Below are positions 1-50,897 of a DNA stretch of 50,897 nt, in pieces. Within the stretch, counting starts at the first letter, position 1. Each line of letters opens with the position of its first letter. The notes below the pieces were generated by a model. That model made no database searches, was not told the origin of the DNA, and saw only the letters and a program-made list of their open reading frames with translations. Origin of the DNA: Accumulibacter sp. (GTDB lineage Bacteria; Pseudomonadota; Gammaproteobacteria; Burkholderiales; Rhodocyclaceae); assembly GCA_017302455.1 (NCBI GenBank), contig JAFLDO010000035.1, forward strand, positions 1 through 50,897, in the 5' to 3' direction. The position numbers and the translations under genes were made by a program.

Positions 1-1
1 C

Positions 2-169
2 GAGACTCCCCGTCATCGCGGCACCTGTTACCAGGCCGCCAACTGGATCAAGGTCGGTCAAACCACCGGACGCGGCAAGAAATGCCCCACGTCCAAGCCT
101 ATCCTGCCGATCAAGGATATCTGGCTCCATCCCCTGCACAGGAACTTCCGCTCAATTCTGTGTCGCTAG
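2..169 (+). CDS. C-terminal fragment of a DUF4338 / DruA-like protein (5' end outside window)
   Basis: An open frame enters from the left edge and ends at TAG 167-169, giving the last 55 residues of a protein. It contains GTCYQAANW, then VGQTTGRGKK, then a PIKDIWLHPLHRNFRSIL ending. This order (G-T-C-Y-x-A-A-N-W, V-G-x-T-x-G-R-G, a P-x-K segment, then P-L and F-R near the end) is the C-terminal signature I associate with DUF4338, the family that includes DruA of Druantia anti-phage systems and many solitary, mobile-element-associated homologues. Only the tail is visible, so neither function nor intactness can be judged. The next gene runs towards it from the other strand, so no defence partner lies on this side. 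Confidence 0.6.
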   Translation, partial: ETPRHRGTCYQAANWIKVGQTTGRGKKCPTSKPILPIKDIWLHPLHRNFRSILCR

Positions 170-233
170 CGCCGATCGTCAAGGTCAGACTTGGCCCACG
201 GGTTCACCGAATACTTACGTTGCAAGTTCAACG

Positions 234-2312
234 TCAAACGGCTGCCACTTCGACCAGGCAATCGTAGAACGTCGCCCCGCCACCCATGTCGGTGAGCGCC
301 TGACTGGTCACTTCGTTGCAGTTGCGTCCGTCGGGCGACAGCTTGCGCCACCAGATCGACGTCGCCATGGCGACCCCTGGTCGAATGCGCTCGCTGACGA
401 TCGCACGGGCGCGGAATTCGCCACGCCGGTTGAAGATACGAACCGGGCTGTCGTTGGCAATACCCCGTGCCGAGGCGTCGGCGGGATGTAGATGCACCGC
501 CGGCGACTTTTCTTGTGCCAGGAAACGCGCCGAGTTGGCAAAACTGGTGTTGAGGAAATTGCGCGCCGGCGGCGTGATCAGCGCGAGCGGGAACTCGGCG
601 GCCAGCGTGCTTTGCCGCCACTCGCGAGGCGCGATGAAGTCGGGCAACGGGTCGAGGCCCTGGGAGAGCATGGACTGACTGTAGAACTCGCATTTGCCGG
701 AAGGCGTCGGGAAGCCTCCGTCGGCGAACGGCGCGGCGCCGCGCGGCAGGTTCAGGCGGGCATGGCCGTCGGCCTTGAGTTTCTCCCATGACAGCCCGGC
801 GAGGCGCGGATCACTCCAGTCGAAAGCCTGGCGGCACAGCGCCTCGTCATCGTCCGCGAAGCACGCGTCGCTGAAGCCCATTTGCCGGGCCAGACGACGG
901 AACAGCTCGGTGTTTGGCAGCGCTTCGCCGAGCGGCGCAATCGCCGGCTGATTGACCTGAATGTGAAGATGCCCGTACGACTTGTGGATGTCGAGCTGTT
1001 CCATGTGACTGGTCGCCGGCAACAGGATGTCGGCGTAGTCGGCGGTGTCCGTCTGGAACAGATCGTGGACAACCGTGAACAGATCCTGACGCGCGAAGCC
1101 GCGTACCACCTCCGCCGATTGCGGGGCAATCGCAACCGGATTGCTGTTGTACACGAAAAGCGCCTTGATCGCCGGTTGCGCGTGCAGGAGGTCGCGGCCG
1201 ATGGTGCTCATGTTGATCGTTCGAGGTGCCGAGTTGGGCATCAGGTCCGGACGTTCGAGGGCGGCCGTGTCGACCGGATAGTTGCCCGAAGTCGACAGCA
1301 GCACGCCGCCGGCAGGGTACCGCCAGGCGCCGGTGAACGCCGGCAGGCAGGAGATCGCGCGTAGCGCCATGCCGCCGCCGGCCGTGCGGTTGATGCCGTA
1401 GTTGGTACGGATTGCCGCCGGGCTGGTACTGGCGTAGTCGTGCGCGAGCTTCTCTATTTCTCCTTCGCTGATGCCGCAGATGGCAGCCACCCGCGCCGGT
1501 GCAAACTGCAGCGCGCGCTCCCTGAGGGCGTCGAAACCGAGCGTGTAGCGCGCGATGTAATCCGCATCGAGCAGCTCGTCGCGGATCAATACGTGCATCA
1601 GGCCGAGCGCCAGCGCGCTGTCGGTGCCCGGCAGCAGCGCGACGTGCTGGTCACATTTCTCGGCGGTCGCCGTGCGGCACGGATCGATGGCGATCAGGCG
1701 CGCGCCGCGCCGCCGCGCTTCCTGCGCCAAGCGCCAGAAGTGGAGGTTGGAGACGACGCTGTTGGTTCCCCAGAGGATGATCAGCCGCGCATCGACGACG
1801 CTCTCGGCGTCGAAGCCGACGCTCGCGCCGATCGTTGCCCGATAGCCCATCGCCCCCGCGCTGGCGCAGATCGTCCGGTCGAGTTGCGCGGCGCCGAGGC
1901 GGTGGAAGAAGCGGCGATCCATCGAACCGTAGCCGAGCAGGCCGGAATTGCCGGCGTAGCTATAGGGAACGATCGCTTCGGCGCCACTCTCGGCAGCGAT
2001 GCGGCGGAAGCGCTCGGCGATCGTCGCCAGCGCCACCTCCCAGGTGATCCGTTCGAAGCTGGCGCCCGGACCCTTGGCACCGACGCGACGCAGCGGGTGC
2101 AGCAGTCGATCGGGATGGTGGATGCGCTCGGGGTAGAAAGCGACCTTGGTGCACAGCACTCCGGCGGTCGGCGCGTGATCGGCGGCGCCGGCCACCTTGA
2201 TCACGCGACCGTCGCTGACGGTCACGTCGAGCGCGCAGGTATCCGGGCAATCGTGCGGGCAGGCGCCACGAACGGTGCCGCTCGCACCAGGCATCGGTGA
2301 GGTGTTGGCCAT
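234..2312 (-). CDS. Molybdopterin-dependent oxidoreductase, BisC/FdhF-like catalytic subunit
   Basis: A 692-residue member of the DMSO-reductase superfamily. Cysteines C18, C22, C26 and C54 form the N-terminal [4Fe-4S] motif (CPHDCPDTC, then GVLC). The TICASAGAMGYRATIG stretch sits where the Mo ligand is expected, with Cys the probable ligand. A C-terminal molydopterin-dinucleotide-binding domain follows from about residue 580 (VHLHPADASARGIANDSPV). No signal peptide or Tat motif is visible, so a cytoplasmic enzyme is likely. It has no adjacent electron-transfer or membrane-anchor subunit, and the substrate cannot be inferred. ATG 2312 is preceded by a GAGGA ribosome-binding site about 8 nt away. 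mogA, needed for the cofactor, lies 35 kb away in this window. The upstream 175 bp to the tonB-like gene show no obvious promoter. Confidence 0.85.
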   Translation of the reverse strand: MANTSPMPGASGTVRGACPHDCPDTCALDVTVSDGRVIKVAGAADHAPTAGVLCTKVAFYPERIHHPDRLLHPLRRVGAKGPGASFERITWEVALATIAERFRRIAAESGAEAIVPYSYAGNSGLLGYGSMDRRFFHRLGAAQLDRTICASAGAMGYRATIGASVGFDAESVVDARLIILWGTNSVVSNLHFWRLAQEARRRGARLIAIDPCRTATAEKCDQHVALLPGTDSALALGLMHVLIRDELLDADYIARYTLGFDALRERALQFAPARVAAICGISEGEIEKLAHDYASTSPAAIRTNYGINRTAGGGMALRAISCLPAFTGAWRYPAGGVLLSTSGNYPVDTAALERPDLMPNSAPRTINMSTIGRDLLHAQPAIKALFVYNSNPVAIAPQSAEVVRGFARQDLFTVVHDLFQTDTADYADILLPATSHMEQLDIHKSYGHLHIQVNQPAIAPLGEALPNTELFRRLARQMGFSDACFADDDEALCRQAFDWSDPRLAGLSWEKLKADGHARLNLPRGAAPFADGGFPTPSGKCEFYSQSMLSQGLDPLPDFIAPREWRQSTLAAEFPLALITPPARNFLNTSFANSARFLAQEKSPAVHLHPADASARGIANDSPVRIFNRRGEFRARAIVSERIRPGVAMATSIWWRKLSPDGRNCNEVTSQALTDMGGGATFYDCLVEVAAV

Positions 2313-2487
2313 CGGGCATCCTCAGGTTCGTTTGGACAGCGAGAAGATAGCAGTTTCGCTGCCTTTGCGGCGTGCTTCGCGTCGCGTTGCGCTGGGGATC
2401 TCGACGATCGTCGTCGCATGCGACACCACGTCGACCAGCGCCGAGAAACGCGATCAAGCAATCTCCATTCGCTTTCGCCGGTTCGCT

Positions 2488-3216
2488 TCAACTTTCCAGT
2501 GAGAAGTGCAGCGGCACCAGCACGAAAGCCTCGACGGCTTCCGTCCCCTGCCGGGCCGGGACGAATCGCCACCGCTCGACCGCCGCGCGCGCGGCTTCGT
2601 CCAGACGGGAAAAGCCGCTCGACTGCTTGACGTCCACCTCCAGCGGCTGGCCGTGCGCGCTCACCCTGACGCGCAGGAGCACCCTCCCCTCCTCGCCTAG
2701 CCGGCGCGAAGCGACCGGATAGACCGGCTTTGGATTGTGCAGATAAGCGGCATCAAAGCGTACCGCAATGCCTGACCCCGGCGTTGGCGTCACGGGTGCT
2801 GCCTCGGCCAGCCCGGGAGCAGCTTGTGACGGTACGGCCGAGGGACTCGTGGCGGCAACCGTCGTCGCGGTCGTCATCAGGGGCGGCGCGACCGGCGACG
2901 CTTTCTTCGCCGGAACGGCAGCAAACGCAACAGGCCTTGGTCGATCGACCGCTCTCGGCGACTCGCGCCTGCTCGCGCTCGCCTCCTCGACCTTTACAAG
3001 CGGCCGCGCCGGTTCGCGCACATCAACCCTCAGCGCTGGCAGAAACGCCGAAGTCGGCGGCGGCACGACCACCCCGAACGCGAGCCAGAGAGCGAAAAGA
3101 TGCACGCCGGCGGACAACAGCAGGAACAGACCGATCGGCCAGAACGATTGTCGGTACGCGTTGGGAAAGGCGTGGACCCCGCATGCCGTGGCGCTCAAGT
3201 CTGTCTCGGAGAGCAC
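2488..3216 (-). CDS. TonB-family energy transducer
   Basis: A 242-residue protein with one N-terminal membrane anchor (about residues 26-48, FWPIGLFLLLSAGVHLFALW), a Pro/Ala-rich periplasmic spacer, and a C-terminal TonB domain (NPKPVYPVASRRLGEEGRVLLRV... to VERWRFVPARQ). The family couples the inner-membrane proton-motive force, via ExbB/ExbD, to outer-membrane receptors. It is transcribed divergently from the copper-type receptor at 3484, so a dedicated TonB for that receptor is likely; no exbB/exbD is nearby. The reading frame opens with GTG at 3216; a TAGAAT -10-like hexamer lies on the minus strand at 3246-3241. The exact start is uncertain because no clear Shine-Dalgarno sequence precedes it. 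Confidence 0.85.
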   Translation of the reverse strand: MLSETDLSATACGVHAFPNAYRQSFWPIGLFLLLSAGVHLFALWLAFGVVVPPPTSAFLPALRVDVREPARPLVKVEEASASRRESPRAVDRPRPVAFAAVPAKKASPVAPPLMTTATTVAATSPSAVPSQAAPGLAEAAPVTPTPGSGIAVRFDAAYLHNPKPVYPVASRRLGEEGRVLLRVRVSAHGQPLEVDVKQSSGFSRLDEAARAAVERWRFVPARQGTEAVEAFVLVPLHFSLES

Positions 3217-3375
3217 TGCAATGTCGCCAAAAAGGGAGCCATTCTATGCTGCCCGACGGGCCTCCAGGTGCGGCATTTTGTCTCATGTCGCGCGCTGGCC
3301 GGCCAGGTGGCGCCAGCACCCGACGGCTTGCAGCTGCTGCTCATCGACAGCATGGGCAGTCACGGTCAGCCGAAA

Positions 3376-3389
3376 TTGATCCGCATCAA
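3376..3389 (+). promoter_or_regulatory. FNR/DNR-type box in the tonB / copper-receptor divergent promoter
   Basis: TTGATCCGCATCAA is a perfect match to the TTGAT-N4-ATCAA consensus of FNR, Anr and Dnr regulators. It lies in the 267-bp gap between the divergent tonB-like gene and the receptor gene. A TAGAAT hexamer at 3443-3448 could be the receptor's -10 element, placing the box about 72 bp upstream of the predicted start, a class I activator position. A closer, weaker -10 near 3409-3416 would give a class II position near -41. The -35 region is poor either way, as expected for an activated promoter. Confidence 0.75.
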
Positions 3390-3483
3390 AAACAATGCCT
3401 TGTGCGACGATATGCCACATTCCGCAATGCAACATCACTTCCTAGAATGCCGGGTTGAAGAAGACCACCCCAGGGAGGGAAAG

Positions 3484-5775
3484 ATGAAGTTTGCCAGGAA
3501 GCCCATCGCCGTCGCCGTTGCTCTGAGCCTGCCCAGCCTGTGGCAGGGCGCAGTCGCCCAGGAAAGCTCAGCCACGCCGGTCATGAGCGAAGTCGTCGTC
3601 AAGGCGTCGAAGATCCAGGACAAGGAGCCGTTTGGCGCCAGCCGTCTCGACGCGGCGAGCACCGCCCCCTATCGCGCAGCCACCAGCGATACCGCCAGCC
3701 TCCTCGACCGCCTGCCGGGCGTCAGCCTCTACGGTGCCGGTGGCGTTTCCAGCCTGCCGGTCATTCGCGGCCTGGCCGATGATCGCATCCGGATCAAGGT
3801 GGATGGCATGGACCTGATCTCGTCCTGCGCCAATCACATGAACCCGCCACTCTCCTACATCGACCCGACCAACGTCGGCAGCGTCATGCTGTTCGCCGGC
3901 ATCACGCCGGTCAGCGTCGGTGGCGACAGCATCGCCGGCACGATTCTCGTCAACTCGGCGGCGCCGGAGTTCGCCAAAGCGGGCGAGGGTACCTTGCTCA
4001 GGGGTCAGGCTGGCGCTTTCTATCGCAGCAACGGCAATGGCCGGGGAGCGAACCTGTCGGCGACGCTGGCCAACGAGATGTTGAGCGTAAACTACTCCGG
4101 TTCGACCGCACAGGCCGACAACTACACCGCCGGCGGCAGCTTCAAGCCTGCCGGACCGTCGCTGGGAACCTCCGAGTGGCTGGCCGGCGACGAAGTGGGC
4201 TCGTCACAGTACAAGTCCGAGAACCAGTCGCTCGGCTTCGCGCTGCGCTACGCGGAACATCTCCTCGAGCTCAAGTTCGGCTATCAGCACATCCCGTACC
4301 AGGGTTTCCCGAACGAGCGCATGGACATGACGCTCAACGACAGCCATCAGGTCAATCTCCGCTATCTGGGGCAGTACAACTGGGGTTCGCTGGAAGCGCG
4401 CGCCTACCACAACAATACCCGCCACAAAATGAACTTCCTCGAGGACAAGCTCACCTTGGCCAACCCCGCCGGTATGCCAATGGATACGGAGGGGAAAACC
4501 ACCGGCGCGGTACTCAAGGCGGATATCCTCGCCTCCGATCGCGATCTGTTCCGCGTTGGTGGCGAATATCAGAAGTACCGCCTCGACGACTGGTGGCCGG
4601 CGATCGGGCCCTATGTACCACCGATGGGTGGCATGGGAGGCATGGGCGGCATGGCTGGTATGAGCATGAACATGATGAACGGTTCGACGTTCTGGAACAT
4701 CAACGACGGCAAGCGCGACCGCTTCGATGTCTTCGGCGAATGGGAAGCACGCTGGAGTGGGCAATGGCTGTCGCAGCTGGGCGTGCGCAGCAGTACCGTG
4801 TGGATGGACACCGGCGATGTACAAGGCTACAACCCGGTGGACTACGGCAATCCGGCGAATCCGAATTCGATCCCGGGTGCGTTCAATGCCGCCGATCGCA
4901 GCCGGACCGATCACAACCTCGATCTGACGGCATTGCTCCGCTTCACCCCGGACGCCCAGCAGACCTACGAGGCCGGCTTTGCGCGCAAGACGCGCTCGCC
5001 GAACCTGTATGAGCGCTACGCCTGGTCAACCAACAACACCATGACGATGACCATGATCAACTGGTTCGGCGACGGTAACGGTTACGTCGGCAACCTCGAC
5101 CTGAAGCCGGAAGTCGCCAACACCGTCAGTGCCACCGCGCGTTGGCACGACGCCGCGCGCGAGCAGTGGAGCTTCAACATCACGCCCTACTACACCTACG
5201 TCCAGGATTACGTCGACGCACGTCGCTGTTCCGGAGGAGCGATGATGTCGCCCTGCGATCGCAACAACGTGACGGCAACGACAGGCTTCGTCAATCTCCA
5301 GTTTGTCAATCAGTCCGCCCGCCTCTACGGCGCCGACGTTTCCGGCTACTTCCCGGTGCTCCAGGGCGGTGCCCTCGGCAATGTGAAAATGACGGGGGTG
5401 GTGAGCTACGTCAGAGGCAGGAACCCGGACACGGACGACAACCTTTACCACATCATGCCCTTGAACGCGAAGCTGGCGCTGGTGCAACAATCGGGGCCCT
5501 GGACCAACACCCTCGAAGGCGTGTTTGTCGACGCCAAGACCAAGGTTTCGAGCGTTCGCAACGAGCTGGAAACCAGTGGCTATGGCTTGATGAACCTGCG
5601 CAGCAGCTACCAGTGGAAGCAGGTTCGCCTTGATGTCGGTGTCGAGAACGTGTTCAACCGACTCTACGATTCGCCGCTCGGCGGAGCCTATCTCGGCCAA
5701 AGGCCGATGGTCTACGGAACCGCCGTTCCCGGAATGGGGCGCTCGCTCTATGCCGGTGCCAACCTGCAGTTCTGA
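3484..5775 (+). CDS. TonB-dependent outer-membrane receptor, OprC/NosA-like copper receptor
   Basis: A 763-residue outer-membrane receptor. It has a signal peptide with likely cleavage after AVA at about residue 25, a TonB-box-like SEVVVKA segment, a plug domain (LLDRLPGVSLYG, VIRGLADDRIRIKVDGMD) and a beta-barrel ending in F. Two features point to copper: the plug has CANHM (C115, M119) and a barrel loop has HKM (H314, M316), matching the CxxxM-HxM copper site known in OprC. A Met-rich MGGMGGMGGMAGMSMNMM loop follows at about 381-398. The start is ATG 3484, chosen because AGGGAGGGA precedes it and the signal peptide begins there; the frame stays open further upstream. NosA-type relatives supply copper for N2O reductase. 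Copper specificity is inferred from the motifs. Confidence 0.9.
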   Translation: MKFARKPIAVAVALSLPSLWQGAVAQESSATPVMSEVVVKASKIQDKEPFGASRLDAASTAPYRAATSDTASLLDRLPGVSLYGAGGVSSLPVIRGLADDRIRIKVDGMDLISSCANHMNPPLSYIDPTNVGSVMLFAGITPVSVGGDSIAGTILVNSAAPEFAKAGEGTLLRGQAGAFYRSNGNGRGANLSATLANEMLSVNYSGSTAQADNYTAGGSFKPAGPSLGTSEWLAGDEVGSSQYKSENQSLGFALRYAEHLLELKFGYQHIPYQGFPNERMDMTLNDSHQVNLRYLGQYNWGSLEARAYHNNTRHKMNFLEDKLTLANPAGMPMDTEGKTTGAVLKADILASDRDLFRVGGEYQKYRLDDWWPAIGPYVPPMGGMGGMGGMAGMSMNMMNGSTFWNINDGKRDRFDVFGEWEARWSGQWLSQLGVRSSTVWMDTGDVQGYNPVDYGNPANPNSIPGAFNAADRSRTDHNLDLTALLRFTPDAQQTYEAGFARKTRSPNLYERYAWSTNNTMTMTMINWFGDGNGYVGNLDLKPEVANTVSATARWHDAAREQWSFNITPYYTYVQDYVDARRCSGGAMMSPCDRNNVTATTGFVNLQFVNQSARLYGADVSGYFPVLQGGALGNVKMTGVVSYVRGRNPDTDDNLYHIMPLNAKLALVQQSGPWTNTLEGVFVDAKTKVSSVRNELETSGYGLMNLRSSYQWKQVRLDVGVENVFNRLYDSPLGGAYLGQRPMVYGTAVPGMGRSLYAGANLQF

Positions 5776-5848
5776 GCCCAACCGCAACGACCGGTCGGCG
5801 GCAGGGTCAGGGATCGCTACCGCCGACTTCAGAAAGGAGGCAAGAGGA

Positions 5849-6496
5849 TTGCCGAAGGTCGAGACAAGCACTCGCGCTGCCCGTAGGCCGGCGTCGATCA
5901 CAAAGCGCCAACCCGTACATGTCGTTCGCGGACAACGCATCTACGCCGCCGACACCACCGGCACCGCCTGGCGGGTGCTGGCTGGGTCGGTGCGTCTCGA
6001 CCGACAGGAGCCAAACGGCGAACAGAGCTTTGCCAACCTCGCCATCATCGGCGACATCCTCGGCGCTGAAACACTGCTTTTCGGTCGCTACACCTTTACG
6101 GCCACCGCCCTGTCCGCGTGCGTACTCGCGCCATGGCCTGAAGGTCAGGCGGCACCGGCGGGCGATTCGCTGCTGCGGACGCTGGCGAAAGCCGAACGAC
6201 GTGCCGCCGAAGTCATCGCTCTGCGCTGCGGACAGGCGGCCGAGCGCGTTCGCCGACTGGTGATGCTGCTCTCGCATGTGCCCATCGAAGACCCCGCAGC
6301 AAACGCCGCGGCGCCCTTGCAGGTGGTCCTGCCGTCGCGGCAGGACATGGCCGACATCACCGCATTGAAGCTGGAGACCGTTTCCCGCATGGTGAGTCAG
6401 TTGCGGCAGACCGGCATCCTTGATCCATTGTGCCGCGACGGTCACCCGTCGCTGCGCAACTTCGTCGTCCGCGGAGCGGCCGCCGACCCGTACTGA
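5849..6496 (+). CDS. Crp/Fnr-family transcriptional regulator (FNR/DNR-like DNA specificity, no N-terminal Cys cluster)
   Basis: A 215-residue regulator with an N-terminal cyclic-nucleotide-binding-like sensor domain (about 18-95), a long linking helix (about 105-140) and a C-terminal winged helix-turn-helix (SRQDMADITALKLETVSRMV). The recognition helix carries E176, S179 and R180, the E-xx-SR arrangement by which FNR contacts TTGAT half-sites. Only three scattered cysteines are present, so an FNR-type iron-sulphur sensor is absent; a DNR-like or other ligand sensor is possible. The start is inferred as TTG 5849 because AAAGGAGG sits 8 nt upstream; the frame is open earlier, inside the receptor gene, but that part is out-of-frame receptor sequence. 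It lies 73 bp after the receptor gene and probably regulates it. Confidence 0.8.
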   Translation: MPKVETSTRAARRPASITKRQPVHVVRGQRIYAADTTGTAWRVLAGSVRLDRQEPNGEQSFANLAIIGDILGAETLLFGRYTFTATALSACVLAPWPEGQAAPAGDSLLRTLAKAERRAAEVIALRCGQAAERVRRLVMLLSHVPIEDPAANAAAPLQVVLPSRQDMADITALKLETVSRMVSQLRQTGILDPLCRDGHPSLRNFVVRGAAADPY

Positions 6497-6531
6497 GGCG
6501 GGGCAGACGGCGACTGGAGTAGAATGCGCCG

Positions 6532-7551
6532 ATGCTGATTCTCGGAATCGAATCCTCCTGCGACGAAACGGGTGTCGCGCTCTTCAGCACCGATGCCGGC
6601 GGCACCCTGCTCGCGCATGCCCTGCACTCGCAGGTGGCCATGCATCAGAACTATGGCGGCGTCGTCCCGGAACTTGCCTCGCGCGATCACATCCGGCGCA
6701 TCATCCCCCTGCTGCGCACGGTCCTGGCAAGCAGCGGACGCGCGCTGGCCGAGATTGACGCCGTCGCCTACACGCAGGGTCCGGGCTTGGCGGGAGCGCT
6801 GCTGGTCGGCGCCGCCTTTGCCGAGGCGCTGGCGACAGCACTGGGAGTGCCGACGGTGCCTGTCCATCACCTGGAAGGCCACCTGCTCTCGCCCTTGCTG
6901 TCCGGCAACCCGCCGCGCTTTCCCTTCGTCGCCCTGCTCGTTTCGGGTGGCCATAGCCAGTTGATGCGCGTGACCGGCGTCGGCAACTACGCACTCCTGG
7001 GTGAAACGCTCGACGACGCGGCCGGCGAGGCGTTCGACAAGACCGCCAAGCTGCTCGGCCTCGGTTACCCCGGCGGCCCGGCGCTCGCCGAACTGGCAGA
7101 ACGTGGCCGGCGCGACGAGGTGAAGCTGCCGCGGCCGATGTTGAAATCCGGTGATCTCGATTTCAGCTTCAGTGGCCTGAAGACGGCCGTTCTCACCAAG
7201 GTACGTGAGCTGGCGGCGATCACCGACCAGCAGCGCGCGGACATTGCGCGCGGTTTCCAGGACGCCATCGTCGAAGTGCTGGTCAGCAAGGCGATTCGCG
7301 CCGTTGCGCTGAGCGGCCTGCAGCAACTCGTCGTGGCGGGAGGCGTCGGCGCCAACCGCGAATTGCGGCGCCAGCTTGATGCCGCCGCCAGCCGGGCGAG
7401 AATCGCCGTCTTCTACCCCGAACTCGAATTCTGCACCGATAACGGCGCCATGATCGCCCTGGCCGGGGCCTTGCGCCTGCAAGCGGGACTGGCCGGCAAG
7501 GTGGCGGGTGCCTTCGCGGTGCGGCCACGCTGGCCGCTCACCGACAGCTAG
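6532..7551 (+). CDS. tsaD: tRNA N6-adenosine threonylcarbamoyltransferase TsaD
   Basis: 339 residues, normal for the family. TsaD transfers the threonylcarbamoyl group from TC-AMP to A37 of ANN-decoding tRNAs, working with TsaB and TsaE in the cytoplasm. Seen here: the N-terminal ASKHA phosphate loop ([14 protein letters not shown]), the metal-binding H113-LEG-H117 segment ([13 protein letters not shown]), the [15 protein letters not shown] motif, [23 protein letters not shown], and a C-terminal metal ligand D303 in [17 protein letters not shown] hexamer at 6520-6525 is only 6 nt before the ATG, so the transcript could be leaderless or nearly so; a GGAG at 6516-6519 is rather far for a good ribosome-binding site. 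Confidence 0.97.
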
Positions 7552-7662
7552 CGCGCGCTCGCCTGAACGGCGCGCACTTGTCGCCGCCGTCGCGGACCAG
7601 CCTTCTGCCCGCTCGCTGGCCCCCGCTGCCGCCGGTTTTCCTGTGCGGGCAGATCGCCGCGA

Positions 7663-7691
7663 TTGACGGCGGCTGACCCGGCAACTAGACT
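7663..7691 (+). promoter_or_regulatory. Predicted sigma-70 promoter of the lysozyme gene
   Basis: TTGACG (7663-7668) and TAGACT (7686-7691) are separated by exactly 17 bp, a near-consensus vegetative promoter. The predicted start site is near 7698, leaving a leader of about 138 nt before the lysozyme ATG at 7836. Confidence 0.55.
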
Positions 7692-7706
7692 TTTCCGAGT
7701 AAAGTC
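7688..7706. promoter_or_regulatory. Operator-like inverted repeat across the predicted lysozyme start site
   Basis: GACTTT (7688-7693) and AAAGTC (7701-7706) form a perfect 6-bp dyad with a 7-bp spacer, centred on about 7697. It overlaps the -10 element and the predicted transcription start, the usual position for a repressor operator. The repressor is unknown. The dyad is short, so chance cannot be excluded. Confidence 0.35.
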
Positions 7707-7835
7707 GCCGCTGGCTGGCGACATGGACGCTCGCCGAGGCCGTAAGCGGGACCGGCGAGTTGCTCCGAGTGTCCTGGCGGCACACGGGAAGCTGCCGACC
7801 TTTCGTGCTTCACTGCTTTGCTCAAGGAGAAGACC

Positions 7836-8342
7836 ATGTCCATACGCGCCATCAATCAGCAGGGAATCGACCTGATCAAACGCTTCGAGGGAATCGTCGA
7901 TGGCAACAAGACGACCCCCAACTACGACCCCTATATCGATCCCGTGGGCATATGGACGATCGGCTACGGGCATGCGATCCGTTTTCAGAACGCGTTTCTC
8001 AGAGGCGAGGCCGCGCGGGCGAGAGCTGCGGCGCTGTATCCGAGCGGCCTGACGACCCAGGAGGTCGAGGACCTGTTGCGCGCCGACCTACTGAACACCT
8101 GTCGCGACGTGGCTTCTCTGGTAAAGGTGACCATGTCGGACAACCAATTCGCCGCTCTGGTGAGTTTTGCCTTCAATGTGGGCAGTACGGCGCTGAAGAA
8201 TTCGTCGCTCCTGAAAAAACTCAATGCCAAGGACTACGCCGGGGCCGCCAACGAGTTTGCCAAGTGGAACAAGGGCGGCGGAAAAGTCCTGGCGGGACTT
8301 ACGCGGCGCCGCGAAGCCGAACGACAGCTCTTCCTGTCCTGA
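7836..8342 (+). CDS. GH24 (phage T4-type) lysozyme / endolysin-like muramidase
   Basis: 168 residues, a typical single-domain GH24 lysozyme length. The catalytic glutamate is E18 in LIKRFEG; the substrate-cleft motif PVGIWTIGYGH follows the PYIDP loop, and NQFAALVSFAFNVG and the C-terminal GLTRRREAERQLFL are family hallmarks. It hydrolyses the MurNAc-GlcNAc bond of peptidoglycan. There is no signal peptide, so export would need a holin or another route, and none is encoded nearby. ATG 7836 follows AAGGAGA at a good distance. It stands alone between tsaD and plsY with its own predicted promoter and no other phage genes, so it is either a captured phage gene or a domesticated muramidase. Confidence 0.9.
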   Translation: MSIRAINQQGIDLIKRFEGIVDGNKTTPNYDPYIDPVGIWTIGYGHAIRFQNAFLRGEAARARAAALYPSGLTTQEVEDLLRADLLNTCRDVASLVKVTMSDNQFAALVSFAFNVGSTALKNSSLLKKLNAKDYAGAANEFAKWNKGGGKVLAGLTRRREAERQLFLS

Positions 8343-8359
8343 CTCAGGTCCTGACTCAG
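8336..8359. repeat. Perfect 12-bp tandem repeat across two convergent stop codons
   Basis: GTCCTGACTCAG occurs twice back to back (8336-8347 and 8348-8359). The first copy holds the lysozyme TGA (8340-8342); the second holds the plsY stop read on the minus strand (8356-8358). Only 13 bp separate the two genes. Confidence 0.9.
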
Positions 8360-8973
8360 CCCTTGCGCGAGCCGATCTTCGGCTCGCTACCCGCCATCAG
8401 GCGTTGCAGGTTTGGCCAGTGCTTGCCAACCAGGGCCATGGCGATGATGCCGACGGTGACCACCATGCCGTTGTTTCCCCATAGCATGAAGGCATAGACC
8501 GGGGCTGCCGTGGCGGCGACGAGAGCGGCCAGCGACGAATAGCGCAGCACCAGCGCGATGAACAGCCAGGTGGCCAGCGTCGCCAGGCCCAGCCAGGGGT
8601 CGATCGCCAGCAGCACGCCGGCAGCCGTGGCCACGCCCTTGCCCCCTTTGAAGGCGAGGAACACGGGGTACAGGTGGCCGAAAAAGACGGCCAGGGCGAC
8701 GAGTCCGACCGTGGCGGAAGCCAGACCGTACTCCGGTCCGTAGCGGCTGGCCAAGAAGACGGCCAGCCAGCCCTTGGCCACATCGCCGATCAGGGTGAAT
8801 ATCGCCGCGCCCTTGTGGCCACTGCGCAAAACGTTAGTCGCGCCGGGGTTCTTCGAACCGTAGCTGCGCGGGTCGGCAAGGCCGAAAACGCGGCTGGCGA
8901 CCAGCGCGAAGGGAATGGAACCCAGGAGGTAGGCCGCGAGAATGGCGGCAAGGGTGATCAGCAACGGTGGCAT
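8356..8973 (-). CDS. plsY: Acyl-phosphate:glycerol-3-phosphate acyltransferase PlsY
   Basis: 205 residues with about five membrane helices. PlsY transfers the acyl group from acyl-phosphate (made by PlsX) to sn-glycerol-3-phosphate, the first committed step of phospholipid synthesis at the inner membrane. The three family motifs are visible: LLGSIPFALVASRVFGLADPRSYGSKNPGATN near residues 16-48, GHLYPVFLAFKGGKGVATAAG in the middle, and a third helix-rich C-terminal part. It is a single gene facing the lysozyme and divergent from folB. Confidence 0.96.
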   Translation of the reverse strand: MPPLLITLAAILAAYLLGSIPFALVASRVFGLADPRSYGSKNPGATNVLRSGHKGAAIFTLIGDVAKGWLAVFLASRYGPEYGLASATVGLVALAVFFGHLYPVFLAFKGGKGVATAAGVLLAIDPWLGLATLATWLFIALVLRYSSLAALVAATAAPVYAFMLWGNNGMVVTVGIIAMALVGKHWPNLQRLMAGSEPKIGSRKG

Positions 8974-9082
8974 CCGGTGTAAACGGGTGGTTGATGGGCC
9001 TCTGGGTTAGAATGCCAGGATTGTCGTCACTGGGGATTTCGCGCCCGACGGCCCATTCTACACCGACACGACGCCCTCCCGC

Positions 9083-9439
9083 ATGGACATCATTTTCATC
9101 GACGACCTTCGCGCCTCCACGCTGATCGGCATCTACCCGCGCGAAAAAGCGATGCCCCAGACGATAGAAATCTCGCTGCGGATCGGCACCTCGACGGCCA
9201 GCGCCGGCGCTAGTGACGACATTCGCGATACGATCGACTACGCGGTGGTGGTGGACCGCCTGCGTGCCGAACTCGCCGCCAGACACTTCAATCTCCTCGA
9301 ACGCCTTGCCGAATACGTGGCCACCTTGCTGCTCGAGGAGTTCGGTGCCACCTGGGTGCGCGTCTCGATTGCCAAGCTCGGCATGATGCGCGGCGTGCAG
9401 CGCGTCGGCGTCGTCATCGAGCGCGGCGCGGCAGCGTGA
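9083..9439 (+). CDS. folB: Dihydroneopterin aldolase FolB
   Basis: 118 residues, the normal size. FolB cleaves 7,8-dihydroneopterin to 6-hydroxymethyl-7,8-dihydropterin in folate synthesis and acts as a cytoplasmic oligomer. The sequence has the N-terminal MDIIFIDDLRASTLIGIYPREK strand-loop, the DTIDYAVVVDRLR segment with the substrate-binding Tyr, the catalytic-site FNLLERLAEYVATLLL helix, and VRVSIAKLGMMRGVQRVGVVIER at the end. A TAGAAT hexamer at 9008-9013 is a candidate -10 element, giving a leader of about 63 nt. Folate genes folA and thyA lie 25 kb downstream. Confidence 0.95.
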   Translation: MDIIFIDDLRASTLIGIYPREKAMPQTIEISLRIGTSTASAGASDDIRDTIDYAVVVDRLRAELAARHFNLLERLAEYVATLLLEEFGATWVRVSIAKLGMMRGVQRVGVVIERGAAA

Positions 9440-9580
9440 TTCGGGGTCCGGTCGTCGCCCCGCGGCATGTCGGTGGGAACTCGCCAGGCAAATGCCCTGG
9501 CGCATCCAGACAGGCTCGGAGAACGCGGCGTTGCGGCAGCTCGCGCGCCGCGCGGCCGCTAGCCGCCTACTGCCGCGCTG

Positions 9581-11228
<1,648 letters not shown>

Positions 11229-11242
<14 letters not shown>

Positions 11243-11612
11243 CACGCAACCATTCGACGGCGGCTTCGGACAAGCCATCGAGCAAGATGCAGTCGAAGCG
11301 GCAGTCGGCCTCACCAAGCGCGTGCATGGTCAGATAATGCTGCGCGGCGAGGACGATACGACCTTGTTTGCGCGCGGTGATGCTGGCGGCCGCACCGCCA
11401 TAGCTGGCGTTGCGGCGCAGGCGCACTTCGACGAAAACCAGCACGCGTCGTTCGCGGCAGATCAGATCGACCTCACCGCCCCGGCAGCGATAATTGCGCG
11501 CCAACACCCGCAGACCTTGTCGCTCGAGGAAACGCGCAGCCAGGTCCTCAGCGATCATGCCATCACTGACGCGATGTCGGGCTTGCCCGGTCGTGCTATC
11601 GTTGCCGCTCAT
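11229..11612 (-). CDS. yraN: YraN-family (UPF0102) predicted endonuclease-like protein
   Basis: About 127 residues from ATG 11612; an alternative ATG at 11630 would overlap the rsmI start. The restriction-endonuclease-like core is present: AEDLAARFLERQGLRVLARNYRCRGGEVDLICRE followed by VFVEVRLR, giving the E / D / E-x-R(K)-type active-site pattern. Its biological role is unresolved in the literature I know. It heads an operon with the HIRAN protein, diaA and dolP and is head-to-head with rsmI. A TATAAT on the minus strand (11654-11649), inside rsmI codons 7-9, is the best candidate -10. Confidence 0.88.
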
Positions 11613-11628
11613 TTGCCAGCTGATCGCC

Positions 11629-12498
11629 ATGACAGAAGAATCCACCGCATTATATGTGGTTGCCACCCCGCTCGGCCATCTCGGCGACATGACGGCGCGG
11701 GCGATCGAGGTCCTGCGCCGGGTGCCCTGGGTAGCCGCCGAGGACACGCGCCACAGCGCGCCCCTGCTGAAACATTACGGGTCGCGTGCGCGTCTGCTGG
11801 CGGCACACCAGCACAACGAGGAGAGCGCTGCCGAACAGGTCATGGCGCGACTCTCGGCTGGCGAATCCGTGGCGCTGGTCGTCGATGCCGGTACACCGGC
11901 GATATCCGATCCGGGTGCGCGCCTGGTGGCGCGCGTGCGCGCCGCTGGCCATCGCGTCGTTCCTCTGCCCGGCGCCTGCGCGGCGATCGTCGCGCTGTCG
12001 GCCGCGGGCCTCAGCGAAACCCACTTCCTCTTCTACGGCTTTCTGCCGACCAAGGCGGGGCAACGTGCGCAGGTCCTGCGTGAACTGGCCCCACTGCCCT
12101 GGGCACTGGTCTTCTACGAGGCGCCGCATCGCATCCTCGACAGCGTCGCTGCGCTGGCCGCTGCCTTTGGACCGGCGCGAACGGTGGTCCTGGCGCGCGA
12201 ACTGACCAAACTGTTCGAGAGCATTCATTCGTGTCGGCTCGGCGAAGCACACGACTGGCTGCTGGCGGATGCCGACCGGCAGCGCGGCGAGTTTGTGGTC
12301 CTCGTCTCCGGCGCGCCGGCCGCGACGGACAACGCCGAGGGCGAGCGGGTGTTGGCCTTGCTGCTCGACGAGGGGCTGCCTGTCAGTCAGGCGGCGCGAC
12401 TGGCGCAGGCCATCACCGGTGCGGGGAAGAAGACCCTGTATCAAATGGCGTTGCGGGCGCGCCCCGTGCCCGGCGACGACGAGGAAAGCGCCACCTAG
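11629..12498 (+). CDS. rsmI: 16S rRNA (cytidine-1402-2'-O)-methyltransferase RsmI
   Basis: 289 residues. RsmI 2'-O-methylates C1402 in the decoding centre of 16S rRNA and partners with RsmH, encoded 4.5 kb downstream, which methylates N4 of the same base. The tetrapyrrole-methylase fold is evident: LYVVATPLGHLGDMTARAIEVL at the N-terminus, EDTRHSAPLLKHYG, VVDAGTPAISDPGARLV, and VVPLPGACAAIVALSAAGL, with FYEAPHRI and GEFVVLVSG later. The start codon is 16 bp from the divergent yraN start. The 162 bp to pyrC carry the pyrC promoter. Confidence 0.97.
   Translation: MTEESTALYVVATPLGHLGDMTARAIEVLRRVPWVAAEDTRHSAPLLKHYGSRARLLAAHQHNEESAAEQVMARLSAGESVALVVDAGTPAISDPGARLVARVRAAGHRVVPLPGACAAIVALSAAGLSETHFLFYGFLPTKAGQRAQVLRELAPLPWALVFYEAPHRILDSVAALAAAFGPARTVVLARELTKLFESIHSCRLGEAHDWLLADADRQRGEFVVLVSGAPAATDNAEGERVLALLLDEGLPVSQAARLAQAITGAGKKTLYQMALRARPVPGDDEESAT
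11649..11654 (-). promoter_or_regulatory. Candidate -10 element of the yraN operon, inside rsmI
   Basis: Read on the minus strand this is a perfect TATAAT, 36 nt or so upstream of the yraN ATG at 11612. It lies within the first codons of the divergent rsmI. No good -35 is visible at 17 bp, so this is a candidate only. Confidence 0.35.
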
Positions 12499-12626
12499 TC
12501 GCTACCCATTCGCCATCCCAAACATCACCGGACTCCTTCCACACCGCAAGCCGCGTCTCGCAGACGCCGGGCACGACGCAGCGCGGTGCGGCGCGCGCCG
12601 GCGCGCTGACCAGCGTCGAAATCATC

Positions 12627-12632
12627 TAGAAT
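12627..12632 (+). promoter_or_regulatory. Candidate -10 element of pyrC
   Basis: TAGAAT, 34 nt upstream of the pyrC ATG. The best -35 (CTGACC at 12606-12611) has a short 15-bp spacer, so only the -10 is proposed. The same hexamer, equally placed, precedes lpxC. Confidence 0.4.
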
Positions 12633-12660
12633 TCGTCCATCACCTTTGCCGGGCTCGAGC

Positions 12661-13695
12661 ATGCAGATCACGATCACCCGTCCGGACGACTGGCACCTCC
12701 ATCTACGCGATGGCGAGGCGCTGGCCGCCGTCCTGCCGCATACGGCGCGCCAGTTCGCGCGGGCCATCGTCATGCCCAATCTGCGCCCGCCGGTGACGAC
12801 CGTCGCCGCCGCCGGTGACTATCGTGCGCGCATCCTGGCCGCTTTGCCGCCGGGAATGGCGTTCGAACCGTTGATGACGCTGTACCTGACCGACAGGACG
12901 CCGGTCGACGAGATCCGGTGTGCCGCGGAGTGTGATTTCGTGCACGCGATCAAGCTGTACCCGGCCGGAGCAACGACCAACTCCGACTCGGGAGTCACCG
13001 ATCTCGACCACTGTTCGGCGGTGCTTGCCGAGATGGAAAAGCTCGGCTTGCCGCTACTCGTGCACGGCGAAGCGACCGACCCGGCGAGCGACGTCTTCGA
13101 CCGCGAGAAGATTTTCATCGAGCGCGTGCTGCAGCCCCTGCTGGCGCGTCACCCGGCGCTGAAAGTCGTCTTCGAGCACATCACGACCAGCGACGCCGCC
13201 GATTTCGTCGCCGCTTGTGGACCCACCGTCGCAGCAACGATCACCGCGCACCACCTGCTCTACAACCGCAACGCGATCTTTGCCGGCGGTATCCAGCCGC
13301 ATTACTACTGCCTGCCGGTCCTCAAGCGCGAGCAGCATCGACTGGCCCTGCTGCGTGCGGCCACTTCGGGCAGCGAGAAGTACTTCCTCGGCACCGATTC
13401 CGCACCGCATGCAAGGACAGCAAAGGAAACCGCGTGCGGCTGTGCCGGCTGCTATACGGCACACGCGGCGCTCGAACTCTACGCCGAAGCCTTCGCGTCG
13501 AACGGCGCGCTGGATCGTTTCGAGGCCTTCGCCAGTTTCAATGGCGCCGATTTTTATGGCTTGCCGCGCAATACCGGCAAGGTGACGCTGGAAAGATGCG
13601 ATTGGCTGACACCGGAAGCCTTTCCCTACCTCGGCGACGACACACTGGTGCCTTTGCGCGCCGGCGAACTGTTGCACTGGAAGATGCTCGGCTGA
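12661..13695 (+). CDS. pyrC: Dihydroorotase PyrC (class II)
   Basis: 344 residues, the usual class II length. It cyclises N-carbamoyl-L-aspartate to dihydroorotate in pyrimidine synthesis, in the cytoplasm. Zinc ligands are visible as H12 and H14 in [10 protein letters not shown]; the carboxylated lysine lies in [17 protein letters not shown]; further histidines in LLVHGEAT and VFEHITT, and the catalytic aspartate in [10 protein letters not shown]. The ATG at 12661 is preferred over an upstream TTG because [18 protein letters not shown] is the conserved N-terminus. The lipoprotein gene follows after 35 bp. Confidence 0.97.
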
Positions 13696-13730
13696 GATCA
13701 CGCGTCGGAATTCGTTTGAGGAGACTCGCC

Positions 13731-14189
13731 GTGCCGCGGAACACCCTGTTGCCCCTGCTTCTGCTGCTCATGTTGCCAATACTGGCGGCCTGTTCCGACC
13801 AGCGGGCGGCCCTGGAGTTCGGATCGCCCCAGCATTCGCTGACGCTGATTCGCGTGCAGAATTTCTTCTGGGACAAGACCGCCCGCTACTCGATCGTCGC
13901 CGCCCGCATGCCCGAGTGCCAGCGTCGGCACGAACTCGGATCCGCCGGCAGCGAGAGCAAGGTCGAGGTGTATGCACCGGGTAACGACGCCTGGATTCTC
14001 AAGCAGGGAAAACGCCTGTTTGTCGTCGAAACGCGCACCTGTGAAGGCTTTGCCAAGCTCGAAGGCGACCCGGAGGGCGGCATGGGCCCGCTGCAGGGAA
14101 GTTTCCAGATGCGCAATGGCACCCTGACCTTCGTCGCCGCAGCGCAGGGCGAAACGGCAAACCAAGCGGCCGCGCCTGCGGCACAGTGA
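13731..14189 (+). CDS. Small lipoprotein of unknown function
   Basis: 152 residues from GTG 13731, with GAGGAG about 8 nt upstream. The frame is open further back, but this start gives a clean lipoprotein signal: a Leu-rich core then lipobox ILAAC (C21). The mature part has four strands worth of alternating hydrophobics (HSLTLIRVQNFFWDKTARYSIV, KVEVYAPGNDAWILKQGKRLFVVETRTC) and a low-complexity Ala/Gln tail. Three cysteines remain in the mature part, two of which (PECQRR, TRTCEG) could pair. I do not recognise the family. Its stop overlaps the start of the DUF3025 gene, so the two are coupled. Confidence 0.75.
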   Translation: MPRNTLLPLLLLLMLPILAACSDQRAALEFGSPQHSLTLIRVQNFFWDKTARYSIVAARMPECQRRHELGSAGSESKVEVYAPGNDAWILKQGKRLFVVETRTCEGFAKLEGDPEGGMGPLQGSFQMRNGTLTFVAAAQGETANQAAAPAAQ

Positions 14190-14980
14190 GCCAACGAGGC
14201 TTTCCTTCGCCGGGCGGCCTGTTCGCCCCACTATCGCCGCTGCTCGAGCGGATTGCATTTGCGCCCGACCTCGCTGCCCTCGCCGTCCTGAGTTCGACGC
14301 ACCGCGTGCAGACGCGTAGTGGCCGGCGCGTCTCTTTCCTGCCGCCAGCGACCGATGGCCTCGACTACGAAACGCGCATCTGGACACGTGGCGAAGTGGC
14401 TACACGCCCCGACAACTGGCACGATTTCTTCAATGCACTCGTCTGGCTGACGTTTCCGCACGCCAAAGCGGTGCTCAACGCGCGTCATGTCGAGGCGCTG
14501 GCGGCGGACGCTACCCCAGGCCGCAGCGGCCGCGGTCACGATCGCGACGCGATGACGCACTTCGACGAATGCGGCGTCATCGTCGTCGCTTCCGATCCTT
14601 CGCTGCTGGCCCTGCTGCGCGGCTTCCAATGGCAGAAATTGTTCTGGGAGCGCCGGCTTGATCTCGGTCGGTCGCTGCGCTGCTTCGTCTTCGGCCATGC
14701 GACCTACGAGCAACTGCTGCAGCCGTTTCGCGGCCTGACGGCCAAGGGCGTGCTCTACGAGGCGACCGAAGACTGGTTCCGCCGGCCGCTGGCAGCACAA
14801 CTGACCGACCTCGACCAGCGCCTGTCCAGCGAACTGGCTGCCGGTGACCACCGGGATCCGCGCGCCTTTCACCCGCTGCCCTTGCTTGGCCTGCCAGGCG
14901 TCACGCCCGATAGCGAGAACCCCGCCTACTACGCCGACCGCTGGCAATTCCGGCCGGGTCGCAGCAGACGGGGCGTATAA
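14186..14980 (+). CDS. DUF3025-family protein
   Basis: 264 residues starting at GTG 14186, overlapping the lipoprotein stop by 4 nt. Recognisable family features are PDNWHDFFNALVWLTFPHAKAVLNARH in the first half, DAMTHFDECGVIVVASD in the middle, and LRCFVFGHATYEQLLQPFRGLTAKGVL in the second half. The DNWHDFFN...FP..K...N..H block and the T-x-F-D-E-x-G stretch recall a conserved, mostly beta/proteobacterial DUF3025; no biochemical role is known to me. No signal peptide. The TAA stop lies inside the rnpB -10 hexamer. Confidence 0.8.
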   Translation: MSQRGFPSPGGLFAPLSPLLERIAFAPDLAALAVLSSTHRVQTRSGRRVSFLPPATDGLDYETRIWTRGEVATRPDNWHDFFNALVWLTFPHAKAVLNARHVEALAADATPGRSGRGHDRDAMTHFDECGVIVVASDPSLLALLRGFQWQKLFWERRLDLGRSLRCFVFGHATYEQLLQPFRGLTAKGVLYEATEDWFRRPLAAQLTDLDQRLSSELAAGDHRDPRAFHPLPLLGLPGVTPDSENPAYYADRWQFRPGRSRRGV

Positions 14981-14981
14981 T
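14976..14981 (+). promoter_or_regulatory. rnpB -10 element
   Basis: A perfect TATAAT, 7 nt before the predicted first base of RNase P RNA at 14988. The stop codon TAA of the DUF3025 gene (14978-14980) is contained in it. No good -35 hexamer is visible. Confidence 0.7.
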
Positions 14982-14987
14982 CCGCTT

Positions 14988-15360
14988 GGGAAGTCGGCCA
15001 GGCAGCCGCTGGGCAAGAGGTGAAAACCTGGCGCCGAGAGGAAAGTCCGGGCTCCACAGAGCAGGATGCCGGTTAACGACCGGGCACCGCGAGGTGACGG
15101 AAAGTGCAACAGAAAACAGACCGCCGATGTCCTGGCTCAGGCAACTGACCAGAGCAGGTAAGGGTGAAACGGCGAGGTAAGAGCTCACCGCGTTCGTGGT
15201 AACACGAACGGCACGGCAAACCCCATCTGGAGCAAGGCCAAATAGGGAAGCGTGGGCGTGGCTCGCGCTGCTTCCGGGTAGGCTGCTTGAGCGTGCTGGC
15301 AACAGTACGCCTAGAGGAATGGCTGTCCACGACAGAACCCGGCTTATCGGCCGGCTTCCC
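14988..15360 (+). ncRNA. rnpB: RNase P RNA (A-type), rnpB
   Basis: The catalytic RNA that removes 5' leaders from pre-tRNA. About 373 nt, as expected for a bacterial A-type RNA. The 5' GGGAAGTCGGCC pairs with 3' GGCCGGCTTCCC to form helix P1, which sets both ends. Conserved core pieces are present: GAGGAAAGTCCGGGCTCCAC near 15038-15057, GGTAAGGGTGAAA near 15157-15169, GGCAAACCCC near 15214, and AGAACCCGGCTTAT near 15335-15348, the last being the near-universal 3' core. A TATAAT lies just upstream. It sits between rsmI/DUF3025 and mraZ, as in many betaproteobacteria. Confidence 0.97.
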
Positions 15361-15373
15361 ACCTTCCCCGCCC

Positions 15374-15395
15374 GTCGGCAGCGATCGCTGCCGAC
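15374..15395 (+). terminator. Stem-loop downstream of rnpB
   Basis: GTCGGCAGCG-AT-CGCTGCCGAC is a perfect 10-bp inverted repeat with a 2-bp centre, 14 nt after the RNase P RNA 3' end. The following TCTTCACCTCGTTCT is only moderately T-rich, so it may be a terminator or a 3' processing and stability element. Confidence 0.5.
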
Positions 15396-15644
15396 TCTTC
15401 ACCTCGTTCTCCCGCCAATTCGACTCCGCCCGGGCCGCCAGCCGCCAGCCCATGGCCCTCGCATGCCCCTTGCGCACAGGCCCAGCCGTCAATCATAAGA
15501 AGCTACTTTTAACACCGCCTGTTACTCATTGTTTTTTAAACTTAACTTATTTTAGCGGCAGTTCGCGAATCACGCATAAGTGCTTGTCGTCATTGGAAAA
15601 ATCCGGTGCAGACCTATTGCTTTGCCAGACTCTTTGTCTTAAAG

Positions 15645-15669
15645 TGGATATTAGTGGTAGAAAGTGGGG
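15645..15669 (+). promoter_or_regulatory. MraZ-box: three TGGnn repeats at 10-bp spacing
   Basis: TGGAT, TGGTA and TGGGG begin at 15645, 15655 and 15665, each separated by 5 bp (ATTAG, GAAAG). This is the arrangement of the E. coli MraZ operator (TGGGN-N5 repeats upstream of mraZ). Only the third copy keeps TGGG fully, so binding may be weaker or the protein specificity slightly different. It implies autorepression of the cluster by MraZ. Confidence 0.7.
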
Positions 15670-15714
15670 GCATTTGCCTTCCTCGCCCAAGAGTGCAAGG
15701 GACGATTTGTTGTG

Positions 15715-16161
15715 ATGTTTCAGGGTGCGGCTGCGTTAAGTCTGGATGCCAAAGGCAGGATCGCCGTTCCGGCGCGCCATCGGGAGCCGCTCGTCTCGGC
15801 CTCCGAAGGGAGACTGGTGCTTACTGCGCATCCGCATCGCTGCCTGCTGCTCTACCCCGAGACGGCATGGGAACCGATTCGCGACAAGGTCCTGGCGGCC
15901 TCGAGCCTCAATCCGCGATCGGCATTGATCAAGCGCTTGCTGGTCGGTCACGCCCGTGAAGAGGAAATGGACGCGACAGGCCGCCTCCTGATCGCACCGG
16001 AGTTGCGCCAGTTTGCGCAACTCGATAAACAGGTCTGGCTGGTCGGTCAGGGCAGTCACTTCGAGATCTGGTCAGACGCGGGCTGGCAGCAGCAGCAGGA
16101 AGCGGTCTTCGCGCTCGGCGACCAGTTGTTGCCCGCAGACCTCGAGGACCTGGCACTGTGA
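15715..16161 (+). CDS. mraZ: Transcriptional regulator MraZ
   Basis: 148 residues with two tandem AbrB/SpoVT-like half-domains, each carrying the D-A-x-G-R motif ([15 protein letters not shown] near 9-23; [14 protein letters not shown] near 84-97). MraZ forms a ring-shaped oligomer, binds TGGGN repeats and represses its own operon; the repeats lie 46-70 bp upstream. ATG 15715 gives the conserved MFQG start; an upstream in-frame GTG at 15664 is inside the operator and is rejected. Its stop overlaps the rsmH start. Confidence 0.97.
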
Positions 16162-17108
16162 GCCAGGAGTCGCCGCACCAGACCGTTCTGTTGCAGGAGG
16201 CGGTGGAGGCCCTGGCCATCAAACCGGCAGGAACTTACGTGGACGGCACCTTCGGGCGTGGCGGGCATAGTCGGGCCATCCTGCAGCGCCTGGGTACGGG
16301 TGGTCGCCTGCTGGCCTTCGACCGTGACCCGCAGGCGGTGGCCATGGCCAGTGGCGAAACGGATGCGCGACTGCTGGTAATGCATGAGCGCTTCGGCGAT
16401 CTGGCGGACGCACTGCGGCGAGCGGGCTGCGCAGTCGAGCAGGGCATCGACGGCGTGCTGCTCGATATTGGTGTCTCGTCGCCGCAACTCGATGAGCACG
16501 CGCGGGGCTTCAGCTTTCGTGGCGACGCGCCGCTCGACATGCGCATGGACACGACGCAGGGCGAGACAGCAGCGCAATGGCTAGGACGAGCCAGCGAGCA
16601 GGAGATCACGGAGGTCATTAGGAACTATGGTGAAGAACGGTTTGCTTTCCAGATTGCAAAGAAGATTGTGGCTGCTCGGGGAGAGCGGTCGGTTGCAACC
16701 ACGGGGGAGCTGGCCGCGCTCGTACGCCAGACCGTGCGGACCCGTGAGCCCGGCCAGGACGCGGCGACGCGTACCTTTCAAGCTCTACGGATTCATATCA
16801 ATCAAGAACTCGAACAACTCGCGCTAGTGCTGCCGCAGGCCATGACCGTGCTCAAGGCAGGAGGGCGCCTGGTGGTCATCAGCTTCCACTCGCTCGAAGA
16901 CCGAATCGTCAAACGCTTCCTGCGCGACGAGGCGGCGCCTGACCGTTTGCCGCGAAAGCTGCCTCTGCGCGCGGCGGATCTGCCGCCGCCGCGACTTCGT
17001 CTGATCGGCAAGCCGGTCAGAGCGAGCGCCGCCGAGATTGCGGCCAACCCGCGGGCGCGCAGCGCGATCATGCGCGTCGCCGAGAAGCTGGCCAGAAAGG
17101 CCGCCTGA
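16158..17108 (+). CDS. rsmH: 16S rRNA (cytosine-1402-N4)-methyltransferase RsmH
   Basis: 316 residues from GTG 16158 (4-nt overlap with mraZ). It N4-methylates C1402 of 16S rRNA, the base also methylated by RsmI. The SAM-binding motif is [18 protein letters not shown] (about 26-43); [23 protein letters not shown] and DMRMD follow; the C-terminal [15 protein letters not shown] block is diagnostic. Between about 16615 and 16815 codon choice shifts to A/T-ending codons (for example the region encoding [17 protein letters not shown]) although the protein sequence there is highly conserved, so this patch may have a different origin. Confidence 0.97.
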
Positions 17109-17109
17109 G

Positions 17110-17388
17110 ATGGTTCGCCTGAACGTGTTCCTCCTGATTGCTGCCGTCGTCTGTGGCCTCGGCGTGGTGACGTCGCAGCACAAGGCGCGCAAGCTCTTCC
17201 AGGCACTCGAGGTGGAGCAGGAGCGGGCGCGCCAGCTCGAGGTCGAGTTCGGGCAGCTGCAGCTCGAGCTTTCGACCTGGGGAACCGCACCGCGGATCGA
17301 AAAGATTGCTCGCGAAAAGCTCAAGATGCGTACGCCGGAAACAGAGAAGGTGACCACCTTGACGCCGGCTGGAGGGCTTCCACGATGA
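17110..17388 (+). CDS. ftsL: Cell division protein FtsL
   Basis: 92 residues: one membrane helix (about 4-22, LNVFLLIAAVVCGLGVVTS) followed by a periplasmic coiled coil (about 28-62, LFQALEVEQERARQLEVEFGQLQLEL) and the conserved RIEKIAREKLKM segment. FtsL forms a complex with FtsB and FtsQ that activates FtsWI septal synthesis. It starts one base after the rsmH stop and overlaps ftsI by 4 nt. Confidence 0.95.
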   Translation: MVRLNVFLLIAAVVCGLGVVTSQHKARKLFQALEVEQERARQLEVEFGQLQLELSTWGTAPRIEKIAREKLKMRTPETEKVTTLTPAGGLPR

Positions 17389-19136
17389 TGCGCTTCAAGG
17401 GAAAGGTGGCACACAAGTTTGCCGAGAGTCCGCTGCTGCAACTCAGCCTGCCGCCCTGGCGGTCGCGACTGATGGCCTTGATGATCCTCGGCTCTTTCGC
17501 GGTGTTGATTGGCCGCGCGTTCTATCTGCAGATCCTCAACAACGATTTCCTGCAGGAAAAGGGCGAGTCGCGTTACCGGCGCGACATCGAGATCAGCGCC
17601 TCGCGTGGACGGATTGCCGACCGCCATGGCGACGTGCTGGCCATCTCGACGCCGATGAAGTCGATCTGGGCGATTCCGCCCGCCACGACACTGACCAGCG
17701 AGCAGAGCAAGCAATTGGCCGCCCTGCTCGAAACGGACCCCAAGCAGCTGTCACGCAAGCTCGACACCGAGAAGACTTTCGTCTTCCTGCGTCGCCAGAT
17801 ACCGCCCCCGGTGGCCGAGCAGGTCGCCGCGCTGAAGCTTCCCGGCATCGGCCAGAACAAGGAGTATCGCCGCTTCTATCCGACCGGAGAAATGACCGCC
17901 CACATGGTGGGTTTCACCGGCGTTGACGACAAGGGACTGGAGGGCGTCGAGCTTGCCTTTCACGGCCAATTGCTGGGCGAGCCGGGTAGCCGCAGCGTCA
18001 TCAAGGACCGCCGCGGGCAAATTGTCGAAGATGTCGGTTCGATCAAGCCGCCGCAGGACGGCAAGGACATTCGTCTGGCGCTCGACTCGAAGATCCAGTA
18101 TCTGGCCTACAGTCAGTTGAAGCAGGCCATCGCCGACAACAACGCCAAGGCCGGCGGGGTCGTCGTGCTCGACGTCCGGACCGGCGAGATCCTGGCACTG
18201 GCCAACTGGCCAACCTATAACCCGAACAATCGCGAGAACCTGTCCGGCAGCCAACTGCGCAATCGTGCGGTCACCGACACCTTCGAGCCAGGCTCGACCC
18301 TGAAGCCGTTCACGATCGCCCTGGGGCTGGAGAACGGCAAGGTCCGCTCGGATACCATCATCAACTGCGCACCGGGCCGCCTGACCATCGGCAACGCGAC
18401 GATCTCCGACGCCCACCCGCACGGCGCGCTGTCGGTCGCCGAGGTGATCCAGAAGTCGTCGAACGTCGGTGCAGCCAAGATCGCCGCCATGCTGCCCTAT
18501 CAGAAGATGTGGGAGATGTTCGACGACGTCGGCTTCGGACAGCTGCCGCGCCTCGGCTTCCCCGGCGAAGTCAGCGGCCGGCTAAGGCCATGGAAAAACT
18601 GGCGTCCGATCGAGCAGGCAACGATGGCCTACGGCCACGGTATTTCGGTTTCGCTGATTCAGTTGGCGCGCGCCTATTCGGTATTTGCGCGCGACGGCGA
18701 CCTGGTGCCGCTGTCGCTGACGCGGGCAGACTCTTCGCTGCCCCACGGCGCCAGCGTGTTCAGCCCGAAGACGGCACGCGAAGTTCGCGCCATGCTCGAA
18801 ATGGCCGTCCTGCCCGGCGGCACGGCTCCGAAAGCGCAGATCCCCGGCTACCGTGTTGCCGGCAAGACCGGCACCGCGCACAAACTTGCCGGCGGCCGCT
18901 ACGCGAACAAGTATGTATCCTCCTTCGTCGGTTTTGCACCAGCCTCGGATCCGCGCCTGATCGTCGCGGTGATGATCGACGAGCCGAGCGCCGGCAAGCA
19001 CTACGGCGGCGATGTCGCGGCGCCCGTGTTTGCCTCGGTGATGGGCAGTTCCCTGCGCACGCTCGGGATTGCGCCGGACGCGCCGCTGGTCGTCGCGCAA
19101 AGCCCGAAGACCCCGACAAGCAAGGCCAGACTGTGA
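17385..19136 (+). CDS. ftsI: Septal peptidoglycan transpeptidase FtsI (PBP3)
   Basis: 583 residues, a class B penicillin-binding protein: N-terminal membrane helix (about 28-48, RLMALMILGSFAVLIGRAFYLQ), a pedestal domain (SRGRIADRHGDVLA), and a transpeptidase domain with S304-TL-K307, S358-S359-N360 and K494-T495-G496. It cross-links septal peptidoglycan with FtsW as polymerase partner and is the beta-lactam target. The start overlaps ftsL and the stop overlaps murE. A long overlapping frame on the same strand, running into murE, is not a gene. Confidence 0.98.
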   Translation: MMRFKGKVAHKFAESPLLQLSLPPWRSRLMALMILGSFAVLIGRAFYLQILNNDFLQEKGESRYRRDIEISASRGRIADRHGDVLAISTPMKSIWAIPPATTLTSEQSKQLAALLETDPKQLSRKLDTEKTFVFLRRQIPPPVAEQVAALKLPGIGQNKEYRRFYPTGEMTAHMVGFTGVDDKGLEGVELAFHGQLLGEPGSRSVIKDRRGQIVEDVGSIKPPQDGKDIRLALDSKIQYLAYSQLKQAIADNNAKAGGVVVLDVRTGEILALANWPTYNPNNRENLSGSQLRNRAVTDTFEPGSTLKPFTIALGLENGKVRSDTIINCAPGRLTIGNATISDAHPHGALSVAEVIQKSSNVGAAKIAAMLPYQKMWEMFDDVGFGQLPRLGFPGEVSGRLRPWKNWRPIEQATMAYGHGISVSLIQLARAYSVFARDGDLVPLSLTRADSSLPHGASVFSPKTAREVRAMLEMAVLPGGTAPKAQIPGYRVAGKTGTAHKLAGGRYANKYVSSFVGFAPASDPRLIVAVMIDEPSAGKHYGGDVAAPVFASVMGSSLRTLGIAPDAPLVVAQSPKTPTSKARL

Positions 19137-20641
19137 GGGCCGTGGCAAGTCCTGCGCGTAGCGAGGCCGATACGGCCGCCCTGCAGCGGCTGGCAACCCT
19201 CGGCGTCGTACCCGGTGGGGTGACCGACGACAGCCGCCAAGTGCGCCCGGGCGACCTCTTCCTGGCCTACCCCGGCGATGTGGCCGACGGTCGCCGCTAC
19301 ATCGCCGAGGCAATTGCCAACGGCGCCGTTGCCGTCTTCTGGGAACCGGCTCCGGCCGGCACGCCTGATTTTGCCTGGAACCGCACATGGCAGGTCGCCA
19401 ATCTCGCGGTGGCTGGCTTGCGAGAGCTTTGCGGGCCTCTGGCCAACGCCATCTACGGGCGACCGAGCGAGCGCCTGTCGCTGATCGCCGTCACCGGTAC
19501 CAACGGCAAGACCAGCGTCAGCCAGTGGATTGCCGCCACCCACCCGCGCCGCTGCGCCGTGATTGGCACGCTGGGCGCAGGTATGCCCGGCCAGTTGGTG
19601 GAAACCGGTTTCACCACGCCGGCAGCGACGACCCTGATGCGCTATCTGGCCAGCTTTGCCCATGACGATGCCCAGGCATGTGCGCTCGAGGCCAGTTCGA
19701 TCGGCATTGCCGAGGGGCGCCTCGACGGGGCCCGCGTCGACGTAGCGGTGTTTACCAACCTCACCCGCGATCACCTGGATTACCACGCAACGATGGCCGC
19801 CTATGCGCAGGCCAAGGCAAGACTCTTTGCCTGGCCAAGACTGCGCCTGGCGGTGAGCAATCTCGATGATCCCTTCGGGCGTGAACTGGCCGCCCTGAGC
19901 ACCGCGACCAAGGTCATCGGCTATACGCAGCAGGCAGGCGCCGACGACCGGCAAGGGACGATCCGGGCCGAGAACATCGAGGAAACGATCGACGGGCTGC
20001 GTTTTCGTCTCTGCGCGCCCAACGGTCGTGCCCTCGTCGAGAGCGGGCTGCTCGGCCGCTACAACGTCTCCAACCTGCTGGCGGTTGCCGCCGTGCTGAT
20101 CGACGCCGGCCTGACGCCCAAGGCCGTCGCGGAACGTTTCGCGCAGTTGAGCTCGCCGCCGGGTCGTCTCGAAAAGATCGGCGGCCACAACGAGCCGTTG
20201 GTGATCGTCGACTACGCGCATACCCCCGATGCCCTGGAAAGTGCCCTCATGGCGCTGCGCCCGGTGGCCAATGCGCGCGGCGCCGGTCTGGTCGTCATCT
20301 TCGGCTGTGGCGGCGATCGGGATCGCGGCAAGCGACCCCTGATGGCAGCGGTTGCCGCCCGCCACGCCGATCGCGTCGTGTTGACCAGCGACAATCCACG
20401 CAGCGAAAACGAGCACGCCATCCTCGCGGACATTCTCGCCGGGGCGCCGACGGCGCTGGTCATCGCCGATCGCGGCGAAGCGATTCGTCGCACCTTGCTT
20501 GCGGCACATCCCGCCGACGTTGTCCTGATCGCCGGCAAGGGGCACGAGCCGTACCAGGAAATCGCCGGCGTCCGGCGTCCGTTCTCGGACGGCGCGCAGG
20601 CGCGCGCCGCGCTGGCCGACCGCCAGGAACCGGCCCAGTGA
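19133..20641 (+). CDS. murE: UDP-MurNAc-L-Ala-D-Glu:meso-diaminopimelate ligase MurE
   Basis: 502 residues from GTG 19133, overlapping the ftsI stop. It adds meso-DAP to the nucleotide precursor in the cytoplasm. Visible are the first-domain TDDSRQVRPGDLFLA, the ATP loop VTGTNGKTS with K126, the LTRDHLDYH segment, and the D420-N421-P422-R423 motif, which marks DAP rather than lysine specificity. IVDYAHTPDAL and the C-terminal GKGHEPYQ are also typical. The open frame extends about 620 nt upstream through ftsI, but that part is out-of-frame ftsI sequence. Confidence 0.98.
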   Translation: MRAVASPARSEADTAALQRLATLGVVPGGVTDDSRQVRPGDLFLAYPGDVADGRRYIAEAIANGAVAVFWEPAPAGTPDFAWNRTWQVANLAVAGLRELCGPLANAIYGRPSERLSLIAVTGTNGKTSVSQWIAATHPRRCAVIGTLGAGMPGQLVETGFTTPAATTLMRYLASFAHDDAQACALEASSIGIAEGRLDGARVDVAVFTNLTRDHLDYHATMAAYAQAKARLFAWPRLRLAVSNLDDPFGRELAALSTATKVIGYTQQAGADDRQGTIRAENIEETIDGLRFRLCAPNGRALVESGLLGRYNVSNLLAVAAVLIDAGLTPKAVAERFAQLSSPPGRLEKIGGHNEPLVIVDYAHTPDALESALMALRPVANARGAGLVVIFGCGGDRDRGKRPLMAAVAARHADRVVLTSDNPRSENEHAILADILAGAPTALVIADRGEAIRRTLLAAHPADVVLIAGKGHEPYQEIAGVRRPFSDGAQARAALADRQEPAQ

Positions 20642-22020
20642 GCGCGATGATGGATCTTCTTGCTGCCGCCCGCGCCACCGCCGGCAAGGTCCTCGGTGCA
20701 AACGCCACCTTCTCCGGGGTATCGACCGACTCCCGCAGCATTGCCGCGGGCGAGTTGTTCGTCGCCCTGCGCGGCGAGAACTTCGATGGTCACGACTACG
20801 TCGCAGCGGCCAAAGCCCGTGGCGCCGCCGCAGCGATCGTCGCGACCGACGCCGCAGAGGGTCTGCAGGCGCTGTCGTTGCCACTCGTCCAGGTCGCCGA
20901 GACGCGACTGTCGCTGGGCGCCCTGGCCGCCGACTGGCGAGGCCGGTTTGCGCTGCCGCTGCTGGCCGTGACCGGCAGCAACGGCAAGACGACGACCAAG
21001 GAGATGATCGCCAGTATCCTGAAGGCCGCCTACGGCGAGGCGGTGCTCGCCACGCAGGGCAACTTCAACAACGACATCGGCCTGCCGCTGACCCTGCTCA
21101 GGCTGAACGCGACGCATCGCGCGGCGATCATCGAGTTAGGGATGAATCATCCGGGCGAGATCGCGTATCTGGCCGGCATCGCCCGCCCGACGGTCGCGCT
21201 GGTGACCAATGCGCAGCGTGCGCACCTCGCCGGCATGGGCTCACTGGAAGCGATTGCTGCCGAAAAGGGCAGCATCTACACGGGTCTCGATGAAACCGGC
21301 GTGGCGGTGTTCAATGCCGATGACCCCTGGGCCAAGCTGTGGCGTAGCCAGTGCCGTGGCCTGAGGATGATGACTTTCGGCTTCGAACAGGCCGCGGACG
21401 TCACCGGGAAGTTTCATCTGCACGGACTGGAAAGCCGCCTCAGCCTGTTCGCGCCGGATGGCCAGGCCGACGTCGTGCTGGCGCTGCCGGGGCAGCACAA
21501 TGCCCGCAATGCCCTGGCCGCGGCGACGGCCGCGCTGGCCGCCGGGATTTCTCTCACCGCGGTACAGGCCGGCCTGAGCGCCTTTCGCGGACTCAAGGGG
21601 CGCCTGCAGCGGCGGACCGCCTTGCATGGCGCCGTGCTGCTCGACGACACCTACAACGCCAATCCCGACTCCGTACGCGCGGGAATCGACGTCCTCGCGG
21701 CAACGATTGGCAAGAAGATACTGGTACTCGGCGACATGGGTGAAATCGGGGAAATGAGCGCTCAGTTTCATGACGAGATCGGTGGTTACGCCAAGAGCCA
21801 GGGAATCGATCTTCTGCTGGCGCTGGGTGAGGCGAGTGCGCTGGCCGCCCACAACTTCGGGAGCGGCGGCGAACATCACCACAGCATCGACCGTCTGGTC
21901 GCGAGCCTGACCGCGGAACTGACGCCGGAGACGACCGTCCTCGTCAAGGGATCGCGCTTCATGCGCATGGAACGTGTCGCCGACGCGCTTGCCGTTCCCT
22001 CAGCCGCGGAGGGCGAGTGA
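20638..22020 (+). CDS. murF: UDP-MurNAc-tripeptide:D-Ala-D-Ala ligase MurF
   Basis: 460 residues if GTG 20638 is used (4-nt overlap with murE); ATG 20647 or 20650 would be equally compatible. It adds D-Ala-D-Ala to complete the pentapeptide. Motifs: [16 protein letters not shown] in domain 1, [13 protein letters not shown] as ATP loop, [26 protein letters not shown], and [15 protein letters not shown] in the C-terminal domain. The stop overlaps the mraY start (TGATG). Confidence 0.97.
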
Positions 22021-23108
22021 TGTTGCTGCTGCTCGCCCAATGGCTGGCACAGGAAGTGCGCGCCTTCAATGTCTTCAATTACATCACCCTGCGCACGGTG
22101 CTCGCGGCGATGACGGCGCTGATCATTTCCTTCATTGCCGGCCCTGGCGTGATCCGCTGGCTGGCCGCCAAGAAGATCGGTCAGGCGGTGCGCAACGACG
22201 GCCCGCAAACCCACCTCGTCAAGTCCGGAACGCCGACCATGGGCGGCGCGCTGATCCTGATCGCCATCGCCACCACGACGCTCCTCTGGGGTGACCTCAC
22301 CAACCGCTACGTGTGGATCGTCCTGATCGTCACGCTTGGCTTCGGCGGCATCGGCTGGTATGACGACTGGCAGAAGGTCGTGCACCGCAACCCACGCGGC
22401 TTGCCGGCCCGCTGGAAATACATCTGGCAGTCGGTGATCGGTCTCACGGTAGCGCTCTACCTGGGGCTGACGGCCACCGGCCCGGCACAACTGGAATTGA
22501 TCGTTCCCTTCTTCAAGACCGTCTCCTATCCGCTCGGAATCTTCGGCTTCATTGTCCTGAGCTATCTGGTCGTCGTCGGCACCAGCAATGCGGTCAACCT
22601 CACCGATGGCCTAGATGGTCTGGCGATCATGCCGACGGTCATGATCGCCGCGGCGCTGGCCATTTTCGCCTATGTTGCCGGCAATTCCGTGTATGCCAAG
22701 TATCTGCTCCTGCCGTACATCCCGGGCGCCGGCGAACTGGCCATCTTCCTCGGTGCGATCGCGGGTGCCGGCCTCGGCTTTCTCTGGTTCAACGCCTATC
22801 CGGCGGAAGTCTTCATGGGCGACGTCGGGGCATTGGCGCTCGGCGCAGCCCTCGGCACGGTCGCGATCATCGTGCGCCAGGAGATCGTGCTGGCGATCAT
22901 GGGTGGTATCTTCGTCGCCGAAACGCTGTCGGTCGCCGCGCAGGTGCTTTACTACAAGTTCACGGGTGGCCGGCGAATCTTCCGCATGGCACCGCTGCAC
23001 CACCACTTCGAGCTGGGCGGCTGGAAAGAGACGCAAGTCGTCGTCCGCTTCTGGATCATCACCATCATGCTGGTGCTGGTCGGTCTGTCCACCCTGAAAC
23101 TGCGCTGA
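22020..23108 (+). CDS. mraY: Phospho-MurNAc-pentapeptide transferase MraY
   Basis: 362 residues, ten membrane helices expected. MraY moves phospho-MurNAc-pentapeptide to undecaprenyl phosphate, making lipid I at the inner membrane. Family motifs: [19 protein letters not shown] (Asp pair for Mg), [25 protein letters not shown] and [15 protein letters not shown] 22020 shares its A with the murF stop; a GTG three bases earlier is an alternative. Confidence 0.98.
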
Positions 23109-23109
23109 G

Positions 23110-24477
23110 ATGGAACTTGCCGGCAAACTGATCCTCGTCATCGGCCTCGGCGAAAGCGGCCTGGCAATGGCCCGCTGGCTGGCGCGGCAGGACGCGCACG
23201 TGCGCGTCGCCGACAGTCGTCCGGCGCCGCCGCAGGCCGACGCGCTGCGTGCCGCGGTACCTGCTGCAGATCTGTGCGTCGGTCCATTCACCGCGGAGGC
23301 TTTCGCCGGCGTTGATCTGATCGCGATTTCCCCCGGCGTGCCGGTACAGGAAGCACTCGTTCAGGCGGCGGTGGCCCGTGGCGTGCCGCTGGTCTCCGAG
23401 ATCGAGCTGTTCGCCTGGGGAATCGGCGGACTGACGCCGCGGGCCAGAGTGATTGCGATCACCGGCAGCAACGGCAAGACGACGACCACCGCCCTGGTCG
23501 GCGCCCTGTGCCGGGCGGCCGGCCGCCGGACGGCGGTTGCCGGCAACATCGGCCCGGCGGCACTCGACGCGCTGATGAGCGCCATCGATGGAAGAAGCCT
23601 ACCCGAGCTTTGGGTCCTCGAACTGTCCAGCTTTCAGCTCGAAACAACGCATTCCCTGGCTGCCGACGCCGCCGCCCTGCTCAATCTCTGCGAGGACCAC
23701 CTCGACCGCTATCTGGACATGGACGACTACACGGCCAGCAAGGCGCGTATTTTCCAGGGCAACGGCGTCATGGTCCTCAACCGCGACGACGCTCGCAGCC
23801 TGGCGGCAGGACGCCCCGGCCGCCGGATGGTGACCTTCGGCCTCAATCCGCCGCCCCGCCCGTGCGACTACGGAGTCGTGGACGGCTGGATCGTGCGCGG
23901 CGATGACCGGCTGGTCGCCTGCAGCGAACTTCAACTGGTCGGTAGTCACAACGCCGCCAACGCCATGGCCGCGCTCGCCTTGTGCGAGGCGGCAGGCATT
24001 GATCTGGCCAGCGTGCTGCCGGCCCTCGTGGCGTTCAAGGGTCTTGCGCATCGCGTCGAATGGGTTGCCGAGATTGACGGCGTTGCCTACTTCGACGATT
24101 CGAAAGGCACCAATGTCGGCGCCACACTGGCCGCGCTGCAGGGCCTGGGCCGGCCAGTGGCGATCATCCTTGGCGGCGATGGCAAGGGGCAGGATTTCGC
24201 GCCCCTGCGGCCGGCACTGGACGCGCATGCGCGCGCGGCCGCGCTGATCGGGCGCGACGCGCTGGCGATGGCCGCCATCCTGGAGGGCTGCCAGGTTCCA
24301 CTGCAGCATTGCGTCGACATGGCCGAAGCCGTACGCTGGTGTGCTGCCCAGGCGCGCGCGGGTGACGCCGTGCTGCTCTCGCCAGCCTGCGCCAGCATGG
24401 ACATGTATCGCAACTACGAGCACCGCGCCGAAGCATTTGTCGACGCCGTTCGTCGCATCGAAAGGGAGGCCGCCTGA
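23110..24477 (+). CDS. murD: UDP-MurNAc-L-Ala:D-glutamate ligase MurD
   Basis: 455 residues. It adds D-Glu to UDP-MurNAc-L-Ala. An N-terminal Rossmann-like domain ([19 protein letters not shown]), the ATP loop [14 protein letters not shown], the [13 protein letters not shown] motif, [26 protein letters not shown] and the C-terminal [20 protein letters not shown] all fit MurD. It follows mraY after one base and its stop overlaps ftsW (TGATG). Confidence 0.97.
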
Positions 24478-25637
24478 TGTTGCGAGCCCTCGACGCACCG
24501 CGTCGCCTGCCTGCGGAAATCGACCTGGCACTCCTCTGGAGCACCCTGGCGCTGCTCGTCATCGGCATGGTCATGGTCTACTCGGCATCGATGGCCACGG
24601 CCGAAGCGGGACGCCTGACCGGCAATCAGCCTGCCTACTTCCTGGTTCGCCATGCCGTTTTTCTGGCCATCGGCCTGGTGGCCGCCGCCGTGGCTTTCCA
24701 GGTGCCCCTGTCAACGTGGCAACAGTGGTCGCCGTGGCTTTTCGTCGGCGGCTCCCTGCTGCTGGCGCTGGTGCTGATTCCGGGTATCGGTCGCGAGGTG
24801 AATGGCGCGCGCCGCTGGCTACCCCTGGGCATCGTCAATCTGCAGCCGTCCGAGTTGATGAAGCTGTTTGCCGTTCTCTATGCCGCGGACTACACCAGCC
24901 GCAAGATGCCGCACATGCATGACCTGAAGAGAGCGTTCCTGCCACTGGCCAGTGCGATGGTAGCCGTGGGTATCCTGCTGCTCAAGGAACCCGACTTCGG
25001 CGCCTTTGTGGTGATCATTGCCATTGCCATGGGCATTCTTTTCCTCGGCGGCATGCGCGCTCGCCTTTTCGTCGTGCTGATTTTCGTGCTGGTGGCTGCT
25101 TTCGCCGCGCTGATCATCATTTCCCCCTACCGCCGCGATCGTATCTTCGGCTTCATGGACCCCTGGGCTGACGCTTTCGGTCGTGGCTATCAGCTGTCGC
25201 ACGCGCTGATCGCGTTCGGCCGGGGCGAGTTGCTCGGCGTCGGTCTCGGCGCGAGCGTCGAAAAGCTCTTCTACCTGCCGGAGGCGCATACCGACTTCCT
25301 GCTCGCCGTCATTGCCGAAGAACTGGGCTTTGTCGGTGTTCTGACCGTGATCGTGCTGTTCGGCCTCCTGATCCAGCGCGCCTTCGCGATCGGCCGTCAG
25401 GCAGTCGCCCTCGACCGCCTCTACTCGGCCCTGGTGGCGCAAGGGATAGGCGTGTGGATGGGCGTGCAGGGCTTCATCAACATGGGCGTCAACACGGGGC
25501 TGCTGCCGACCAAGGGCCTGACACTGCCCCTGATGAGTTTTGGCGGCTCGGGAATTCTCGCCAACTGCGTGGCGGTGGCCGTACTCCTGAGAATCGATTG
25601 GGAGAATCGCCAGTTGATGCGGGGAGCCAAGGTATGA
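24477..25637 (+). CDS. ftsW: Septal peptidoglycan polymerase FtsW
   Basis: 386 residues with about ten membrane helices, a SEDS-family glycosyltransferase that polymerises lipid II with FtsI. Signatures include [28 protein letters not shown] in the large periplasmic loop region, [42 protein letters not shown] with the catalytic Asp region, and [30 protein letters not shown] near the end. A 52-bp gap to murG is the largest inside this part of the cluster. Confidence 0.97.
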
Positions 25638-25689
25638 GGAGGGTCTGCGCTTGCCGACTGCTGGCGCCGGCGCCCACCGGAGGTGACTC

Positions 25690-26748
25690 GTGAGCAAGAC
25701 CCTGCTGGTCATGGCGGGAGGTACCGGCGGCCACGTATTTCCTGGCCTCGCGGTGGCCGACCTGCTCAGGAGCCGCGACTGGAAGGTCGTCTGGATGGGA
25801 GCGCCCGACGGTATGGAGGCCAGGCTCGTCCCGGCACGCGGCTACGAAATGGCCTGGGTGCGCTTTGCTGCTTTGCGCGGCAAAGGCCTCTTGCGCAAGC
25901 TGCTGCTACCCTTTCACCTGTTCTCGGCATGCTGGCAGGCGCGGCGGGAAATCCGCCGGGTCAGCCCGGATGTCGTCCTCGGCATGGGTGGCTACGTGAG
26001 CTTCCCGGGTGGCATGATGGCAGCGCTGCTCGGTTGCCCACTGCTCATCCATGAGCAGAATTCGATTGCCGGCCTGGCCAACCGCGTGCTCGCGCGAGTC
26101 GCCGACCGGGTGGCCTGCGGTTTTCCCGATGTCCTCCCGAAAGGCATCTGGGTCGGCAATCCGCTGCGTCCGGAAATGACCCGGCTGCCGCCACCGACAA
26201 CGCGTCTCGCCGATCGCCAGGGGCCGGTTCGTTTGCTCGTCCTCGGCGGCAGCCAGGGGGCGAGTGCGCTGAACGACGTCGTTCCCCGGGGTCTGGCGCT
26301 GATCGATGCCGACGCGCGGCCCCAGGTTGTCCATCAGGCCGGCGAAAAGCACCTGGAGGCACTGCAGCACAACTATGCCGCGGCCGGGGTGCAGGCGCAC
26401 TGCGCCGCGTTCATCGAAGACATGGCCGGGGCCTACGAATGGGCGGACCTGGTCATCTGCCGGGCCGGGGCTCTGACCGTCGCTGAACTTGCGGCGACCG
26501 GTGTGGCGAGCGTATTGGTGCCGTTTCCATACGCCGTCGACGACCATCAGACGGCCAACGCCCGGTTTCTGTCACTGGCTGGCGGAGCCGTCCTGCTGCC
26601 GCAGGCGGAATTGACGCCGGAGACGATCAGCCGGCTCTGCCACACCCCTGTCGGTCAGCTGCGCGCAATGGCCGAAAAGGCGCGCGAGATGGCCAGACCG
26701 GAAGCCACCGAGGAAGTGGCGCGAATGTGCGAGGAGCTCGCGAAGTGA
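25690..26748 (+). CDS. murG: Lipid II synthase MurG (UDP-GlcNAc transferase)
   Basis: 352 residues from GTG 25690, preceded by GGAGGTGA. MurG adds GlcNAc to lipid I on the inner face of the cytoplasmic membrane. [14 protein letters not shown] near residue 10, [11 protein letters not shown] and [12 protein letters not shown] in the N-terminal half, [14 protein letters not shown] and [34 protein letters not shown] in the UDP-sugar domain are all present. The stop overlaps murC by 4 nt. Confidence 0.98.
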
Positions 26749-28133
26749 AACACAAAGTCAAGAACATCCACTTCGTGGGCATAGGCGGTGCCGGGATGAG
26801 CGGCATCGCCGAGGTGTTGGCCAACCTGGGCTTCGTGGTCAGCGGTTCGGATCTCGCCGACAACTCCGCTACCCGGCGCCTCGCGGCGCTCGGCGTGCGT
26901 ACCGTGATCGGACATGCCGCGGCGAACGTCAACGGCGCGGACGCGGTCGTCGTCTCCTCGGCGGTAAGGGCCGACAACCCCGAAGTCATCGCCGCGCGCA
27001 GTCGCCAGGTGCCCGTCGTCCCAAGGGCTCAGATGCTGGCCGAGCTGATGCGGCTCAAGCAGGGGATCGCTGTCGCCGGCACGCACGGCAAGACGACGAC
27101 GACCAGTCTGGTGGCGTCGATTCTCGCCGCCGGCGGCATGGACCCGACTTTCGTCATCGGTGGCCGGCTCAACGCCGCCGGGGCCAATGCCTGCCTCGGC
27201 TCCGGCGATTTTCTGGTAGCCGAGGCCGACGAGTCCGACGCCTCTTTCCTTTTTTTGTCGCCAGTGATCTCGGTGGTTACCAATATCGATGCCGACCACA
27301 TGGAGACCTACGGCCACGATTTCAACCGCCTCAAGCAGGCTTTCGTCGAATTCCTGCAACGACTGCCCTTCTACGGCGTCGCCGTGCTCTGCGCCGATGA
27401 CGCCAACGTCCGTGAAATCATGCCGCAGGTCAGCAAACAGATCGTCACCTACGGTCTCGACCCGGCAGCCAACTTCTACGCCGAGAATGTGACGGCCGAA
27501 GGCGGCCAGATGCGTTTCGATTGTGTGCGGGTCAACGGCTCAGTCAGTCGCCTGCCGGTCACCCTCAACCTGCCCGGACGACACAATGTGCTCAATGCGC
27601 TGGCGGCAATCGCCGTCGCCAGTGAGGTAGGCGTCGCCGATGACGCGATCCTGAAGGCGCTGACGGATTTCCGTGGTGTCGGTCGGCGCTTCCAGCGCTA
27701 CGGAGAGATCGCACTCGCCGATGGTGGTTGCTTCACCCTGGTCGACGACTACGGACATCATCCGGTCGAAATGAGCGCGACCCTCACCGCCGCGCGTGGC
27801 GCCTTTCCCGGTCGTCGCCTGTTGCTGGCCTTCCAGCCGCACCGCTATACCCGCACACGCGACCGTTTCGAGGATTTCGTGAAGGTCCTCAGCGGCGTCG
27901 ACGCACTGGTATTGACCGAAGTCTATGCCGCCAGCGAGCAACCGATCGTTGCCGCCGACGGTCGGGCGCTGGCCCGCGCCTTGCGCGTCGCCGGCAAGGT
28001 GGAGCCGGTCTTCGTCGAGAGCATCGGCGACGTGCCGCAGGCAATCCTGGATATCGTCCGTGACGGCGATGTGGTCATCACGATGGGCGCCGGTTCGATC
28101 GGCGGTATTCCCGGCAAGCTTCTCGCCTGCTAG
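26745..28133 (+). CDS. murC: UDP-MurNAc:L-alanine ligase MurC
   Basis: 462 residues from GTG 26745 (overlap with murG); ORF-type extension upstream is not needed because [19 protein letters not shown] is the conserved N-terminus. It starts the stem peptide by adding L-Ala. ATP loop [13 protein letters not shown], then [28 protein letters not shown], and [33 protein letters not shown] in the C-terminal domain. No murB follows; ddl comes directly after 6 bp. Confidence 0.98.
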
Positions 28134-28139
28134 GATGAA

Positions 28140-29069
28140 ATGATGAACGTACGCGACTTCGGAAAGGTGGCAGTACTCTTCGGCGGCCGCTCCGCCGAAC
28201 GCGAGGTGTCGCTGAACAGTGGTTCTCGCGTTCTGGCGGCCTTGCGGCGCCAGGGTGTCGACGCGCACGCGTTCGATCCGGCAGAGCGGCAGCTCGACGA
28301 CCTGGCGGGCTTCGCGCGGGCCTTCATTGCATTGCATGGACGCTACGGCGAGGACGGCACCATCCAGGGCGCGCTTGAATTGATGGGCATTCCCTACACT
28401 GGCAGCGGCGTCATGGCTTCCGCGCTGGGGATGGACAAATGGCGAACGAAGTTGCTCTGGCAGGCCGCCGGCCTGCCGGTTCCACCTTATCTCATGCTCG
28501 ACGACGCGACCGACCTCGCCGCCGTGGAAGCGGCTCTCGGGCTGCCACTGTTTGTCAAGCCGGCCTGCGAAGGCTCGTCGATCGGTATCACGAAAGTCAA
28601 ACGCCCGGGAGAACTGGCAGCGGCGCGCGCCGAAGCCGCCCGCCACGACTCGCTGGTGATCGCCGAACGCGCGATCCTGGGCGGCGAATACACCGTCGCC
28701 ATCCTGGGCAACGCGGCGCTGCCGATCATCAAGATCGAGCCGAGCAACGAATTCTACGACTACGAAGCCAAGTACCTGCGTGACGACACCGCCTACCGCT
28801 GCCCTTGTGGCCTCACGGAAACCCGTGAGAGCGAACTTCGCCAACAGGCGCTGGACGCTTTTCGCGTCCTTGGGGGCCGCGGCTGGGGACGCGTCGACTT
28901 CCTGCTCGACCAGGCGGCAGCGGCTGGCGGCGGTGCAGCCTACTTTCTCGAAGTGAATACCTCGCCAGGAATGACCGACCACTCGCTGGTGCCCATGGCA
29001 GCGCGCGCCGCAGGCATGAGCTACGACGATCTGGTCGTCCGCATACTGGCACTTGCCACGCTGGGATGA
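28140..29069 (+). CDS. ddl: D-alanine:D-alanine ligase
   Basis: 309 residues, ATP-grasp fold. It makes the D-Ala-D-Ala dipeptide used by Mur[20 protein letters not shown] at the N-terminus, [55 protein letters not shown] and [17 protein letters not shown] are diagnostic (DdlB type). Two adjacent ATGs (28140, 28143) could both serve; AGGA at 28132-28135 suits the second. Confidence 0.97.
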
Positions 29070-29072
29070 GCA

Positions 29073-29825
29073 ATGTGGCACAAACCGCGCTTGATGACAG
29101 CCGTTTCCGACCTGCTCTTGCTGGCCGGCGGAGTCGCCTTGCTGGTTGCCGCAGTGATCTGGGGAGCACCGCGCTTGCGGCTCTTTCCGCTGAACGAGGT
29201 GCTGGTGACGCACGAGTTGCGCGAGGTTCGGCACAGCGATGTGCAACAAGTGCTGTCGGCGCTGCTGCACGGCAACTTCTTCACGGTCAGTCCGGAAGCG
29301 ATTCGCCTGTCTCTCGAGCAGTTGCCATGGGTGCGTCGTGCCGAGGTGTGGCGCAAATGGCCGGCACGCATCGAGGTCCGCATCGAGGAACAGCAGGCGG
29401 CTGCGCATTGGGGCGATGGACAAGGGGAACTGGTCAACACCTTCGGCGAGGTCTTCTCTGCCCCGCTGACGCGCGAGCAACCGCTACCCCGGCTCAGTGG
29501 CCCGACCGGGTCGGCCGGCGAGGTTCTCCGTCGTTACGCGGAGTTTGCGCAGTTGTTGAAGCCAGTCGGTGTCCTGCCGGCGCACGTGGCCTTGTCGCCG
29601 CGGCTGGCGTGGCTGTTGAAGATGGAGAATGGAATGCTGGTTGAGTTGGGTCGCGAGCAGGCGAAAGCGCCGATCCGCGTCCGCCTGCAGCGCTTCGTCG
29701 AGTACTATCCGAGCCTGTCGGAAACACGCCATGGGCGGCCGATAGCGGTGGACATGCGGTATCCGAACGGTTTCGCGCTGCGCTTTCCGGCCAGTGCGGT
29801 TCAAGAAGTCAAAGGAAAGAAATGA
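29073..29825 (+). CDS. ftsQ: Cell division protein FtsQ
   Basis: 250 residues: short cytoplasmic tail, one membrane helix (about 10-33), a POTRA domain (LFPLNEVLVTHELREVRHSDVQQVLSALLHGNFFTV...VRRAEVWRKWPARIEVRIEEQQAAAHW) and the FtsQ beta domain (LVNTFGEVFSAP...GLRFPASA). FtsQ recruits FtsL/FtsB to the septum. It starts 3 bp after ddl and overlaps ftsA by 4 nt. Confidence 0.95.
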   Translation: MWHKPRLMTAVSDLLLLAGGVALLVAAVIWGAPRLRLFPLNEVLVTHELREVRHSDVQQVLSALLHGNFFTVSPEAIRLSLEQLPWVRRAEVWRKWPARIEVRIEEQQAAAHWGDGQGELVNTFGEVFSAPLTREQPLPRLSGPTGSAGEVLRRYAEFAQLLKPVGVLPAHVALSPRLAWLLKMENGMLVELGREQAKAPIRVRLQRFVEYYPSLSETRHGRPIAVDMRYPNGFALRFPASAVQEVKGKK

Positions 29826-31051
29826 GCAGGGATAGCAAGGATCTGATTGTCGGACTCGACATCGGCACATCGAAAATCGTCGCACTGGTCGCCGAGCTCA
29901 CACCCGAGGGGCGAGTGAATGTGATCGGCATGGGGTCGCAGGAATCCAAGGGACTGAAGAAGGGCGTCGTGGTCAACATCGAGGAGACCGTCGCCACCAT
30001 CTCGCGCGTGCTGCAGGAAGTGGAACTGATGGCCGACTGCAAGGTTCGTGACGTGTATACCGGCATCGCCGGTAGCCACATCCGCAGTTTCAACTCCAAC
30101 GGCATGGTCGCCATCAAGGACAAGGAAGTCACGACGATGGACGTCGAGCGGGTGATCGAAACCGCGCGCGCAATGCCGATTCCAGCCGATCAGGAAATCC
30201 TGCACATCCTGACCCAGGAATTCATCATCGACGACCAGGACGGCATCCGTGAGCCGATCGGCATGAGCGGCTTTCGCCTCGAGGTGAAGGTACACATCGT
30301 CACCGGCGCCGTCTCGGCGGCCCAGAACATCGTCAAGTGCGTACGCCGTTGCGGCCTGGAGGTCAACGACCTCGTGTTGCAGCCGCTCGCCTCGAGCCGG
30401 GCCGTCCTTTCGGAGGACGAGAAGGACCTCGGGATCTGCCTGATCGACATCGGCGGTGGCACCACCGACCTGGCGGTCTGGACGCAGGGCGCGATCCGGT
30501 ACACCTCGGTGATCCCGATCGCCGGCGACCAGATCACCAACGACATCGCGATGGCTCTGCGTACGCCAACGCGCGAGGCGGAAGACATCAAGCGCACCTA
30601 TGGTTGCGCGGTAGCCCATCTGGCCGACCCGGAAGAGGTGCTCGACGTTGCCGGTGTCGACGATCGCCCGTCGCGCAAGCTATCGCGGCGCGCGCTCGCG
30701 GATGTGATCCAGCCGCGCGTCGAGGAACTCTTCGAGCTGATTCAGGCGGAGTTGCGCCGCTCGGGCTTCGAGGACGTACTGTCGTCGGGCATCGTGCTCA
30801 CCGGCGGGGCCTCGGTGATGCCGGGAATGATCGAACTTGGCGAGGAGATCTTTCACATGCCGGTACGTCTGGGCGTTCCCAAGTATCAGGGCGCCCTGGC
30901 CGACGTGGTGCAGAGCCCCCGCTTCGCTACCGCCTGCGGTCTCTTGCTCGAGGCGCAGACACAACGCAAGCGCGGCCTGAAAGTACGCGAGACGCGAGAC
31001 GTGAAACAGGTATTCGGGCGCATGAAGTCATGGTTTGAAAAGAATTTCTGA
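29822..31051 (+). CDS. ftsA: Cell division protein FtsA
   Basis: 409 residues, an actin-like ATPase that tethers FtsZ filaments to the membrane. LIVGLDIGTSKIVALVAEL and IDIGGGTTDLAVW are the phosphate loops; ITNDIAMALRTPTREAEDIKRTYGCA and VLTGGASVMPGMIELGEEIF follow; the C-terminal KQVFGRMKSWFEKNF is the amphipathic membrane-targeting helix. The 68-bp gap to ftsZ is described separately. Confidence 0.98.
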   Translation: MSRDSKDLIVGLDIGTSKIVALVAELTPEGRVNVIGMGSQESKGLKKGVVVNIEETVATISRVLQEVELMADCKVRDVYTGIAGSHIRSFNSNGMVAIKDKEVTTMDVERVIETARAMPIPADQEILHILTQEFIIDDQDGIREPIGMSGFRLEVKVHIVTGAVSAAQNIVKCVRRCGLEVNDLVLQPLASSRAVLSEDEKDLGICLIDIGGGTTDLAVWTQGAIRYTSVIPIAGDQITNDIAMALRTPTREAEDIKRTYGCAVAHLADPEEVLDVAGVDDRPSRKLSRRALADVIQPRVEELFELIQAELRRSGFEDVLSSGIVLTGGASVMPGMIELGEEIFHMPVRLGVPKYQGALADVVQSPRFATACGLLLEAQTQRKRGLKVRETRDVKQVFGRMKSWFEKNF

Positions 31052-31119
31052 TCCGATGACAGGTAGCAGTCAACAACTTTCCCCCAGTTATCAACAAGCT
31101 TTTTGCAGAGGAGACGACA

Positions 31120-32295
31120 ATGTTTGAAATTATCGACACAGAGCAGGGATCGGGCGATATGGATACGGTGATCAAGGTGATCGGCATCGGCGGCGCCGGT
31201 GGCAACGCCGTCGATCACATGATCCGGGAAGGCGTCAACGGCGTGGACTTCATCGCCGCCAATACGGACTCCCAGGCGCTCGGCCGCAGCATTGCCGTTC
31301 AGAAACTGCAGTTGGGCAAGACCGGGCTGGGTGCCGGAGCCAAACCCGAAGCCGGCCGCAGCGCAGCAATGGAAGAACGCGAAGCGATCGCCGAATCGCT
31401 CAGGGGCGCCCACATGGTCTTCATCACCGCCGGCATGGGCGGCGGCACGGGTACCGGCGCCGCACCGATCGTTGCCGAAGTCGCCCGCGAGCTCGGAGTC
31501 CTCACCGTGGCGGTGGTCACCAAACCCTTTGGCTTCGAGGGCAAGCGGTTGAAGGTCGCGGAAGTCGGTATCGGTGAATTGCAGAAACATGTCGATTCAC
31601 TGATCGTCATCCTCAACGACCGGTTGATGGACGTTCTCGGCGACGACGTGTCGATGGACGAGGCGTTCAAGGCGGCCGACAACGTCTTGCGCAACGCCGT
31701 CGGCGGCATTGCCGAGATCATCAACTTCCCGGGCCTGGTGAACGTCGACTTCGAGGACGTGCGTACGGTGATGGGCGAGATGGGCATGGCGATGATGGGT
31801 TCGGCAAACGCCGCCGGCGTCGACCGGGCACGGATTGCCGCCGAGCGCGCCGTCGCCTCACCGCTTCTCGAAGGCGTCAACCTGTCTGGCGCCAAGGGCG
31901 TGCTGGTCAACATCACCGCCACCCGTTCCCTGAAGATGAAGGAGGTGAATGAAGTGATGAATACCGTCCGCGCCTTCGCGGCTGAGGACGCCCACATCAT
32001 CTTCGGCGCCGTCTATGATGAAGGAATGGCCGAGGACATTCGGGTGACGGTGGTGGCGACCGGGCTCGGCCAGGCGCAAGCCAAACGCCAGACCTTTGAA
32101 GTGATCAACAGCTCGCTGACCCAGGCAACCGGAACGGACAGCCGTTTCGGCCACAGCCAGAACATCGACTACTCGAGCCTCGACCAGGTTCCGGCGATCG
32201 TCCGCAAGGGCCGCAGCGCAACGGTCGAAGCGCTCGCCAACAGTGGTGTCGATCGCTATGACATTCCCGCGTTCCTGCGCAAGCAGGCCGACTGA
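31120..32295 (+). CDS. ftsZ: Cell division GTPase FtsZ
   Basis: 391 residues. The tubulin homologue that forms the Z-ring. [15 protein letters not shown] near residue 24, the GTP-binding [18 protein letters not shown] (about 104-121), [11 protein letters not shown] for the T7 loop region, a variable linker (about 320-375), and the conserved C-terminal peptide [14 protein letters not shown] that binds FtsA and ZipA-like partners. ATG 31120 is preceded by GAGGAGA. Confidence 0.99.
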
Positions 32296-32353
32296 GCCGC
32301 ACTGCCAGCAACTCTTCGGCTGGAATTGGCGGGTTCCGGGGCAGCTCGAGCTG

Positions 32354-32362
32354 TGCTAGAAT
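32354..32362 (+). promoter_or_regulatory. Extended -10 promoter element of lpxC
   Basis: TGCTAGAAT is an extended -10 (TG-n-TAGAAT), 28 nt before the lpxC ATG. The -35 region is weak, as is usual for extended -10 promoters. It would let lpxC be expressed independently of the dcw transcript. Confidence 0.55.
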
Positions 32363-32390
32363 CCGTCGATTCCACAGTTTATTCAGACAC

Positions 32391-33320
32391 ATGTTAAAGC
32401 AGCGAACACTCAAGGCCGTGGTCCGTGCGGCTGGCGTCGGCCTGCATTCCGGCGTCAAGGTGACGATCAGCCTGCGCCCGGCCGCACCCGACACGGGCAT
32501 CGTTTTCCGTCGTGTCGATCTTGAAGCGGTGGTTGACGTGCCAGCCAGGGCCCAACTGGTCGGCGACACGCGCATGTGCTCGTGTCTGGAGTATGGCGGC
32601 GCCAGAGTGGGCACCGTCGAACACCTGATGTCGGCGTTCGCCGGCCTCGGTATCGACAACGCCTTCGTCGACCTCGATGCCGCCGAATTGCCAATCCTCG
32701 ACGGTTCGGCTTCGCCCTTCGTCTTCCTCATTCAGTCTGCCGGCATCGAGGAACAGCCGGTGGCGAAGAAATTCATCCGCGTCAAGCGCCCGATCGAAGT
32801 CGCCGAGACGGATGCCTCGGGCGACAAATGGGCTCGCCTCGATCCCTACAACGGCTTTCGCCTCGCTTTCTCGATCGGCTTCAATCATCCGGCGATCGAC
32901 CGCACGGGGCAGTCGGTGACCATCGACTTCGCCGAGCAGTCGTATGTTCGCGAAGTGGCGCGAGCGCGCACCTTCGGCTTCATGCAGGAGGTGGAATGGT
33001 TGCGCGAGAACGGCCTCGCGCAGGGCGGCGGTCTCGAAAATGCGGTCGTCCTCGACGAGTACCGCGTCCTCAACGCCGACGGGCTACGTTACAACGATGA
33101 GTTCGTCAAGCACAAGGTGCTCGACGCCATCGGCGACCTCTACCTCCTCGGTCACCCGCTACTGGCCTCGTTCGTCGCCCACAAATCGGGACATGCGCTC
33201 AACAATCTGCTGGCCCGCGAACTGCTGGCCAGCCCCGATGCCTGGGAGTACGTCACTTTCGAAGACCACGAGCAGGCACCCAAGTCCGTCCTCAGTTGGC
33301 TCGCGTTGCCGGTCTTCTGA
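32391..33320 (+). CDS. lpxC: UDP-3-O-acyl-N-acetylglucosamine deacetylase LpxC
   Basis: 309 residues, the committed zinc-dependent step of lipid A synthesis. The zinc site is recognisable: a histidine in [20 protein letters not shown] and the [10 protein letters not shown] segment with its H-xxx-D pair; [13 protein letters not shown] contains the catalytic histidine region. [23 protein letters not shown] is the conserved N-terminus. It ends the division/envelope cluster and is followed after 4 bp by a small membrane gene. Confidence 0.98.
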
Positions 33321-33324
33321 CGAA

Positions 33325-33513
33325 ATGTGGTTGCTGCGCTTGCTGGCGGTCCTCACGGTGATCGCCGTGGGTTGCGGCATCGCGGCCTTCCTCCTGACCC
33401 GGGACTCGCGCTATCTGCAGTTCTCCTGGCGACTGTTTCGCTATTCTCTGGTGATCGCGCTACTGGTTTTCGCGCTGATGATCATCGAGCGAGTGGCCAT
33501 CATTCCTCTCTAG
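33325..33513 (+). CDS. Small two-helix membrane protein of unknown function
   Basis: 62 residues with two predicted membrane helices (about 3-23, LLRLLAVLTVIAVGCGIAAFL, and about 40-57, SLVIALLVFALMIIERVA), joined by a short basic loop (TRDSRYLQFSWRLFRY). ATG 33325 lies 4 bp after the lpxC stop, so it is probably co-transcribed. The open frame reaches back into lpxC, but only this part is plausible. Its end overlaps the convergent dciA by 14 bp. I do not know the family. Confidence 0.65.
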   Translation: MWLLRLLAVLTVIAVGCGIAAFLLTRDSRYLQFSWRLFRYSLVIALLVFALMIIERVAIIPL

Positions 33514-33934
33514 CCGAGCGCGCCAGGAGACCCTCCAGGGCTCGGCGCAACGGCGAGGTGGGCAGCGAACTGCTCAACGCCGTCAACTCCGCGCTGGTTC
33601 TCACGCTCAGCGGCTTGTGGGCCGGCGCCCGCGCGGGCTCGCGCTGGTCACGCGCCTGCACCTTGACCTGGACGCCGCTGCATTCGATGCCGCGCTGCGA
33701 CAGCTGGTCGACCAGCGTCGGCGCCATCTGACGCAACTTGGCAGCGATCGCACCGCTGTCGGCGTGGATGACGACAACCCCCGACTTGAAGTTGGCCACA
33801 CGGCTTGCCCGCGCGAGATGCGTCGGCGCAATCTCCGCATAGAGACCGGCCAGCCTGATCAACAGTCTGGCGTGCACCAATACCTTGCCGGCGCCCTCGC
33901 TGTCTTGCAGGTAGTTCTCGAGCAGATCGGCCAT
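33500..33934 (-). CDS. dciA: DciA (DUF721) replicative helicase operator
   Basis: 144 residues. DciA loads or operates the DnaB helicase in the many bacteria lacking phage-derived DnaC/DnaI. The N-terminal KH-like DUF721 domain is evident (LLIRLAGLYAEIAPTHLARASRVANFKSGVVVIHADSGAIAAKLRQMAPTLVDQLSQRG), followed by a disordered, Pro/Ala-rich tail. The location right after lpxC matches the Pseudomonas lpxC-dciA-secA order, though secA is absent here. ATG 33934 is chosen because MADLLENYLQD leads directly into the domain; the longer frame upstream overlaps folA. Confidence 0.85.
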   Translation of the reverse strand: MADLLENYLQDSEGAGKVLVHARLLIRLAGLYAEIAPTHLARASRVANFKSGVVVIHADSGAIAAKLRQMAPTLVDQLSQRGIECSGVQVKVQARDQREPARAPAHKPLSVRTSAELTALSSSLPTSPLRRALEGLLARSAREE

Positions 33935-34029
33935 CGTCGAATTCAGGGAGACACAGAGGGGGCATCTTATTCTCGTTGCCAAGCGCAGGGCAAGCGTCGT
34001 TCGCCCGGCAGCGGCGCGCCAGGGACTGC

Positions 34030-34539
34030 TCAGCGGCGCTCGTAGACCACGAAGTCGAAAGCGGGAGCCTGGTCTCGAAGGGCACTGCCCGCGGCGCGAC
34101 TCCTGCCCACCCGCCGCGAGATTTCCCGCCATTCGCCAGACGCGACATCCGGAAAGAAAGCGTCGCCAGGAGACTCCTCGGCGACTTCGGTGATGTAGAG
34201 GCGCGTCGCGAGCGGCATGGTCTGCCGATAAAGCTCCTCACCACCGATGATGAAGACCTCGGCGGCGCCGCCGGCCAGACGCAGCGCGTCTTCGATCGAG
34301 CAGGCCAGATCCCCGCCGCGCGGCAGGTAGGCCGGATTGCGGCTCAGCACGATGTTGCGCCGGTTGGGCAGCGGCCGATACGCTGGCGGCAAGGATTCCC
34401 AGGTCTTTCTGCCCATGATCACCGTCTTGCCACTGGTCGTCTCGCGAAAGTAGCGCATGTCTTCGGGCAGACGCCACAGCAACTGCTGATTCCGGCCGAT
34501 GGCTCCGTTGCGCGCCACGGCAGCGATCAGGGAAATCAT
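34030..34539 (-). CDS. folA: Dihydrofolate reductase FolA
   Basis: 169 residues. It reduces dihydrofolate to tetrahydrofolate with NADPH. MISLIAAVARNGAIGRNQQLLWRLPEDMRYFRETTSGKTVIMGRKTWESLP contains the substrate and NADPH contacts; NRRNIVLSRN and VFIIGGEELYRQTMPLATRLYITEV follow. A GTG 45 nt further upstream, 3 bp after the thyA stop, would add 15 residues; I prefer ATG 34539 from the conserved N-terminus. thyA and folA form a pair: thymidylate synthase generates the dihydrofolate that FolA recycles. Confidence 0.96.
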   Translation of the reverse strand: MISLIAAVARNGAIGRNQQLLWRLPEDMRYFRETTSGKTVIMGRKTWESLPPAYRPLPNRRNIVLSRNPAYLPRGGDLACSIEDALRLAGGAAEVFIIGGEELYRQTMPLATRLYITEVAEESPGDAFFPDVASGEWREISRRVGRSRAAGSALRDQAPAFDFVVYERR

Positions 34540-34587
34540 GCGGCGCAATGCTGACGCTGACGGCACCGGCGATCCATCGTCCACGCC

Positions 34588-35409
34588 CTAAACAGCCACG
34601 GCGGCGGCGATGTGCGGATGCGGGTCGTAGCCTTCGAGAGTGAAGTCCTCAAAACGGAAGGCGAACAGGTCGTCGACCTCGGGGTTGAGGCGCATCGTCG
34701 GCAGTGCACGGGTTGCGCGGGTCAACTGCAGCCGCGCCTGGTCGAAGTGATTGCCGTAGAGATGCGCGTCGCCGAAAGTGTGCACGAAGTCCCCCGGTCG
34801 ATAGTTGCAGACCTGCGCGACCATCATCGTCAACAGTGCGTAGGAGGCGATGTTGAAGGGTACGCCGAGAAAGATGTCGGCGCTGCGCTGGTAGAGCTGG
34901 CAGGAAAGCTGTGGGCGCCGATCCGTAGCGGAAGCTGACGCCGGCGCGACGTAGAACTGGCAGAGGGCATGACAGGGGGGCAGCGCCATGCGCTCGACGT
35001 CACCCGGATTCCAGGCGGTCAGCAGATGGCGACGCGAATCGGGGTTCTTCTTCAGGTTGTCGACGAGTTGCGCGATCTGATCGATTTCGCGGCCATCGGC
35101 CGCTTGCCAGTGGCGCCACTGCCGACCGTAGACCGGGCCGAGGTCGCCGTTCTCGTCGGCCCACTCGTCCCAGATGCGCACGCCGTTTTCTTGCAGGTAG
35201 CGGACATTGGTATCGCCGCGCAGGAACCACAACAACTCATGGATGATCGAGCGCAGGTGCAGCTTCTTGGTGGTCAGCAGCGGGAAGCCGGCAGCGAGGT
35301 CGAAACGCATCTGCCATCCGAAAACCGAGCGCGTGCCGGTTCCCGTGCGGTCTGCCTTGGACACGCCATGTTCGAGGACATGGTGCATCAGGTCGAGATA
35401 CTGCTGCAT
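34588..35409 (-). CDS. thyA: Thymidylate synthase ThyA
   Basis: 273 residues. It methylates dUMP to dTMP using methylene-THF. Visible: [18 protein letters not shown] (phosphate-binding Arg), [18 protein letters not shown], the catalytic cysteine in [35 protein letters not shown], and [12 protein letters not shown]. About nine residues ([10 protein letters not shown]) interrupt the usual FYV[11 protein letters not shown] junction, making it slightly longer than the E. coli 264. The start ATG 35409 ([15 protein letters not shown]) is the conserved one; the frame stays open upstream through a 13-bp tandem repeat. Confidence 0.97.
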
Positions 35410-35444
35410 GCCTGCTGCCTGTCGATTTACCAGAGCGAATTGTA

Positions 35445-35480
35445 GAACAAAGCGGTGGAACAAAGCGGTAGAGCAAAGCG
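35445..35480. repeat. 13-bp tandem repeat (2.8 copies) upstream of thyA
   Basis: GAACAAAGCGGTG, GAACAAAGCGGTA and GAGCAAAGCG stand in a row at 35445-35457, 35458-35470 and 35471-35480. They lie between the divergent thyA and the PilZ-protein gene, in the probable thyA leader. Confidence 0.85.
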
Positions 35481-35579
35481 CCACCATCCTGCCGGCTCGC
35501 GAGCTTCGATCGTATTCGCCGCGCTCCTGGTTTACAATCCCCTTCTCCCCCCGGCCGCCGGCACCAGGCTTGACTTCCG

Positions 35580-37112
35580 ATGATCCTCCAGCTGTTCCCC
35601 AAACGCCCTGACCATCTGCTTGCCGACAGCAAGGAGATGAAGCGAGTCCTCGCCGACCTGCTGGTCGCCAAGGCGGCCAACGCCATCGACGAAATGATGA
35701 ACTGGTTCGAGTCGCTGAAGGACGCCAAGGATTTCCGCCTTGGCCACTATTTCGACATCATCCGCCAGCTTGACGAAGCCGGCCAGCCTCACCTCATCCG
35801 TCTCGCACGCGACTACCTGCCCTCGACAAACCTCCCGTTGGCGGAAGAGCAACGCCTATGGACGAAGATCTCTCGCTATTGGAGTGAGATTGCCGGACTC
35901 TACGCCGCGTGCCTCGAGCGCGCCCAGCTTGACCCGAAGGGCAAGGGCGTCGACGCCTTCAAGCCGTCGATGCCGCTAGCTGCCGCGCGTGCTCAGGCGG
36001 CACGCCGGATTCAGGTCAAGTGGCTGGCATTTCACTACGGGCCGATTGACGATGGCCTCTGGCGCACGATGGGCCAAGCCTACCTGGCAGCCGAGGCCGC
36101 GGGATACGCGCAGAAACTCCTGCAGATCTATCCGGCGCAGCGCGGCCTGACCAGCGTCGCACAGCAGTACCTGCACGCGATCGTCCTCTTCACGTCGTCG
36201 ATGGACAGCCTCTTGCCCGGCCAGATCGAGATCGTCGACCGCCTGATCACGCACTTCCTGCCGCGCTTCGTCCTGGCCGCCGATTGCCGACCGGACAGCG
36301 TCTACTGGGTCGATGCAGCGGCGGGCTCGGTACCGGCCCGGCTGGCGCTGTCGCCGGGTCTGGCGCGGCCTGGCCTGCGCTTCTTCTCGCCGGGAACGGC
36401 GCTCGCCAAGCTCGAAGAACTGATTCAACTCGTCGAACACGGCGAAGTGCCAGCCGATATCAATCTTGGTGGCGACTTTCCGCCGAACGTCCTGCTGCCG
36501 GTCCTCCGCCATCTGCGCCTTTACTGGACGGTGCAAGCGCCGCAACGAAGGCACCAGCGACACCCCGTAAAGACGAAAATGGCGGTCCTGCACGGCTTCG
36601 ATGCCAGCTACAGGGTGTTCTCGGGCGCACTGCCGGGCCTGGACGCGAACCGCGAAGACGAGGTCTGGTTGGTCGAGAACGTCAGTCTCGGAGGCTTCCG
36701 CGCCTGCCTGCGCCACTCTCCGGGCGACCCTCTCAAGCTCGGCACGCTACTCTGTCTACAACCCGAGGGCGGCGACAACTGGCTTCTCGGTGTGGTGCGG
36801 CGCTTCAACCGACTGAGCGGCGAGCATGCCAGCCTGGGTATCCAGTTGCTCTCCCGGCAGGCGCAAAGCATCGAGTTGCGCCCGCGCCGCAGTGGCTTCG
36901 CGGCAGTCATCGGCCTCCCCGGGATCTGGTTGCGCGACGGGAGCGGGTCCGGACTGGTTCGCCTCCTGCTGCCACAGGGCGGCTTCAACTTGCGGGAGTC
37001 ACTCGAGTTCAACAGTGCCGGCCAACGTCACATGCTGGTACCGGCGGAACTTGAGGAGAGTGGCGGCGACTACGAAATCGGCCGCTTCCACAACCCGACG
37101 GCGACCGCCTGA
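35580..37112 (+). CDS. PilZ-domain protein with an uncharacterised N-terminal region
   Basis: 510 residues. In the second half, R323-RHQ-R327 (RxxxR) and N367-VSLG-G372 ([D/N]xSxxG) form the two cyclic-di-GMP contacts of a PilZ domain, at the expected spacing. The first 300 residues are helix-rich ([32 protein letters not shown]..., [33 protein letters not shown]) and I do not recognise their fold. No signal peptide or membrane segment, so it is a cytoplasmic c-di-GMP effector, probably. A TACAAT at 35533-35538 is a candidate -10. It is monocistronic; mogA faces it. Confidence 0.75.
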
Positions 37113-37124
37113 GGCTCGCCACCC

Positions 37125-37730
37125 TCAAGCCGCCGGCTTTGGCCGCTGTGCTGATTTTGGCCTGAAGGCACTGACGATGGTGTCAACAGTCTCGACGTAG
37201 GGACCACCGATCAGGTCGAGACAGTACGGTACGGCAGCGAAAATGCCGCTGACGAGCAAGCTGCCGTCGGCGGCTCTTACCCCCTCGAGCGTTTCGCGGA
37301 TCGACTTCGGCTGCCCGGGGAGGTTGAGGATCAAGGCCTTGCCGCGCACCACGGCAAGCTGACGCGAGAGGATGGCGGTCGGCACGAAATTGAGGCTGAT
37401 GCGACGCATCTCCTCCCCGAAGCCCGGCAGCACCTTGTCGGCGACCGCAAGGGTGGCTTCCGGAGTGACATCGCGCGGCGCCGGGCCGGTGCCGCCGGTG
37501 GTCAGCACGAGATGGCAGCCAAGCTCATCGACGAGTTCGATCAGCGTCCGCTCGATCGACGCCTGGTCATCGGCAATCAGCCGCGTCGCGCTGCACCAGG
37601 GGCTGCTCAGCGCGGCCCCGAACCACTGCTGGAGCGCGGGGATTCCCTGGTCTTCATAGACGCCCTGCGCGGCGCGGTCGCTGATCGACAGCAGGCCGAT
37701 CAGCAGTTCTTCATTGGTCGTCATGTTCAT
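37125..37730 (-). CDS. mogA: Molybdopterin adenylyltransferase MogA
   Basis: 201 residues from ATG 37730 (ATG 37724 is an alternative). MogA adenylylates molybdopterin before molybdate insertion. IGLLSISDRAAQGVYEDQGIPAL at the N-terminus, VLTTGGTGPAPRDVTPEATLAV as the MPT-binding loop, and ILNLPGQPKSIRETL are typical of the MogA/MoaB fold. The length and the D-T-P-E block favour MogA. It overlaps the end of darP by 20 nt. It would serve molybdoenzymes such as the one at 234-2312. Confidence 0.93.
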   Translation of the reverse strand: MNMTTNEELLIGLLSISDRAAQGVYEDQGIPALQQWFGAALSSPWCSATRLIADDQASIERTLIELVDELGCHLVLTTGGTGPAPRDVTPEATLAVADKVLPGFGEEMRRISLNFVPTAILSRQLAVVRGKALILNLPGQPKSIRETLEGVRAADGSLLVSGIFAAVPYCLDLIGGPYVETVDTIVSAFRPKSAQRPKPAA

Positions 37731-38250
37731 CGTCGGTGGGGGCCGCGTCGTCAGGCGGCTCGAGTTCCTTGAGGATCTGAAAAATGGCCCGGTAGCTGCG
37801 CGGCGGCTTCCCCTTCTCCAGTTCGAGCAAGGCGGATCGGCGCAGCGCGCGTAGTTGCTGCAGGTCGACCGACTGGCAACGCTGGGCAATCTCGTACAGA
37901 ACCCTCTCATCAGCCAGCAGTTCGCTGCGCATACGCTCGATGCGGTGCAGTCTTGCGGTTTCGTCGACCGACTCCCCACGAATCACTGCCAGAGCCGCGC
38001 GTATCGGTTCCGCGTCGACGTCACGCATCAGCCTGCCGATGTACTGCATCTGTCGCCGCCGCGCGTCGTCGCGCCGCAGCATGCGTTGCGCTTCGCGAAC
38101 GGCCGCGCGCAGGTCGTCGGGAAGGTCGATCTTCCTGACCCGATCGGGCGCCAGACCCACCAGTTCCTCGCCGAGTGCCTGGAGTTCCTCCATGGCCCGC
38201 TTGCGTTGTGTCTTCGATGGGGGTGCCGGTTCTTCTTCGGGGATGTTCAT
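37711..38250 (-). CDS. darP: Ribosome biogenesis factor DarP (YjgA, DUF615)
   Basis: 179 residues. DarP associates with maturing 50S subunits. The charged all-helical DUF615 sequence is clear: SKTQRKRAMEELQALGEELVGL near the start, DLRAAVREAQRMLRRDDARRRQMQYIGRLMRDVD in the middle, LEKGKPPRSYRAIFQILKEL at the end, then an acidic tail. ATG 38250 is chosen (MNIPEEEP...); the upstream frame overlaps the pmbA promoter. It is divergent from pmbA; in E. coli and others darP and pmbA are also adjacent and divergent. Confidence 0.94.
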   Translation of the reverse strand: MNIPEEEPAPPSKTQRKRAMEELQALGEELVGLAPDRVRKIDLPDDLRAAVREAQRMLRRDDARRRQMQYIGRLMRDVDAEPIRAALAVIRGESVDETARLHRIERMRSELLADERVLYEIAQRCQSVDLQQLRALRRSALLELEKGKPPRSYRAIFQILKELEPPDDAAPTDDEHDDQ

Positions 38251-38367
38251 CGGTCTGGGCGATCGGCCTTTCGCTGCGGCAGGGAAAACGGAGAGGAAAA
38301 ATGCCGGCGCCAATGCCATCCGGGTGAACTGCTATGATAGCGGCTTTTGCCGCCAACCATCGCCCCC

Positions 38368-39747
38368 ATGCCCCGTCCAGCCACCACTGCCATCCCAGCG
38401 CCCGCATCGCGCTTCAGCCACCGCTTCGAGACCCTGCAGGAACTCGCCCGCGACGTTCTCGTTTACGCCGCAAAGCAGGGAGCCAGCGCCTGCGAGGTCG
38501 ATGTCTCGGACGGCTTCGGGCAATCGGTGACGGTGCGCTGCGGCGAAGTCGAAACCATCGAGTACAACCGCGACAAATCGATCGCGGTCAGCGTCTATCT
38601 CGACCAGAGGAAGGGTCAGGCGAGCACCTCGGACTTTTCTCCGACGGCCTTGCGCGAAACGGTCGATGCCGCCTTGAACATCGCCCGCTTCACCGCCGCC
38701 GATCCCTGCGCCGGATTGCCCGACGCCAGCCTCCTGGCGACCGACACCGGAAGCCTGCCCGGTCTCGACCTCTACCATCCCTGGCTGCTTTCGGTCGAAG
38801 CCGCGGTCGACCTCGCGCGCCGCTGCGAACAGGCGGCTTTCGCGCTCAGCCCGCAGATCAGCAACTCGGAAGGCGCCACGGTTTCGATCCAGGAAGGGCA
38901 GTTCGTCTCGGCCAACAGCCTGGGTTTCATGGGCGGCTACCCGACGTCGCGGCATTACCTGTCGTGCTCGGTGATCGCCGGCGAGAACGACGCCATGCAG
39001 CGTGACGACTGGTATTCGATCGCCCGCGATCAGGCGGCGATCGCCTCACCCGAATCGATCGGCGAGCGCGCCGCGCAACGCGCCCTGTCGCGGCTCGGCG
39101 CCCGCAAGGTGAAGACCTGCCGGGTGCCGGTGCTCTTCGAGGCACCGCTTGCCCCGTCGTTGATCGGCAGTTTCGTCCATGCCGCGAGTGGCGGCAGCCT
39201 CTACCGCAAGACATCCTTCCTCGTCGATAGCCTCGGCAAGCGCGTTTTCTCCAAGAAGGTGCAGATCAGCGAGCGACCACACCTGCCGCGCGCATTGGCG
39301 AGCACCTATTTCGACAGCGACGGGGTGGCGACACATGACCGTGAAGTGGTCCGCAACGGGCGGCTACAAGGCTATTTCCTGAGCACCTATACCGGGCGGA
39401 AGCTGGGAATGCCGACGACCGGCAACGCCGGTGGCAGTCACAACCTCATCATTCATCCCGGCAAGCGTGATTTCCGTGGCCTGCTCAAGAAAATGGGACG
39501 CGGCTTGCTGGTCACCGAGTTGCTCGGCCATGGCGTCAACTACGTGACTGGCGACTATTCGCGCGGCGCCGCCGGATTCTGGATCGAAGACGGCGAAATC
39601 GCCCACCCGGTCGAAGAGATCACCATTGCCGGCAACCTGCGCGACATGTTCAGGAACGTCGCTGCGGTTGGCAACGACGTCCTCGTTCGCGGTTCGAAAC
39701 ACGTGGGATCCCTGCTCATCGAGCAGATGAAGGTCGCCGGTAACTAG
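38368..39747 (+). CDS. pmbA: Metalloprotease PmbA (TldE)
   Basis: 459 residues. PmbA/TldE forms a heterodimer with TldD that processes peptides such as microcin B17 precursors and antitoxins; TldD is not in this window. Family features: an N-terminal ACEVDVSDGFGQSVTVRCGEVETIEYNRDKSIAVSVY domain, VLFEAPLAPSLIGSFVHAASGGSLYRKTSFLVD, and LQGYFLSTYTGRKLGMPTTGNAGG, GLLVTELLGHGVNYVTGDYSRGAAGFWIEDGEIAHPVEEITIAGNLRDM. A TATGAT at 38333-38338 may be the -10. An in-frame TTG at 38347 would add seven residues. Confidence 0.96.
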   Translation: MPRPATTAIPAPASRFSHRFETLQELARDVLVYAAKQGASACEVDVSDGFGQSVTVRCGEVETIEYNRDKSIAVSVYLDQRKGQASTSDFSPTALRETVDAALNIARFTAADPCAGLPDASLLATDTGSLPGLDLYHPWLLSVEAAVDLARRCEQAAFALSPQISNSEGATVSIQEGQFVSANSLGFMGGYPTSRHYLSCSVIAGENDAMQRDDWYSIARDQAAIASPESIGERAAQRALSRLGARKVKTCRVPVLFEAPLAPSLIGSFVHAASGGSLYRKTSFLVDSLGKRVFSKKVQISERPHLPRALASTYFDSDGVATHDREVVRNGRLQGYFLSTYTGRKLGMPTTGNAGGSHNLIIHPGKRDFRGLLKKMGRGLLVTELLGHGVNYVTGDYSRGAAGFWIEDGEIAHPVEEITIAGNLRDMFRNVAAVGNDVLVRGSKHVGSLLIEQMKVAGN

Positions 39748-39804
39748 ACCACCCGAGCACCCCCGGCGCGAACAAATCGGTGCTCAGCGCGCGCCTGCTT
39801 TAGC

Positions 39805-39810
39805 TATAAT
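39805..39810 (+). promoter_or_regulatory. Candidate -10 of the TRAP binding-protein gene
   Basis: A perfect TATAAT 42 nt upstream of the GTG start at 39852. No convincing -35 is visible 16-18 bp upstream. Confidence 0.45.
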
Positions 39811-39851
39811 CGCGAGGCACTTCCCTTACAAGAACCTACTGGAGACAAATT

Positions 39852-40931
39852 GTGGAAAGACGTTCGTTTCTGAAGAATGCCGGTGTAGGCCTTGCCGCCG
39901 GCAGCGTGGCCATGCCGGCGATCGCCCAGAATGCGCCGACGATCAAATGGCGTCTGGCTTCCAGCTTCCCGAAGAGCCTCGACACCATCTACGGTGGCGC
40001 CGAATACATGGCCAAGCGAGTGGCCGAGGCGACCGGCGGCAAATTCCAGATCCAGGTCTTCGCTGGCGGTGAAATCGTTCCCGGACCAGCGGTCTTCGAT
40101 GCCGTCAAGGACGGCACGGTCGAAATGGGACATACCGTGTCCTATTACTTCTTCGGCAAGGATCCCACCTACGCCCTCGAAACGGCGGTTCCCTTCGGCA
40201 TGACCAATCGCCAGATGGACGCCTGGATGCGCCACGGCAACGGTACAAAGCTCCTCGGCGAGTTTTTTGCCAAGTCGAACATCATGACCATCCCCTGCGG
40301 CAACACGACGACACAAATGGGCGGCTGGTATCGCAAGGAAATCAAGACGGCAGCCGACCTCAAGGGATTGAAGATCCGCATCGGCGGCTTCGCCGGCGCC
40401 GTGCTCAGCAAGCTGGGAGCCGTGCCGCAGCAGATTCCCGGTGGCGACATCTATCCGGCGCTCGAGAAGGGTACGATCGATGCGGCCGAGTGGATCGGTC
40501 CCTACGATGACCAGAAACTCGGCTTCAACAAGGTCGCCAAGTTCTACTACTACCCGGGCTGGTGGGAGGGTGGGCCGCAGGTATCCGCCTATGTCAGCCT
40601 GAAGAAGTACGCCGAACTGCCCAAGGAGTACCAGACCATCCTGCAGTTGGCCTGTGCCGACGCGCACGTCGACATGGTCGCCAAGTACGACGCCAAGAAT
40701 CCGACCGCGCTCAAGCAACTGGTCGGTTCGGGAACGCAGCTGAAACAGTTCCCGAAGGAAGTCATGGATGCCTGCTACAAGGCGGCGATGGAGCTCTACG
40801 CCGAAACCTCGGCGAAGAATGCCGAGTTCAAGAAGGTCTACGACGACTACAAGAAGTTCATGGACGATCAGAACCTCTGGATGCGCATTGCCGAAGGCGC
40901 GTATACCAACTACATGTACAGCAAGCGATAG
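39852..40931 (+). CDS. TRAP transporter substrate-binding protein (DctP family), Tat-exported
   Basis: 359 residues from GTG 39852, with GGAGA 8-12 nt upstream. The N-terminus MERRSFLKN followed by a hydrophobic stretch is a twin-arginine signal, so it is probably folded before export to the periplasm. WRLASSFPKSLDTIYGGAEYMAKRV, GPAVFDAVKDGTVEMGHTVSYYF, and LKIRIGGFAGAVLSKLGAVPQQIPGGDIYPALEKGTIDAAEW are typical of DctP/TakP-type solute receptors, with the conserved Arg (KIRIGG) that binds a carboxylate. A 2-oxo acid-like ligand is plausible but not shown. It faces, rather than joins, the dctQM-like pair. Confidence 0.92.
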   Translation: MERRSFLKNAGVGLAAGSVAMPAIAQNAPTIKWRLASSFPKSLDTIYGGAEYMAKRVAEATGGKFQIQVFAGGEIVPGPAVFDAVKDGTVEMGHTVSYYFFGKDPTYALETAVPFGMTNRQMDAWMRHGNGTKLLGEFFAKSNIMTIPCGNTTTQMGGWYRKEIKTAADLKGLKIRIGGFAGAVLSKLGAVPQQIPGGDIYPALEKGTIDAAEWIGPYDDQKLGFNKVAKFYYYPGWWEGGPQVSAYVSLKKYAELPKEYQTILQLACADAHVDMVAKYDAKNPTALKQLVGSGTQLKQFPKEVMDACYKAAMELYAETSAKNAEFKKVYDDYKKFMDDQNLWMRIAEGAYTNYMYSKR

Positions 40932-40983
40932 ACCGGTCGCGGGCACCGCCGCCATTCGCTGGCGGCGCCTCTGCGGATCGACA

Positions 40984-41021
40984 GAAAAAGGGAACCGAGG
41001 TCAGCCTCGGTTCCCTTTTTC
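40984..41021. terminator. Bidirectional rho-independent terminator
   Basis: AAAAAGGGAACCGAGG (40985-41000) and its perfect complement CCTCGGTTCCCTTTTT (41005-41020) form a 16-bp stem with a 4-nt loop; A and T tracts on the two sides give a T-run on either strand. It separates the convergent TRAP binding-protein gene and the dctM-like gene. Confidence 0.9.
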
Positions 41022-41079
41022 GTTGCCCATCGCCCATTTACGCGACGACGCGCGATCGTCGGGCGGAGAGCCGGGTCGT

Positions 41080-42579
41080 CTACTTCGCCTGCTCCTGCTT
41101 CATCGCATCGCGTATCGCCTTGCTGGCGGAATCTTCCGAGTCGGCAGGCGAATCCTTGGGACTCTCCAGTCCGGGCGATGACCCGGGCGCCCCGTAGTCG
41201 GAAGTCGGCATTTCGATCTGCACCGAATCGAGATCGACCTTGGCGTCCTTGGCGAGACCGAAAGTGACCAACTGCGGGAAGAAGATCAGGATCACCACCA
41301 TGATGATCTGGATGCAGACGAACGGTATCGCTCCCCAGTAGATGTCCGTGGTCTTGACCGACGCCGGCGCCACCGAGCGCAGGTAGAAAAGCGCGAAGCC
41401 GAATGGTGGATGCATGAACGAAGTCTGCATGTTGACCGCCAGCAGTACGCCGAACCAGATCAGGTCGATGCCGAGCGCCTGGGCAACCGGACCCAGCAGC
41501 GGCACGACGATAAAGGACAACTCGAAGAAATCGAGGAAGAAGGCGAGCAGGAAGACCAGCGCGTTGACGACGATCAGGAAGCCGACCTCGCCGCCCGGCA
41601 GCCCGGTCAACAGATGCTCGACCCAGCGGTGGCCGTCGACGCCGTAGAAGGTTAGCGAGAAGACGCGCGCGCCGACCAGGATGAAGACGACGAAGGTGGT
41701 CAGCTTGGCGGTCGTTTCCATCGCCTGCCTGAGCAGGCTCCAACTCAGGCGCTGGCGTGCCAGGGCCATGATCAGGGCGCCGGTGGCGCCCATCGCGCCG
41801 CCTTCGGTCGGCGTCGCGATACCGAGAAAGATCGTCCCGAGCACCAGGAAGATCAACATCAGCGGCGGCACCAGCGTGGTCAGCACGCGCAGCAGCAGCT
41901 TGCCACCACGCAGCGTGCGCGCCTCGAGCGGCAGCGCCGGCGCCCAACGCGGCTTGAAAATCGCCACCAGCACGACATAGCCGACGTAGAACGAGGTGAG
42001 CACCATCCCCGGCAGGAAAGCGCCGGCATACATGTCGCCGACCGACTTGCCCAACTGGTCAGCCATGATGATCAGTACCAGCGACGGCGGGATGATCTGC
42101 GCCAGCGTTCCGGACGCCGCGATGACGCCGGTAGCCAGTTTGGTGTCGTAACCGTAACGCAGCATGATCGGCAGCGAGATGAGGCCCATCGAGATCACCG
42201 AGGCGGCCACGACACCGGTCGTTGCGGCGAGCAGCGCACCGACGAAGATCACCGCGAAGGCCAGTCCACCGCGCAGCGGCCCGAAAAGCTGGCCGATGGT
42301 ATCGAGCAGATCCTCGGCCATCCCCGACCGCTCGAGTATCAGCCCCATGAAGGTGAAGAACGGGATCGCCAGCAAGGTGTCGTTGTTCATGATGCCGAAG
42401 ATGCGGTCCGGCAGCGCCTGAAACAGTTGTGGTCCGAGCAGCCCGAGCTCGATGCCGATCAGGCCGAAGAAGATGCCGTTGGCGGCCAGCGCGAAGGCCA
42501 CCGGGAAACCGACGAGCAGGAAGAGCACCATCGAAGCGAAGATGATCGGTGCCATGTTGGCGATCACGAACTCGGTCAT
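41080..42579 (-). CDS. TRAP transporter large permease (DctM family)
   Basis: 499 residues with about 12-13 membrane helices; the large permease carries the sodium-driven transport. FLLVGFPVAFALAANGIFFGLIG near the start, NDTLLAIPFFTFMGLILERSGMAEDLLD, AGLLAATTGVVAAS-type loops, ASGTLAQIIPPSLVLIIMADQLGKSVGDMY and ATPTEGGAMGATGAL are typical. The final 58 residues (from about 442) form an unusual hydrophilic Ser/Pro/Asp-rich tail. ATG 42579 overlaps the end of the small-subunit gene (ATGA). A longer frame upstream is the small-subunit region read out of frame. Confidence 0.95.
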   Translation of the reverse strand: MTEFVIANMAPIIFASMVLFLLVGFPVAFALAANGIFFGLIGIELGLLGPQLFQALPDRIFGIMNNDTLLAIPFFTFMGLILERSGMAEDLLDTIGQLFGPLRGGLAFAVIFVGALLAATTGVVAASVISMGLISLPIMLRYGYDTKLATGVIAASGTLAQIIPPSLVLIIMADQLGKSVGDMYAGAFLPGMVLTSFYVGYVVLVAIFKPRWAPALPLEARTLRGGKLLLRVLTTLVPPLMLIFLVLGTIFLGIATPTEGGAMGATGALIMALARQRLSWSLLRQAMETTAKLTTFVVFILVGARVFSLTFYGVDGHRWVEHLLTGLPGGEVGFLIVVNALVFLLAFFLDFFELSFIVVPLLGPVAQALGIDLIWFGVLLAVNMQTSFMHPPFGFALFYLRSVAPASVKTTDIYWGAIPFVCIQIIMVVILIFFPQLVTFGLAKDAKVDLDSVQIEMPTSDYGAPGSSPGLESPKDSPADSEDSASKAIRDAMKQEQAK

Positions 42580-43166
42580 CAGAGCTCTCCCTTCTGCGCC
42601 TTGATGGCCAGCGCGAGTTCTTCTTCGGGCGTCGGCTTGTGTCCCTTGGCGGTCGGATCGGGACACAGGCCCTGCAGGAAGCCGAAGCGCTTGATCAACT
42701 CCGAAACGCCCTGAATGACCAGCAGGAAGAAACCGATCGGCACCAGCAGGCGCACCGGCCAGACCGCCAGGCCGCCGGCATTGCTCGACTGTTCGTTGTT
42801 GTTCAGTGCCAGGAGGAAGATCGGCCACGACAGGTACATCACGGCGACCGCCATCGGCAGCAGGAAAAAGATGATGCCGAAGATGTCGATCCAGGCCTGG
42901 CCGCGCCGGGACATCCGGCCGGCAATCAGATCGATGCGCACATGTTCGTTGCGCATCAGCGTGTAACCGGCGCCAAGCAGGAAGATCGCCGAGAACAGGT
43001 ACCACTGGATCTCGAGAAAGGCGTTGGAACTGTAGTTCAGGGTGTAGCGCATCACCGCATTGCCGGCGGCGATCAGGGTGACGACGAGAACGAGCCAGAT
43101 GATCGCCTTGCCGACGCGCTCGGTGAGCGCATCGATCAGACTTGAGAGCTTGAGCAATGCTTGCAC
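42579..43166 (-). CDS. TRAP transporter small permease (DctQ family)
   Basis: 195 residues from GTG 43166, chosen because GGAGGG lies 7 nt upstream; a longer frame reaches to 43244. Four membrane helices: about 20-40, 52-72, 95-118, 138-158. The segment NAVMRYTLNYSSNAFLEIQWYLFSAIFLLGAGYTLMRNEHVRIDLIAGRMS matches the DctQ family (E-x-Q-W ... L-G-x-x-Y-x-L ... H-V-R-x-D). The small subunit is needed for transport with the large permease. It precedes and overlaps the large-permease gene by 1-4 nt. The C-terminal tail is charged. Confidence 0.9.
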   Translation of the reverse strand: MQALLKLSSLIDALTERVGKAIIWLVLVVTLIAAGNAVMRYTLNYSSNAFLEIQWYLFSAIFLLGAGYTLMRNEHVRIDLIAGRMSRRGQAWIDIFGIIFFLLPMAVAVMYLSWPIFLLALNNNEQSSNAGGLAVWPVRLLVPIGFFLLVIQGVSELIKRFGFLQGLCPDPTAKGHKPTPEEELALAIKAQKGEL

Positions 43167-43578
43167 GGGAAGTCCCTCCGTAGACGACTGGAAATACCAC
43201 TCCTCCTGAACCCGACTGCTTGCGCTTTGCCTCGTGACGGGCAATTCGTCAGGTCAACATGCCAGGAACGACTCCGGCGCGTAACCCGAAGCCGTCCGCT
43301 GAGCGGCTGATTATGGCACATCTTCGTTCTATGCGAGGGCGATTTCGCGATCGCCAAGCGCGCCCGTCGGATACGGCAAATGACCGTCCAATCAATCATA
43401 TGGAAGCTGCGGACCAGGCATCCGAGAGTTCCGTGAAGGTCGGGGCGGAGAGGGATCGGGAGGCCGCGGGTGACGCTCGTTGCCTCGGTGGTACAATCCG
43501 GCATCCGCCGCAGGCTACTCGCGTTCGTTCAAGGAACCATCCCATCTACACTGACCACCAGTTGAGGACTCACTCCCC
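43167..43578. other. Gene-free divergent region between the TRAP permease operon and the NhaD-like gene
   Basis: 412 bp with no convincing coding sequence. It must hold promoters for both directions. Rightward, GTGACG (43470-43475) and TACAAT (43492-43497) make a promoter with a 16-bp spacer. I see no strong leftward promoter, no inverted repeat longer than about 6 bp and no FNR-type box. Confidence 0.7.
43470..43497 (+). promoter_or_regulatory. Predicted promoter of the NhaD-like / UspA genes
   Basis: GTGACG (43470-43475), 16-bp spacer, TACAAT (43492-43497). The predicted start near 43504 leaves about 75 nt of leader before ATG 43579. Confidence 0.45.
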
Positions 43579-44994
43579 ATGCGCCACAAATTCGCCGGCT
43601 GTCTCCGTCCGGGGGCCACCCTGTTGTTGCTGCTTGCTCTTGGCCCCGCCTGGGCCGCCGAAACGGTCCCGGAAGGACCGGTCCTTTTCGGCATCCCGGT
43701 CGATTTCATCCTTTTTGCGCTGACGCTTCTGGGCGTTGCGCTGCTGCACCACTACACCCTGCAGGTCGCGCTGACCGGGCTGGCCACGATCACCGTTTAC
43801 AAACTGCTGTTCACCGGCTTCAAGTTTGGCGCCGGGCTCGGTGGACTGGCGATCCACCTGCAGCATGAATGGGTGATGCTCAGTAATCTGCTCGGCCTGC
43901 TGCTCGGCTTCGCGCTGCTGGCACGCCATTTCGAGGAAAGCCGGGTGCCGGACGCCTTGCCGCGCTACCTCCCTGGCGGCTGGCAGGGTGGCTTCGTCCT
44001 CCTGGTCATGATCTTCTTCCTCTCGAGCTTTCTCGACAACATCGCCGCCGCCCTGATTGGCGGCACGGTCGCGCGTATCGTCTTTCGCCATCGCCTTCAT
44101 ATCGGCTATCTGGCCGCCATCGTCGCCGCCTCGAACGCCGGTGGCTCGGGAAGCGTCGTCGGCGACACCACCACCACGATGATGTGGATCGATGGCGTCA
44201 GCCCGCTCGACGTCACACACGCCTATGTCGCTGCCGGAGTCGCGCTGGTGTTCTGCGGGATTCCGGCGGCGCTACAGCAGCACCGCTACGCGCCAATCGT
44301 CGCGCACTCCGGTGAGGCGACGCGTGTCGACTGGGCGCGCGTGGCCATCGTCGGCTTCATCCTGCTCTCCGCCATCGTCACCAACGTGACGGTCAATGTG
44401 CTCTTTCCCGAGGTCTCGGACCGCTTCCCCTTCCTGGGTGCGGCGGTCTGGTTGGCGTTGCTGCTCGCGACGCCGTTGCGCCGACCGGAATGGAGCCTGT
44501 TGCCGGATGCCTTGAAGGGCAGCATTTTCCTGCTCTCGCTGGTGCTCTGCGCCTCCATGATGCCGGTCGAGAAGCTGCCCGCCGCGTCGTGGCAGACGGC
44601 AATGGGGCTCGGCTTCGTCTCAGCGGTGTTCGACAACATCCCGCTGACCGCGCTGGCGCTCGTCCAGGGTGGCTACGACTGGGGCGTTCTCGCCTATGCC
44701 GTCGGTTATGGTGGCTCAATGATCTGGTTCGGTTCGTCGGCCGGCGTCGCGCTGGCCAACATGTTTCCCGAGGCCAAGTCGGCGGGACGCTGGCTGCTGC
44801 ACGGCTGGCACGTCACCCTGGGCTATGTCGTGGGCTTTCTCACGCTGCTCTTCGTCCTCGGCTGGCAGCCGCATCCCAGGCACAAGGCCGAGGGCATCGA
44901 CGCCGTCCGACCGACCGTGCTCGCTGCCAGCCCGGCTTGGGCAGGCGATCAACCTGTGGCGAACCTCGTTCGCCACCCGGCGCCTGCCGCCTGA
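43579..44994 (+). CDS. NhaD-like sodium/proton antiporter (IT superfamily)
   Basis: 471 residues: an apparent signal sequence (ends near AWAAE, about residue 25), then about 11 membrane helices. The motifs SSFLDNIAAALIGG and AASNAGGSGSVVGDTTTTMMWIDG, and the second-repeat counterpart SAVFDNIPLTALALVQGG, resemble NhaD antiporters (D-N in discontinuous helices and N-A-G-G ... G-D-x-T-T-T-M). Citrate carriers of the CitMHS group share this fold, so substrate is uncertain. The C-terminal 60 residues are hydrophilic. The UspA gene follows after 30 bp and should be in the same operon. Confidence 0.8.
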   Translation: MRHKFAGCLRPGATLLLLLALGPAWAAETVPEGPVLFGIPVDFILFALTLLGVALLHHYTLQVALTGLATITVYKLLFTGFKFGAGLGGLAIHLQHEWVMLSNLLGLLLGFALLARHFEESRVPDALPRYLPGGWQGGFVLLVMIFFLSSFLDNIAAALIGGTVARIVFRHRLHIGYLAAIVAASNAGGSGSVVGDTTTTMMWIDGVSPLDVTHAYVAAGVALVFCGIPAALQQHRYAPIVAHSGEATRVDWARVAIVGFILLSAIVTNVTVNVLFPEVSDRFPFLGAAVWLALLLATPLRRPEWSLLPDALKGSIFLLSLVLCASMMPVEKLPAASWQTAMGLGFVSAVFDNIPLTALALVQGGYDWGVLAYAVGYGGSMIWFGSSAGVALANMFPEAKSAGRWLLHGWHVTLGYVVGFLTLLFVLGWQPHPRHKAEGIDAVRPTVLAASPAWAGDQPVANLVRHPAPAA

Positions 44995-45024
44995 CCACCA
45001 GAACATTCCGTGGGGACCCAGAAA

Positions 45025-45450
45025 ATGCTCAAGGCACTCATTCCATTCGACGGCTCCGACAACGCGCTACGCGCCGTCGATCATCTCATCAGTCTGGTGC
45101 AGGCGCGCGAACCGATGGAGGTCCATCTGCTGCATGTGCGCGAGCCCATCGATTCCTGGGAGATTCGGCGCGTACTGACCGCCGACGAGATCGCCGCCTT
45201 GCAACTCTCGGAAGGCGAGGACGCGCTGCAGGCGGCCAGGCAGCGCCTCGATGCGGCCGGCATTTCCTATACGGCCACGATCCTGGTCGGCGACGTCGCC
45301 CAGACCATCGCCCGGCACGCCACCGAGATCGGTTGCGACAAGATCATCATGGGTAGCAGCGGCGCCTCCGCCATCGCCGGCCTGTTGCTGGGTTCGGTGA
45401 CGATGAAGGTCATCCACTTGGCGCAGGTGCCGGTCACCGTCGTCAAGTGA
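45025..45450 (+). CDS. Universal stress protein (UspA family), ATP-binding type
   Basis: 141 residues from ATG 45025; a GTG at 45010 would add five residues, but GGGGA at 45013-45017 makes a better site for the ATG. KALIPFDGSDNALRAVDHLI at the N-terminus and the C-terminal GSSGASAIAGLLLGSVTMKVIHLAQVPVTVVK fit the family. The G-2x-G-9x-G-S motif is complete, so it should bind ATP. Placed right after the antiporter gene, it may sense energy state and modulate that transporter; this is inference. Confidence 0.92.
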   Translation: MLKALIPFDGSDNALRAVDHLISLVQAREPMEVHLLHVREPIDSWEIRRVLTADEIAALQLSEGEDALQAARQRLDAAGISYTATILVGDVAQTIARHATEIGCDKIIMGSSGASAIAGLLLGSVTMKVIHLAQVPVTVVK

Positions 45451-45576
45451 TCGGCGGCGCGCGCCTGGCTCTGCCCAGAATTCTGCACAGCGGGGGCGTC
45501 GTACCATGCCGGACGCCTTCGCCCTGCCGGTCTCCGCGACACTGACGGGCAGTCGCCGCGGCCGCAGGAGCAAGAC

Positions 45577-48500
45577 CTAGATCCTCGCCGGTTGCACCCG
45601 ATACCACGCCGCATAGAGCGCCGGCAGGAAGAGGAGCGTCAGCAGCGTCGCGACGATCAGGCCGCCCATGATCGCCACGGCCATCGGTCCCCAGAAGACG
45701 CTGCGCGTCAGCGGTATCATCGCCAGGATCGCCGCCGCCGCGGTCAGCATGATCGGCCGGAAGCGCCGCACGGTCGAGCCGACGACCGCCTCCCAGGCGG
45801 CCTTGCCGGCCTTCTCGTCCTGCTCGATCTGGTCGACGAGAATCACCGCGTTGCGCATGATCATTCCCGACAGCGCGATGACTCCGAGGTTGGCGACGAA
45901 GCCGAAGGGCACCCTGAAGATCAGCAGCGCCAGGGAAACGCCGATCAGCCCGAGCGGCGCCGTCAACAGGACCAGCAGTGTGCGGCCGACGTTCTGCAGC
46001 TGGATCATCAGCAGGGTGATGACGCTGACCAGCATCAGCGGCATCACCGCCTTGATCGAATTTTCGCCTTTCGCCGATTCCTCGGTGGCGCCCCCGGCCT
46101 CGATGCGAAACCCTGGCGGTAGGCGCGCGCGCAGCGGTTCGAACAGGGGCTCGATCTGCGCCGTCGCGGCCGGCGCCTGGATGCCGTCGCGGATGTCGGC
46201 GCGAACGGTCACCGTCGGCAGCCGGTTGCGGCTGGCGATCACCGGTTCCTCGAGTTCGTAGCTGATCTTCGCCAGTTGCGCGAGCGGCACGTAACGACCG
46301 CTGCCGGTGTGGATGTTGAGATCGGCCAGGGCCGAGATCTGCGCGCGCTCGTCACCAGCGGCACGCGCGACGACATCGATCAACTGGTCGCCTTCGCGCA
46401 TCTGGGTGATGGCAACGCCGTTGAGCATCGAGTTGAGGAACGCCGAGAGTTCCTGCGAGCTGATGCCGAGCGCGCGCGCACGATCCTGGTCGATGTCGAT
46501 GCGGATCGTCTTGCCCATCTCGTTCCAGTCGAAGTTCACCTCTTTCAGGTAGGGATGCCCGCGCATCACCGCCGCCACTTCCGCCGCAACGCGCCGCAGT
46601 TCGCCGAGATCGTCGCCGGAAACCCGGAAGAGCACCGGAAAGCCGACCGGCGGGCCGTTCTCGAGGCGCAGCACGCGCGTGCGTAGCCCGCTCCACTCAC
46701 CGCCGGCGTCGGCAAAGCGCTGCTCGAGGCGGCGCTTGAGGTCCTCGCGCGCATCGATATCGTGCGTGGTGATGACGAACTGTGCGAAACCGTCGTTGAA
46801 CAACTGCTGGTCGAGCGGCAGATAGAAGCGCGGGCTGCCGTTGCCGAGGTAGCTGGCGTAATAGCGGATCGAGCGCGCCATTTCCGGCTCGCCGAGCAGC
46901 GCTTCGACCTTCCTCGCCTGCGCTTCCGTCGCTTTCAGCGACGAGCCATTGGCCAGCCACAGATCGACCAGCAACTCGGGCCGGCTGGCCGCCGGGAAGA
47001 ACTGTTTCTGCACGCCCAGCGTCAGTCCGGCCAGCGACAGGGCAAAAGCGACCAGCGTCGCGGCGATGACCAGCCAGCGATGCCGCAGGCACCACTCGAC
47101 GCTCGCCCGCACGCGCCGGTAGAACGGCGTGTTGTAGGGGTCCTCGCCATGTTGCTGCGCCTTTTGCTGCAGTTTCTCGGCATCGAGAACCAGATAGCCG
47201 AGATAGGGGGTGAACAGCACGGCGACCACCCAGGAAACCAGCAGCGCAATACTCACCACCGCGAAGATCGAAAAGGTGTACTCGCCGGCTCCCGACTTGG
47301 CGAGACCGACCGGCATGAAGCCGACGGCGGTGATCAGTGTGCCGGTGAGCATCGGAAAGGCAGTCGAGGTGTAGGCGAAGGTCGCCGCACGGAAGCGGTC
47401 CCAGCCCTGCTCCATCTTCACCACCATCATCTCGACGGCGATGATCGCGTCATCGACCAGCAAGCCGAGTGAAATCACCAGCGCCCCCAGCGAGATGCGT
47501 TGCAGGTCGATGGCGAAGGCGTACATGACGAGAAAGGTGATCGCCAGCACAAGCGGAATAGACAGCGCCACGACGGCGCCAGTACGCAGGCCGAGACTGA
47601 TGAACGACACCGCGAGGACGATCACCACCGCCTCGGCGAGCGACGACATGAACAGATTCATCGACTGGCGGACGATCTGCGGCTGGTCGGCAACGACGTG
47701 CAGGTCGATTCCCAGCGGCAGTTGCTGCTGTAAGCGCTTCGTCTCGGCCTGCAAGCGATCGCCCAGGCGGATGACGTCGCCGCCCTTGTTCATGGCGATG
47801 CCGATGCCGATCGCGTCCTGCCCCTGGACGCGCATGCGCGGCGTCGGTGGGTCGGCGAAACCACGCTCGACCTTGGCGATGTCGCCGAGGCGGAACAGAC
47901 GCCCGCCCGCCTGGATACCGATCTCGCGGATATGCGCCAGCGATTCGAAGTCGCCCGAGACGCGAATGCGTACACGGTCGGACGGCGTCTCGTAGAAACC
48001 TGACGGACTCATCGCGTTCTGCTTCTGCAGGGCGTCGACGATCGCCAGCGGGTTGAGGCCCAGCGTCGCCAGCTTGGCGTGCGACACCTCGATGTAGATC
48101 TTCTCGTCCTGGACGCCGAACAGCTCGATCTTCTTGACGTCCGGCAACTGGCGCAGTTCGCGGCCGATACGGTCGGCCTCGTGGCGCAGCCTGGCGAGGT
48201 CGAAGCCGTCGCCGGTCAGCGCGTAGATGGTGATGAAAGTGTCGCCGAACTCGTCATTGATGAAGGGGCCAAGCACACCCTGCGGCAGGGTATGCCGCAT
48301 GTCGCCGATCTTCTTGCGCACCTGATACCAGGTCTCGGGCACCTCCTTTTTCGGCGTGTAATCCTTGAGCAGCACCGTGATCAGCGATTCGCCAGGCCGC
48401 GTCTGCGAGCGCAGGACGTCCACCCAGGGAACTTCCTGCAGTCGACGCTCGATCCGCTCGGTCACCTGCAGCTGCACTTCCGGCGCCGTCGCGCCCGACC

Positions 48501-48660
48501 ACAAGGTCCGCACGACCATCGCCTTGAACGTGAAGTCAGGGTCCTCGGCGCGCCCGAGCTTGAAATACGCGAGCACGCCGGCGAGCATCAGCACGACGAT
48601 CAGGTAGCCGATCAGCGAGCGGTGACGCAGCGCCCAGTCGCTGAGATTGGGTGGCGTCAT
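45577..48660 (-). CDS. RND efflux pump inner-membrane permease
   Basis: 1027 residues, a normal HAE1-type RND length with 12 membrane helices and two large periplasmic loops. SLIGYLIVVLMLAGVLAYFKLGRAEDPDF at the N-terminus, LVDDAIIAVEMMVVKMEQG in TM4 with the proton-relay Asp pair, and the second-half counterpart VALSGMIMRNAVILVDQIEQ are all seen. ATG 48660 (MTPPNLSDWALRHRSL) overlaps the adaptor gene stop by 4 nt. A 225-nt upstream extension of the frame is adaptor sequence out of frame. No outer-membrane factor gene follows. Substrate unknown. Confidence 0.97.
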   Translation of the reverse strand: MTPPNLSDWALRHRSLIGYLIVVLMLAGVLAYFKLGRAEDPDFTFKAMVVRTLWSGATAPEVQLQVTERIERRLQEVPWVDVLRSQTRPGESLITVLLKDYTPKKEVPETWYQVRKKIGDMRHTLPQGVLGPFINDEFGDTFITIYALTGDGFDLARLRHEADRIGRELRQLPDVKKIELFGVQDEKIYIEVSHAKLATLGLNPLAIVDALQKQNAMSPSGFYETPSDRVRIRVSGDFESLAHIREIGIQAGGRLFRLGDIAKVERGFADPPTPRMRVQGQDAIGIGIAMNKGGDVIRLGDRLQAETKRLQQQLPLGIDLHVVADQPQIVRQSMNLFMSSLAEAVVIVLAVSFISLGLRTGAVVALSIPLVLAITFLVMYAFAIDLQRISLGALVISLGLLVDDAIIAVEMMVVKMEQGWDRFRAATFAYTSTAFPMLTGTLITAVGFMPVGLAKSGAGEYTFSIFAVVSIALLVSWVVAVLFTPYLGYLVLDAEKLQQKAQQHGEDPYNTPFYRRVRASVEWCLRHRWLVIAATLVAFALSLAGLTLGVQKQFFPAASRPELLVDLWLANGSSLKATEAQARKVEALLGEPEMARSIRYYASYLGNGSPRFYLPLDQQLFNDGFAQFVITTHDIDAREDLKRRLEQRFADAGGEWSGLRTRVLRLENGPPVGFPVLFRVSGDDLGELRRVAAEVAAVMRGHPYLKEVNFDWNEMGKTIRIDIDQDRARALGISSQELSAFLNSMLNGVAITQMREGDQLIDVVARAAGDERAQISALADLNIHTGSGRYVPLAQLAKISYELEEPVIASRNRLPTVTVRADIRDGIQAPAATAQIEPLFEPLRARLPPGFRIEAGGATEESAKGENSIKAVMPLMLVSVITLLMIQLQNVGRTLLVLLTAPLGLIGVSLALLIFRVPFGFVANLGVIALSGMIMRNAVILVDQIEQDEKAGKAAWEAVVGSTVRRFRPIMLTAAAAILAMIPLTRSVFWGPMAVAIMGGLIVATLLTLLFLPALYAAWYRVQPARI

Positions 48661-49760
48661 GGTGCGGACTTGCCCAGGCTCCCGGACACCGGCGACGATG
48701 GCGGCTCGGCGGCGCGTGCCGCGTCGATGACGCGCACCCGCTCGCCACCGGTCAGCTTGTGGACACCGGCAACGACGATACGCTCGCCGGCCTTGGCGCC
48801 GCCTGCGACTATCGCCGTGTCTTCGCGGTAGCTGGCGAGGTCGACCGGCCGCAGACTGACCGTCTCGTCGCCGCCGACCACCCACAGCGCCGGTCGGCCC
48901 TGGTGCTGGAAAACGGCGGTCAGCGGTACGGTCAGGCGCGTGCCGCCGGCTGGACGCAGGAAGCGCACCTTGGCGGTCATGCCGAGCAGGATGCGCGCAT
49001 CCGGACGATCGATCGATACCCGCGCCGCGTAGGTCCGCGTCAGCGGGTCGGCGACCGGCGACACTTCGCGCAGCGCGCCCGCGTAGCGTGCCTCGCCGTC
49101 CGCCCAGAGCGTCACCTCGGCGGTGCCGAGGGCGCGCACGTCGGACATGCGCCCTTCGGGAATGGCGATGGCGACTTCCAGGGTGTCGGGTCGCGCCAGC
49201 CGCATCACCGTCTGCCCGGCCGCCACCACCTGTCCGACTTCCGCCGAAATCAGGCCGATGACCCCCGGCTGGTCGGCCTTGAGGACCGTATAGGACGACT
49301 GGTTGCGGGCCAGCTCGGCCTGCGCCTTTGCTGCCTTGAAGCTGGTCTCCCGGGAATCCAACGCCGCCTGGCTGACGAAGTTCCTGGCGCGCAGGCTGCG
49401 GAAACGCTGCAGGTCGGCGTCGGCCAGTTCGAGTTGCGCGACGGCCGATGCCGCCGACAGCGCCGTGTCGGCCGGATCGATCCGCGCCAGCACCTGGCCC
49501 GCCTTGACGACAGCACCGGCATCGACCAGCCGGGCGGTGACCTTGCCGGGAATGCGGAAAGCCAGCGGCATCTCGTAGCGCGAGCGAACCTCTCCCGAAT
49601 AGGTCAGCGTTTCATCGCCGGCGGTGTCGCCGAGGACGCGCGTCAGTACCCCTCTCGGCGGCTCGGGCGGTGCCGGCTCCTTGCCGCAGGCAGCGAGCAG
49701 GGCGAGCACCGACAGCGCCGGCAGCCACCGCCGGAAGAACGCGGCGCGGGTCGCGTTCAT
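48657..49760 (-). CDS. RND efflux periplasmic adaptor (membrane fusion protein), lipoprotein
   Basis: 367 residues with a lipobox LLAAC (C25). The hairpin and lipoyl domains are readable: GKVTARLVDAGAVVKAGQVLARIDPADT, then a short coiled-coil (VAQLELADADLQRFRSLRARNFVSQAALDSRETSFKAAKAQAELARNQSSYT), then the second lipoyl half and beta-barrel (GLISAEVGQVVAAGQTVMRL). It links the permease to an outer-membrane channel. ATG 49760 overlaps the TetR gene's stop by 4 nt; ATG 49766 is an alternative. It is the middle gene of a TetR-adaptor-permease operon. Confidence 0.95.
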   Translation of the reverse strand: MNATRAAFFRRWLPALSVLALLAACGKEPAPPEPPRGVLTRVLGDTAGDETLTYSGEVRSRYEMPLAFRIPGKVTARLVDAGAVVKAGQVLARIDPADTALSAASAVAQLELADADLQRFRSLRARNFVSQAALDSRETSFKAAKAQAELARNQSSYTVLKADQPGVIGLISAEVGQVVAAGQTVMRLARPDTLEVAIAIPEGRMSDVRALGTAEVTLWADGEARYAGALREVSPVADPLTRTYAARVSIDRPDARILLGMTAKVRFLRPAGGTRLTVPLTAVFQHQGRPALWVVGGDETVSLRPVDLASYREDTAIVAGGAKAGERIVVAGVHKLTGGERVRVIDAARAAEPPSSPVSGSLGKSAP

Positions 49761-50461
49761 CTGCATGCCGTCGTCGCCGTCGACTGCCGGTCGTCGATCG
49801 GGTCGGCGCCGCGCAAGCCCTGGAGCAGCAGTTCGAAATGCGTTTCGAGATAGGTCTCCGGCGCCACCTGCGGCCCGCACAGGCGTAGCGAGAAGCGTGA
49901 GATCGCCAACATCAGCAGCGGCGCAATGATCACGTCGATGGCCGCTTCGACATTCAGCGGCCGAAACTCGCCGCTGCCGATGCCGCGCTCGAGCGCATGG
50001 CGCAGCAGCGCCCGGCCACGCGTGATCACCCGCTCGTGGTAGTACTGAGCCACTTCGGGGAAGTTCCTCGACTCGGAAATGATCAGCTTGGTCACGCCGG
50101 CCATTGCCGTGCGGCCGATCTGCCGCCACCAGCCGAGCAACAGCTCGTGCAGCAACTCAGCGGCCGAACCATGAAAGCCGGCCAGGCGCTCCTCGGCGGC
50201 CGCCAGTGCCGCTACCATCCCGTCTTCGATCACCGCCTTGAAGAGCGCTTCCTTGCTACTGAAATACAGATAGAGCGTGCCTTTCGAGACCCCGGCGCGG
50301 GCGGCAACGTCGTCGAGTCGGGTGGCGGCGAAGCCCTTGTCCACGAACAGCGCGAGCGCCGCCGCTGTCAGTTCGGAAGGTCGGGCGTCCTTGCGACGGC
50401 GGCGCGGGACCGGGGCTTCGGCGGGAACGCCGGAGGCGGTTTGGGGAACGAATGAATTCAT
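49757..50461 (-). CDS. TetR-family regulator of the efflux operon
   Basis: 234 residues. N-terminal helix-turn-helix at about 49-68 (LDDVAARAGVSKGTLYLYFSSKEALF) with the usual basic lead-in. The C-terminal ligand domain (AELLHELLLGWWRQIGRTAMAGVTKLIISESRNFPEVAQYYHERVITRGRALLRHALERG) resembles AcrR/NalC-like TetRs that respond to efflux substrates. It is the first gene of the operon, so it probably represses itself and the pump via the palindrome at 50477-50490. Confidence 0.93.
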   Translation of the reverse strand: MNSFVPQTASGVPAEAPVPRRRRKDARPSELTAAALALFVDKGFAATRLDDVAARAGVSKGTLYLYFSSKEALFKAVIEDGMVAALAAAEERLAGFHGSAAELLHELLLGWWRQIGRTAMAGVTKLIISESRNFPEVAQYYHERVITRGRALLRHALERGIGSGEFRPLNVEAAIDVIIAPLLMLAISRFSLRLCGPQVAPETYLETHFELLLQGLRGADPIDDRQSTATTACR

Positions 50462-50476
50462 TGGGCAACACTAATG

Positions 50477-50490
50477 ACTGACTGGTCAGT
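50477..50490. promoter_or_regulatory. TetR-type operator palindrome
   Basis: ACTGA-CTGG-TCAGT is a perfect 5-bp dyad with a 4-bp centre, lying 16-29 bp upstream of the TetR start. The flanks (TG before, AAT after) resemble the wider TGACTGAC...GTCAGTA operators of AcrR-like regulators. Its position fits autorepression. Confidence 0.65.
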
Positions 50491-50663
50491 AATATACGTC
50501 TGGCGACGTGCGTCGTCAAGTCCGCCGCGGAGCCAGGGTGGGTCTATGGTAGCGAGCCCGCTTCTGACGGACCTTCCGGCAGCCCTTAAGGTAAGTCTCT
50601 GATTAATTGCAAGAAATCAGAAAGTCGGCAAAACATGTAGGCATGTAGATGTAATAATAGTGC

Positions 50664-50692
50664 TTGACAAACAATGCGCTGTTTGGTTTTAT
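50664..50692 (+). promoter_or_regulatory. Predicted transposase promoter
   Basis: A perfect TTGACA (50664-50669), 17-bp spacer, then TTTTAT (50687-50692). The predicted start lies at or just before the transposase ATG at 50700, so the transcript would be nearly leaderless. Confidence 0.5.
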
Positions 50693-50699
50693 TGTCGGC

Positions 50700-50897
50700 A
50701 TGTACATCGCTCGCGTCCCCAACCGAAAATCCAGGCCCGCCATCCTGCTCCGCGAGTCCTATCGTGAGGGCGGCAAAGTCTGCACGCGGACCATTGCCAA
50801 CCTGACGAACTGGGCACCGGAGCGAATCGTCGCCATGGAACGTCTGGTGAAGGGCGAATTCGACGACTGGTCGGGAGAGATGACCAGCGGCGAGATT
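50700..50897 (+). CDS. IS1634-type transposase, N-terminal part (3' end outside window)
   Basis: 66 residues before the window ends. The MYIARVPNRKSRPAILLRES start, followed by YREGGKVCTRTIANLTNWAPERIVAMERLVKGE, is the typical N-terminus of IS1634/IS4-superfamily DDE transposases; the catalytic residues would be further on. Nothing in the visible part is broken. Identification rests on this N-terminal pattern only. Confidence 0.75.
   Translation, partial: MYIARVPNRKSRPAILLRESYREGGKVCTRTIANLTNWAPERIVAMERLVKGEFDDWSGEMTSGEI

What the first reader, a model, noticed from the sequence alone, without database searches (positions are those of the whole stretch)
2488..6496. A self-contained, FNR/DNR-controlled copper-import module: tonB / OprC-like receptor / Crp-Fnr regulator
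Seen directly: a tonB-like gene diverges from an outer-membrane receptor whose plug has C115-xxx-M119 and whose barrel has H314-x-M316, plus a Met-rich loop; a Crp/Fnr regulator follows 73 bp later; and TTGAT-N4-ATCAA sits in the shared promoter. Established: OprC uses CxxxM-HxM to bind copper, NosA serves N2O reductase, and FNR/DNR regulators use this box. Inference: copper uptake is switched on under low oxygen or nitric oxide to feed copper enzymes of denitrification or respiration, by a regulator encoded in the same locus. I do not know of this exact three-gene arrangement being described.
Basis: partly seen in the sequence, partly recalled or inferred. Interest (0 to 1): 0.78.

Follow-up and report, generated by a model that had tools for sequence, protein, structure and literature searches.

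The report
Copper-import promoter with two redox switches
A wastewater bacterium carries a gene for a likely copper-importing outer-membrane protein whose promoter holds a low-oxygen switch and, beside it, a more constant element of a redox-regulator type that also marks other copper-linked genes, which suggests how such bacteria may tune copper supply for respiration.

Summary
In detail: tonB (2488-3216, -), an OprC-like receptor (3484-5775, +), a Crp/Fnr-family gene (5849-6496, +) and an exact TTGATCCGCATCAA box (3376-3389). The receptor is probably a copper importer: C115/M119/H314/M316 are invariant in 22 of 22 aligned relatives and OprC is the best sequence and fold match. The regulatory inference is only partly right. 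The box is kept in a subset of orthologue promoters; among these only the window has the regulator beside it, and the genome encodes a canonical FNR. It resembles published RegA/RegR/PrrA boxes, lies within 200 bp upstream of regB-like genes in 9 of 11 loci read, and marks a second TonB-receptor operon and a cluster with a copper P-ATPase in this genome. The FNR box sits 27 bp upstream of it in seven species. I read the locus as part of a copper-acquisition regulon under a RegB/RegA-type system, with FNR input added in one subclade. The Crp/Fnr gene is a recurrent partner of such receptors with unknown target. Nothing was tested at the bench.

The parts
2488..3216 (-). tonB-like gene, divergent from the receptor
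   Evidence: TonB_C E=2e-20; tonB-like genes also lie beside the receptor in other arrangements in relatives
3376..3389 (.). exact FNR-type box TTGATCCGCATCAA; predicted centre about -72 from the predicted start
   Evidence: kept at 27 bp from the next element in 7 species with 0-2 mismatches
3403..3422 (+). RegA/RegR-type element TGCGACGATATGCCACATTC (core GYGRC-N5-GYCRC), predicted centre about -44
   Evidence: core in 24 of 25 orthologue promoters; 3 exact strict sites in own genome; core within 200 bp upstream of regB in 9 of 11 loci read
3443..3448 (+). predicted -10 element TAGAAT, 40 bp after the first T of the element
   Evidence: a -10-like hexamer 39-41 bp after that T was listed for 19 of 24 element-bearing promoters, none for 5
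3484..5775 (+). OprC-like TonB-dependent receptor, 763 aa, C115/M119/H314/M316
5849..6496 (+). Crp/Fnr-family regulator (called REG here), 215 aa, TTG start preceded by GAAAGGAGG, no N-terminal Cys cluster

Best explanation
The receptor imports copper across the outer membrane with TonB energy, through an OprC-type CxxxM-HxM site (inferred from conservation). Its promoter integrates two signals. The core input is a RegA/PrrA/RegR-type response regulator, driven by a RegB-like kinase encoded elsewhere in this genome (contig C116), acting at 3403-3422 about 44 bp before the predicted start. The same element marks other copper-linked operons and regBA-like genes themselves. In one Accumulibacter subclade a second input, FNR bound upstream in fixed register (centre about -72), adds low-oxygen activation. 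The Crp/Fnr gene downstream (REG) is probably co-transcribed and so a target of this circuit, not its proven controller; it may feed back on FNR-type sites. Net effect: copper uptake is raised when the respiratory chain is reduced, oxygen is low or copper enzymes are undersupplied. Shown by sequence: the sites, their spacing, conservation and linkage. Inferred: who binds, the sign of the effect, the signal, co-transcription.
For: Core element in 24 of 25 receptor promoters. The one receptor without it (G050) lies in a genome with no strong RegA match (best E=3.9e-20). Within the 28 genus genomes receptor and strong RegA match co-occur: 21 both, 2 receptor only, 1 RegA only, 4 neither (Fisher p=0.003; 24 genomes at least 90% complete: 19/1/1/3, p=0.008), against p=0.14 for receptor and REG (sets typed by hand; the broken receptor of G010 counted as present, an 82-residue fragment in G016 as absent). 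Core upstream of regB within 200 bp in 9 of 11 loci read (of 35 strong RegA matches), a tenth at 254 bp; shuffles 1.5% per 200 bp. In three of the nine (L051, L056, L248) the site lies in a gap shared with a divergent receptor. regBA-like genes sit next to TonB receptors in G019, G035, G059 and, behind one further gene, G060. Strict element: 58 sites in 41 of 297 family genomes against 2 for the reversed control; 15 of 23 new loci read carry a receptor, PCuAC or NosL-like match, one of them weak. The RegB-like kinases keep GGxxNP in 11 of 11 and a cysteine in the aligned Q-[VI]-x-x-C-K stretch in 10 of 11. Published boxes RegR GNGRCRTTNNGNCGC and PrrA YSCGGC(5)GWCRMA (PMC5506826, passages): the window site fits 9 of 11 specified RegR positions. 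R. capsulatus RegA binds copper (PMC9147068, passages). Canonical FNR in own genome. FNR box at 27 bp in seven species and at 38 bp in an eighth promoter.
Against: No binding or expression data. Own RegA and RegB fall below the NCBIfam equivalog cut-offs (209.2 against 250, 262.4 against 350 bits), so orthology to the classic redox system is not established. Two element-bearing genomes lack a strong RegA match (G012, G024; 88% and 93% complete), and G005 has RegA but no receptor match. Two of 11 regBA loci lack the core within 200 bp of regB (L249, L253). Published RegA boxes are degenerate, so a motif match alone is weak. Of 49 element loci read, 10 had no seed match, two matched only unrelated kinases, and two (L212, L231) matched only seeds taken from the same place. 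The core was first found by dyad counting in receptor-REG operons, so the counts there are not independent of discovery. Relatedness of the genomes is not corrected in the Fisher test.
Confidence: 0.6

Rival explanations
1. One reading: the local Crp/Fnr regulator, sensing low oxygen or NO, binds TTGATCCGCATCAA and switches on the receptor.
For: Exact box; REG's recognition helix keeps T177, S179 and R180 invariant in 23 aligned members, the FNR-type reading head by recall; FNR-like boxes with <=1 mismatch near REG itself in 4 of 43 loci against 0.5% in shuffles, two of the four with the same site sequence.
Against: Six of seven Accumulibacter genomes with the box at this spacing have no detected REG; G035, with the box at 38 bp, has REG on another contig. 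Only 1 of 33 receptor-REG operons has a box with <=1 mismatch. A canonical FNR exists in the genome.
Confidence: 0.12
2. REG itself, not RegA, reads the GYGRC-N5-GYCRC element, making receptor plus REG an autoregulated copper module.
For: 27 of 32 receptor-REG promoters and 12 of 42 other REG loci carry the core (shuffles 2.9% and 4%).
Against: Of 23 genomes with an element-bearing receptor only 9 have a detected REG; the single-contig genome G015 has none. The odd 15-bp dyad differs from the even FNR/CRP geometry (recalled). The element also lies before regBA-like genes.
Confidence: 0.12
3. A third, unidentified copper-responsive regulator reads the element, and the resemblance to RegA boxes is incidental.
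For: The strict site occurs only three times in this genome, which is narrow for a global redox regulator.
Against: regBA-like genes are the regulator genes seen recurrently both behind the element and beside receptors; other regulators were not searched for systematically.
Confidence: 0.12
4. The receptor takes up another metal or a metal chelate rather than ionic copper.
For: It is below the TIGR01778 TonB-copper cut-off (102.2 against 472.45 bits) and scores higher, also below cut-off, against heme/hemoglobin receptor models (137.7 and 118.9).
Against: All four OprC copper ligands invariant in 22 of 22; OprC is the best sequence and fold match; linked homologues sit beside PCuAC or DUF2946 genes in several loci.
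Confidence: 0.08

Closest known systems
OprC (Pseudomonas aeruginosa) / NosA (P. stutzeri)
   Same: TonB-dependent barrel, CxxxM-HxM ligands, Met-rich stretch; OprC/NosA reported expressed without oxygen and repressed by copper (PMC8610252, passages)
   Different: About 20% identity over the fold; below the TIGR01778 cut-off; no RegA-type element is mentioned in the passages read
RegB/RegA, PrrB/PrrA, RegS/RegR two-component systems
   Same: GGxxNP motif, conserved cysteine, receiver plus C-terminal DNA-binding domain matching PrrA (1umq, E=2e-12) and a Burkholderia-type response regulator structure (3rqi, E=1e-52), similar box
   Different: Below equivalog cut-offs; no cysteine just before the DNA-binding helices, unlike group 1 RegA as described in PMC9147068; linked here to copper-type receptors
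CrtA (BfrG) copper-chelate receptor operons with CruR (DUF2946) and PepSY_TM
   Same: Copper-linked TonB receptors; DUF2946 and PepSY-like genes occur in element-bearing operons here; some crtA loci hold tonB/exbBD or PCuAC (PMC12914433, outline and passages)
   Different: CruR control is post-transcriptional (PMC9426467, passages); here a DNA element; the window receptor is OprC-like
FNR-dependent promoters
   Same: Exact TTGATNNNNATCAA, low-oxygen logic
   Different: The box sits upstream of a second activator-like site, in a subclade only

Membership tests
OprC/NosA copper receptors | CxxxM in plug | tested here: met
   C115/M119 invariant in 22 of 22 and aligned with the OprC CxxxM
OprC/NosA copper receptors | HxM in barrel wall | tested here: met
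   H314/M316 invariant in 22 of 22; aligned with the OprC HxM
OprC/NosA copper receptors | curated TIGR01778 TonB-copper cut-off | tested here: not met
   102.2 against 472.45 bits; so called OprC-like, not an OprC equivalog
OprC/NosA copper receptors | copper binding and import | not testable with these tools
   needs protein or mutant
FNR/DNR regulators (for REG) | N-terminal cysteine cluster for [4Fe-4S] (FNR only) | tested here: not met
   first cysteine of REG is residue 91 (sequence)
FNR/DNR regulators (for REG) | curated FnrL/FixK cut-offs | tested here: not met
   25.7 and 40.8 against 300 bits; the general Pfam Crp-type models are met
FNR/DNR regulators (for REG) | heme or NO sensing (DNR) | not testable with these tools
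   -
RegB/RegA two-component family (own C116 pair) | RegB quinone motif GGxxNP and conserved Cys | tested here: met
   11 of 11 and 10 of 11 aligned kinases, own included in both
RegB/RegA two-component family (own C116 pair) | curated NF033791/NF033792 cut-offs | tested here: not met
   209.2 against 250 and 262.4 against 350 bits; both are nonetheless the best-scoring models
RegB/RegA two-component family (own C116 pair) | group 1 RegA cysteine before the DNA-binding domain | tested here: not met
   no cysteine in that stretch (alignment)
RegB/RegA two-component family (own C116 pair) | senC beside regA/regB (group 1) | not tested
   neighbours in L247 listed as ORFs but not scanned against families
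RegA/RegR box | GNGRCRTTNNGNCGC | tested here: inconclusive
   window site fits 9 of 11 specified positions, GCGACAATTTGTCGC 10 of 11 (counted by hand); binding untested

The most novel reading that the evidence does not exclude
Rhodocyclaceae and related betaproteobacteria carry a copper-acquisition regulon built on a diverged RegB/RegA pair that has become a copper-supply sensor (the RegB cysteine or the quinone pool reporting undersupplied copper enzymes). It controls OprC-like and other TonB receptors, PepSY- and PCuAC-type genes, a copper P-ATPase/NosL-like cluster and itself through GYGRC-N5-GYCRC. A new Crp/Fnr subfamily (REG) serves as its second tier, and FNR sites were added in helical register where low-oxygen respiration demands copper.
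Probability: 0.3. Interest if true: 0.75.

Novelty: new variant of a known kind. Interest (0 to 1): 0.55.

Why it matters
How Gram-negative bacteria switch on copper uptake is poorly known; CruR is a described post-transcriptional case (PMC9426467, passages). If the regulon is real, it names a transcriptional system, an element and a target list that can be tested directly. Candidatus Accumulibacter is a key organism of phosphorus removal from wastewater (PMC11131965, listing), and this genome carries nosZ, the gene of the copper enzyme that removes N2O, so copper supply under low oxygen could bear on greenhouse-gas release. It also ties a redox regulator family, one member of which binds copper, to copper acquisition.

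Tried and rejected
Box-REG pairing as the conserved unit: rejected, box and REG mostly occur apart. REG as reader of the second element: considered first (note), then demoted when 14 of 23 element-bearing genomes showed no REG. FNR boxes upstream of receptor-REG operons at large: no clear excess (6 of 33 with <=2 mismatches against 9% in shuffles). The sigma-70 scan of 3200-6560 gave no -35/-10 pair, and no terminator-like site on the + strand between receptor and REG; both say little. The fold of REG matches the CRP/FNR fold generally (best a Thermus CRP-family protein, TM 0.62 and 0.68) and does not reveal a ligand. Neighbours of the receptor in other Accumulibacter (scanned for L042, L047, L054, L055, L056) were mostly unrelated to copper (M1 peptidase-like, Na/Pi cotransporter, ABC transporter, kinase; several without a family). 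Paper searches for a RegA link to copper uptake or a REG-type copper regulator listed none that I recognised; only listings were read except for the papers cited, and subscription papers are missing from the library.

Rows left out before counts: 4 of 80 named loci without a callable REG ORF (L143, L152, L161, L162); one REC and one REG promoter for short sequence; for the 25 promoters, from the receptor loci I left out L031 (another family; its promoter does hold a strict site), L034 (cut by the contig start) and L037-L040 (fragments or weak matches), and used longer fetches for L022, L032; G035 counts twice, so 24 genomes. RegA-like loci without a clear RegB (L250, L059) are not among the 11.

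Full report
What is there. The window is contig 56 of a 4.93-Mb genome. Sister genomes of the same genus match named Candidatus Accumulibacter contigs by place and length (for example G019 contig 107 and the contig of L113, both 163,619 bases), so the host is taken to be an Accumulibacter. tonB (2488-3216, -) diverges from a 763-aa TonB-dependent receptor (3484-5775, +); a Crp/Fnr-family gene follows after 73 bp (5849-6496, +), best started at a TTG behind GAAAGGAGG. The box TTGATCCGCATCAA is exact at 3376-3389. The genome has ten exact boxes and none for the pattern read backwards; two others lie near a NapA-like ORF and between a universal-stress-like and a hemerythrin-like ORF (named by reading the sequences, no family search).

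The receptor. A single-sequence search of solved structures returns only OprC entries (six sequences, best E=3e-20). A profile of 22 relatives aligns with OprC end to end (E=3e-126; two OprC-like members help this) with both the CxxxM and the HxM in register. C115, M119, H314 and M316 are invariant in all 22. The predicted model (mean pLDDT 76) has OprC chains as its first 28 fold matches. The protein is below the TIGR01778 cut-off, so I call it OprC-like. Copper is supported further by neighbours in relatives: PCuAC (L082 by Pfam, L056 and L248 by similarity), DUF2946 (L088 and L121 by Pfam, L240 by weak similarity); DUF2946 is the copper-responsive CruR family (PMC9426467, passages).

The local regulator. 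REG belongs to a distinct Crp/Fnr subfamily with G38, W41, D51, C91 and W96 invariant in 23 aligned members. Its first cysteine is residue 91, and it scores far under the cut-offs of the four NCBIfam Crp/Fnr models listed, though it passes three general Pfam models. Relatives occur in 53 of 297 family genomes at E<=1e-15. Among 76 named loci with a callable REG, the receptor lies directly upstream in 33, within three genes in 41, tonB within three genes in 13, and receptor-REG-tonB in a row in 9, in Azonexus, Dechloromonas and related bins. The three-gene association is therefore wider than the window, though in the window tonB is on the other side. Inside the genus it is rare: among the window and 20 neighbourhoods REG follows the receptor in the window, G019 and G006 only.

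The FNR box is a subclade feature. In 25 receptor promoters (24 genomes) the box stands 27 bp before a second element with 0 mismatches in five (window, G008, G001, G009, G011), 1 in G018 and 2 in G024; an eighth promoter (G035) has an exact box at 38 bp, about one helical turn further. The other 17 have no box with fewer than 3 mismatches. Of the seven Accumulibacter genomes only the window's has a detected REG (up to 51 candidates scored per genome), and only 1 of 33 receptor-REG operons shows a box with <=1 mismatch. The genome encodes a canonical FNR with its cysteine cluster, above the curated cut-off (240.2 against 228 bits), which is the simplest reader of the box.

The second element. 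Dyad counting upstream of receptor-REG operons found GCGAC-N5-GTCGC in 16 of 33 against 0.05 in shuffles. The form GYGRC-N5-GYCRC is present in 24 of 25 receptor-orthologue promoters, 39-41 bp before a -10-like TAGAAT, GAGAAT or TAAGAT in the 19 promoters where one was listed; in 27 of 32 receptor-REG promoters (shuffles 2.9%) and in 12 of 42 other REG loci (4%). The strict form TGYGRCRNNNTGYCRCATTC occurs 58 times in 41 of 297 family genomes, reversed control 2, and in 20 of 61 relatives, control 0. In the own genome it occurs exactly three times: in the window; before a second TonB receptor followed by PepSY-, TonB-, ExbB- and ExbD-like ORFs (contig 62, 7764); and about 600 bp before a run of same-strand ORFs with an ABC transporter, a thioredoxin-like protein, a copper-type P-ATPase and a NosL-like protein (contig 62, 20412), where a further core site precedes the NosL-like ORF. 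ATPase, ABC and thioredoxin-like proteins are named by family search; PepSY, ExbB, ExbD and NosL by reading, and NCBIfam gave no family for the PepSY- and NosL-like ORFs. Of 49 element loci read, 37 carry a receptor, PepSY-, PCuAC-, DUF2946-, NosL-like, REG or regBA match (two of them only to seeds from the same place), 2 match only unrelated kinases and 10 match nothing; many of the 49 are orthologous and not independent.

Who reads it. The core fits published RegR, PrrA and RegA boxes (PMC5506826, passages). A RegB/RegA-like pair is encoded in the own genome (contig 116). I read 11 of 35 strong RegA loci: in 9 the core lies within 200 bp upstream of regB, in a tenth 254 bp upstream (shuffles 1.5%); three of the nine are gaps shared with a divergent receptor. 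The pair sits beside receptors in four genomes: divergent from the receptor in G019, G035 and G059 (the last two with PCuAC-like genes), and behind a DUF2946-like/receptor/PepSY-like run in G060. In the genus, receptor and strong RegA match co-occur (21/2/1/4, p=0.003; 19/1/1/3, p=0.008 in the 24 more complete genomes), more tightly than receptor and REG (9/14/0/5, p=0.14); relatedness is not corrected. The one receptor lacking the element (G050) is in a genome lacking a strong RegA match. The kinases keep GGxxNP (11 of 11) and an aligned cysteine (10 of 11). Against: both proteins are under the equivalog cut-offs, the group 1 RegA cysteine is absent, two incomplete genomes have the element without a strong RegA match, and two of 11 regBA loci lack the core within 200 bp.

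Mechanism. Predicted centres are about -44 for the RegA-type site and -72 for the FNR box, relative to a start inferred from the -10. I propose RegA-type activation at the core promoter, with FNR adding low-oxygen input in one subclade, so that copper uptake follows respiratory demand. Precedents: OprC and NosA are reported to be expressed without oxygen (PMC8610252, passages; [quoted passage not shown] japonicum RegR affects nos and copper homeostasis genes (PMC4064962, passages), R. capsulatus RegA binds copper (PMC9147068, passages), and RegA affects TonB-dependent iron uptake, probably indirectly, in Methylomonas (PMC13274454, passages). The sign of regulation, the signal and REG's target are not shown.

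Novelty. Every part is of a known kind. I did not find the combination, a RegA-type element shared by TonB copper-type receptors, metal-transport genes and regBA with FNR in fixed register, in the held literature (listings).

Noticed in passing
own genome contig 62, L208:2109-7646 and L208:11441-19815: A second TonB receptor with PepSY-, TonB-, ExbB- and ExbD-like ORFs, and an ABC/thioredoxin-like/copper P-ATPase/NosL-like cluster, both behind the same element; a transposase-like ORF (9238-10392, by eye) lies between them.
   Followed up: partly
L131, L145, L149, L154, L158, L178 upstream of the receptor: An extra half-site makes a second, overlapping palindrome TTGTC-N4-GACAA with FNR-like spacing (6 of 33 promoters); could be a REG site or a RegA multimer site.
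   Followed up: no
L051:5140-7918 (G019): The receptor gene of Ca. Accumulibacter contiguus is split over two frames while REG and the divergent regBA-like genes stay open; assembly error or decay not decided.
   Followed up: no
L122, L140, L145, L149, L155: A second receptor-cluster ORF follows soon after REG, in some loci with further genes and a tonB.
   Followed up: partly
L082, L183, L187, L188: REG without a receptor directly upstream but beside a PCuAC-type gene (Pfam for L082; the others by sequence cluster), again a copper setting.
   Followed up: partly
own genome contig 70, 1634-8436: nosZ (934 bits, above cut-off) lies about 5 kb from another Crp/Fnr-family gene; whether its promoter has either element was not examined, beyond the absence of an exact FNR box or strict element on that contig.
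   Followed up: no
window 234-2312 (-): Molybdopterin oxidoreductase beside tonB; the NCBIfam models shown (formate dehydrogenase, DMSO reductase and others) are matched only below their cut-offs.
   Followed up: no
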